Part shown: in pieces, positions 1 to 34,422 of the stretch
How the letters are laid out: every line of letters begins with the position of its first letter
Position numbering within the stretch: the stretch's first letter is position 1
Notes under the pieces: model-generated
Database searches by the model: none
The model's input: the letters and a program-made list of their open reading frames with translations, nothing else
Told to the model about the DNA's origin: nothing
From: a virus
Direction: 5' to 3' (one strand)
Length of the DNA: 34,422 bases
Virus record (IMG/VR): IMGVR_UViG_3300049856_000083
Location: 1-34,422 of that record
Translations under genes and position numbers: made by a program

Positions 1-137
1 ACATCAAGGACATGCCGCTCGATCAGGTCAAGGAACTGTCTGCGCAGGCTGCGGTGCTGTATCAGGAGCGGTTTACGCCAGCCGACGAGACTCCGGCGCC
101 GAAGAATGGCGGCAAGACGAAGCCGCCGCTTTTCTAG
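1..137 (+). CDS. C-terminal end of an unrecognised protein (partial)
   Basis: The window opens inside a reading frame that runs from base 3 to a TAG stop at 135-137. The visible 44 residues start IKDMPLDQVKELSAQAAVLY and end in a Pro/Lys/Gly-rich tail (PAPKNGGKTKPPLF). The first half looks helical and amphipathic, the tail disordered and basic. Too little remains to name a family. It precedes an exonuclease and an SbcC-like ATPase, so a DNA-metabolism role is possible, but that is only inference from position. Confidence 0.6.
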   Translation, partial: IKDMPLDQVKELSAQAAVLYQERFTPADETPAPKNGGKTKPPLF

Positions 138-194
138 TAGATCAACGGGGCGAATGCAAAGGCTGATTTGCAGGAATAGGCGCCTCTCTGGGCA

Positions 195-244
195 GTGTCA
201 TGGGTGACGCGCCGTGACACCACGTTAAGCTGAATTTCTATAGT
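195..244 (+). promoter_or_regulatory. possible promoter with inverted repeat upstream of exonuclease gene
   Basis: The 162-base gap before the exonuclease gene (138-299) holds an inverted repeat, GTGTCA at 195-200 and TGACAC at 215-220. The right arm also forms a -35-like TGACAC that lies 18 bases before TATAGT at 239-244. Agreement with the sigma70 consensus is only fair. The symmetric arms could bind a repressor. Nothing else is seen in the gap apart from the ribosome binding site AGGAG shortly before 300. Confidence 0.3.
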
Positions 245-299
245 CAAAAATCCTGGCATCAGCACAGGCCGCCCCACCCATCATCATCAGGAGAATAAA

Positions 300-1004
300 A
301 TGAAAGCAATATTTTTCGACGTAGAAACGCTCGGACTCCCGGTGTGGGACAAACCATCCGAAGATCCCTGCCAGCCGCGCGTCATCCAATTGGCGTGCGA
401 GATGGCGCTGATCGACGGCCAGAGCGAAGGCTCCATTGCCAGCCTCGACGTCATCATCCGCCCGGATGGCTGGACGATCCCGGCAGAAATCACCGCGCTG
501 ACGGGCATCACGCAGGAAATGGCGATGGACGTTGGCGTGCCGATCAATAACGCGCTCAACACGTTCATCGACCTGTGGATGGTCAGCGACATGCGCGTGG
601 CGCACAACGAGAGTTTTGATGCGCGCATGATCCGCATTGAGCTGATGCGTCACCCGGTATTCGGCGGCATGATTCTCAAGGATGATGCCGCACCGGACGG
701 GCAGATCACGTTTGCCGATCGCTTCAAGGCTGGCGCGGCGTACTGCACCATGCGCAACGCCCAGAAAGTGATGGGCGTCAAGAAATCCCCGAAGCTGGCC
801 GAAGCCTACGAGCACTTTGCCGGCGAGACGCTGATGGGCGCGCACAATGCCGCCGTCGACGTGATGGCGTGCAAGGCCATCTACATGGCGCTCAAGCGCC
901 GCGAGTCTGATGCCGGCGCTGGCGCCGCGCCGGTCACGATCTTTGCCGACTCACCAGCGCAAACCAAAGTGAACAAAGCCGACCTCTGGCCTGGAGCGCA
1001 ATGA
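300..1004 (+). CDS. DnaQ-like DEDDh 3'-5' exonuclease
   Basis: The 234-residue product carries the three exonuclease motifs of the DnaQ/RNase T superfamily: Exo I with D7 and E9 (FFDVETLG), Exo II with D107 (AHNESFDARM) and Exo III with H182 and D187 (AHNAAVDVMA), the DEDDh arrangement. Such enzymes remove nucleotides from 3' ends using two metal ions; phage versions act in replication, repair or nucleotide recycling. The region after residue 200 is Ala/Pro-rich and probably flexible. The ATG at 300 has an AGGAG site a few bases upstream. The stop overlaps the start of the next gene (ATGA), so exonuclease and SbcC-like ATPase are probably co-translated and may work together on DNA ends. The exact substrate cannot be read from sequence. 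Confidence 0.88.
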   Translation: MKAIFFDVETLGLPVWDKPSEDPCQPRVIQLACEMALIDGQSEGSIASLDVIIRPDGWTIPAEITALTGITQEMAMDVGVPINNALNTFIDLWMVSDMRVAHNESFDARMIRIELMRHPVFGGMILKDDAAPDGQITFADRFKAGAAYCTMRNAQKVMGVKKSPKLAEAYEHFAGETLMGAHNAAVDVMACKAIYMALKRRESDAGAGAAPVTIFADSPAQTKVNKADLWPGAQ

Positions 1005-2752
1005 TGGACGTTTCCGTAATGAACTTCCGTGGTATCGACAAGGCCGAATTCCTCCTGTCGAACATCATCCTGCTGGCCGGTCCCAACGGGGTGGGCAAAA
1101 CGAGTATCTGCCTGGCCGTGGCCGCTGCGTTCAGTCAACAGGCCATTCCATTCCTGCAAATGTCGGACAAGGGCAAGGTTGCCACCACGATCACCAAGGC
1201 CGAATCCGGTCGCATGGTGCGCACCGGGTACGAAACCGGCGGGGTACGACTGCGTGATGGCGAGTCAGAGACGCAAATCCTCTGGCCGCAGTGCGACGTC
1301 AAAACGAAGGGAAAGCCGCCCACGGCATCGGTCTACGCCACCGGGCTGCTGTCGGTGCTCAACCTGCCGCCCAAGGAACAGGTGCGCGCCCTGGCGGATC
1401 TCATAAAGGCCATCCCGAGTGCAGACGAAATGAAGGCGTCGTTCATGGAGGCCGGTATGTCGGAGAAGGCCGCACTCGATACCGTTGAGCGCGTTCTGGT
1501 CAACGGGTGGGACGCCATTGCCGAGGCCGCCAAGACGCACGGCGCGAAGCTCAAGGGCCAATGGGAAACCTACACCGGGGAGTCCTACGGGTCTGCCAAG
1601 GGCGCTACCTGGCTGCCGATGGGTTGGGAGGATGTCATCGCCCAGATGTCGGACGAGACGCTGACCAACGCCCTTGCCAATGCCAAGCAAGCACTGGAGA
1701 CGCGCATCGCCAGTGAGGCGGTGAGCGCGTCGCTGGTCGAGGAGTTGCAGAAGAAGGCGGCGGAGATTCCGGTCTTGACGAGCGAGGGCGAGCGCCAGGC
1801 GATCACCTGGCGCGGCGCGCAAAAGGACTGCGAGGATGCCCGGAAGGCTCATGCGGCCGCCGTCGCGGCGCTGCCAATGGTCGAAGTGGGCGGGGCGATG
1901 GCCGAGCCGCTGGCATGCCCGCACTGCAAGAAGAAGGTGGCATTCAAGGATGGCGGGTTGGTGAAGGTGGCGGCCAGAGCGGCGGCCGTCGAGCCAGCCC
2001 CGGAGGCGGTTGCTGCCGTCGAAGCCATGCGCGCCAAGGTTGCGGAATGCCGAGAACTTGTCAACCTGACTGGCAGAAAAGCCGCGGCCGAACAGCGCAA
2101 CCTGTCCGACATTGAATACCGGCTGCGTGAAGCGCACAATGCCGATGCCAAGGCCAAGAATCTGCTCGCCAAGCCACCAGCCGACCCGCGCCCGGTCGAG
2201 GCTTTCCGCGATGAAGTGCGCCTGTGCGAGTCCCGCGTCGAGGCCAAGCGCAAGAAGGAAGGCGCCGATCGCGCGCACGCCAGCATCGCGGCCAATCAGG
2301 CGTATGTCAACCTACTAATGCCGGACGGGTTGCGCAAGCGCAAGTTGCTGCGCGCCCTGGACGACTTCAACACGCGCCTTGCCGAGCTTTGCACCAAGGC
2401 GGCCTACAAGTTGGTGTCGGTGGACGAGGACATGGCTATCCGCTACGGTGGGCGCAGCTACTACCTGCTGTCGGCGTCGGAGCAGTATCGCGTGCGCGCC
2501 ATCTTCCAGATCGCATTCGCGTTCGCCGATGGCGCACCGGTGGTGATTCTCGATGGTGCCGACATACTCGATGCTGACGGGCGCAATGGTATGTTCACAC
2601 TGCTCGGGCAACTGGACATCGTTGCGGTGGTGGGCATGACGATGAACAAGCCTGAACAGGTTCCCGATCTGGAGCGTGCCGCCATCGGCGTGAGCTATTG
2701 GATGGCGGACGGCAGGATCAGGGAGATTAAGGAGGCCGCGCAAGCGCAGTAG
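1001..2752 (+). CDS. SbcC/Rad50-like ATPase with CxxC hook motif
   Basis: The 583-residue protein has a split ABC-type ATPase. Walker A is GPNGVGKTS at residues 27-35 (K33), a degenerate signature region LSASEQYRVR lies near 490-499, and Walker B VVILDGAD is near 514-521. Between the ATPase halves is a long charged helical region with CPHC at 306-309, placed like the zinc hook at the tip of SbcC/Rad50 coiled coils. Compared with SbcC (about 1,000 residues) the arms are short. The signature lacks the usual SGGE and Walker B has Asp-Gly where Asp-Glu is usual, so ATP turnover may be altered. Known relatives process DNA ends with a nuclease partner; the overlapping upstream gene is an exonuclease of a different fold (DnaQ, not SbcD). 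Start may be 1001 or the second ATG at 1004. Confidence 0.82.
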   Translation: MMDVSVMNFRGIDKAEFLLSNIILLAGPNGVGKTSICLAVAAAFSQQAIPFLQMSDKGKVATTITKAESGRMVRTGYETGGVRLRDGESETQILWPQCDVKTKGKPPTASVYATGLLSVLNLPPKEQVRALADLIKAIPSADEMKASFMEAGMSEKAALDTVERVLVNGWDAIAEAAKTHGAKLKGQWETYTGESYGSAKGATWLPMGWEDVIAQMSDETLTNALANAKQALETRIASEAVSASLVEELQKKAAEIPVLTSEGERQAITWRGAQKDCEDARKAHAAAVAALPMVEVGGAMAEPLACPHCKKKVAFKDGGLVKVAARAAAVEPAPEAVAAVEAMRAKVAECRELVNLTGRKAAAEQRNLSDIEYRLREAHNADAKAKNLLAKPPADPRPVEAFRDEVRLCESRVEAKRKKEGADRAHASIAANQAYVNLLMPDGLRKRKLLRALDDFNTRLAELCTKAAYKLVSVDEDMAIRYGGRSYYLLSASEQYRVRAIFQIAFAFADGAPVVILDGADILDADGRNGMFTLLGQLDIVAVVGMTMNKPEQVPDLERAAIGVSYWMADGRIREIKEAAQAQ

Positions 2753-2767
2753 AATTGTTTCATCAAT

Positions 2768-2843
2768 CGCGGTGTAGCTCAGTTGGTAGAGCGTCGTGGT
2801 CATCCCCCGAAGGGCGCCTGTTCGATCCAGGCCACCGCAACCA
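2768..2843 (+). tRNA. tRNA with CAT anticodon, initiator-like acceptor stem
   Basis: A 76-base cloverleaf with encoded CCA (2841-2843). The acceptor stem has six pairs with C1 facing A72 unpaired, the hallmark of bacterial initiator tRNA. T8 and A9 are followed by a perfect 4-bp D stem (GCTC/GAGC), an anticodon loop with T33 and CAT at 2801-2803, and a perfect 5-bp T stem closing TTCGATC. The anticodon arm resembles fMet tRNA in its TCG...CCCGA frame, but position 30 (T2797) faces C40 (C2807) and position 37 is C instead of A. The D arm is elongator-like. It could be a decayed or specialised initiator tRNA, an elongator Met, or an Ile2 tRNA needing lysidine. Function depends on the mismatch being tolerated. 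Confidence 0.78.
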
Positions 2844-2862
2844 TTCAACTCAGGAGAACAAA

Positions 2863-3090
2863 ATGGCAGCAACGAAACGTATCTACAAAGTAACGACCGG
2901 TCAGGCGCAACCTGTGCCGGAAGGCGTGCGGCTGGTCCGCGCCGACAACAAGGTGCAGGCGGTGAATCACGTCGCCAGGATGACGATCAAGGCGGAGCTG
3001 GCAAGCCAGGATGATCTGGTCAAGCTGGCCGGCACGATCAAGGTCGAGGATGCTGGTGTGGAGCCGGCCGGAAGTCTCGCGGACGGCTGA
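2863..3090 (+). CDS. small unrecognised protein
   Basis: The product has 75 residues, starts MAATKRIYKVTTGQAQPVPE and carries a motif that reads as one small beta/alpha unit: a basic strand, then AVNHVARMTIKAELAS, then a helix and an acidic end. No family is recognised. The ATG at 2863 is chosen because AGGAG sits at 2852-2856; an in-frame TTG at 2755 would run the coding region across the tRNA and is rejected. The gene follows the tRNA by 19 bases, and the next gene starts 2 bases after its stop, so it is probably translated as part of the early operon. The mix of Lys and Arg near the N-terminus would allow nucleic-acid binding, but there is no direct evidence. Confidence 0.7.
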   Translation: MAATKRIYKVTTGQAQPVPEGVRLVRADNKVQAVNHVARMTIKAELASQDDLVKLAGTIKVEDAGVEPAGSLADG

Positions 3091-3092
3091 CC

Positions 3093-3326
3093 GTGAAAGA
3101 CCGGCGAGAAGTTTTGAAGGATGTGCAGGCGCGGCACGATTGGCGGCCAGCGCCGGTAGTGTTTGCGCCAGGCACGCCGCTTGGCGAAAAGGTCAATATT
3201 ATGAAGGCTCACAAGGAGAAGATTGATACTGCCTTGCGGCTAGAGGTTGATCGCCTGATGCGCTTCGAGCATCGCCGTCGTTTCCGGTCGAAACAGCGCA
3301 GTATCAGGGCGCAAAGTCGCCTGTGA
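3093..3326 (+). CDS. small basic unrecognised protein
   Basis: This 77-residue protein starts with GTG at 3093, two bases after the previous stop. The N-terminal half contains a proline-rich stretch (WRPAPVVFAPGTPLGEKVN). The C-terminal half is a long helix ending in a strongly basic run (HRRRFRSKQRSIRAQSRL), which suggests contact with RNA or DNA. No ribosome binding site is obvious, so translation probably depends on coupling to the gene upstream. No family is recognised. An AT-richer stretch and a new small gene follow. Confidence 0.6.
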   Translation: MKDRREVLKDVQARHDWRPAPVVFAPGTPLGEKVNIMKAHKEKIDTALRLEVDRLMRFEHRRRFRSKQRSIRAQSRL

Positions 3327-3345
3327 TGCTAACCCTCCGACCAAG

Positions 3346-3519
3346 ATGACAAAAGCCAACTTTCTAAAACGACTGGAGCGGATTCACCAGATGAAGCTTT
3401 CGGAAAAGGCGCATGAAGATGCTGTTGCTCAACTTAAATTTGAGGCCGAATTCTCAATGAAAATTAGGCAGATGGCAGAAAAACGGAAATGGAGCCGCAG
3501 TGATGCTAACCCGCTCTGA
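3346..3519 (+). CDS. 57-residue helical protein
   Basis: A short frame from ATG 3346 to TGA 3517-3519 reads MTKANFLKRLERIHQMKLSE and continues as one charged helix rich in Lys, Glu and Met, ending in RKWSRSDANPL. It overlaps the start of the next gene by about 17 bases, a spacing usual in this operon. No strong Shine-Dalgarno site is seen before it, which lowers confidence. The composition is typical of small phage helical proteins; no function can be assigned. Confidence 0.5.
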   Translation: MTKANFLKRLERIHQMKLSEKAHEDAVAQLKFEAEFSMKIRQMAEKRKWSRSDANPL

Positions 3520-3907
3520 ATACGACAATGGCGTCGTCGAATTCGAGACGCGCTTCCTGATCGCCTGCACGGCCTGCAAGCGGTTTGAGCTGCGTGGGGC
3601 GCTGCCGAACCCGCTTGACCTTGAGCCAGAGCGCAGTCCGGTGGCGAAACGTCTGCGGGCCACATGCAAATGGCGCGCGCCATTACCCTGCGCGTTCGAG
3701 CGTCGGTCAGGCATGGTCAAGCTCACTCATGCCCAGGCGCTCGCTGCTGACCTGTGTGGCACTTCGCCCATTATGCGGCTGATGGGTGATGATGGCGAGG
3801 CTGTCATGGCATCTAGGCTGCCGCAGCGTGACATGGTGAGCGTCATCGACATCACGCATCTGGCAATGAAGGCTTTTCAGGATTTGGGCGACGGAACGGA
3901 GGGATGA
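3503..3907 (+). CDS. unrecognised protein with four cysteines
   Basis: The product (134 residues from ATG 3503; GTG 3500 is an alternative) begins MLTRSEYDNGVVEFETRFLI. Cysteines occur as CTAC near residues 22-25, followed by single cysteines in ATCKW and LPCAF, so a zinc site is possible. GGAG at 3491-3494 gives good spacing to ATG 3503. The stop overlaps the next start (ATGA at 3904). The C-terminal third looks helical. No family is recognised. It lies just before the palindrome-separated gene units that start at 3904. Confidence 0.65.
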   Translation: MLTRSEYDNGVVEFETRFLIACTACKRFELRGALPNPLDLEPERSPVAKRLRATCKWRAPLPCAFERRSGMVKLTHAQALAADLCGTSPIMRLMGDDGEAVMASRLPQRDMVSVIDITHLAMKAFQDLGDGTEG

Positions 3908-4182
3908 GTGAAATGGAAAATTGCCCGCATTGTGGCGAAAGTCTTGTGCCAAAAGTTACCCGGCCTGACGGGTGCGTGTGCGCCGAAAGCGAATGGCGTG
4001 ACCCGTTCAACCTGCCGCCCGTGTGCGCGAACTACCAAGAGGAGAGGTCGTCCGGTGTGTGCGCAAATTGCGAACACGATGAACAATGCCACCAGCCGGC
4101 CAACGCCGAAGTCTGCGGGGCCGAAGGCATCCGCAGCACTGCCACGTTGGGCGACGCAACGAAGGGGGTGAATGATGACTGA
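3904..4182 (+). CDS. small zinc-ribbon-like protein, first unit of attC-like array
   Basis: The 92-residue protein has CPHC at residues 7-10 (ENCPHCGESL) and later pairs near CVC, CANCEHDEQC, so it probably folds around one or two zinc ions. It starts at ATG 3904, overlapping the previous stop. The last third (from about PANAEVCGAEGI) is encoded by the attC-like palindrome 4098-4152, so the C-terminal tail is likely to be read-through of the repeat and not part of the fold. The same happens in several downstream units. Specific role unknown; zinc ribbons in phage early proteins often bind nucleic acid or host transcription factors, which is general knowledge and not shown here. Confidence 0.68.
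   Translation: MSEMENCPHCGESLVPKVTRPDGCVCAESEWRDPFNLPPVCANYQEERSSGVCANCEHDEQCHQPANAEVCGAEGIRSTATLGDATKGVNDD
4098..4152 (+). repeat. attC-like site 1
   Basis: Imperfect palindrome with outer arms GCCAAC (4099-4104) and GTTGGGC (4146-4152). The latter fits the integron R' core GTTRRRY. Inner arms are AGTCTGCGG (4110-4118) and CCGCAGCACT (4131-4140), which pair fully except for one extra base, C4137. The single unpaired base on one side is the mark of attC hairpins. The loop is 12 bases. The next gene starts about 20 bases after the site with GAAGGGGG as binding site. Confidence 0.6.
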
Positions 4183-4540
4183 ATTAAAAATTGAGCGTAT
4201 TGCGTTAAGGCCGCCGACATTAAGCGAGCGATTACGTCAAGATGGCGGAGTAGCATCTTGGCTCGTTGAAGCCGCCAAGCAACTGGAAGCTCGCATCACA
4301 GAATTGGAAGCCGAGTTAAAAGGCACAGTGTCGGCGGGATTGGAGCTTGCGCGCCAGCGCGATGCGTTGAAAGTCAACAATGCCGGAATGGAACGCGCCA
4401 TCAAAGAGTTGGAAGCTCTGGAGGCGCTGGAAGCTCTGGCAAAACGCAAGACGCCGAACGCAAAATTCAGCGGGGAGCGAAGCGACTCCGCTGGAATGCA
4501 GGGTTCGGGGTCTGTGCACGAGAAAGGGGGTTTACTGTGA
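4172..4540 (+). CDS. coiled-coil protein, second array unit
   Basis: The product is 122 residues (ATG 4172; ATG 4175 equally possible, with better spacing from GAAGGGGG at 4161-4168). Residues from about 30 to 90 form a heptad-rich helix, with a Leu/Glu/Ala repeat (LEALEALEALAKR) encoded by three near-identical 9-base units at about 4410-4438. A typical coiled coil for dimerisation. The last 30 residues (from TPNAKFSGERSDS) are encoded within and just after attC-like site 2. The stop overlaps the GTG start of the next unit. Base composition is less GC-rich than the upstream ATPase gene. No family recognised. Confidence 0.65.
   Translation: MMTELKIERIALRPPTLSERLRQDGGVASWLVEAAKQLEARITELEAELKGTVSAGLELARQRDALKVNNAGMERAIKELEALEALEALAKRKTPNAKFSGERSDSAGMQGSGSVHEKGGLL
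4454..4508 (+). repeat. attC-like site 2
   Basis: Outer arms CCGAAC (4454-4459) and GTTCGG (4503-4508) are exact complements. Inner arms ATTCAGCGG (4465-4473) and CCGCTGGAAT (4488-4497) pair apart from one extra G on the right arm. The loop carries GGAG...CTCC and GCGAAGCG. Same length (55 bp) as site 1. GTG of the next unit lies about 30 bases downstream after AAAGGGGG. Confidence 0.6.
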
Positions 4541-4806
4541 TTGAGTTACTTCGCGCCCAAGCATCTGAGATTGCCAAAGAAGGGCATTGTGGGTGGGGAA
4601 ACACTATGCTGGACGCATCAAGCGAAATTGAACGGCTGCGTGCCGCACTAGGGGCACTGCTGCGCTTCCACGCCGAGGGAGACGATGGTGCGGAATTGCC
4701 GCGCGAGCTTTGGGCTGTGAGTTACCGGGCGGCGGTGGAAGGCGCAGAGGCTGCGTTGACGCCGAACGCTCAAGGTAACGCGCCTTCAACGGCGCTAAAG
4801 GACTGA
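4537..4806 (+). CDS. small phage protein, third array unit
   Basis: The 89-residue product starts MIELLRAQASEIAKEGHCGW with GTG at 4537, overlapping the TGA of the unit before (GTGA). The segment EIAKEGHCGWGNTMLDASSEIERLRAAL matches a pattern seen in many small phage early proteins: two helices around a Gly-His-x-Gly-Trp-Gly-Asn turn. Their function is not known to me. The tail from about residue 76 (TPNAQGNAPSTALKD) is encoded inside attC-like site 3, and the stop lies in the loop of that hairpin. A purine-rich site (AGAAAGGGGG) precedes the start. Confidence 0.68.
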   Translation: MIELLRAQASEIAKEGHCGWGNTMLDASSEIERLRAALGALLRFHAEGDDGAELPRELWAVSYRAAVEGAEAALTPNAQGNAPSTALKD

Positions 4807-4866
4807 CCTATGACTACCGAAACTGCCACGCCGTTGAAGGTCGCGCTGACCGAAGGGTTAGGGGCC
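4761..4866 (+). repeat. attC-like site 3 (long), stop and start codons in loop
   Basis: The largest of the set. The left end is GCCGAAC (4761-4767), the right end GTTAGGG (4857-4863). Inner arms are an exact 12-bp stem, 4783-4794 with 4829-4840, extended outward by GGTAACGCG (4774-4782) against CGCGCTGACC (4842-4851) with unpaired bases at T4841 and G4848 and an A/C mismatch. The 34-base loop holds the TGA of the gene before (4804-4806) and the ATG of the gene after (4810). Confidence 0.55.
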
Positions 4867-5148
4867 GGTACGGAAGAATGGAACCAGCCTGACGAGGGTG
4901 ATCTGCGCCTGACGAGCCAGCCGGTTTGCCCGTTTTGCGGATACGAGGAGGCGGATGCGTGGCAAATGCTTTTCGGGGAAGGCATGGAAAGCGACACTTC
5001 GCACGATTGCGGGCGATGCGGAGAGGAATATCTTTGCACGAGGGAGATCGTCCTTTACTACACGACGGAAAAACCAAAGGCACCTAACGTGGCGCTGTGC
5101 GGCGAGCGAAGCGAGTCCGAACGAGCACCGGGTTATGCGTCTTTTTGA
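4810..5148 (+). CDS. zinc-ribbon protein, fourth array unit
   Basis: The 112-residue product has two CxxC knuckles, C40/C43 (CPFCGYEE) and C67/C70 (CGRCGEEY), about 24 residues apart, a classic zinc-ribbon layout. An acidic linker lies between them. This is close in plan to restriction-alleviation or Lar-like phage proteins, but the match is by layout only. The first residues (MTTETATPLKVALTEG) are encoded by the right half of site 3, and the last 20 (NVALCGERSESERAPGYASF) by site 4, so only about residues 20-90 are likely to be the fold. AAAGGA at 4797-4802 is the likely binding site, also in the hairpin loop. Confidence 0.68.
   Translation: MTTETATPLKVALTEGLGAGTEEWNQPDEGDLRLTSQPVCPFCGYEEADAWQMLFGEGMESDTSHDCGRCGEEYLCTREIVLYYTTEKPKAPNVALCGERSESERAPGYASF
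5082..5138 (+). repeat. attC-like site 4
   Basis: The left end ACCTAAC (5082-5088) matches the RYYYAAC core exactly; the right end is GTTATGC (5132-5138). Inner arms GCTGTGCGG (5094-5102) and CCGAACGAGC (5117-5126) pair with one extra G (5123) and one mismatch. The loop is CGAGCGAAGCGAGT. A ribosome binding site (GAAAGGA) and ATG 5160 follow. Confidence 0.6.
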
Positions 5149-5159
5149 AAGGAACGAAC

Positions 5160-5423
5160 ATGAGTTTAGAAGCTTGGGGCGATGAACCTGACTATGGCCC
5201 GGAACTGCCGGAAGGCTGGTGGGATGACGATCAAGTGGCGAGTGTGCGCGGGGCTGTAGAAGCGCTGCTCGCGGAACCGCTGTACGAGGGGGGCAACAAG
5301 GACGCCGGGGTTTCGGTTCGATTCCTTGCGCGCATGAGCGTCCTTAAATATCGCGCCGAACTGGCGACGAAAGAGGAGCCGCTGATCGTTGAGGCTCTGG
5401 CAATCGTCGGTGAGGAACCATGA
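5160..5423 (+). CDS. small acidic protein, fifth array unit
   Basis: The product has 87 residues: an acidic, Trp- and Pro-rich N-terminus (MSLEAWGDEPDYGPELPEGW) then a helical body with a Leu/Ala-rich stretch. No cysteines or catalytic motifs are visible. ATG 5160 is chosen because GAAAGGA lies just upstream and site 4 ends before it; an in-frame longer version would start in the repeat. The stop is 5421-5423, only two bases before site 5, so this unit does not read through into its palindrome. Function unknown. Confidence 0.65.
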   Translation: MSLEAWGDEPDYGPELPEGWWDDDQVASVRGAVEALLAEPLYEGGNKDAGVSVRFLARMSVLKYRAELATKEEPLIVEALAIVGEEP

Positions 5424-5424
5424 C

Positions 5425-5484
5425 GCATAACGCAACGCTGTGCGGCGGCGGCGGAACGCCGTCCGAACGAGCACCGGGTTCGGG
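5425..5484 (+). repeat. attC-like site 5
   Basis: The left end GCATAAC (5425-5431) pairs in part with the right end GTTCGGG (5478-5484). The inner arms GCTGTGCGG (5437-5445) and CCGAACGAGC (5463-5472) are identical to those of site 4, with the same single unpaired base. The loop differs (CGGCGGCGGAACGCCG) and can itself pair CGGCG with CGCCG. GGAG and ATG 5509 follow. Confidence 0.58.
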
Positions 5485-5508
5485 GTCAGATCAACCACGG
5501 AGTGCGAA

Positions 5509-5739
5509 ATGAAAACCATGAGTTGCGACATTTGCGGCAGAAAAATAATGAAACAGGAAAACCTCGTGGAGTTGATCGAGGGGGCGAAGATCGACGGCGT
5601 GAGCGAAGTATGCAAACCGTGCTTGGAAGAAATAAACGCTCAGCACGCAAAGCTGACGCTCATCGTCGCCGACATGAAAGGCGCTTGGTTGCGCAAGTGG
5701 ATTGGAAATTTCAAGGCGAAAAAGGTGGCGAGCACATGA
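5509..5739 (+). CDS. small protein with two CxxC motifs, sixth array unit
   Basis: The 76-residue product starts MKTMSCDICGRKIMKQENLV. Cysteines C6/C9 and C35/C38 (CDIC, CKPC) form a likely treble-clef or zinc-ribbon site around a short acidic segment. The rest is a helix ending in a basic tail (WIGNFKAKKVAST). GGAG at 5499-5502 sits 6 bases before ATG 5509. The stop falls two bases before site 6. Size and layout recall small zinc proteins of phages that bind host factors, but no specific family is recognised. Confidence 0.68.
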   Translation: MKTMSCDICGRKIMKQENLVELIEGAKIDGVSEVCKPCLEEINAQHAKLTLIVADMKGAWLRKWIGNFKAKKVAST

Positions 5740-5740
5740 C

Positions 5741-5797
5741 GCCGAACGCCGAAGTCTGCGGCGAGCGCAGCGAGTTCGCAGGACTGCCGGGTTAGAA
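5741..5797 (+). repeat. attC-like site 6
   Basis: The left end is GCCGAAC (5741-5747), the right end GTTAGAA (5791-5797). Inner arms AGTCTGCGG (5753-5761) and CGCAGGACT (5777-5785) pair with one extra G at 5782. The left inner arm is identical to that of site 1. The loop GCGAGCGCAGCGAGT is almost that of site 4. The ATG of the next unit is only five bases downstream. Confidence 0.6.
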
Positions 5798-5801
5798 GGC
5801 C

Positions 5802-6098
5802 ATGGCAGAACTGCGGATTTACTACATGCGAGATAACCACACGTTCCGGCGTTTGAGCCTGAACATAGACGAAGCCGTTGAACAGATGCGGAGTGAGTGG
5901 GGCGACGGCTACACGCACGGAATGCTGTGCAGCAAGACCCCCGGAATGCCTGAATCTGTTCACGCGCACGGAAGTAAAAAGTGGTCGGAATTTGAAGCGG
6001 CTGCGAGGGCATATTACGCGGCAGTGCCTTCTAACGCAAAGCTAACCGGCGCGGAGCCGAATGGCGGAGCGTCCAGTGAGCGAAGCGAACGAGGTTGA
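5802..6098 (+). CDS. small unrecognised protein, seventh array unit
   Basis: The 98-residue product begins MAELRIYYMRDNHTFRRLSL and contains a short beta strand pattern followed by a helix (NIDEAVEQMRSEWGDGY) and a second helix (SEFEAAARAYYAAV). The last 24 residues (NAKLTGAEPNGGASSERSER) are encoded by site 7, with the same NAKxxG start as other read-through tails in this array. AGAAGG before ATG 5802 overlaps the right end of site 6. No family is recognised. Confidence 0.65.
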   Translation: MAELRIYYMRDNHTFRRLSLNIDEAVEQMRSEWGDGYTHGMLCSKTPGMPESVHAHGSKKWSEFEAAARAYYAAVPSNAKLTGAEPNGGASSERSERG

Positions 6099-6112
6099 GC
6101 GATGGGTTATGC
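6029..6112 (+). repeat. attC-like site 7
   Basis: The left end TTCTAAC (6029-6035) and right end GTTATGC (6106-6112) flank inner arms GCTAACC (6041-6047) and GGTTGAGC (6093-6100). These pair except for one extra G (6097). The central part is longer (about 45 bases) and contains GCGGAGCC, GAGCGAAGCGA and similar blocks. The start codon of the PAPS-reductase-like gene (6102) lies between the inner and outer right arms. Confidence 0.55.
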
Positions 6113-6860
6113 ACCTACATTAGTGAGCTACGGCGCTGGCACCAACAGCACCGCGATGCTCGTTGAAATGGCCCGCCGTGGCGAGAAGGTTGGCGGCATT
6201 ACGTTTGCCGACACCGGGGGCGAGAAGCCTGCGACGTATGAGTATTTGGCGATGTTCAGTGATTGGCTGCAAGACCACGGGATGCCGAAGATTGAGACTG
6301 TGAAAAAAGGTGGGCGCGTGGAAACGCTTGAGGAAAACTGCCACCGCATGAACATGCTGCCAAGCGTGGCCTATGGCTTCAAGGGTTGCAGCCTGAAATA
6401 CAAGGCCGAGCCACAGGAGGCGTTTGCGAACAACTGGAAACCAGCACGCGACGCATGGAATGCCGGCCTTCTGGTGGTGAAGTGCCTGGGCTTCGATGCC
6501 GACGAGCCGCACCGCGCGAGATTTACCGAGGACAAAAAGTACAAGTGGCGCTACCCGCTGATTGAGTTTGACATGGGGCGCGATGAGTGCATTGACTCGA
6601 TTAAGGCTGCGGGCTTGCCACTGCCCGGCAAGAGCGCATGCTTTTTTTGCCCGAACAGCAAGCCTCATGAGATTTTGGCGCTACCGCGCGATCTGCAAGA
6701 CCGAGCGGTAGCGATGGAACGGAACGCCAACCTTACGAGCATTGCAGGGCTTGGCCGAAGGTGGAAATGGGAGGACTTGTTGCGCGCAGACAGGGCGCAG
6801 CAGGTTCTATTCGAGGCACCACGGACGGACATGCCATGCGAGTGCGTCGATGGTGCATAA
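6102..6860 (+). CDS. PAPS-reductase-like PP-loop protein, last array unit
   Basis: The 252-residue protein has a PP-loop near the N-terminus (SYGAGTNSTAM, residues 9-19), then TFADTGGEKPATYEYL (35-50), typical of the PAPS reductase/ATP pyrophosphatase superfamily that binds ATP, often to adenylate a substrate. Cysteines C80, C96, C180, C183, C246 and C248 could hold an Fe-S cluster or zinc; the KSACFFCPNSKP segment resembles DndC-type and phage PAPS-reductase-like proteins. Relatives include DndC in DNA phosphorothioation, but no other dnd gene is visible. Its real substrate is unknown. The ATG lies inside attC-like site 7 and the stop (6858-6860) falls in a half site (GCATAACG). It is by far the largest gene of the array. 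Confidence 0.78.
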   Translation: MGYAPTLVSYGAGTNSTAMLVEMARRGEKVGGITFADTGGEKPATYEYLAMFSDWLQDHGMPKIETVKKGGRVETLEENCHRMNMLPSVAYGFKGCSLKYKAEPQEAFANNWKPARDAWNAGLLVVKCLGFDADEPHRARFTEDKKYKWRYPLIEFDMGRDECIDSIKAAGLPLPGKSACFFCPNSKPHEILALPRDLQDRAVAMERNANLTSIAGLGRRWKWEDLLRADRAQQVLFEAPRTDMPCECVDGA

Positions 6861-6891
6861 CGTAAAGTAGCCGGAGCGTGCAAGGTTGAGC

Positions 6892-7182
6892 ATGTACAGA
6901 ATCACGAGAAAAGCCCGCGAGGCCCGGCCCAAGCACCCGGAGCTAACCGATGCCGACATAGAGCCGATCGCGTTGCCGCTGCCGCACCTGCGCCGCCGCA
7001 TCGTCATCACCGATTTCGATCACGGCGAGACGGTGCACACACTCGACCTCTACCGCACGCGCCGGGTTGATTGCTACGCCGTGCATGTCGATGGCCAGCC
7101 GTGGCGCACCAGCATGGGCTGGAGCCGCATCCTAGCGGGGCTGCGCAAGAGTCTGCCACGCGTTCGATCTGCACAATCTTAA
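6892..7182 (+). CDS. small basic unrecognised protein
   Basis: The product is 96 residues from ATG 6892 (AAGG at 6882-6885). It begins MYRITRKAREARPKHPELTD and has a high share of Arg and His, with a beta-rich middle (HTLDLYRTRRVDCYAVHVDG) ending in a basic helix. The compact basic fold suggests nucleic-acid binding. Its TAA overlaps the ATG of the DUF1376-type gene (TAATG), so the two are co-translated. No family is recognised. A TTG at 6886 is a weaker alternative start. Confidence 0.65.
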   Translation: MYRITRKAREARPKHPELTDADIEPIALPLPHLRRRIVITDFDHGETVHTLDLYRTRRVDCYAVHVDGQPWRTSMGWSRILAGLRKSLPRVRSAQS

Positions 7183-7838
7183 TGGCCAATCAACCTGACC
7201 CGACAAAAGAGTGGTGGAGGCAATTCGACCAGCGCACGGCCGATCTTAAAATGGCTGAATACGGCGCCTATCGCCTTCTGGTCAATTATTGCTACGAGTA
7301 CGCCGAACTACCCACCGATCGTGGACAGTTGTACGTTATCGCGCGCGCCACCAATCAGGACGATCGCTCCGTCGTCGATGTGGTGCTGCACAAGAAATTC
7401 AAACTTGATCCGCTAGGCCGGTTTCGCAACGCGGAGGTCGATGCGATGATTGCGCGGCGCAACCTATACCGCAACAGGTTCGATATGCGAACTGCGGTGA
7501 TCCAGACCAACAAGGAAATAGCTGCCAGGCGCAAGGCGACCGTCACCGGCAAGCGTGGGGCACCAAAAAAAGTGTCACTGATCCTCCCGGATGTTGACCC
7601 TGCCACGTTCCCGTTGCCTCCCTGGGTGCCGCGCGAGCCGTGGCTGGCTTGGTGCGTCATGCGCACGGAGCGAAAAGTGACAAATAACCTGCGCGCGCTA
7701 CAGGCTCAGGTGGTGACGCTGGACAAACTGCGTGGTGCCGGAGAAGATCCGGCTGGCGTTCTCAAATATGCACTTCTGCACGCAGCGACCGACTTGCGAA
7801 GGATCAGGAATCTTGGGCCGTCGATGATTGCCGGATGA
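7182..7838 (+). CDS. DUF1376/YdaU-like phage protein
   Basis: The 218-residue product carries an N-terminal domain (about residues 8-95) with the pattern WWRQFDQRTADLKMAEYGAY followed by PTDRGQLYVIARATN, typical of DUF1376 proteins such as YdaU of the Rac prophage. These sit in phage replication regions and combine a winged-helix-like domain with variable C-termini; a direct role in initiation is assumed, not shown. The rest is basic (KEIAARRKATVTGKRGAPKK) and may bind DNA. The ATG at 7182 overlaps the previous stop and has no clear binding site, implying coupling. Its 3' end overlaps the last gene of the opposite operon by 35 bases. Confidence 0.75.
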   Translation: MANQPDPTKEWWRQFDQRTADLKMAEYGAYRLLVNYCYEYAELPTDRGQLYVIARATNQDDRSVVDVVLHKKFKLDPLGRFRNAEVDAMIARRNLYRNRFDMRTAVIQTNKEIAARRKATVTGKRGAPKKVSLILPDVDPATFPLPPWVPREPWLAWCVMRTERKVTNNLRALQAQVVTLDKLRGAGEDPAGVLKYALLHAATDLRRIRNLGPSMIAG

Positions 7839-8049
7839 TGTTGCCGTAGTTCGTAGGCACATACACGTCGTCTAGCTTCAACACCAGCACACAATCGTTT
7901 CCAAGCCCCCATCGGAGCGCAAGAAACTGGCCGCGCTCAATGTCGCCGTCAGTGAACACCGATAGCTTCGGATTGTCAGAAAACATGGCGGCAGCGCGCA
8001 TGGCAAACTCCTGCTGTCGGCGCTCCTCCTCGATACAGACGTGGCGCAT
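7804..8049 (-). CDS. small unrecognised protein, end of leftward operon
   Basis: The product (81 residues) is read leftwards from ATG 8049, which overlaps the TGA of the membrane protein upstream (TGATG); GGAG lies 6 bases before it. A GTG at 8052 is less likely. It starts MRHVCIEEERRQQEFAMRAA and continues with a beta-rich second half (KLSVFTDGDIERGQFLALRW). The 3' end overlaps the convergent DUF1376-type gene by 35 bases. No terminator hairpin is seen between the two strands. Function unknown. Confidence 0.62.
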   Translation of the reverse strand: MRHVCIEEERRQQEFAMRAAAMFSDNPKLSVFTDGDIERGQFLALRWGLGNDCVLVLKLDDVYVPTNYGNIIRQSSTAQDS

Positions 8050-8177
8050 CACCGGCTCCAGAAGTAGAGGAATATCGCCGGGCCACCAACGCCGATGGCC
8101 AGGCCGAGCAAGACGATTAGAAGATTGCTGACAACGCTCAAGGCGCTGTCACGCGGCACTTTCGGCAATTTTCTCAC
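8049..8177 (-). CDS. 42-residue single-pass membrane protein
   Basis: A short frame from GTG 8177 to TGA 8051-8049 encodes MRKLPKVPRDSALSVVSNLL followed by a hydrophobic segment (IVLLGLAIGVGGPAIFLYFW), about residues 17-40. The basic N-terminus should stay in the cytoplasm. The GTG overlaps the stop of the gene upstream and its own stop overlaps the next start, so it is locked between two real genes. The small size resembles host-membrane effectors or holin-like peptides of phages; no lysis genes are nearby, so the role is open. Confidence 0.55.
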   Translation of the reverse strand: MRKLPKVPRDSALSVVSNLLIVLLGLAIGVGGPAIFLYFWSR

Positions 8178-8452
8178 CGGCACGTCCAGTCGATTGGGTT
8201 GTAGGTGGGCGGGCGCTGCATGCCGGCCTTGAGTCCGCGCTGATACGCCGCCTCAATTTCCGGGCTGGCCGTAGGCATTGCCTGATGCGTTGGCACGCTG
8301 GCACGCAGCGCGTAGATTGCCGCCGTTGATATGCAGATGCCGACGATCACCGCCAACAGCACTCTTGGCTGACGTGGTGGCTCCGGCGCGGTATGCGCGG
8401 TGATGTATCGATCTTGATGGTTCAGGCCAAACGGTTCAGTGCGTGGATTCAT
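8174..8452 (-). CDS. single-pass membrane protein
   Basis: The 92-residue product has one strong transmembrane segment, VLLAVIVGICISTAAIYAL, at about residues 31-49, after a polar N-terminus without a signal-peptidase pattern. The C-terminal 40 residues (TASPEIEAAYQRGLKAGMQR) look helical and would lie in the periplasm if the basic N-terminal side stays in the cytoplasm. The start ATG 8452 overlaps the stop upstream. It is directly followed by another small membrane protein, and the two may act as a pair. Confidence 0.65.
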   Translation of the reverse strand: MNPRTEPFGLNHQDRYITAHTAPEPPRQPRVLLAVIVGICISTAAIYALRASVPTHQAMPTASPEIEAAYQRGLKAGMQRPPTYNPIDWTCR

Positions 8453-8790
8453 GGCTCATTCTCCTTTAAGGCGAGCGCTGCCAAGTGGTCGAACAAGGTG
8501 ACGCACCAATTGCCGAGCAGCGCAGTGACCTCTTGGTTGCCGATGTAGATGCTGGTAATTTCAAATTCGGCCGGATCTGGCGGGTTGATCTGCGTTGCGG
8601 GTATAGCCTTCGAGTAGTAGCCGCTCACCTCGATGGTCACGCCGTCAATGACAAACGGGTAGCCGCGTGCGCCGTGCGGGCGCGGCGATCTGGCGCGCTC
8701 CAACTCCACATCGAACAGCGGATTGCCGGTCGCCTGAAACAGTGCTAGGCGCGCTAGGTCTTGCGGCTTTAGGTTAGTGGGGTTGCTCAT
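8449..8790 (-). CDS. unrecognised protein, 113 residues
   Basis: Read from ATG 8790, which overlaps the stop of the gene upstream (ATGA); GGGTGGGA precedes it. The product begins MSNPTNLKPQDLARLALFQA. The middle part is beta-rich (YPFVIDGVTIEVSGYYS) and contains a Pro-rich loop (INPPDPAEFEI); the end is helical. A single small domain seems likely. No catalytic or metal site can be seen. The leftward operon has many such single-domain genes. Confidence 0.65.
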   Translation of the reverse strand: MSNPTNLKPQDLARLALFQATGNPLFDVELERARSPRPHGARGYPFVIDGVTIEVSGYYSKAIPATQINPPDPAEFEITSIYIGNQEVTALLGNWCVTLFDHLAALALKENEP

Positions 8791-9038
8791 GCGTCCCACC
8801 CGGCATACCAGCCATCTGCGCGCTTCTGGATGACGATGTTGTCCTTCATGCCGATGTCGCAAAGCAGGTCGCTTTGCATGCTGTCGAGCGTTTCAAGTCC
8901 ATCCTCGAACGTGGTGTCGCCAAAAAAATCGACAATCGTCATGCACAGGTGCGCGTCGCTCGCGCTGCCGTACCCTACCAGCGCGCGCCCGGCCTTGATC
9001 GGCGTGGTGTGCGGACCGCTCCATGTTGTCTTGCTCAT
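8787..9038 (-). CDS. unrecognised protein, 83 residues
   Basis: The product starts MSKTTWSGPHTTPIKAGRAL at ATG 9038, inside the last codons of the gene upstream. An upstream in-frame extension would run further into that gene and is not used. The body has a Gly/Ala-rich first part, then an acidic helix (FEDGLETLDSMQSDLLCDIG) and ends with a beta hairpin (VIQKRADGWYAGWDA). No domain is recognised. Confidence 0.63.
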   Translation of the reverse strand: MSKTTWSGPHTTPIKAGRALVGYGSASDAHLCMTIVDFFGDTTFEDGLETLDSMQSDLLCDIGMKDNIVIQKRADGWYAGWDA

Positions 9039-9406
9039 GGCGTCACCCATACCCAAGCCACCACCCACCGGCCAATGTCGGACGGTTCGGACGGCGCGCT
9101 GACTACGGTCTTGTCGTCAATTGATAGGTCATCATCGGCGGCGCACAAGTCGCGCGCTGCCGCAACGTGCGGGTCATCGTCGGGCGCGGCGAACGCCTCG
9201 ATGCAGCCGGGGAATGTCATGCCACCGGTGTTGAGCGACTCGCAGAGGGCGTCGATGGCGCGCTCGTCAAGCGGTTCGACGGTGCCTTCGTTCGTGGCGA
9301 TGTGCCATTCTGGCGGCTGCCTGCTCGCGCCGTGCATGCGCTGCCAGCACCGCAACGCGGCAAGGATGGTTGACTGCTCGCGGTCGTTCAGTTTGATGAT
9401 TGCCAT
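9035..9406 (-). CDS. acidic unrecognised protein, 123 residues
   Basis: The product starts MAIIKLNDREQSTILAALRC, with a helix at the N-terminus that resembles the opening of small phage regulators. It then becomes acidic (FAAPDDDPHVAAARDLCAAD, DDDLSIDDK) and ends in a hydrophobic strand (WVVAWVWVTP). The strong acidity would fit a DNA-mimic or a protein-binding role, which is inference. The ATG at 9406 overlaps the TAA of the gene upstream (TAATG). Confidence 0.63.
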   Translation of the reverse strand: MAIIKLNDREQSTILAALRCWQRMHGASRQPPEWHIATNEGTVEPLDERAIDALCESLNTGGMTFPGCIEAFAAPDDDPHVAAARDLCAADDDLSIDDKTVVSAPSEPSDIGRWVVAWVWVTP

Positions 9407-9651
9407 TACTTTGCTCCATGCGCCAACCGGCGCGCTTGTTTTGTTTCAAATTGAAGGCGCTCCAGCTCGGCAAGGTTCGCGGCCTTCGCTAGAGGCATGT
9501 GTGCATCGCAAAGTTGATAGACTTCATCGTCTCCGCGCATGTAGCTTACGGCGATGTCCACGCGCGCGACGGCTGGAGACTGGCAGCAATTGCACAATCC
9601 CCGGTCGATCTTCTTGGTGTAGTGCAAATGCGGGTATCGTTTGTTGTTCAT
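9406..9651 (-). CDS. small cysteine-containing protein, 81 residues
   Basis: The start ATG 9651 overlaps the previous TGA (ATGA). The sequence begins MNNKRYPHLHYTKKIDRGLC and has a cysteine cluster LCNCCQS near residues 20-23, with further metal ligands in CDAHM near 60, which together could hold one zinc. The C-terminus is a helix rich in Ala, Leu and Arg. This pattern (CxxC, then CxxH) is seen in small phage zinc proteins of unknown role. Confidence 0.65.
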   Translation of the reverse strand: MNNKRYPHLHYTKKIDRGLCNCCQSPAVARVDIAVSYMRGDDEVYQLCDAHMPLAKAANLAELERLQFETKQARRLAHGAK

Positions 9652-9842
9652 TTTGACGGCTTCCATAAGTGCCCGCAGCCGTGGCAAGTTCGCTCTCCGT
9701 CCTCAATCACATCGACATAGTGCAAGTCCTCATCGTCGAAGGAAGTGGCCGTGTAGCTATTGTCAAAGCGAGCCCACGTTTTGACCTCTACGCTCACGTC
9801 TGTGCATTTGCACAGCGGGCATTTGAATCTGGCTGTGGCCAT
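9648..9842 (-). CDS. zinc-ribbon protein, 64 residues
   Basis: C8 and C11 (KCPLCKC) and C53 and C56 (TCHGCGHLW) form a zinc ribbon, separated by an acidic beta-rich middle (SFDDEDLHYVDVIEDGERTC). The last residues after the second knuckle are WKPSK, typical of short ribbons. CGGAGA lies upstream of ATG 9842. The protein is just one domain, so it probably acts by binding another protein or nucleic acid. Confidence 0.72.
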   Translation of the reverse strand: MATARFKCPLCKCTDVSVEVKTWARFDNSYTATSFDDEDLHYVDVIEDGERTCHGCGHLWKPSK

Positions 9843-9843
9843 A

Positions 9844-10410
9844 TCAATCTCCGCGCGCTTGGTGCGCTTCGATCAGCGGCCACAATTCTGCCACGCGCTC
9901 TGGCGCTTGCTCAACGATCTCGATGTGCGCTGCTGCTGGCTCGTCCGGCCTATCGGTATCCTGCGGCACCATCATTACATGGTCGTCGCGGGAGTCGTAG
10001 TCGATCACCGCCGCATTAACGGGGGCGTCGGCGCAGACACAGGACACCATGCCACCTTCAAGCGTGATGACCACGCGCGGCGGCTTGATGGACTTGAGCG
10101 CATCCCGGATGTCGTTGAGCAGGTTCCATGCCACATCGGTGGGGGTGTGCTGCGCCTCCTCGCATTCCTGATCGAACTCGTTGATCGCGTCGATCAACCC
10201 TTGCAAGGATGTTGGCGCGGCTGGCTCAGGCGCATCGCACGCCTCGACCTCATCAATATCAAGCGAACCGTCATTGTTGTCAAAGTCGGGAAAGTCCTCG
10301 CTGCTCAACTCGTCTGCGGCCTCCTTCGCTGCCTCCAAGTCGTCGGCCTCGATGATCTTCTCGGCAGTGCCGCGCTGCGTGAATGTTGCGAGTACCTTGA
10401 ATTGCGGCAT
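9844..10410 (-). CDS. acidic two-part protein, 188 residues
   Basis: Start ATG 10410 (GGAG 7 bases upstream). The N-terminal 40 residues (MPQFKVLATFTQRGTAEKII followed by an Ala/Glu helix) look like a small beta-alpha domain often seen at the start of phage proteins of unknown role. A very acidic linker follows (FPDFDNNDGSLDIDEVEACD). A helical segment about residues 70-110 leads into a beta-rich end (PRVVITLEGGMVSCVCADAP). An acidic protein of this size could interact with host DNA-binding proteins; this is inference. Confidence 0.63.
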   Translation of the reverse strand: MPQFKVLATFTQRGTAEKIIEADDLEAAKEAADELSSEDFPDFDNNDGSLDIDEVEACDAPEPAAPTSLQGLIDAINEFDQECEEAQHTPTDVAWNLLNDIRDALKSIKPPRVVITLEGGMVSCVCADAPVNAAVIDYDSRDDHVMMVPQDTDRPDEPAAAHIEIVEQAPERVAELWPLIEAHQARGD

Positions 10411-10411
10411 G

Positions 10412-10675
10412 TCAGACTCCCGGCTGGTTAGAATTGCTAACCTGCGGCAACTCCATCCAACTAAGCTCAGGCTCCAGTATCTCGCTCCAGAGGTCATCAG
10501 GACGCACCAGGCGCTCGGCGTCCCAATGGGTGCCACAGCGGGCCATAGGGCGCGCCTTGATGCCGCGCTCGGCCTGCGTGACTACGTGGGGCCACGCGCT
10601 GCCGTGCAGGGTCACGCGGACGATCTGGCCGGGCTTGACAGGCTCGCCCATGAATGTGGTAAATTGGTGTTTCAT
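10412..10675 (-). CDS. unrecognised protein, 87 residues
   Basis: Read from ATG 10675, which has AGGAG 7 bases upstream; a longer frame would pass through the hairpin at 10707-10739 and is rejected. The sequence starts MKHQFTTFMGEPVKPGQIVR, continues with a small beta-barrel-like pattern (VTLHGSAWPHVVTQAERGIK) and a Trp-rich segment (WDAERLVRPDDLWSEILEPE). No family is recognised. Confidence 0.65.
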   Translation of the reverse strand: MKHQFTTFMGEPVKPGQIVRVTLHGSAWPHVVTQAERGIKARPMARCGTHWDAERLVRPDDLWSEILEPELSWMELPQVSNSNQPGV

Positions 10676-10706
10676 CGAGTCTCCTCTTGATGGTGGGTGA
10701 AGTGTT

Positions 10707-10739
10707 GGGGCCGGTCGGGCTGCTACCTGACCGGCCCAA
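10707..10739 (-). other. GC-rich hairpin between leftward genes
   Basis: GGGCCGGTC (10708-10716) pairs with GACCGGCCC (10729-10737), 9 bp with a 12-base loop. On the leftward transcript it comes right after the stop of the gene at 10741-10965 and is followed by CAACACTTC, so there is no U run. It could be a Rho-dependent or processing signal or a stabilising 3' structure; as an intrinsic terminator it is incomplete. Confidence 0.45.
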
Positions 10740-10740
10740 T

Positions 10741-10965
10741 TTATTTGACGATGGCAACAACCTGTTGCCGCATACCATCGGCGCAATTGATCCAGTCGCC
10801 GATGTTGTGCTGGTCGGTGAAGAAGAACCCAAGCCCGCGCCCACCATCGCGGTAATGATTGATTGAGACTGCAACTGACGGAACTTCTAGGCCGCAGTGG
10901 CGGAAGCGCATCTTGGTTTCCATCGCTTTTTGAATCTGGGCTTCGATTTCGTGTTGGTGGATCAT
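10741..10965 (-). CDS. unrecognised protein, 74 residues
   Basis: The product starts MIHQHEIEAQIQKAMETKMR, a helix, and continues with beta strands (LEVPSVAVSINHYRDGGRGL) and a final Cys-containing segment (GDWINCADGMRQQVVAIVK). Its ATG overlaps the TGA of the upstream gene. It is the last gene before the hairpin at 10707-10739. No family or active site can be seen. Confidence 0.62.
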   Translation of the reverse strand: MIHQHEIEAQIQKAMETKMRFRHCGLEVPSVAVSINHYRDGGRGLGFFFTDQHNIGDWINCADGMRQQVVAIVK

Positions 10966-11102
10966 CGCGCCCTCGCCAGCAGGTAGCGCGCGTCCTCGAA
11001 CGGGACGCCGAAGCGGGCCAGATACCGCGCTGCGGCTCCAGTGCCTTTCACGTCGCGCAGGAGGAGCGCGTTGTCCAACAGGTGTTGTTTGCGGTTGGTC
11101 AT
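10962..11102 (-). CDS. 46-residue basic protein
   Basis: From ATG 11102, overlapping the TGA upstream, the short product reads MTNRKQHLLDNALLLRDVKG and ends ARFGVPFEDARYLLARAR. It is mostly helical with a net positive charge. The pattern of a helix followed by a Gly-x-Gly turn and an Arg-rich helix recalls a minimal helix-turn-helix, but it is too short to be sure. Its place in an unbroken chain of overlapping genes supports that it is translated. Confidence 0.58.
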   Translation of the reverse strand: MTNRKQHLLDNALLLRDVKGTGAAARYLARFGVPFEDARYLLARAR

Positions 11103-11401
11103 ACCAGCGCCGCGCCCTTCTCGTCGAGCTTCGGCAGCGCCGCGCTCATCGTGTCGCACCACGTTTGCAGGTCGTCGATGGCCTGTTGGTACTGGCTGCG
11201 CTTGTATTTCTTGCCGGTGATCTGACCGGCAGCGGCGAGCATTGCGCCCGGTGTGTACGCGCGATTCACCTTGATGCCAGTCTTGGCGAACAGCTTGATC
11301 GCGCTCTTAAGCACGGTGGCGCTATACAGCTTGGTGGCGTCCGGGCCGACGAACGACATAGCGCCGTTCGCGTGGCTCTGGATGTGGGATTCTTGCTGCA
11401 T
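11099..11401 (-). CDS. unrecognised protein, 100 residues; first gene after promoter
   Basis: The product starts MQQESHIQSHANGAMSFVGP at ATG 11401, with AAGGAGAG 7 bases upstream. It continues with two helices (TVLKSAIKLFAKTGIKVNRA; YKRSQYQQAIDDLQTWCDTM) joined by a Gly-rich loop. It is the first gene behind the promoter at 11455-11484, so it may be made earlier or more strongly than the genes further along. No family is recognised. Confidence 0.66.
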   Translation of the reverse strand: MQQESHIQSHANGAMSFVGPDATKLYSATVLKSAIKLFAKTGIKVNRAYTPGAMLAAAGQITGKKYKRSQYQQAIDDLQTWCDTMSAALPKLDEKGAALV

Positions 11402-11454
11402 GACTCTCTCCTTCTCGGTGGTTGGTGATGCCGGACTGCTATCCGGTGGTTATA

Positions 11455-11484
11455 TTTATAACGCGCTTCGGGTCAGGCTGTCAA
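11455..11484 (-). promoter_or_regulatory. leftward sigma70-type promoter with operator-like repeat
   Basis: On the minus strand TTGACA (11484-11479) is followed after 18 bases by TATAAA (11460-11455). The -35 overlaps an inverted repeat AGGCT (11475-11479) and AGCCT (11484-11488), a likely operator. The -35 lies in the 3' end of the HTH gene (11473-11727), so that protein could control the promoter that starts just behind its own gene. A short GC hairpin, CCGGA/TCCGG around 11431-11446, is in the leader. Confidence 0.62.
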
Positions 11485-11727
11485 GCCTTTTGTGGCGATG
11501 CGTCGCACGCTCTTGGCCTCCCGCTCGCGCGCCACGGCGAGGCAGTGCAGGGCGAACGCCACACAATAGGGCGCAGGGAACGTGCCGCGCGTATCCAGAT
11601 AGCGCCGCATCGTGCGGTGGTCGATGCCCAAGGCGTCGGCACACTGGCCTTGCGACAGACCGGTACGTTTGACCAGCTCGCGAAGATGGGCCGGATCGTG
11701 GCGGTACAGGCGAGCGTCGGGCTTCAT
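11473..11727 (-). CDS. helix-turn-helix protein, Cro/CI-type
   Basis: The 84-residue product carries an HTH at about residues 24-45: LSQGQCADALGIDHRTMRRY, with the usual Gln-x-x-x-Ala...Gly pattern of XRE-family DNA-binding domains. The N-terminus is MKPDARLYRHDPAHLRELVK and the C-terminus is a basic helix (EREAKSVRRIATKG). The size is that of a Cro-like protein without a cleavage domain. ATG 11727 overlaps the stop of the methyltransferase-like gene. The promoter with operator symmetry at 11455-11488 lies over its 3' end and is a natural candidate target; this is inference. Confidence 0.75.
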   Translation of the reverse strand: MKPDARLYRHDPAHLRELVKRTGLSQGQCADALGIDHRTMRRYLDTRGTFPAPYCVAFALHCLAVAREREAKSVRRIATKGLTA

Positions 11728-12320
11728 AGCGCGCCCCACTGTGCTGCCATCGCGTCGGCCAAGCCTTGGAAGGTCGCGCTCCTGATCTTCCATCTGTCTG
11801 GCGAGGGCGGCAGGTTGTACCAAACCGGGAGCGACTTTCCGCTCTTGGTGATGTGTCGCGCACCCTTGCCAACGATGTTGGTCGGCGCCAGCGGCGGCAG
11901 GTTCTTGAGCCATAAACACGTCGTCTTGGTTGCTTCGTGACCGAACATCCACGGTTGCACAATCTGGTCAGGTTTGCGGATGTGGGTCGAGATAACGGAC
12001 ACCGGATTCTCCAAGCATATCCGCTCAATCGGCGCGTCGAGCAACAGGCGCACGAAGTCGAGGGCGGCCTGCTGGCGTCCATCGGCGATCTTGGCGGCGA
12101 AGTGTTTCGCGCCGCTCACAGCCAGATGCGTGCATGGTGGGTGCGCGATCATCAAGTCGAACGCGCCGCCCTGCTCGATCATGTCCTCAACGCGCCCGAT
12201 GTAGTGGTATGGCGAATCGTCATCGCTCGGCAACAGGTCGCAGGACATTACATCGTGTCCGAGGACATCAAACGCCCTGCGCACCGCGCCGGAATATTCG
12301 CAAGCTACAAGAACTTTCAT
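11724..12320 (-). CDS. short cytosine-5 DNA-methyltransferase-like protein
   Basis: The 198-residue product has the AdoMet-binding opening MKVLVACEYSGAVRRAF, then an acidic CDLLPSDDD, a motif IV-like HPPCTHLAVSG (C63 in the place of the catalytic cysteine), ENP at 104-106 (motif VI) and a closing RSATFQGLADAMAAQW (motif X-like). These are the order and spacing of the m5C methyltransferase family, but the target-recognition region is almost absent, so it is much shorter than a standard enzyme (over 300 residues). Such short phage versions are common; whether they methylate DNA or only bind is unclear. It could protect phage DNA from restriction. The ATG overlaps the stop upstream and no binding site is seen. 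Confidence 0.76.
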   Translation of the reverse strand: MKVLVACEYSGAVRRAFDVLGHDVMSCDLLPSDDDSPYHYIGRVEDMIEQGGAFDLMIAHPPCTHLAVSGAKHFAAKIADGRQQAALDFVRLLLDAPIERICLENPVSVISTHIRKPDQIVQPWMFGHEATKTTCLWLKNLPPLAPTNIVGKGARHITKSGKSLPVWYNLPPSPDRWKIRSATFQGLADAMAAQWGAL

Positions 12321-12619
12321 GGTTGCAGATACTGGCGCTTGCATTCTGCCCATGCCTGCGACCACAAGTCGCGCTGCGCATCGTCCTGAATGTCGAGGGG
12401 CGGCAGACCTTCAACCTTGCCCCAAGCCGTCTCCATGACGACATTGGCGTCGCAAAAGTCGTGTGTGTGACAGATGAGCGGGTTCGGCTCCGCAGCGTTG
12501 CGGCGGCAGACTTCGCGCATTTCTTCCGTGCTCATTTCCACGTCCAGCACGTCGAAGAAGGCGCGAGCAAGAGCCTCTACCGTGAGCGCGTTGAACTTGA
12601 TGTCGATGATCTTTTTCAA
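12317..12619 (-). CDS. unrecognised protein, 100 residues
   Basis: It starts with TTG at 12619, overlapping the TGA of the gene upstream (TTGA), and reads MKKIIDIKFNALTVEALARA. A helical first part is followed by FFDVLDVEMSTEEMREVCRR and a segment with three spaced His/Cys (LICHTHDFCDANV) that might bind a metal. The end is aromatic and basic. The rare start and tight overlap suggest translation only by coupling. No family is recognised. Confidence 0.6.
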   Translation of the reverse strand: MKKIIDIKFNALTVEALARAFFDVLDVEMSTEEMREVCRRNAAEPNPLICHTHDFCDANVVMETAWGKVEGLPPLDIQDDAQRDLWSQAWAECKRQYLQP

Positions 12620-12798
12620 AGCGTCACCCCTTCGACAGCGCGCTCGCTGATCTGCCCGTCGCGATACAACTGATCCACGAACTCCACGAAGGCGCTGCGG
12701 ATCGTGGCGTTGTAATCGTTTTGCCTGCGCCCCGGCAGGCGCTCAAATTGCGGATGGGCAGCCCAGAAGGCGGCGCGGATTTGTTTGTAGAAAAGCAT
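12616..12798 (-). CDS. 60-residue helical protein
   Basis: The product from ATG 12798 reads MLFYKQIRAAFWAAHPQFER and LPGRRQNDYNATIRSAFVEF, ending QLYRDGQISERAVEGVTL. It is helical with conserved-looking aromatic residues and a basic middle (PGRRQNDY) typical of small phage proteins of unknown role. It is separated from the gene upstream by four bases. Longer in-frame versions run through the neighbour and are rejected. Confidence 0.6.
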   Translation of the reverse strand: MLFYKQIRAAFWAAHPQFERLPGRRQNDYNATIRSAFVEFVDQLYRDGQISERAVEGVTL

Positions 12799-12802
12799 GG
12801 CA

Positions 12803-13207
12803 TCAGTCTCCGTGATGTGAAAGCAAGTGGGCGAAGCGCAACCGGGCTTCTTCGGTTTCAAACTGGTACACGCGGATGCGGCGGGCGATGTTGCGCAGCC
12901 GGTAGGCATCGGCGTGGAGCCGGTGTTGATACTCGGCATCCAGCTTGCGCCATCCAGCGCAGCGCGTGCGGTCGTGCCGGTTGATACGGTCATGCATGCC
13001 GCGCTCCAGATCGCGCAGGATGTCAGCGGCGGGCACCGGATACCAGTTCCAGCCGTTGACGTGCTGGCGCGGGTTCACGGTGCATTGGAGCCGCACCTTG
13101 CGCCAGCCGTCCACGTAGGAGCGCAGGCCAACGGCGCGGCCACCCGGCAGGGTGACTACATGGCGATACGGGCGCGCGGTCGATTCGGCGATGATGGCGT
13201 CGATCAT
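12803..13207 (-). CDS. basic unrecognised protein, 134 residues
   Basis: Start ATG 13207, behind GGGGAG within the last codons of the upstream gene. The N-terminal half is beta-rich (HVVTLPGGRAVGLRSYVDGW and RKVRLQCTVNPRQHVNGWNW). The C-terminal half is a basic His/Arg-rich helix (GMHDRINRHDRTRCAGWRKL). Such a beta domain with a basic helix fits nucleic-acid contact, but there is no motif to prove it. Confidence 0.62.
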   Translation of the reverse strand: MIDAIIAESTARPYRHVVTLPGGRAVGLRSYVDGWRKVRLQCTVNPRQHVNGWNWYPVPAADILRDLERGMHDRINRHDRTRCAGWRKLDAEYQHRLHADAYRLRNIARRIRVYQFETEEARLRFAHLLSHHGD

Positions 13208-13209
13208 GG

Positions 13210-13599
13210 TCAAAACTCCCCGCATTCGGCGCGCATCATGCGCATGTCGGCGGCATCCTCTGCCGCGCGCTCGTCAAACTGCTCCAGCGCCTCCACAAGC
13301 AAGGGCGTGGTGCTGCAAGCCTCACGGTTGACCTCAAGCACGCGCCCGAGCGCGCCACAGGGCTGACAAGGCTGGTCATACGCGCCGTTCATGTAGTCGG
13401 CGCGCTCGTCCTCGTCCCATTCGCGCTCGAAGTCCTCGGCGCTAATCGCGCCAAGGGCCAACGAGTGCTTACCATTGCCCCGGCAGGTCGAGCAGATCAC
13501 CCAGACGGCGGGCAGGCGCACATCGACCTCTTGCGCGAACCCGCCAGCCTCCTCGCCCCGTTCACGGTACAGGGTGAACCCGAGCCATTGATCGCTCAT
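13210..13599 (-). CDS. protein with DnaJ-like CxxCxGxG zinc motif
   Basis: The 129-residue product has CSTCRGNGKH (C36, C39) and, after an acidic 35-residue insert (ISAEDFEREWDEDERADYMN), CQPCGALGRV (C78, C81). Two CxxCxGxG-type halves bracketing an insert resemble one zinc unit of the DnaJ cysteine-rich domain. The rest is helical. The ATG at 13599 overlaps the stop upstream. It may act as a small chaperone-like adaptor or bind host DnaK partners; that is only a guess from the motif. Confidence 0.66.
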   Translation of the reverse strand: MSDQWLGFTLYRERGEEAGGFAQEVDVRLPAVWVICSTCRGNGKHSLALGAISAEDFEREWDEDERADYMNGAYDQPCQPCGALGRVLEVNREACSTTPLLVEALEQFDERAAEDAADMRMMRAECGEF

Positions 13600-13862
13600 G
13601 AGCAACACCCGCAGCATGGGGCATCTTCGCAGCGTCCCCGCTTGTTGGTGTAGTGCTCAGCACCGCCGGAGAACCGGGTGTAATTGGAGCCGTACCGCGA
13701 CTGGCGGCGCGGTGCCGATGCTGGCGCACCAGCCACCAGCGCGCGCGCCTCTTGCGCCTTGTCATCTGGCACAAGCCACGCCTTAGCGCGCTTGTCCCAT
13801 GTGCCGCCCAGTGCGCGCAGCGCATCCTTGACCGGATATGTGTTACCGGTGACGGCGATCAT
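13596..13862 (-). CDS. small domain plus Cys-rich tail, 88 residues
   Basis: The start ATG 13862 overlaps the stop upstream (ATGA). The first 45 residues (MIAVTGNTYPVKDALRALGG, then TWDKRAKAWLVPDDKAQEA) follow a pattern often seen in phage and plasmid proteins: strand, helix, Gly-Gly-x-Trp, basic strand. The middle is basic and Ser/Tyr-rich. The C-terminus ends in five cysteines (RGRCEDAPCCGCCS), an unusual cluster that must bind metal or form disulfides. The function of this arrangement is not known to me. Confidence 0.66.
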   Translation of the reverse strand: MIAVTGNTYPVKDALRALGGTWDKRAKAWLVPDDKAQEARALVAGAPASAPRRQSRYGSNYTRFSGGAEHYTNKRGRCEDAPCCGCCS

Positions 13863-14215
13863 ACTGCACACTCCGCAAGATTGGCCTTCGCGCGCGCCCG
13901 CGCCGGGATATGGTCTACCACGTCGGAGAAGTAGCGATCCGCACCCCCCTCGATGGTGTGCACTGCGTAGAGCACGGAGAGCGCGTCGAAATGTTCAGGG
14001 AAGGCCACGGCCACGACAGCCCAGTCACAATCCTCCTCATAGGCATTTCCGCCCGCAAACGTCTCGAAGGCGTGCAGGGCATCGGGCATGGCAGAACGAC
14101 GGGCGGGGGACAGCAGATACCCGCCGTGGCCAGCGGTCGTTACCAGCGTGATGCCTTCGGCGATCTCGCGGACTGTTTGGGATTCGCCCCAAGGCGTGTG
14201 GATGCGGCGGTTCAC
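13859..14215 (-). CDS. protein of unknown function, DUF7007-like
   Basis: The product of 118 residues starts with GTG at 14215, overlapping the TGA upstream. The opening RIHTPWGESQTVREIAEGIT and TAGHGGYLLS match a small phage/plasmid domain that I recall as DUF7007; the assignment is from memory. An acidic middle (GGNAYEEDCDWAVVAVAFPE) and a basic helix at the end follow. No active site is evident. Confidence 0.62.
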   Translation of the reverse strand: MNRRIHTPWGESQTVREIAEGITLVTTAGHGGYLLSPARRSAMPDALHAFETFAGGNAYEEDCDWAVVAVAFPEHFDALSVLYAVHTIEGGADRYFSDVVDHIPARARAKANLAECAV

Positions 14216-14376
14216 AGCGCACCCCCTTCCAGTCTCCGGGCCAGCAGGTACAGGCACAGGGGCACGCCACGCTTGGCACAGAACCGGCCAGCGGCAGCCA
14301 CGCCCCATTGCCGGGTGTGTGTGGCAGCGCGCAGGGCCAGCGCCGCGTGCGGGTGGACTTCGGTGATGCGGCTCAT
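14212..14376 (-). CDS. 54-residue unrecognised protein
   Basis: Read from ATG 14376, which overlaps the TGA of the first gene. The sequence MSRITEVHPHAALALRAATH continues TRQWGVAAAGRFCAKRGVPL and ends in a helix (CLYLLARRLEGGAL). It is small, Ala/Arg-rich and probably helical. Its position in a chain of overlaps supports that it is translated. Confidence 0.58.
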   Translation of the reverse strand: MSRITEVHPHAALALRAATHTRQWGVAAAGRFCAKRGVPLCLYLLARRLEGGAL

Positions 14377-14600
14377 GATTTTGCCGCCGCTGCGGTGGCC
14401 GCCTTGATTTCCTTCGCCGACCACTGGCTGGCGATGGCACGCGCAAGCTTCTGCTCGTCAATGGCAATCTGGAGCAGGTATTGCTCGGCCTCGGCGAACA
14501 GGCGGGCGCGTTCGGCTTGGAGTTTGCCGATGGCATCAACCTGTCGAAGAATGGGCGCGCCAACCTCATGCAAGTGCGGCGCGTATTTGGATGCGAGCAT
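14373..14600 (-). CDS. first gene of leftward operon, helical protein, 75 residues
   Basis: Start ATG 14600 with AGGAGAG 8 bases upstream; a longer frame would begin close to the predicted transcript start and is not needed. The product MLASKYAPHLHEVGAPILRQ continues with a long Ala/Glu/Gln helix (LQAERARLFAEAEQYLLQIA) and ends in an Ala-rich basic tail. A helical bundle or coiled coil is likely. As promoter-proximal gene it should be well expressed. Function unknown. Confidence 0.66.
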   Translation of the reverse strand: MLASKYAPHLHEVGAPILRQVDAIGKLQAERARLFAEAEQYLLQIAIDEQKLARAIASQWSAKEIKAATAAAAKS

Positions 14601-14646
14601 TCGATTCTCTCCTCTGATAGTGGCCTCTGCCAAGGCCGGAACATGT

Positions 14647-14697
14647 ATTATAGGACAATATGCCCTATGGTGTCAAGCGATATTTGCTATTCGCAAA
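14647..14697 (-). promoter_or_regulatory. strong leftward promoter with two operator-like palindromes
   Basis: On the minus strand TTGACA (14676-14671) and TATAAT (14652-14647) both match the sigma70 consensus exactly, 18 bases apart. Between them ATAGGACA and TGCCCTAT (14651-14669) form an 8-bp inverted repeat with one mismatch and 3-base centre. Upstream of the -35 a second palindrome, TTTGC-N5-GCAAA, lies at 14683-14697. A repressor binding between -35 and -10 would block initiation. It drives the 23-gene leftward operon. Confidence 0.75.
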
Positions 14698-14700
14698 CAG

Positions 14701-15225
14701 CATATATCCCACCATACGGAATAAAGGGTCAGAGTAGAACTGACCGGCAGTCAGGAAATAAATGGGGACAGAGTTGGAAATCCTTGCGCCCAGCGCGCGC
14801 GCCGGTGTAACGTCCTCCCCCAGATCGACCTCGGAATAGGCCGATGCTCACACCCCGGCCCCGCGAACGGATGCAAAACCAGCAGCGCGAGGAGAAAGCC
14901 AAGGCCTTCCGGCCAGCAGATCGGGAGCAACACAGGGCACTGCGGGAACAGAGGGGCGAAACACCCAACGGGGCGGCGAAGCCAGCACCCCAACCCTCGA
15001 AAGGCTGGCGAGTCAGCGATACCGGCGGCCGGTCCATCGACCCCCCGTACCCCTGTAAAGGCCACCAGATCGCACCCTCGCGCTCTGGGAGGCACCGGCT
15101 CGCCCGCCGTGTGCCTCTGGCTGAGTCCGCTCCTCCAGCAGCCAGATGAGGAACATCACACCCAACAGGCACCGGCAGAATGCGTATACACTGCGCAGGT
15201 TTTCAAGACCACAAAGAGGCGCACG
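14701..15225. other. gene-free stretch, possible foreign remnant
   Basis: About 525 bases with no convincing gene. Several frames stay open on both strands (plus 14844-15149, minus 14751-15095), which in GC-rich DNA is expected by chance, and none has a good ribosome binding site. At 14726-14775 the phrases GGGTCAGAGTA and AAATGGGGACAGA recall non-coding sequence found beside IS200-like REP-associated transposases. This is a weak memory-based likeness. The stretch separates the leftward operon from the packaging genes; no clear rightward promoter for terS is seen. Confidence 0.35.
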
Positions 15226-15987
15226 ATGAGCGAGTCAGTCGAGCAAAAAAAAACGTGGCTGGATGAGGCAATGTGCGATGCAACATCGCCCAACATTGTC
15301 ATCCCAGAGATAATTGATAAAAAAAAACAACATGTGACCAAAATTGTCACATGTGACGAAAAACGTCACATCAATTCGTTGTTGGGAGACAACAGTTCCG
15401 CGCTTCCACGCCGGGTGGCGTCTCTGACCGGCCCCGAGTTGGTGGCGTTGCGCTCGGAGTGGGCGGCCGGTGCGATGACGGTGCAGCAGATGTGCGACAT
15501 GTGGGGCGTGTCGCGGGTGGAGTTGATGCGCGAGTCGGTCAAGTGGGGTCAGCGTGCGGTGCGCGATGAGTACCGGGCGAGGCTGGCCGAGGGTTTGATC
15601 GACGAGGAGGCGGCTATAGGCAAGGTCGCTAACGAGGGGTTCGATACCCTGCCGCGTGATTCGAGTGCGGCGGTTGATCGGGCGGTGGCTCGGGCGGTGG
15701 ACGTGGTGCGGCATCACAAGTCGGATGTGGCCGAGGCCCGCGCGATGGCCATGAGCGTGCTCCGGCAGGCCGATGACGGCGATCTCACCCTCCCGCAGCG
15801 CGCCACAGTGCTCGACAAAGCTGTGAGCGCACTCGCCAAAGCGATCACCCTGGAGCGCCAAGCCTATGGAATCGTCGATGACCCCGCCGGCAACACCGAT
15901 GCCGTCGTGCCACTCGAAGAACGGCTGCGCGCATACACCAAATCGGGCGGCATCCTCACCCCTCCCGCAGCGGGCAAGGCAGCATGA
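15226..15987 (+). CDS. terS: terminase small subunit (probable)
   Basis: The 253-residue product lies upstream of the large subunit and has an HTH at about residues 84-105 (MTVQQMCDMWGVSRVELMRE), as small terminases use to bind packaging sites. The C-terminal two-thirds is Ala/Arg-rich helix with a mid-section LRQADDGDLTLPQRATVLDK. The first 50 residues are encoded by an AT-rich segment with two runs of nine A (15245-15253, 15319-15327) and a cluster of palindromic arms (15332-15371), unlike the GC-rich remainder. ATG 15226 has a weak AGAGG upstream; a longer frame begins in the empty region and is not chosen. Five small genes separate it from terL. Assignment rests on position and HTH, so it is probable and not certain. 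Confidence 0.66.
   Translation: MSESVEQKKTWLDEAMCDATSPNIVIPEIIDKKKQHVTKIVTCDEKRHINSLLGDNSSALPRRVASLTGPELVALRSEWAAGAMTVQQMCDMWGVSRVELMRESVKWGQRAVRDEYRARLAEGLIDEEAAIGKVANEGFDTLPRDSSAAVDRAVARAVDVVRHHKSDVAEARAMAMSVLRQADDGDLTLPQRATVLDKAVSALAKAITLERQAYGIVDDPAGNTDAVVPLEERLRAYTKSGGILTPPAAGKAA
15332..15371 (+). repeat. alternating ATGTGAC / GTCACAT arms in terS
   Basis: ATGTGAC at 15332-15338 and 15351-15357 alternates with GTCACAT at 15346-15352 and 15365-15371. Each pair is a perfect 7-bp inverted repeat with a 7-base spacer. The unit repeats every 19 bp, and the middle forms a 12-bp palindrome, GTCACATGTGAC. It sits inside terS in an AT-rich context with A tracts on the left. A protein-binding site such as pac is suspected. 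Confidence 0.7.
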
Positions 15988-16163
15988 CCACGGCACGGCC
16001 CCGACACCCTGCCTCACGACGAGTTGGTACCATGCGCCCAAGGTCGACTCAGCAGGGGCCGGTGTTTTCGTCTTTACCCATCATTCCAGACGTTGAATAC
16101 GTCCGGCAAGCGCGAGTGTGCGACCGGAGTCTGGTGTATTGCGACCGCTTTTCCCTGCCATAA
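15984..16163 (+). CDS. 59-residue basic protein coupled to terS
   Basis: A short frame from ATG 15984, overlapping the TGA of terS (ATGA), to TAA 16161-16163. The product starts MTTARPRHPASRRVGTMRPR and ends VCDRSLVYCDRFSLP. It is Arg-rich at the N-terminus and has two cysteines near the end. The overlap with terS and stop before the next gene support it, but no homologue is known to me. A start at 16032 would give a 43-residue version. Confidence 0.48.
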   Translation: MTTARPRHPASRRVGTMRPRSTQQGPVFSSLPIIPDVEYVRQARVCDRSLVYCDRFSLP

Positions 16164-16166
16164 TCC

Positions 16167-16189
16167 GGGACTCCAAGAGGGTGAACCTG
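16167..16189 (+). repeat. direct repeat, copy 1
   Basis: GGGACTCC followed by five variable bases and GGTGAACCTG. The second copy at 16355-16377 has the same 18 fixed bases. The first copy stands just before the binding site of the small gene 16203-16397, the second near that gene's end. A third partial match, GGTGTGAACCTG, lies at about 16304-16315. An upstream CCGGAGTC (16124-16131) can pair with GACTCC of copy 1. Confidence 0.6.
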
Positions 16190-16202
16190 TGAGGAACTGC
16201 TG

Positions 16203-16397
16203 ATGCCAAGAGGTAGGGTTGCCGCGCCTTTTCAGATGAACCCGAAGGAGTTGCGAGCGGGGATGAATCGAGCGATTCGGTCTGGCATAAATGGGTCCCA
16301 TCTTGGTGTGAACCTGAAGGGTGAAAAAAAATCGGAAACTCCGTTGGTAAAAGTGGGACTCCGGAATGGTGAACCTGCCGATGGCCGGCGCAGTTGA
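16203..16397 (+). CDS. small basic protein, 64 residues
   Basis: ATG 16203 follows GAGGAACTGCTG (GAGGA at 16191-16195). The product MPRGRVAAPFQMNPKELRAG continues MNRAIRSGINGSHLGVNLKG with a Lys-rich end, so it is helical and basic with no cysteine. Its DNA contains the second copy of the 23-base direct repeat and the first arm of the palindrome group at 16393-16424. No family is recognised. Confidence 0.55.
   Translation: MPRGRVAAPFQMNPKELRAGMNRAIRSGINGSHLGVNLKGEKKSETPLVKVGLRNGEPADGRRS
16355..16377 (+). repeat. direct repeat, copy 2
   Basis: GGGACTCCGGAATGGTGAAC and on to CCTG at 16377, the same as copy 1 (16167-16189) except for five central bases. In this copy the sequence is translated as part of the small gene 16203-16397 (residues GLRNGEPA), while copy 1 is untranslated, so the conservation is unlikely to be for protein sequence. 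Confidence 0.6.
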
Positions 16398-16424
16398 ACT
16401 TTGCTTTTGTTCAACTTGTTGAAC
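16393..16424 (+). repeat. three alternating GTTGAAC/GTTCAAC arms upstream of promoter
   Basis: GTTGAAC at 16393-16399, GTTCAAC at 16409-16415 and GTTGAAC at 16418-16424. The right two form a tight palindrome with a 2-base centre, the left two a hairpin with a 9-base loop. They end 34 bases before the -35 at 16459 and overlap the stop of the small gene upstream. A repressor or activator site, or two exclusive RNA hairpins, could be built from them. Confidence 0.6.
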
Positions 16425-16458
16425 GGTTGTGCGGGGTGATGAAGCGGGATGGAAAGTG

Positions 16459-16487
16459 TTGACTGGCGGCGCGATGTGTGTTATATT
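16459..16487 (+). promoter_or_regulatory. rightward sigma70-type promoter before metallopeptidase gene
   Basis: TTGACT at 16459-16464 and TATATT at 16482-16487 are 17 bases apart and both are one base from consensus. The expected start of transcription, 6-7 bases after the -10, falls at about 16493-16494, on the ATG of the metallopeptidase gene. It probably supplies the packaging genes downstream. Confidence 0.62.
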
Positions 16488-16493
16488 TATTCC

Positions 16494-16943
16494 ATGCAGA
16501 CCATCGTGCGAGGCAAGAGGCCACCGAATTTCGAGCGTATTGCCGCAGTGTTCCCCGGCGCGCGCGGCAAGGGCACGATCTTCTCGTATGGTGATCGCAT
16601 CTACCTGCCGGACGGCGGCAACCTGTCGCGGGAGTTGATGGCGCATGAGGGCATGCACGGCATGCGGCAGATCGACATGGGTGTCGAGGTGTGGTGGGAT
16701 GAATACCTGCGCAACCCTGCGTTCATGTTCGAGGAGGAGTTGCTGGCGCACCGGGCTGAGTATGCTGCGTACCGGGCTGGACGGCATGGGCGGTCGCGCG
16801 CCGGGCACCTGCACATAATTGCCGAGCGGTTGAGTGGGACGCTGTACGGGAACGTGGTGACGTATGCGGGCGCGGTTGATCTCATCACAAAGGGTGGGTT
16901 TGGTGTGATAGAGATAAAGGCGCGCGAGGTTGAGGAGGCGTGA
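16494..16943 (+). CDS. zincin-like metallopeptidase
   Basis: Taking ATG 16494 the product has 149 residues with HEGMH at 51-55 (AHEGMHGMRQ), the HExxH zinc motif, followed by an acidic helix with EEELLAHRAEYAAY (E80/E81 possible third ligand), as in gluzincin-like phage proteins. The motif is preceded by a short beta part (FSYGDRIYLPDGG). Fold and motif point to a zinc peptidase or inactive relative; the target is unknown. An ATG at 16449 gives 15 more residues, but that region contains the promoter. With ATG 16494 the mRNA would be leaderless, as the start lies about where transcription begins. The stop overlaps the next start. Confidence 0.72.
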   Translation: MQTIVRGKRPPNFERIAAVFPGARGKGTIFSYGDRIYLPDGGNLSRELMAHEGMHGMRQIDMGVEVWWDEYLRNPAFMFEEELLAHRAEYAAYRAGRHGRSRAGHLHIIAERLSGTLYGNVVTYAGAVDLITKGGFGVIEIKAREVEEA

Positions 16944-17329
16944 TGGCTGAAACCATTGATGGTGATTCTATTCAGGGTGTGATAAATGCCGTGGCGGCGC
17001 GCCGCAAGGAAGATTCTGAAAACGCAGTTGCCGGCGTGGCGCGGATTGATGGCGGGCAGAATGGGGCGATCGCAGCGGTTGGTGTGGCGATGCTGCGCGC
17101 TGTCCCAACGCCGAACGTGCTGACCCTGGCGCCGAAGCGCGCACCGAGCGGGCTGGCCGATGATCTGCGCAAACTCGCAGACCAGGTGGATGCCGGCGCG
17201 GTCACGGAGGCTGCCATCGTATTCTCCGATGACAAGCACTACCAGTACATCTGGGGCGCATCGAAGGCGCAAAGCGTTCTTCTGGCAACGCTGTTGCAGG
17301 CGCGCGCCATTCGGAATATGGAAACTTGA
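16943..17329 (+). CDS. unrecognised protein, 128 residues
   Basis: ATG 16943 overlaps the previous TGA and has GAGGAGG at 16932-16938; GTG 16940 is too close to that site. The product begins MAETIDGDSIQGVINAVAAR and is Ala-rich with a Gly/Ala beta part (GGQNGAIAAVGVAMLRAVPT). Later LADDLRKLADQVDAGAVTEA is followed by AAIVFSDDKHYQYIWGASKA. The end (residues 85-128) resembles small phage proteins that carry an acidic-aromatic strand and a helix; function unknown. It is translated with the metallopeptidase and packaging genes. Confidence 0.66.
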   Translation: MAETIDGDSIQGVINAVAARRKEDSENAVAGVARIDGGQNGAIAAVGVAMLRAVPTPNVLTLAPKRAPSGLADDLRKLADQVDAGAVTEAAIVFSDDKHYQYIWGASKAQSVLLATLLQARAIRNMET

Positions 17330-17664
17330 TGGCGGCCCGAAAATCGTCTGGCCGCTCTGCGTTCCCGCCACCGGTTGCGCATTCGGTTCCGATGCCACTA
17401 GGTTTGATGACGCTGCCGATCGGTGACTTCGTGGCCACGATTGAGTCTCCGGCACCTGGCACGATCGAGGAATTCGACCGTATCTCGCGCGAGTTTTGTG
17501 AGAAATACTGGATTCCGTACCGCGGTCTTGGTACGTGGGCGGTTCCTGACGAAAGTGCCCCACCGGTAGCCCTTAGATTCCACGAAAGGCCATATATTCC
17601 ACCGCCTGTAGTGGTCGCGGACGCCGGGCCCACTCCACCGATCACCGCGGACCTGTTTGCATGA
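17329..17664 (+). CDS. unrecognised protein, 111 residues
   Basis: ATG 17329 overlaps the TGA of the previous gene; no strong binding site is seen. The product begins MAARKSSGRSAFPPPVAHSV and is Pro-rich. A central helix IEEFDRISREFCEKYWIPYR is followed by LGTWAVPDESAPPVALRF and a Pro-rich tail (YIPPPVVVADAGPTPPITAD). It looks like a partially disordered adaptor. No family is recognised. Confidence 0.64.
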   Translation: MAARKSSGRSAFPPPVAHSVPMPLGLMTLPIGDFVATIESPAPGTIEEFDRISREFCEKYWIPYRGLGTWAVPDESAPPVALRFHERPYIPPPVVVADAGPTPPITADLFA

Positions 17665-17948
17665 GAGCCGCCAAGATAGACGCCAACCAGACCGTGATAA
17701 TCCAGGCGCTGCGCAAGGCGGGTGCCAGTGTGCAACCGCTTCACACGGTCGGCGGCGGGGTGCCTGACCTGCTTTGCGGGTTCCGCGGCCGAAACTATCT
17801 ACTCGAAGTCAAGGACGGCTCAAAACCACCAAGCGCTCAGAAATTGACGCCAGATCAGGTGATTTGGCATGACCTGTGGCGCGGTGATGTGTGCTTGGTG
17901 AGAACGCCGGAAGAAGCCATCGCATTTGTCTTGCAGAGGGCGGAATGA
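17661..17948 (+). CDS. VRR-NUC/PD-(D/E)XK-like nuclease domain protein
   Basis: The 95-residue product shows the restriction-fold active-site pattern: GGGVPDLLCG (D36), then LLEVKDG (E49, K51). The first helix (TVIIQALRKAGASVQPLHTV) and the later IWHDLWRGDVCLVRTPEEAI are typical of stand-alone VRR-NUC-like phage nucleases, which cut branched or damaged DNA. Here it sits just before the large terminase, so a helper role in packaging or DNA maturation is possible. ATG 17661 overlaps the previous TGA and its own TGA overlaps the terL start. Confidence 0.75.
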   Translation: MRAAKIDANQTVIIQALRKAGASVQPLHTVGGGVPDLLCGFRGRNYLLEVKDGSKPPSAQKLTPDQVIWHDLWRGDVCLVRTPEEAIAFVLQRAE

Positions 17949-19546
17949 GCATAGCCGCCTACGCCTACGCCGACGCGCAGTTGATGGCCGATGACGAGCT
18001 GTACTGCCGCAACCTGGTCAAGATAAAGCAGAAAGAGTCCGGCGCGCTGGTCAGTTTCACGTGGAACAACGCGCAGCGCAAGTTGCATGAGCTGCTGGAG
18101 GAGCAAAAGCGCAAAACCGGCCGCGTACGCGCGCTTATTCTCAAGTACCGGCAGGGCGGCATCAGCACCTACATCGCGGCGCGCTTCTACAAGCGCACGT
18201 CGATGGCGATGGGGAAGAAAACCTACATCCTGACCCATGAGGACCCAGCAACGCAAAACCTGTTCAACATGGTCAAGCGCGTCCATGACAACATACCGGG
18301 CGACTACCGGCCCAAGGACACCGCGAAGAACGCCAACCAGTTGAAATTCGGTGAGCTCGATAGCGAGTACGCAATCGGCACCGCACAGAACGTGCATGGC
18401 GGCGGCCGGTCGAGCACCATTCACCTGTTCCACGGATCGGAAGTGGCATTCTGGGCGCAGGCGTCGACACACTTCTCCGGCGTCATGCAGGCCGTTCCGG
18501 ATGCCAACGACACCGAGGTCATCCTCGAAACCACCGGAAACGGGCCGCAGGGCGAGTTTTACGACCAGTGGCGCAAGGCTGAGGCCGGCGAGAGCGACTT
18601 CATTGCGATTTTCCTGCCGTGGTTCATCCAGGATGAGTACCGCAAGCCGGCCGGCACCTACAAGCCGTTCGAGTTGAGCAAGGAGGAGCGCGAATACCGC
18701 GATGAGTGGCAGCTCGATCAGGAGCAAATGGCGTGGATGCACTTCAAGAGCATCCAGTTGGGCGGCAAGCCGGGCGAAATCTCCTGGCTGTTCCGGCAGG
18801 AGTACCCCGCCAGTGCACAAGAAGCGTTTCAGGCCGGCGGCGACTCGCCATTTATCACGCCGAAGGTCATCAACGAGGCGCGCAAGCGCGTGCTGCCGGT
18901 AGAGACTTATCAGCATGCGCCCATCGTGCTCGGCTGCGACATCGCACGAAACAAGGGCGGTGGTGACGCCAACCGGATACTCGACCGGCAGGGGCGGCGC
19001 CTGGGCGGCATCTACAACCACAAGTTTTACAGCGACGACATCATGGAAGTGGCCGACGAAATCATCAAGGCCATCGTCGCAACGCAGTGCCGCGCCGCAT
19101 TTATCGATATCACCGGCCTGGGTGCCGGTGCTTACGATGCGGTGGTGCGCGCCGGCTACGGGGATCGCTGCGTGGCTGTCAATTTTGGCGCAACGGCGCG
19201 CGAAAACGAAAAATTCCTCAACGTGCGCGCCGAAATGTGGTGGAACATGGCCGAGTGGTTCAAGTCTCCCATTGGCTGCCAGATGCCGGATGATGACGAG
19301 CTGCACCGCCACATCGCCGCGCCGATATACGGGCCTGGAAAGTGCCGGTTTGACGCCAATTCGGTGTTCCAACTGGAGTCCAAAGAGTCGATTTACGGCA
19401 GATTGAAGTTTTCCCCGGACGGTGGCGACGCCGCGGCATTGACTTTTGCGCAAAACGTGTATGATGCGACGGCGGACAACCGCCCGGAGTGGGCGAAAAG
19501 GCTGGCGCAGCAGGACACACACTCAGGATCATGGATGTCCAGATGA
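17945..19546 (+). CDS. terL: terminase large subunit
   Basis: The 533-residue motor-nuclease cuts and pumps DNA into the prohead at the portal. A Walker A-type loop KYRQGGIS lies at residues 67-74 (the short terminase form), a Walker B-like FHGSEVAFW at 162-170 with E166, and the coupling motif ETTGNGP at 195-201. The C-terminal RNase H-like nuclease has acidic residues D332 (GCDIARNKGGGD), D388 (FIDITGLGAGAYD) and D495 (PDGGDAAALTFA). ATG 17945 overlaps the TGA of the nuclease-like gene; upstream in-frame codons lie in that gene. The two genes after it are small virion proteins and the portal follows. Confidence 0.93.
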   Translation: MSIAAYAYADAQLMADDELYCRNLVKIKQKESGALVSFTWNNAQRKLHELLEEQKRKTGRVRALILKYRQGGISTYIAARFYKRTSMAMGKKTYILTHEDPATQNLFNMVKRVHDNIPGDYRPKDTAKNANQLKFGELDSEYAIGTAQNVHGGGRSSTIHLFHGSEVAFWAQASTHFSGVMQAVPDANDTEVILETTGNGPQGEFYDQWRKAEAGESDFIAIFLPWFIQDEYRKPAGTYKPFELSKEEREYRDEWQLDQEQMAWMHFKSIQLGGKPGEISWLFRQEYPASAQEAFQAGGDSPFITPKVINEARKRVLPVETYQHAPIVLGCDIARNKGGGDANRILDRQGRRLGGIYNHKFYSDDIMEVADEIIKAIVATQCRAAFIDITGLGAGAYDAVVRAGYGDRCVAVNFGATARENEKFLNVRAEMWWNMAEWFKSPIGCQMPDDDELHRHIAAPIYGPGKCRFDANSVFQLESKESIYGRLKFSPDGGDAAALTFAQNVYDATADNRPEWAKRLAQQDTHSGSWMSR

Positions 19547-19579
19547 TTTTTTCAACTTCACCACTTCGAGGAGCACATC

Positions 19580-19981
19580 ATGGGCATGAATGACCGGGCA
19601 GGGCAGGGCACCGTTGGCGCGGATGCCGCCAATTTCTTCCAGATTGAGGTTGACATCGCCGACGTGTCGGCCGACACGTCGTATTTCTCCATCGTGCCGT
19701 TCAGCGCGCGCTTGGCGAGGATTTACGGCATCGTCGATGGTGCCATTGCCACCGCAGACCTCGTCATCACCGCCAAAAACAATGCCGGCACCGCAATCAC
19801 CGGTGGCGCGCTGACATTGGCCACCGCCGGCTCGGCTGCGGGCACCAATGGATCGGTCGACCCGACCGCTGGCAATGTGTTCACCCAAGGACAGAAGGTT
19901 GAGCTCGCGCTCACCGGTGCGGGGGCTGGCGGCACGCCGCGCGGCCACGTCACCATGATTTTCGAGAAAACCGGCCCGTAA
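19580..19981 (+). CDS. small beta-rich virion protein (hypothetical)
   Basis: The 133-residue product starts MGMNDRAGQGTVGADAANFF, with GAGGAG 6 bases before ATG 19580. It is Gly/Ala/Thr-rich with alternating strands (FFQIEVDIADVSADTSYFSI, GAIATADLVITAKNNAGTAI), typical of a jelly-roll or Ig-like capsid-bound protein. It lies between terL and the portal. A head decoration or minor virion protein is likely by composition and place, not by motif. Confidence 0.7.
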   Translation: MGMNDRAGQGTVGADAANFFQIEVDIADVSADTSYFSIVPFSARLARIYGIVDGAIATADLVITAKNNAGTAITGGALTLATAGSAAGTNGSVDPTAGNVFTQGQKVELALTGAGAGGTPRGHVTMIFEKTGP

Positions 19982-20010
19982 CGCGCCTTCCGTATCAACA
20001 ATAAGGCGCG
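19982..20010 (+). other. intergenic hairpin
   Basis: CGCGCCTT (19982-19989) pairs with AAGGCGCG (20003-20010), a perfect 8-bp stem with 13-base loop, between the small virion gene and the coiled-coil gene. There is no U run after it, so it is not a standard intrinsic terminator. It may be an RNA-processing or stabilising hairpin. Confidence 0.45.
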
Positions 20011-20035
20011 CAGCGCCATGAAAACGGAGGACGTT

Positions 20036-20428
20036 ATGGCCGATCCAGCAATCCCGCCAGGGGTGCTTGATGATGCTTTCAAGTGGGGGCTCGGCGTGGT
20101 GTCTACTGTCGCCGCATGGCTGTTCCGAGACTTGCACCAGCGCATTGAAGGCGCGAAGGCAGCCGCAGCGGCAGACCTGGGCGCGCACAAGGCCCACATT
20201 CAGCGTGACCTTGATGCCATGAACCTGGAAATCGACCGGCGCCGCGACATCGAGGCGAAACTGTTCGATGAGATCGGAAAGGCCGAGAACAAAAACGCCG
20301 AGCGCTACAACGCCCTGGCGCGCGACATGCACGAAAAGCACCTGTTCCTGACCAACAACATGCACACGATGCACACCGACATCATCGGCCGCATCGACCG
20401 CGTGATGGAACGCAACGGGAAGGGCTGA
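20036..20428 (+). CDS. membrane-anchored coiled-coil protein
   Basis: ATG 20036 is picked because GGAGG stands at 20026-20030; ATG 20018 would give six more residues. The 130-residue product has a hydrophobic helix near the N-terminus (FKWGLGVVSTVAAWLF), then a long charged helix (AHIQRDLDAMNLEIDRRRDI and onwards), ending NMHTMHTDIIGRIDRVMERN. This resembles XhlA-like or other phage membrane-anchored coiled coils. The stop overlaps the start of the portal gene. Its role is open: a holin-like or scaffolding function is only a guess. Confidence 0.66.
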   Translation: MADPAIPPGVLDDAFKWGLGVVSTVAAWLFRDLHQRIEGAKAAAAADLGAHKAHIQRDLDAMNLEIDRRRDIEAKLFDEIGKAENKNAERYNALARDMHEKHLFLTNNMHTMHTDIIGRIDRVMERNGKG

Positions 20429-22509
20429 TGTTCGACATCATCGCCAAGCGGGAGATTCGCCCTGACCAGATACCGCGCCAGGACGCGGAACTCATTATGG
20501 TCATGGCCGAGCGCCACAATCGCGCCACCGCCGGCATGAGCGATTGGGCGACCAAGGCCAAGGAGTCGATCGAATTTGTCGAGGGCAAGCAGTGGAGCGC
20601 CGCCGACCTCGCCAAGAACAAGGAGGAGGGGCGCCCGAGCCTGACCTTCAACAAGATGAACAACCTGCTACGGCTGGTGGTGGGCTACTACCAGCAGCAG
20701 CGCACCGATGCGCGCTTCCGGCCATCCGATGAGTCTGGCACCAGCGAGGAAACCGCGCAGGGCATCACCAAGGTCAGTAAGGCCATCGGTGAAATGAATG
20801 ATGAGCAGTACGTTGAGGGCGAAGTCATCCTCGACGGCCTTTGTACCGGCCGCGGCTACATCGACCAGCGCCTCGACTTCAACACCAATATGTTCGGCGA
20901 CATCAGCGTGACAGCGCGCGACCCGTTCACCATAAAACTCGATCCGGACGGCAGCAGCTACGACATCAACGAGACTTGCGGCTATGTGATCGAGGACCGG
21001 TTTGTCAGTATCGACGAGATTGAAGCGACCTATGGCGCCGGCGCGGCCACACTGCTCTATCCGCTGGTGATGGGTGCCGGATTCACCGGTATGCCCGGCG
21101 GCAGCAGCATCAACGAATTCATCGAAGCCATCACCCCTTGGCGCAATTTCGGTGGCGCGCAGGACAGCATGGGCGTTCGCGCCGGCGCGATGGAAGCCTT
21201 CATGTCGCAGTGCTACGACACCGCACGAAAAACGGTTCGTCTCATGGACATCCAGCATAAGGTGCGGGTGCCATCGCGCTTCTGGGCAGACCTGGAGACA
21301 GGCGACCTTGAGTTGATTCCAGACAACTTCACACAGGAGCAGATCGCAAAGACGCTGGCGTGGTCAGAGCAGTATTGGGGCAAGATTGGTAAGCCGAACC
21401 CGATGCGCGTGCTGCACCGCATGGCTGATCGCTACCGCTGGACCACGATGGTTGGCGACATCGTCGTCTACAACAAGTGGAGCCCCTACCAGAGCTACAC
21501 CATGACGCCGTATTTTCCGTATTTCCGCCGCGGCGTCACGCGCGGCATGATGGAGGATCTGCTGGACCCGCAGCGTGAGGTCAACAAGCGCCGCAGCGCC
21601 AATATCGACATCACCACGCGCAGCGCGCACTCCGGCTGGAAATATCACGCCGATGGGCTATCTACCGAAGAAGAAGCCAAACTCAAGAAATACGGAGCGG
21701 CCCCTGGCCTGAATTTGAAGTGGAAGGGCCAGCCGTTTATGAAGCCCGAGAAAATTGAGCCGTCGAGCCCGTCGCAGGCGTTCGAGCGCCTTGAGCTGCG
21801 CTCGGCAGACGACCTCAAGGAAATCTCCGGCGTCAATGATTCCCTGCTTGGCCTGGTCGACAAGGTGCAGTCCGGTCGCGCGCTCGAAGCGCGCCAGAAA
21901 CAAGGCGTAATGACGATCCAGATGTACATGGACAACCGCATCCGCACTTCGGTTCTCAAGTACAAGCGCCGGCTGGAGTTGATCCAGACCAAGTACACCC
22001 AGGCGCGCGTGTTCCGCATCATCGGAGACAGCGGCCAGCCGGAAATGGTGCAACTGAACAAAATGGACGAGGCCGGCCGCATCATCAACGATGTCACGCT
22101 CGGGAAATTCAGTGTCAGCGTCGATACCACGCCGGTCAGCGCTTCCTTCATGCAGGCGCAGTTCGAGGAATTGATGGATCTGGTCGAGAAGGGCGTCATT
22201 CCGAGGGAAATCGTGCAGGACGTGGCGATCGAAGTATCGAGCCTGCCGCACAAGGAAGCCCTCAAGAAGCGCGCCGAAATCATGCAGGCGGCAATGGGGC
22301 TGCCAACCATCGCGCAACTGGAAATGGGCAACGTGCCGCCGCTTGCCGTTGGGCCGGACGGGCAACCGATGCCTGCCGCGCAGGCCGGCAACATCAATCC
22401 GGCGATCGGCGGCGCACCGCAAGGTGGTGGTCCACCAGGCGTCGGACATGCAAGCCTGCCGTCAAGGGCGGCTCAGCGGGATCAACAAGCCGTAGGTGCG
22501 CCGGCCTAA
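20428..22509 (+). CDS. portal protein, P22 type
   Basis: The 693-residue product has the size and pattern of P22-like portals: N-terminal helix with AELIMVMAERHNRATAGMSD, WATKAKESIEFVEGKQWSAA and the NKMNNLLRLVVGYYQQQRTD stretch, then a long wing region and a clip/stem region ahead of a Gly/Pro-rich tail. Portals form a dodecameric ring at one capsid vertex through which terminase drives DNA. It is similar in length to P22 gp1 (about 725). ATG 20428 overlaps the TGA of the coiled-coil gene. The tail after about residue 640 (VGPDGQPMPAAQAGNINPAI) is disordered. Confidence 0.88.
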   Translation: MFDIIAKREIRPDQIPRQDAELIMVMAERHNRATAGMSDWATKAKESIEFVEGKQWSAADLAKNKEEGRPSLTFNKMNNLLRLVVGYYQQQRTDARFRPSDESGTSEETAQGITKVSKAIGEMNDEQYVEGEVILDGLCTGRGYIDQRLDFNTNMFGDISVTARDPFTIKLDPDGSSYDINETCGYVIEDRFVSIDEIEATYGAGAATLLYPLVMGAGFTGMPGGSSINEFIEAITPWRNFGGAQDSMGVRAGAMEAFMSQCYDTARKTVRLMDIQHKVRVPSRFWADLETGDLELIPDNFTQEQIAKTLAWSEQYWGKIGKPNPMRVLHRMADRYRWTTMVGDIVVYNKWSPYQSYTMTPYFPYFRRGVTRGMMEDLLDPQREVNKRRSANIDITTRSAHSGWKYHADGLSTEEEAKLKKYGAAPGLNLKWKGQPFMKPEKIEPSSPSQAFERLELRSADDLKEISGVNDSLLGLVDKVQSGRALEARQKQGVMTIQMYMDNRIRTSVLKYKRRLELIQTKYTQARVFRIIGDSGQPEMVQLNKMDEAGRIINDVTLGKFSVSVDTTPVSASFMQAQFEELMDLVEKGVIPREIVQDVAIEVSSLPHKEALKKRAEIMQAAMGLPTIAQLEMGNVPPLAVGPDGQPMPAAQAGNINPAIGGAPQGGGPPGVGHASLPSRAAQRDQQAVGAPA

Positions 22510-22537
22510 GCGCGCCACCATGAAAAAGGAGATTCAA

Positions 22538-22921
22538 ATGGCAAAAATTCGACTCGGGTATGACGTGATCGTGGTGCAGGAAAATGATGGCGTGGAAAAT
22601 CAGGCCTTCGTCGGCAAGGTGATCCGCGACAACTCGCCAAGCGGCTTCGATGTCGCCGTGATGGACTACGCCGAACATCAGGAAACGCCGGCCAACAACC
22701 TGGGCGCGGTGACGGTCATTGGCGGCATGTTTCACGCAGGCGATACCGCGCGCAATCAGCCCGAAGGCCATTCCGGGGAACTGACCTATCTGCGCACGCT
22801 CGGCGAGCACTACGAAATCCTCGATGCGCGCGAGCACGCGGCGCGCGCGGCCGCGGCTGAGCTACCGGACAGCTTACCGGCAGATGCCGTTGGCGCCAGC
22901 GCAGCGCAAGACGGCGCCTGA
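22538..22921 (+). CDS. small phage protein after portal
   Basis: ATG 22538 follows GGAG by 6 bases; two ATG-type starts upstream (22496, 22520) are in frame but have no binding site. The product (127 residues) begins MAKIRLGYDVIVVQENDGVE and is beta-rich with a conserved-looking DYAEHQETPANNLGAVTVIG. The end is Ala-rich (LPADAVGASAAQDGA). A virion or assembly role is likely from its place between portal and scaffold; no family is recognised. Confidence 0.68.
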   Translation: MAKIRLGYDVIVVQENDGVENQAFVGKVIRDNSPSGFDVAVMDYAEHQETPANNLGAVTVIGGMFHAGDTARNQPEGHSGELTYLRTLGEHYEILDAREHAARAAAAELPDSLPADAVGASAAQDGA

Positions 22922-22923
22922 TC

Positions 22924-23457
22924 GTGAGCCTCATCCTCCAAGGCGAGGGCATCGGCAAGTCAGTCCACGGACTCGAGGACCGGCTGATCGGTGCGCGCCT
23001 GCTTGGCTGGATGGTACGCGAGTCGGCCGGCTGCAACTGGTGGATCTGCGGCCTCACCCACGACGGCAAGATCATCACATGGGACTCGACCGCCCAGGCC
23101 GCCAGTCTGGACAAGGCGCTCGACGTGCCGCGCGACAAGGTGCATTTTGCTACGCAGGCATTGTCCGCGCTGGTCGAAGTGGGCGATGACGGCACCTGGC
23201 TGGTCGCGTGGATCGACAACTGCAAACGCTTCTACCTTCTCTGGAAGGATGAGGACGGCGACATCCAAATCCCGATTGAGATTGACTGCATCGGTGGATG
23301 GCTGAAACTGCGCGAGTGGCAGCCACGCCACTTCGTTGAGCACGCCACCACCGCGATGGCGACGTGGAAGGAAATCCACAAGCGCATGGAATACGGCGCT
23401 GGCCAGCAGATCAAGCTCGCCAAGGGCGACAAGCCGACCGCGCCTGGCGTCATGTGA
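22924..23457 (+). CDS. unrecognised phage protein, 177 residues
   Basis: It starts with GTG at 22924, two bases after the previous stop, and reads MSLILQGEGIGKSVHGLEDR. The body is beta-rich with several Trp (SAGCNWWICGLTHDGKIITW; KRFYLLWKDEDGDIQIPIEI), then a helix (EHATTAMATWKEIHKRMEYG) and a basic tail. No catalytic motif is seen. It is just upstream of an internal promoter and the scaffold gene, so it closes the portal sub-operon. Confidence 0.66.
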   Translation: MSLILQGEGIGKSVHGLEDRLIGARLLGWMVRESAGCNWWICGLTHDGKIITWDSTAQAASLDKALDVPRDKVHFATQALSALVEVGDDGTWLVAWIDNCKRFYLLWKDEDGDIQIPIEIDCIGGWLKLREWQPRHFVEHATTAMATWKEIHKRMEYGAGQQIKLAKGDKPTAPGVM

Positions 23458-23465
23458 CGAAAACT

Positions 23466-23502
23466 TGACAGATTGAGTATTGGCGCATAATCTGCGCCAA
23501 TT
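23466..23502 (+). promoter_or_regulatory. promoter overlapped by perfect palindrome, before scaffold gene
   Basis: TTGACA at 23466-23471 is followed by TAATCT (23489-23494, 17 bases) or CATAAT (23487-23492, 15 bases). A 9-bp perfect inverted repeat, ATTGGCGCA (23480-23488) and TGCGCCAAT (23494-23502) with a 5-base centre, covers the -10. It may be an operator, or a hairpin in the read-through transcript. It would give separate control of scaffold and coat genes. Confidence 0.6.
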
Positions 23503-23559
23503 ACCGCCGCCGGGGAATCGGGCGCGCAGCAAAACGAAATCGCAGTACCGCCGCCGGGC
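23503..23559 (+). repeat. GC-rich direct repeats in leader
   Basis: TACCGCCGCCGGG occurs at 23503-23515 and 23547-23559, 44 bases apart, each followed by three variable bases and TCGGGCG. They lie in the 143-base untranslated stretch before the scaffold gene, right after the promoter palindrome. Each copy can form a small GC hairpin (CGCC with GGCG). The significance is unknown. Confidence 0.55.
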
Positions 23560-23600
23560 TTCGGGCGAATCGGACGTACCCACCGTATTGAGGGCACAAA

Positions 23601-24689
23601 ATGGCAGTCTCCCAGAACAGTTTGAGCAATGAAGGAATTGATACCGAGCCACCAGCACCAGCACCGTCAGATTCGCCCGTAACACCGGTTCCAGGGGCGC
23701 AGGCAGCAGCAACGCCGGCACCCGCAGCAGCGGTAGAGGACGACCTCGACAGGGAATTGCGTCTTACGCAAGAACGTATTGCGAAAGAGGCGGGAGCACC
23801 AGCGGCGCCAGCAGCACCGGCAACGCCAGGCGCACCAGCCGCACCGGCAGCAGCAGCGCCGGCCGCACCTGTTGATGGCCAACCGAAACCGCAGCCGAAA
23901 ATGGTTCCACTGGCTGTCGCAACCGCCGAAAGGGACAAGCGACAGCAGGCAGAGCGTGAGGCCGCGTACTACCGAGGGATTGCGGATGCAGCAACCGCAA
24001 ACGCAACAGGCAAGCCCCTCCCTGGTACGCATGTTGAAGCACCACCGCCGGCGGAAACGCCGCAACAGGCGATGGAGCGGATCAAGGCCGAGCAGATTGC
24101 ACTCGCCGATCAGTACGATCAGGGCACGATCAAAACGGTTGATTGGGAACGGCAGCGTCAGGCACTCAACGATCAGGAATGGAACATACGCGCGCAAACC
24201 ATCGCTCCGCCGGCACAAGCGCCGATTGCGGACCAGCTTTACGAGGAGCAGGCAACTCAGCGACTCGAGGCGGCGTACCCCATTTTGAACACCCTCCAGG
24301 CGGAGGATTTTCAGGCGTTGGCTGTCATGGCACGACGGGAAGCCGCGCGCGAGGGGGTTGCAATCCCCAACAACGCGCTCGGCACGATTCAACTCCGCGA
24401 GCGGGTTGCAAAACTCGCTGTCAAGAACTTTGGGAACGGGGCTGCACCCGCTTCGCCACAACCGCCGGGCACGCAGCCGGCACACCGGAATGCAAGCGCG
24501 GCCGATCTGGCCGTGAATCATCCGGTGAACGTATCGAATCTCGGCGCCGGTGCGCAGGGAACGGGAATGACGGACGCGCAAGCGAACGCCGCTCTGGATG
24601 CTCTGACCACAGAGGATCAGAAAATTGCCTTCCTGAACGCAAATCCGGCGATCTTCCAACGCGCGATGCAGCGAGCCTCACCCGGATAG
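23601..24689 (+). CDS. scaffolding protein (probable)
   Basis: The 362-residue product is directly upstream of the capsid gene. It has a Pro/Ala-rich disordered first 100 residues, a charged helical middle (YDQGTIKTVDWERQRQALND; SLRLEAAYP-like segments) and an Ala/Gly-rich end. Scaffold proteins of P22-like phages are helical, acidic and flexible with a coat-binding C-terminus; here MTDAQANAALDALTTEDQKI near the end could be that part. GAGGG and spacing before ATG 23601 are adequate. The case is by position and composition. Confidence 0.74.
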   Translation: MAVSQNSLSNEGIDTEPPAPAPSDSPVTPVPGAQAAATPAPAAAVEDDLDRELRLTQERIAKEAGAPAAPAAPATPGAPAAPAAAAPAAPVDGQPKPQPKMVPLAVATAERDKRQQAEREAAYYRGIADAATANATGKPLPGTHVEAPPPAETPQQAMERIKAEQIALADQYDQGTIKTVDWERQRQALNDQEWNIRAQTIAPPAQAPIADQLYEEQATQRLEAAYPILNTLQAEDFQALAVMARREAAREGVAIPNNALGTIQLRERVAKLAVKNFGNGAAPASPQPPGTQPAHRNASAADLAVNHPVNVSNLGAGAQGTGMTDAQANAALDALTTEDQKIAFLNANPAIFQRAMQRASPG

Positions 24690-24732
24690 CTCCGGCCCGC
24701 TTCGTCGCGCTCGCATAGAAGGAGTCACCAAC

Positions 24733-25851
24733 ATGGCAGCAACCGACTTCGGCGCACTGCAAGACCTCCAGAAAAAAGTATGGAGTTTGCAGATCAGCCG
24801 CCAGGGACGCGACGAATCGTTTTTCATGTCCAACGGCTTCATGGGCTCGTCTACGAGCGACATGAACCGACCGGTGCAGCGCATCACCGAATTGACGATT
24901 ACCGAAAAGGGTACGTCTGCGGTGCTCCCGCTTGTCACCGACCTTACCGGCTCGGGCGTCGTCAACGACAACCAGCTCGAAGGCAACGAAGAAGCGATCA
25001 ACACGGACAGCCAGACCATCCGCATTGACCAGCTCCGTAACGGCGTCAAATCGAAGGGCATCATGTCCGAGCAGGAAACCGTCATCCGGTTTCGTGCCAC
25101 CGGCAAGGACGTGCTCGCGTTTTGGCTGTCGGACTCGATCGACGAGCTTGGCTTCCTGACCGTTTCCGGTCGCGCCTACACCCTCAACGTCGACGGCAGC
25201 ACGCGTACCCTGGCAAGCCAGTGGCCGCAGCTCTCGTTCGCCGCCGATGTGGTGGCCGGATCGACCAACCGCGTGATCTACGCTGGCTCGGCGACCTCGG
25301 AAGGCACGCTCACCGCCGCTGACAAGTTCACCTGGAACCTGGTCATCAAGGCCAAGGCATTCGCCAAGCGCAAGCGCATCCGTGGTATCCGCGCTGGTGG
25401 CCGCCAGTATTACATCCTGGTGCTCTCGACCGAGCAGTGCCGCGATCTGGAGCAGGACGCGGATTACAAGTCGATTCAGGCGAACGCCATGCCACGCGGC
25501 ATGGACAATCCCCTGTTCACCAACGCGAAGAAGGTCATCAGCGACGTGGTCATCTACGACCACACCAAGGTATTCACCACCTTGGGTCTGGCGTCCGCTT
25601 CCAAGTGGGGTGCAGGCGGCCTTGTCGACGGCGCGCAAGCGATGTTGATGGGCGCACAGGCGATGGGCTTTTGCCAGCTTTCCAGTGGCGACAGCTACGA
25701 GGAGTCGGATAACACCGACTACAAGAACCGCCAGGGCATTGCGATCGGCCGGATCATCGGCTATCTCAAGCCGCAGTTCAAATCGCGCTACGATGCACAG
25801 TCCCGCGAGGACTATGGCGTCGTCCTCCTCAAAACCGCGGCTGCCGCTTAA
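24733..25851 (+). CDS. major capsid protein
   Basis: The 372-residue product is the likely coat protein: preceded by a strong AAGGAG at 24719-24724, after the scaffold gene and with a balanced sequence (LQDLQKKVWSLQISRQGRDE; VVNDNQLEGNEEAINTDSQT; VKSKGIMSEQETVIRFRATG). It follows the pattern of the DUF4043-type phage capsid family found with P22-type portals, as far as I recall. The end (LKPQFKSRYDAQSREDYGVV) matches capsid C-termini. The most expressed protein of the particle is expected here. Confidence 0.86.
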   Translation: MAATDFGALQDLQKKVWSLQISRQGRDESFFMSNGFMGSSTSDMNRPVQRITELTITEKGTSAVLPLVTDLTGSGVVNDNQLEGNEEAINTDSQTIRIDQLRNGVKSKGIMSEQETVIRFRATGKDVLAFWLSDSIDELGFLTVSGRAYTLNVDGSTRTLASQWPQLSFAADVVAGSTNRVIYAGSATSEGTLTAADKFTWNLVIKAKAFAKRKRIRGIRAGGRQYYILVLSTEQCRDLEQDADYKSIQANAMPRGMDNPLFTNAKKVISDVVIYDHTKVFTTLGLASASKWGAGGLVDGAQAMLMGAQAMGFCQLSSGDSYEESDNTDYKNRQGIAIGRIIGYLKPQFKSRYDAQSREDYGVVLLKTAAAA

Positions 25852-25890
25852 TAGCGACGCACAAAACAGCCCAACCAAGGAGCACACATC

Positions 25891-26664
25891 ATGGCAAAGC
25901 AACGCATCAAGTTTCAACTGTACGACCTGAACGCGGGCGGCGTTGGCGGCAATGCGCAGATCATCCGGAACAACACCGGCGGGTTTGTGCTTGTCTCCAA
26001 GGCCAGCAACCCGCAAAAGGCCACGCTGTTCACCAAGGCCGGCGCGTCCCAGAGCAACGGGATGTCGCTGACCAACGGCGGCGCCGAGTTTTACATCGAG
26101 GACAGCGTCGACACCACCGTCGACCTGTTCATCATGTCGCCGAGCGGTCACTTCGTATGCAAATACGGCGTGCTGCCCGGCTTCATCGAAATCGGTGTCG
26201 ATCTCAACCAGCGCCGCCAGATGGCGGTGGTGCCGTTCGCGGCGGTCGACTACACGGCGAACACCGAAACCTCCACCGGTTTCGTGTTTCCGAAGTCGGT
26301 CATCGAGTCGCCCAACATCGGCGTCGACGTGCAAACGCTGGAAGCAGCCAAGACCATCGCGTTCGGTTTCCTCTCCACGGAAACCGGCGGCGCGGCGGCG
26401 GGCTTTGCAACCGGCATGTCGCTGGCGGCAACCGGCCAAACGGCGGCAACGATGGCGGCTGGCGCGATCACCCTGGGATCTGTTCTCCAGGTGCTCACCA
26501 CCGGCGGCGCAGTGCCGGTGCCGCGTCCGTTCCCATGCACCGGCGTCGCCACCTTTGCCCGCACCTTGGGCCTGACGACATCGGCGGCCACGGCATCGGC
26601 AAAAGGGTACATCCAAGTGCCCTACATGCTCGGCGCTGCACAGCCGAACGCAGTATCGCCGTAA
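25891..26664 (+). CDS. minor virion or decoration protein
   Basis: The 257-residue product follows the coat gene by 39 bases, with AAGGAG before ATG 25891. It opens MAKQRIKFQLYDLNAGGVGG and has beta strands with Gly/Ala repeats (GGAAAGFATGMSLAATGQTA) and a Pro-containing strand (PVPRPFPCTGVATFARTLGL). This is typical of a capsid-bound decoration or head fibre protein. The gene is followed by the terminator at 26686-26720, so the head operon ends here. No specific family is recognised. Confidence 0.72.
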   Translation: MAKQRIKFQLYDLNAGGVGGNAQIIRNNTGGFVLVSKASNPQKATLFTKAGASQSNGMSLTNGGAEFYIEDSVDTTVDLFIMSPSGHFVCKYGVLPGFIEIGVDLNQRRQMAVVPFAAVDYTANTETSTGFVFPKSVIESPNIGVDVQTLEAAKTIAFGFLSTETGGAAAGFATGMSLAATGQTAATMAAGAITLGSVLQVLTTGGAVPVPRPFPCTGVATFARTLGLTTSAATASAKGYIQVPYMLGAAQPNAVSP

Positions 26665-26685
26665 CCCGGCAATCGGCGTATGATG

Positions 26686-26720
26686 AAGCCCGCGGGGACA
26701 CGATTCCCGCGGGCTTTTTT
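26686..26720 (+). terminator. intrinsic terminator after head genes
   Basis: AAGCCCGCGGG (26686-26696) pairs perfectly with CCCGCGGGCTT (26706-26716), an 11-bp stem with a 9-base loop. The T run begins inside the stem and ends at 26720. It stands 22 bases after the decoration gene and should reduce transcription into the tail genes. Confidence 0.9.
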
Positions 26721-26740
26721 ACACCACACAGGAGAACATG

Positions 26741-27280
26741 ATGTCCGACCAGAAAACCGCAAAAGTGATTGACATGCTTGCCCCAGAGGGCGGTGTGCGC
26801 ACCCATACCATTGTCGCCAAATTCGCGGCGGACGGGCGCACCCCGAGCCTGCTGAAAAACTACCCTCTGAGCGCCGACGTGGACAAGGCCGTCGAAATGC
26901 CTCTGGAGCACGCCATGCAGTTCCTCAAGGATGCGAGCTTCAAGGTGTTTGCCGAGGACGGCACCCTGATTACTCCGCTGCCGATCAACAAGGATGGCGG
27001 CATCGGCGGCATGAAGCTGGAGCCAGGCGAGACGGTCGCGCACCTGACTGAACTCACCACCACCGCGCTGCTCAAGCGCTGCAAGGCGAACCCGTATTCG
27101 ACGTCGATCACGCAGGACTCCTCACGCGAGGCCATGATCGAATTCCTGATGAGCGATGCGGTTGCGAACGTCGGCGCCGGCCAGCAGATCGAAGTGGCGG
27201 CGCAATTTGCCGCTGCCGGCGAGCAGATGTCAGCGGCCGATCTGAATCGGACGCTCGGCGCTCCGCCCATGTTCTCCTGA
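26741..27280 (+). CDS. phage structural-region protein, 179 residues
   Basis: ATG 26741 (GGAG 26731-26734, spacing 6) is preferred over ATG 26738. The product begins MSDQKTAKVIDMLAPEGGVR and contains EMPLEHAMQFLKDASFKVFA, then a Gly-rich loop (NKDGGIGGMKLEPGETVAHL) and a helical end with LSxxx-free Ala/Gln helix. Such a protein often follows the coat genes and may be an assembly factor. It is the first gene after the terminator and is likely to be made by read-through or a promoter not recognised here. Confidence 0.68.
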   Translation: MSDQKTAKVIDMLAPEGGVRTHTIVAKFAADGRTPSLLKNYPLSADVDKAVEMPLEHAMQFLKDASFKVFAEDGTLITPLPINKDGGIGGMKLEPGETVAHLTELTTTALLKRCKANPYSTSITQDSSREAMIEFLMSDAVANVGAGQQIEVAAQFAAAGEQMSAADLNRTLGAPPMFS

Positions 27281-27292
27281 TAGGAGCCTTCC

Positions 27293-29011
27293 ATGCAAGC
27301 GTGGCGCGACGTTGAACTGAACCGGCGGGGCGAGGGCATCGCAGACCTGTCCGTTCAGGTATTGAGTGATCCGGGCGGCGTCGCGGCCACGATCTATTCG
27401 GACGACGGCATCACCGTCGCCACAAATCCGCTGACCACGGCGTCTGACGGCTCATACAGCTTCTACGCGGCCAACGGCAAGTACCAGGTCGTTATCAGCG
27501 GCACCAACATCACCACCAAGACGTTGAGGGGCATTGTGCTCGACGACAACGCCAGCGGCGCGCTGTCGATGCTCAGTCAGACTGCCGGAGGATCCGCCGA
27601 TGCGCTGACGGCCACCTATACCGGCGCCACGCTGGCGGACGGCTTGCAGGTCAATCTGCGGGCGATTTCGGCCAACGCGACGGCGGCGCCGACGTTCGCA
27701 TTCAGCGGTGGTGCGGCGGTGGCGATCAAGAAGTACGGAAATGTTTCCGTGGATGTCGGACAGTGGGGGCCAAATTGGGAGCTGGAGCTGCGTTATGTGG
27801 CCGCCGGACCAAGGTGGGAACTGGTCAACGCGACGGGCCGCACGGCCCTTGGAACGGCGCGTACCTATTATGTCGACACGGCGCTTGGCAACGATGCCAA
27901 CACCGGCTTGGCGGCCGGCTCTGGCAGCGCATTCAAGACACTCCAAAAGGCCGTCGACACGGTATGCGATACCATCATCGCCAGCGCGCAGATCACGATT
28001 CAACTGGCGGACGGAACCTACAACGAAAACATCACGCTCAAACGCCATTTCTGCGGCGGCATCGCCGGTCAATCATCGGTCAAGGTGATTGGCAATGCCG
28101 CCAACAATACCGGCGTCGTTCTCAACTCGACATCTGGTGATACGATTTCTGGCGTGGCGGTTGATACGCCATTCTGGTTCAAGAACATCAAGATCACGAG
28201 TGCTGCTGGAATTGGCGTACTCGCCGATTTCGGCAGCGTGATCTATCTTGACAACGTGAACTTTGGAGCGTGCGCATCGCACCATGTTCTGTCCGAGTGG
28301 GGCAGCAAGGTCGAATTCATCAACAACGGCTACACGATCAGCGGTGGTGCGGTGACGCACTGCTACGCCACCCGCGGCTCGATGATATTGATGCAAGGCG
28401 GCAAGACGGTGACGATCAGCGGCGGCCCGACATTCTCTGCGTATTTCGTCTACGCCGGCGCGGGCTGCATCGTGGATATTTCGGCCACCACCACCTATTC
28501 TGGAGCCACCAACGGCACGCAGGCGCAAAGCGACTCAGGTGGCAGGGTGTATTCGCCGAACCTTTTGCCAGGTCCGGGAGCAGGAACGCCTGGTCCGCTG
28601 AACGCCGACTACAAAGAGTCGGAAGTGCTGACTGGCGCGGCGCTTGCATTGGCGAACGCTGTGGTGAAGGACGTGACCACGCTGACGCTAACTCCGGGAG
28701 AGTGGGACGTGTGGTTCAATGCTGTCACCAAGGGCAATGCGGCAACGACGGTAGGATACCTCGGCGCTTCGATCAGCAACGGTGCGGCCACCACGTTCAA
28801 CAACGTGGCCGATGCTGCGGCATGGGTGGTGCCGGGCAATCTGACGGTGTTCGCATTCTCCAATGATTTGAGCGCCAAGGTCGGCCCATATCGTATAAAG
28901 CTGACCGCAAACGCCACCATCTACGGCAACGTGTTGAGCGGCTTCGCGGTGAACACGCAGAACGTGTACGGCAAACTGCGTGCGCGACGGTTGGGTGAAT
29001 ACGCGCTATGA
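27293..29011 (+). CDS. tail fibre/spike with beta-helix domain
   Basis: The 572-residue protein has an N-terminal Ig- or CnaB-like domain (residues 1-80, with SDGSYSFYAANGKYQVVISG), a linker, and a central beta helix starting near 191 (TYYVDTALGNDANTGLAAGS and FKTLQKAVD), as in pectate-lyase-like tailspikes that bind or cut surface sugars. The C-terminal 130 residues form a separate beta domain (LTLTPGEWDVWFNAVTKGNA). AGGAG precedes ATG 27293. The first domain probably attaches to the particle and the helix recognises the host. Enzyme residues cannot be named safely. Confidence 0.8.
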   Translation: MQAWRDVELNRRGEGIADLSVQVLSDPGGVAATIYSDDGITVATNPLTTASDGSYSFYAANGKYQVVISGTNITTKTLRGIVLDDNASGALSMLSQTAGGSADALTATYTGATLADGLQVNLRAISANATAAPTFAFSGGAAVAIKKYGNVSVDVGQWGPNWELELRYVAAGPRWELVNATGRTALGTARTYYVDTALGNDANTGLAAGSGSAFKTLQKAVDTVCDTIIASAQITIQLADGTYNENITLKRHFCGGIAGQSSVKVIGNAANNTGVVLNSTSGDTISGVAVDTPFWFKNIKITSAAGIGVLADFGSVIYLDNVNFGACASHHVLSEWGSKVEFINNGYTISGGAVTHCYATRGSMILMQGGKTVTISGGPTFSAYFVYAGAGCIVDISATTTYSGATNGTQAQSDSGGRVYSPNLLPGPGAGTPGPLNADYKESEVLTGAALALANAVVKDVTTLTLTPGEWDVWFNAVTKGNAATTVGYLGASISNGAATTFNNVADAAAWVVPGNLTVFAFSNDLSAKVGPYRIKLTANATIYGNVLSGFAVNTQNVYGKLRARRLGEYAL

Positions 29012-29769
29012 CGGACATCGTCGACGTCCACGAATTCATCGAGCACTTTGGTCCGCGCATTCTGTCGGCCAAGAAGATTGCCGAGCTGGCGCTCCAGAAG
29101 ATCGGCGCGTTCTCGGTCAACGACAGTGCGGCGGATCCGGTGCATCTGGCGCGCGCGATCGACTGGATGGACCTAGGTGTTCAGGAATTCACCGGCACCA
29201 ACGATTGTCCGTGGCTGTTGCAGCGCCAGATCGAGATACCGCTCGACGCCAACACGGCGGAATACGACTTGCAAGACGCGATGGGCACGCAATTGCCGCC
29301 CGGCAATGTGATTTTCCCAATATCGGCCACACTGTCTGATGCCGATGGCAATGAATTGCCGATTCAGATTGTCGATTGGGAAGAATTCAGCGCCATCACG
29401 AAAAAGGATGCGACCGGTACGCCCTGCATCATCTACATCGACCGCACCACGCCGACGCAAAAGATGCTGGTCTACTACGTGCCCACAGTTGACACGTACA
29501 CGCTGCTGCTCACCGTTCAGCAATATGCGCCTGACCTGACGCGAAACAACGGCGATACCGCGCACCAGATGCGCGCCGAATTCCAATTGTGGATGGTGAT
29601 GATGACGGCGGCGCATATTGGCGGCGGCCCGGTCAAGCGGCTGTCGCTCCAGGTCAAGAATGACATCGCCAGCGAGGCCGGCAACCTGCGCGCGCGCCTG
29701 GCGGCCTATTCCAACAAGCCGCAGCCGATGAGCGGCGAGCCGCGGCGCACAGAAGCCTGGGGGGCATGA
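29008..29769 (+). CDS. gp4-like head-tail adaptor
   Basis: The 253-residue product starts inside the end of the spike gene (ATGA). The opening SAKKIAELALQKIGAFSVND, then AIDWMDLGVQEFTGTNDCPW and PLDANTAEYDL is the pattern of P22 gp4-like tail accessory factors that plug on the portal and form the first tail ring. The end (EFQLWMVMMTAAHIGGGPVK; LRARLAAYSNKPQPMSGEPR) fits. It is longer than P22 gp4 (about 166) because of a beta insert in the middle. It is placed between two spike genes and not beside the portal, an uncommon order. Confidence 0.74.
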   Translation: MTDIVDVHEFIEHFGPRILSAKKIAELALQKIGAFSVNDSAADPVHLARAIDWMDLGVQEFTGTNDCPWLLQRQIEIPLDANTAEYDLQDAMGTQLPPGNVIFPISATLSDADGNELPIQIVDWEEFSAITKKDATGTPCIIYIDRTTPTQKMLVYYVPTVDTYTLLLTVQQYAPDLTRNNGDTAHQMRAEFQLWMVMMTAAHIGGGPVKRLSLQVKNDIASEAGNLRARLAAYSNKPQPMSGEPRRTEAWGA

Positions 29770-31724
29770 TGAGCGTCGTTCGCCAATCAATACCTGATTT
29801 TCAGTTTGCCAATGATGTGTACATTGGCGCGATCGTGTCGTTCTACACGGTTGATGCATTCGGCGCCAAGACGGCAACGCTGGCAACGCTCTATGATGCT
29901 CAAACCGGAGTTGGAACGCTGCTTAACCCACAAACGATGGATTCTGACGGGAAGTTTCAGCAGCCCGCATACGTTGATGTATCGGTGATTGGGTCTGTGA
30001 CGATTGCAAACGGGGTGGCAGATCACGACACCGGCATTTTTGCAATCCCCACCGTTGATGCAACTTCGCTTGCATTTCTTCAGGGCCTTTCGGGCGCGGT
30101 TGTGCGGAGCGTCCAAAGCAAAGAAAGTGACCTGCTTTCATTAAAAGACTTTGGCGCAACTTGTGATGGCGCAACAGATGACACCACCGCAACGCAAGCC
30201 GCAATCACCGCGATTGGAACGTCTGCAAAAACATTGTTGATCCCTGGGCCAACCAAAATAACCGGGGCGCTTACGTTTGGCCCAAACCTTGAATTGTGGT
30301 TCATGGCCGGGGCATATTTTGTCGGCACTGGCGCGCAGGTCTTGCAGGTACAAAGTCAGATCGTAGCAGGCCCACACCAATGTTTTTCCGCATGCGCTCC
30401 AATTGCAACCAATGGGATGACGGTATTGCCGGAGTGGTTTGGCGCAAAAGGCGACGCCAGCACAGATGACAAAGCAGCAATTCAGCTTGCCATCGACTTT
30501 ATGAAAAATACGGGTGGAGTGGTGCAGTTTGACGCGCGCACGTACAACATGAGCGCTAACGTGAACATTGGTACAGCTTCGGCTGGCAGCGTTGGGCAAA
30601 ACACAATCTTGCAAGGCAAAGGACGCAACTCAACGAAGATTCGCACAACCGGGGCTAATGCGAGCGGCTTGCAAATTCTCGGTGCTGCTGGCACGCCGCT
30701 GCAAGGCATTGCGGTGCGTGATCTGACAATTGGCAAGTCTGTTGCCGGGACTGGCGGTTATGGGCTCTATGCGCAGTACACGTCATTGCTGCAAATTGAA
30801 AATGTGACCGTCTCAGAATATTTTATTGGCGTTGGACTTCTGCGCGCAACAAATACTCTTGCAGAAAAAGTTCTTGCGGGGTACTCAGGGGTATCTAACA
30901 ACTGGCGTGGCTTTGAGTTGAACGGCAGTGGCACAGGGGCGGGCGGTAATGCATCGAGTGTGTTCCGGGATTGCTACGCAGATGGTACAGGCGCAACTGG
31001 CACTGGCTCGATTGGATTCTATGCTTTTGGTTCCTATGTCAGTGACCTTGTATTTGATGCGTGCGAAACGCAATCGGCAAACATAGGCATGACGCTTGAC
31101 TGTACGGCATCTGCCGTCAATGGAAACGAAGATGTGCAGATCATCAATCTGCGCACGGATCAATTCTCAACGTATGGGCTGTACGTGACCGGAGCCGGTT
31201 CAGCGGGATCAAATGACTCTATGATTTCGGTCATTGGCGGGTGGCACAATCCGAAGAACACCGGCGCGGAGACAGATGGCATTTACCTGCTCAACTCTCG
31301 CGGCGTTGCAATCACGGCTGGTACGCAGCTTTACGCTGATGCCAATTGGGCAAATGCCTACGGCGTAAAGATGAGTGGATGCAACAACATCACCATCGAC
31401 AAATCGGTGATGTTCCGCGATCAAAAGTATGGCGTTCACATGACCTCATGTGGCTACAGCCAGATTGCCGGGAATTTCTATAACCAGTCAGGTCGCGGCG
31501 CAACCGCTTATATCTATGCTGTCGGTGGCGCGCGAATCATGGCAAACGGAGGTCTGTTCGATGGCTACGCGACGCAGGCCATTATTTTCGATGCAACTAG
31601 CTCTGGCTGTGGCATTGTTGGAAACACGGCCAACATTACCAACATCACGACGCGGTTCACAAACAGCGGCGGCGGCCCGATTGGTGCAGCAGATGGCTCG
31701 ACGGGCCTGAACAGCGGCGTTTGA
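29766..31724 (+). CDS. tail fibre/spike with two pectate-lyase-like starts
   Basis: The 652-residue product (ATG 29766 or 29769) has an N-terminal particle-binding-like part (residues 1-110) and then two successive openings of the pectate-lyase/tailspike type: LKDFGATCDGATDDTTATQA at about 126-145 and WFGAKGDASTDDKAAIQLAI at 224-243. The second begins the long right-handed beta helix that fills the rest. Repetition of the start motif suggests fusion or exchange between spike genes. Base composition is clearly less GC-rich than in the neighbours, a sign of recent acquisition. Function: receptor binding or polysaccharide cleavage. Confidence 0.8.
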   Translation: MMSVVRQSIPDFQFANDVYIGAIVSFYTVDAFGAKTATLATLYDAQTGVGTLLNPQTMDSDGKFQQPAYVDVSVIGSVTIANGVADHDTGIFAIPTVDATSLAFLQGLSGAVVRSVQSKESDLLSLKDFGATCDGATDDTTATQAAITAIGTSAKTLLIPGPTKITGALTFGPNLELWFMAGAYFVGTGAQVLQVQSQIVAGPHQCFSACAPIATNGMTVLPEWFGAKGDASTDDKAAIQLAIDFMKNTGGVVQFDARTYNMSANVNIGTASAGSVGQNTILQGKGRNSTKIRTTGANASGLQILGAAGTPLQGIAVRDLTIGKSVAGTGGYGLYAQYTSLLQIENVTVSEYFIGVGLLRATNTLAEKVLAGYSGVSNNWRGFELNGSGTGAGGNASSVFRDCYADGTGATGTGSIGFYAFGSYVSDLVFDACETQSANIGMTLDCTASAVNGNEDVQIINLRTDQFSTYGLYVTGAGSAGSNDSMISVIGGWHNPKNTGAETDGIYLLNSRGVAITAGTQLYADANWANAYGVKMSGCNNITIDKSVMFRDQKYGVHMTSCGYSQIAGNFYNQSGRGATAYIYAVGGARIMANGGLFDGYATQAIIFDATSSGCGIVGNTANITNITTRFTNSGGGPIGAADGSTGLNSGV

Positions 31725-31738
31725 GCAAGGAGATAGAT

Positions 31739-33631
31739 ATGGCGGCGCTTCGTATTGCTGGCGGGTTCTTTGAGTTGTGGAGGGCAAAATATGGCGGCTC
31801 ATCAGTCACCGTATACCTTCCGGGAACAACTGTCAAAGCGAGCCTGTTCACGAATCAGGATTTGACGATCTCGGCGTCCAACCCACAAACCCTCCAGCGT
31901 TTTACTCAAAATGGCGTCACCTACGGCAAGCTGCTAGTCCCGATATATGTCGGCGTGGCGCACTATTGCGACATCGACTCATTGGAGCAGACCGGCGTGG
32001 TGCGAACCAATCTCGCCGACCTGAACGCGGTCGACGCGGGGCTCTCCACTGCGATAGCGACAGGCGCGACGCGCGCGCGCAGTCTGAGCGACCTGTTCGC
32101 TGACGAAATCTACGCCGAGGACTATGGCGTGTGTAGCCAGGCGTCGAGCGCGGCGACCAACACGACCACCATCACGGCGGCGATCGCAGCAGCAGCAGCG
32201 ACCTCGACCAACGGCGCGCGCGTGTATCTTCCCGAGGGAACGCTTGCCTTCACGCAATTGACGGTGCCGGTTGGCGTGATCCTCGAAGGGCGCGGGAACG
32301 ATGCCACTACGTTGCAATCGCAGACGGGAGCCAACTGCATCACGCTTTCCGGCAACAACTGCGGGCTTGCTCGCCTCACGCTGGACGGCGTGAACAAGGT
32401 TGCGAGCGGCGTTGGCCTGTTCGCGCGCGCCCGCAAGCGCGTCATCATGGAAGATGTGAAAGTCAAGAATTTCGAGACGGGCATCTTCCTGCAAGGTGGC
32501 CGCCGCTCCAACTGGCAGCGCGTCGATGTGGACGGCTGCACCACCGGCGTCAAGTGGTATGGCGACCTGAACGCCTCTGGCGCGTCCGATGGTGATGAAT
32601 TCCGCCAGAACACATGGACCGGCGGCGTGGTGAGCAACTGCACCGGCAAGGGCATCGAGGTCAAGTACGTCGACAAGAAAATATGGAACAACACGCTGCA
32701 AGGCATTGGCTTTGAGAGCAATACCGGCACCGCGCTGCACATCGAGGGCGCGCGCTACATCAAGGCTCCCGGCTGCTACTGGACCAGCAACACGACGGAC
32801 CTGGTAATCAAGGACGGCACGCCGACGACCAAAGCCGATGAGAACACCGTGATCGACGTGCATTTCGATGGCGGCAGCATCAGCGGCGGCATCGTCACGT
32901 TGCAGGACACATTGCAGGACGTGATTTTCGACAAGATGGAATTGTCGACGATCGCCTTCACGCTCACGCTGCCCGGCAACGATGTAGTCGTCCGCGATTG
33001 TGTCGAGAATTCGGCAGTCACGATTGCCGGTGACGGCACGCGCTTTGCGCGCCAGCGCACCATGCTCGGCGACTTTCCGGGCAGCTCGGGCCTCACGACC
33101 GGCGCCGTGGCAACGACCGCCTGGGGCTACAAGATGGCGGCCGGCGAAGTAATGCGCGTGCAGGCCATTGTGGTCGGCATGGGCCGCAACGTGATCGACC
33201 GCATCACGTTCCCCTGGTATGTCTCGGCGCACCGGCCGGGGGGCGCTCTCAACTATCTGGGGCAGACGGTCAATTACACGGTGGGCGACATCGTCACCGG
33301 CGCGACCAGCGGAGCGACTGCGCGCATCATCGCGGATGCGGACGCCGGCGCCACCGGCACGCTGACGCTGAAAAACATCAGTAAGGAATTTGTTTCTGGT
33401 GAAATTATCACCGGGGCATCCGGCGGTTCGGCCACCACAAACGGCACCATCACCTACTCGAATGCCGTGATTGACTCTGGCGCGACCTTGATGGAGGGCG
33501 TGTTCCGTTCTGACGCCACCATGACCGTAACGTCGATCGTGGCTGCCGACGAGATTCAGATTCAAGTCACCGGCGCCGCGGCCAAGACGATGGAGTGGAC
33601 GGTATCTGCGCAGGTAGTATCGACGGGCTGA
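31739..33631 (+). CDS. tail fibre/spike with Ig-like insert
   Basis: ATG 31739 has AGGAG 9 bases upstream; a start at 31721 would add six residues. The 630-residue product begins MAALRIAGGFFELWRAKYGG with a beta-rich particle-binding part, then a long beta helix from about residue 125 to 430, and a C-terminal section with a tandem strand unit near 509-575 (VGDIVTGATSGATARIIADA; GEIITGASGGSATTNG), the Gly/Ala/Thr repeat known from phage structural Ig-like domains. It is the third fibre gene in a row of different design. Adsorption is its likely role. Confidence 0.79.
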   Translation: MAALRIAGGFFELWRAKYGGSSVTVYLPGTTVKASLFTNQDLTISASNPQTLQRFTQNGVTYGKLLVPIYVGVAHYCDIDSLEQTGVVRTNLADLNAVDAGLSTAIATGATRARSLSDLFADEIYAEDYGVCSQASSAATNTTTITAAIAAAAATSTNGARVYLPEGTLAFTQLTVPVGVILEGRGNDATTLQSQTGANCITLSGNNCGLARLTLDGVNKVASGVGLFARARKRVIMEDVKVKNFETGIFLQGGRRSNWQRVDVDGCTTGVKWYGDLNASGASDGDEFRQNTWTGGVVSNCTGKGIEVKYVDKKIWNNTLQGIGFESNTGTALHIEGARYIKAPGCYWTSNTTDLVIKDGTPTTKADENTVIDVHFDGGSISGGIVTLQDTLQDVIFDKMELSTIAFTLTLPGNDVVVRDCVENSAVTIAGDGTRFARQRTMLGDFPGSSGLTTGAVATTAWGYKMAAGEVMRVQAIVVGMGRNVIDRITFPWYVSAHRPGGALNYLGQTVNYTVGDIVTGATSGATARIIADADAGATGTLTLKNISKEFVSGEIITGASGGSATTNGTITYSNAVIDSGATLMEGVFRSDATMTVTSIVAADEIQIQVTGAAAKTMEWTVSAQVVSTG

Positions 33632-33635
33632 CCAC

Positions 33636-34422
33636 ATGAAGTGGCAGACCATCCCGATCAGTGAGAAGCTGTTCACCAACGTAGCGGAAACCTCGCTCAC
33701 GAAGGCCACCGCAGCACTCGAGAATGCCTTCATCAATGAGGCCGGGGCGCACGCGCGCTTTCCCGGTCTGCTCGACCGCATCACATTCCCGTTCGGCGGG
33801 CGCGTCTATCTGTCGAAGTGGCGTGACGACCTGATCGCATCGGTGAGTGGGCAGACCTACCGCATCGACAAGAATCTCAATGCGACCAATGTAACTGGCG
33901 TGCCGGTGAGCGGCGGCCGGCGCACCACGTTTGCCATGACGGAAACCGAAATGCTGATGGCGGCCGGCAGTGACATCATCCTGTTCGATGGTGCGGTGAC
34001 GAAGATGCTGTCGGTCGATGCGCCTCAATCCACGCACGTTGCCTATGTTGACGGGTACGTTCTCGCGGCACTGACTGACTCAAACTCATTCGAGCACGCG
34101 GCGGCGAATGATGCGCGATCCTGGGATCCGCTGGACATCTTCGCGGCCAACGTCAAGCCGGACAACATCAATGCGCTGGCGGTGAGTCCCTACGGCGAGC
34201 TGCTGGTGTGCGGCGTCGATTCGGTCGAGCAGTACGAGCGCCTGCAAACCGGCACCGTGCCGTTCTTCCGGCGCTGGACTGCTGGCGAGGGGCTGTTCGC
34301 GCCCTACACACTGATTTCCGACAAGGACGGCAATTGGGGCGTCAACAACCGCTACGAGTTTGTGCGCTTCACCGGGCAAAGCTCCCAGAGCGCCAGCGAC
34401 GACATCGGCCGCTCTCTGGAGA
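33636..34422 (+). CDS. gp10-like packaged DNA stabilisation protein (partial)
   Basis: A frame from ATG 33636 stays open to the window end (262 codons visible). It starts MKWQTIPISEKLFTNVAETS and shows the beta-propeller-type repeats of P22 gp10: ARSWDPLDIFAANVKPDNIN followed by ALAVSPYGELLVCGVDSVEQ and YERLQTGTVPFF, matching the order Asp-x-x-x-Ile, Pro-Asp, then a strand and Glu-Gln/Glu-Tyr in gp10. This protein closes the portal after packaging and forms the tail hub. Stop not seen. It should be followed by other tail proteins. Confidence 0.76.
   Translation, partial: MKWQTIPISEKLFTNVAETSLTKATAALENAFINEAGAHARFPGLLDRITFPFGGRVYLSKWRDDLIASVSGQTYRIDKNLNATNVTGVPVSGGRRTTFAMTETEMLMAAGSDIILFDGAVTKMLSVDAPQSTHVAYVDGYVLAALTDSNSFEHAAANDARSWDPLDIFAANVKPDNINALAVSPYGELLVCGVDSVEQYERLQTGTVPFFRRWTAGEGLFAPYTLISDKDGNWGVNNRYEFVRFTGQSSQSASDDIGRSLE

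Follow-up and report, generated by a model that had tools for sequence, protein, structure and literature searches.

The early region of a tailed phage represented by IMG/VR record IMGVR_UViG_3300049856_000083 carries a row of small genes separated by imperfect palindromes, and the question it raises is whether these palindromes are integron attC sites and the units between them gene cassettes, and if so how such an array operates in a phage. We examined the whole stretch of 34,422 nucleotides (the window), starting from a sequence-only reading that had described seven attC-like sites 300–355 bp apart with RYYYAAC-like left ends and GTTRRRY-like right ends, an extra base always on the right arm, and one small ORF per unit with a ribosome binding site 5–35 bases after the right end. 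That observation holds. Its interpretation, that a cluster of cassettes without an integrase is a new kind of phage gene-acquisition site or else a phage element that imitates attC, is only partly supported, and the main departure from known systems is a different one, the strand on which the genes lie.

attC sites and unit boundaries

A profile trained on 42 bacterial attC sites scores the seven sites 17 to 28 on the + strand, whereas 40 shuffled windows gave none at 18 or above and 0.15 per window at 16 or above. A covariance model (R1) built from 33 attC sites beside bacterial integron integrases, none of them from the window, finds the same seven, all on the + strand (E 1.4e-9 to 0.0095), with no other match in the 34 kb, and it finds nothing in 228 kb of other viral DNA even at E≤1. 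The sites have the R''/L''/L'/R' arms, the RYYYAAC and GTTRRRY ends and the extrahelical base on one arm that are expected of attC. The extra base is on the right arm as the sequence-only reading stated, and the inner arms recur (sites 1 and 6; sites 4 and 5) as it also stated.

Several details require correction (Table 1). The spacings are 288–355 bp, and site 3 is not a short palindrome but a 103-nt site with a long loop. Start codons lie 5–28 nt after the right end at five sites, and inside the site at sites 3 and 7. The array also has one more unit than was described, because the terminal boundary GCATAAC (read GGTGCATAAC from 6852) is the exact complement of GTTATGCACC at the right end of site 7, so that the PAPS-reductase-like ORF is the last cassette. 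Three of the window ORFs run on past the cassette cut into the next unit. Taken alone as DNA folds, sites 4–7 are no more stable than shuffles, although when each cassette's own two ends are joined the summed energy of the seven goes from -115.4 to -153.4 kcal/mol, with sites 1 and 2 changing little and sites 3–7 gaining. A first, crude finder that required both ends of one site to pair recovered only sites 1 and 2, and failed because the two ends of a site belong to different cassettes. An Rfam search of the array region gave no relevant family, and the integron integrase profile TIGR02249 gives no match in the record, which may be a fragment. With seven sites in 2 kb and no intI the array conforms to a CALIN (cluster of attC sites lacking integron integrase) and, as far as the record extends, is not a complete integron with intI and attI.

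Table 1. Features of the cassette array in the window (R1, covariance model; attC sites and ORFs numbered in order).
Coordinates	Strand	Feature	Support
4098–4152	+	attC site 1 (recombinogenic 'bottom' strand = + strand)	R1 32.0 bits, E 3e-5; profile 23.0
4172–4540	+	Cassette 1 ORF, 122 aa, no family; reads into site 2	Codon model favours + by 11 bits in this interval, though its best-scoring frame there (4057–4182) is a different one; no Pfam/PHROG match
4453–4509	+	attC site 2	R1 51.4 bits on +, 13.6 bits on -
4537–4806	+	Cassette 2 ORF, 89 aa, GTG start; ends inside site 3	Codon model weak, + by about 5 bits
4761–4863	+	attC site 3, 103 nt, ribosome site AAAGGA and start codon of the next gene inside its terminal loop	R1 20.8 bits; profile 21.5; fold z -3.3 as RNA, -4.4 as DNA
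4810–5148	+	Cassette 3 ORF, 112 aa, zinc-ribbon-like, starts inside attC (leader MTTETATPLKVALTEGLG)	phrog_6504 E 4.4e-9; leader resembles MTTESTPAKVRLTDGLG of phage contig G011
5082–5138	+	attC site 4	R1 40.9 bits
5160–5423	+	Cassette 4 ORF, 87 aa	AAGGAA ribosome site; codon model + by 4 bits, unclear
5425–5484	+	attC site 5	R1 24.0 bits
5509–5739	+	Cassette 5 ORF, 76 aa, CxxC...CxxC	Codon model + by 11 bits
5741–5797	+	attC site 6	R1 33.3 bits
5802–6098	+	Cassette 6 ORF, 98 aa; reads into site 7	AGAAGG ribosome site before ATG; codon model + by 10 bits in this interval, with its best-scoring frame elsewhere
6029–6112	+	attC site 7, start codon of the next ORF in its right spacer	R1 39.6 bits
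6102–6860	+	Cassette 7 ORF, 252 aa, PAPS-reductase-like; its stop TAA ends at the last base of the cassette	phrog_424 E 1.2e-24; 73.8% identity to a protein of Pseudomonas phage PARCL1pr
6855–6861	+	Terminal boundary GCATAA^C, followed by sequence inferred to be attI-like	Exact complement of the right end of site 7 over 10 bases; same kind of array end in 7 phage contigs

Strand of the genes relative to attC

The sequence-only reading took the right-arm extra base as the ordinary mark of attC, but in bacterial cassettes the right-arm strand is the one opposite the gene, and in the window it is the coding strand. We assigned gene strands with a codon model, which replaced longest-ORF calls because antisense ORFs are long in this GC-rich DNA. 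At bacterial IntI loci, 69 of 74 callable intervals have the gene on the strand opposite the recombinogenic attC strand, five have it on the same strand (with best ORFs of only 31–37 aa), and 26 are unclear. In contrast, in some 50 other viral contigs 193 of 199 callable intervals have the gene on the same strand; one attC type gave 40 same, none opposite and one unclear, and a second gave 153 same, six opposite and 18 unclear. We note that the viral contigs were sampled with two attC arm types and some are related, so these intervals are not all independent. The window itself has five same, none opposite and one unclear. Labelled controls agree with these assignments: for a class 1 integron the ereA gene is on + and the attC model hit on -, whereas in Manatee Spring phage MW202573 the deposited genes and the model hits are both on +. 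The attC of the reversed arrays is thus in the 5′ leader of the gene rather than at its 3′ end as in a canonical cassette, sometimes with the ribosome site and start codon inside it, as at window site 3.

Cassette ends, turnover and integrases

The two ends of one unit covary, as is characteristic of recombined cassettes. The R' of a site matches the R'' of the next site (3.57 of 4 variable positions, 169 of 222 perfect) far better than that of its own site (2.32, 25 of 222); the corresponding values are 3.74 and 2.48 in bacteria and 3.33 and 2.00 in the window, where the match is perfect at sites 4/5, 6/7 and 7/terminal and 3 of 4 at the other four units.

Related phages share flanks but carry different cassettes. 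One 428-bp unit is 100% identical in G003 and G009 (G and L numbers are our labels for contigs and loci of the comparison set), whose alignable backbone is 86–94% identical; the unit ends at GCCCAA^C, exactly at the RYYYAA^C cut, and has different neighbours in the two. L166 and L174 have 96.5% and 97.4% identical flanks round different cassettes; G006 and L127 behave likewise, and G005 and L204 align over one cassette only. Identical ORF order in all relatives, which had been named beforehand as grounds for rejecting the cassette reading, is therefore not found for this class of array. Turnover is shown in other phages and not in this one, as no close relative of the window phage was found: searches with its 583-aa early protein and with its replication protein gave none, and a search with its portal gave a few at 44–47% identity (and two at 25%), without attC sites in the stretches examined. 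Relatives of the PAPS-reductase-like protein in 15 viral contigs do not sit in attC arrays, so that gene is not confined to cassettes.

Only four of about 55 contigs hold a full IntI. IntI matches over the curated cut-off lie downstream of the array in the gene direction in G001, G005 and G010, and are 135–205 nt beyond the array-end boundary in G001 and G005. A 412-aa IntI-like ORF in G008 proved to be an ordinary phage integrase. Nine of the contigs carry phage hallmark, transposition or replication genes. Two attC queries and one array query against named phage records found no cultured phage with a reversed array.

Reversed cassette arrays and their alternatives

We conclude, with good though not complete confidence, that the array is a set of integron gene cassettes carried by a tailed phage, of a reversed type found widely in phages. 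In this view each unit runs, on the coding strand, from the C of RYYYAA^C through the attC and then the gene to the next RYYYAA, the strand that an integron integrase recognises is the coding strand, and attC forms the 5′ leader of the gene, supplying in some units the ribosome site, start codon and first 15–20 residues. IntI would excise and insert units at RYYYAA^C by attC x attC or attC x attI recombination of the folded strand, new units would enter at the 3′ end of the array, where a few of these phages keep an attI-like end (itself inferred) and intI, and a phage promoter upstream would express the units. In phages without intI, such as this one, the enzyme would have to come from the host or a co-infecting element. 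The attC identity, the polarity, the covarying cassette ends and the turnover in other phages with such arrays are shown by the analysis, whereas recombination of the sites as folded single strands, IntI as the actor, its source, entry at the 3′ end, expression from a phage promoter and the mobility of this very array are inferred.

Clusters of attC sites without integrase in phages are not new in themselves, as Qi et al. 2023 (PMC9892861) reported 17 of them and showed IntI1 recombination for five of six tested phage sites. MW202573 is among these and has the reversed polarity when re-examined here, whereas a second, TJE1, is of the normal polarity (genes +, model hits -). The main text of that paper reports no reversed polarity, no attC-borne start codons and no cassette exchange between phages. 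Bacterial integrons (class 1 and sedentary chromosomal) share the attC architecture, the cut position RYYYAA^C / G^TTRRRY, the covarying cassette ends and, with a few of the phages, an array next to intI. They differ in that their genes are on the opposite strand relative to attC and the array reads away from intI, whereas in the phages attC is 5′ of the gene, the array reads toward intI, and intI is usually absent; there are no shared cassette proteins in the sample. In the integrons of Acidobacteria and Planctomycetes loci where intI runs in the same direction as the cassettes, as it does in the phages, intI lies upstream and the gene-to-attC polarity is normal (loci L066, L074 and L090), whereas in the phages intI lies downstream and the polarity is reversed.

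Of the alternatives, the one that survives best, although we consider it unlikely, is that the attC sites are real by descent but no longer act, and that cassettes are exchanged by homologous recombination between similar attC arms or by another phage recombinase. Most contigs lack IntI, and nearly identical attC sequences recur between units, which could seed homologous exchange. However, the junctions fall at RYYYAA^C, R' covaries with the other end of the same cassette and not of the same site, as expected of cut-and-join at that base, and some phages keep a full-length IntI at the array end. It is very unlikely that the array is an ordinary bacterial CALIN of normal polarity picked up from a host chromosome. 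The attC sites are indistinguishable from bacterial ones and phage CALINs of normal polarity such as TJE1 do exist, but the genes are on the wrong strand for this, and none of 211 phage cassette proteins has a relative in the 80 bacterial IntI loci while 48 have one in another phage contig. We regard as more doubtful still the possibility that the comparison contigs are mis-sorted bacterial integrons; IMG/VR records are predictions and class 1 integron pieces are among its IntI1 hits, but portal, terminase, tail, tape-measure, head-protease or phage transposition/replication genes are present in the contigs tested, their polarity differs from that of bacterial arrays, and the window itself has portal and major head proteins. 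Chance resemblance of terminators, REP-like palindromes or translation leaders to attC, although the sites do sit in gene leaders and sites 4–7 have unremarkable fold energies, is dismissed by the independent model searches, the strong strand asymmetry of the match at site 2 and the cassette-end covariation, and an element that only imitates attC is not needed to explain the data.

A more far-reaching possibility, which we judge only slightly more likely than not, is that phages hold their own integron system, a mirror-polarity cassette pool separate from the bacterial one in which attC doubles as the translation leader, with IntI kept by a minority of phages and supplied in trans to the rest, and with counter-defence genes (orphan methyltransferases, a Tad2-like anti-Thoeris protein, RNA repair) as part of the cargo. 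Integrons are the best-known gene-capture device of bacteria, and strand choice at attC is held to ensure that captured genes face the promoter (PMC8946536). A widespread phage version with the opposite gene polarity would be a second solution to cassette expression, would explain how phages renew small accessory genes one at a time, and would make the source of some phage counter-defence genes searchable. It also gives a simple rule, the strand of the gene relative to attC, by which phage and bacterial cassettes can be told apart.

Identity and structure of the attC array

The window is a virus record of 34,422 bases that encodes a portal protein, a major head protein and tail genes, and the array thus lies in a tailed phage. 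An Rfam search of the window returned a single match, to Betaproteobacteria-1 RNA (50.6 bits, gathering 49.4), which hints at a betaproteobacterial host. To test for attC sites without circularity, we collected 80 genome loci encoding integron integrases and trained a profile on 42 attC sites, nearly all of which are beside these integrases. In the window this profile identifies seven sites, all on the + strand, with scores of 17–28, and 40 Markov-shuffled windows gave no hit at 18 or more. A covariance model (R1) built from 33 of the bacterial sites, using the usual R and L arms and one extra base as structure, finds the same seven sites and nothing else in 34 kb (E 1.4e-9 to 0.0095, although E-values from this short calibration are rough), and nothing at E<=1 in 228 kb of other viral DNA. 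The seven attC-like sites listed in the sequence-only reading are therefore confirmed, although site 3 is longer than it had been described and there is a further unit ending at 6860. The coordinates of individual features are listed in the table.

Positions of features in the window and in other viral records
Record	Coordinates	Strand	Feature
Window	4172-4540		Cassette ORF reading past the cassette cut into the next attC
Window	4761-4863	+	attC site 3
Window	4810-5148	+	Cassette ORF, phrog_6504, reading past the cassette cut into the next attC
Window	5802-6098		Cassette ORF reading past the cassette cut into the next attC
Window	6102-6860	+	PAPS-reductase-like ORF, phrog_424 (E 1.2e-24)
Window	6852-6861		Terminal GGTGCATAAC
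Window	14906-15013	+	Betaproteobacteria-1 RNA (Rfam)
L031 (KX853513, Virus Rctr41k)	4686-10101		IntI and six attC-like sites
G004 (phage contig)	11822-11929		attC with start codon and leader peptide
G006 (viral contig)	11254-11361		attC with start codon and leader peptide
L129 (viral locus)	1401-1500		attC with start codon and leader peptide

In an integron array the right end of one attC and the left end of the next belong to the same cassette. One example in the window is the right end of site 4 (TTATGCG), which matches the left end of site 5 (CGCATAA); a second is the match of site 6 to site 7 (TTAGAAGG / CCTTCTAA), and a third is that of site 7 to the terminal sequence. Over the four variable positions the match in the window is 3.33 of 4 within cassettes and 2.00 within sites, compared with 3.57 and 2.32 in 222 viral units, and 3.74 and 2.48 in 96 bacterial units. 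Joining each window cassette's own ends on paper changes the summed folding energy of the seven sites from -115.4 to -153.4 kcal/mol. This is what is expected of recombined units, and not of terminators. We note that three of the cassette ORFs extend beyond the cassette cut, such that their C-terminal tails would change with the neighbouring unit.

Gene polarity and its distribution

The covariance model is strand-specific, and site 2, for example, scores 51.4 bits on the + strand and 13.6 on the - strand. In bacteria the hit strand is the one opposite the gene, and in a labelled class 1 integron the ereA gene is on + and the attC hit is on -. Using a codon model trained on long genes of each set, 69 of 100 bacterial intervals have their gene on the opposite strand, five have it on the same strand (with ORFs of 31–37 aa only) and 26 could not be called. 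In the window, five of six intervals are same-strand and none is opposite, and the coding strand is fixed by homology for the two ORFs with phrog matches. In two of the intervals the codon model prefers a frame other than the listed ORF, and the single ORFs there are less sure than the strand.

A degenerate attC pattern of one arm type identified 13 viral loci, of which ten contigs were read wholly or nearly so, and their intervals are 40 same-strand and none opposite, with one uncalled. A second arm type identified 48 more loci, with 153 same-strand intervals, six opposite and 18 uncalled; the six opposite intervals (in viral loci L164, L168, L177, L188, L194 and L199) may be bacterial-type cassettes inserted into phage arrays, or wrong strand calls. 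Several of the arrays have 8–14 sites. The contigs tested carry portal, terminase, tail, tape-measure, head-protease or Mu-like transposition genes, so several phage groups are involved, although some contigs are related to each other and the intervals are not all independent. MW202573, listed by Qi et al. 2023 (PMC9892861) as a phage CALIN, has its deposited genes on + and attC hits on +, and is therefore also reversed. In contrast, TJE1, Rctr41k and the Vibrio phage Va_90-11-286_p16 are of the normal polarity. The Rctr41k record, which is phage-assigned but is not in the main tables of Qi et al. 2023, encodes an IntI (45% to IntI1) with its six attC-like sites downstream.

In 45 sites across the viral set, including window sites 3 and 7, a ribosome site and start codon are within the attC and an ORF reads out through the right arm. 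The leaders are alike between different genes (window, MTTETATPLKVALTEGLG; phage contig G011, MTTESTPAKVRLTDGLG; G004, MEQSNPPALVRLSEGLG), and nearly the same 100-nt attC with its start codon and leader peptide is fused to different genes in G004, G006 and L129, as if leaders were swapped or new cassettes were built on a standard attC. A larger share of starts falls within 40 nt after the site (137 of 222 units with a called ORF), with 34 inside and 51 later. RNA folding places the start codon of the site 3 gene in the predicted terminal loop.

Cassette turnover, integrases and cargo

There are several instances where related phages differ in their cassettes. One example is that of contigs G003 and G009, which are related phages with 86–94% identity in alignable backbone, and which share one unit of 428 bp at 100% identity, ending at GCCCAA^C, with different sequence on both sides; in G003 it is the last unit of the array. 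A second example is that of contigs L166 and L174, which have flanks of 1,688 bp (96.5%) and 768 bp (97.4%) around arrays with different cassettes, and in which a shared cassette stops at CTAA^CGG. Contigs G006 and L127 also have homologous flanks around different cassettes, and G005 and L204 share a single 299-bp stretch (97%) covering a cassette. No close relative of the window was found in our searches, so these examples of turnover come from other phages and not from this array itself.

No IntI was found in the window, and four of about 55 array contigs have a full IntI above the curated cut-off. In G001 (Mu-like) and G005 (with tape-measure and tail-fibre genes) it is downstream of the array, in the gene direction, 135–205 nt beyond the array-end boundary, where attI is expected. 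In G010 it is also downstream and codirectional, and G004 has an IntI remnant in this position. The IntIs of G001 and G005 (L130 and L131) group together with one (L061) on a 34-kb contig of a Rubrivivax bin (support 98/92), which may itself be a phage, whereas that of G010 is elsewhere in the tree. For the window, the enzyme is assumed to come from the host or from another element.

Of 93 cassette proteins scanned, the families named in Pfam include N6/N4 (5) and Dam-type (3) DNA methyltransferases, a Tad2-like anti-Thoeris protein, an RNA ligase, Thg1, MazG and DHH/DHHA1 domains, although most of the proteins match none. Forty-eight of 211 cassette proteins have a relative in a cassette of another viral contig and none has one in the bacterial IntI loci. 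The sample of bacterial loci is small, and separate phage and bacterial pools are suggested rather than proven.

Relation to known integron cassettes

Clusters of attC sites in phages, and IntI1 recombination of phage sites, were established by Qi et al. 2023 (PMC9892861), and the proposal in the sequence-only reading that an integrase-less cassette cluster in a phage would be a new kind of site therefore does not hold. Bottom-strand choice is stated in a review to serve correct orientation toward the promoter (PMC8946536). We found no description of reversed gene polarity or of starts inside attC in the open-access literature searched, although this did not extend to preprints and most subscription journals and the absence is not proof of novelty. 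The identity of the sites as attC and the polarity of the genes follow from the sequence analyses, whereas IntI action, the source of IntI and expression of the cassettes are inferred. The window thus carries a genuine attC array that fulfils the definition of a CALIN but departs from the canonical polarity of integron gene cassettes, and it belongs to a widespread, apparently undescribed phage form, in which the DNA methyltransferases, Tad2-like anti-Thoeris protein, RNA ligase, Thg1 and MazG among the cargo represent a possible source of counter-defence genes.
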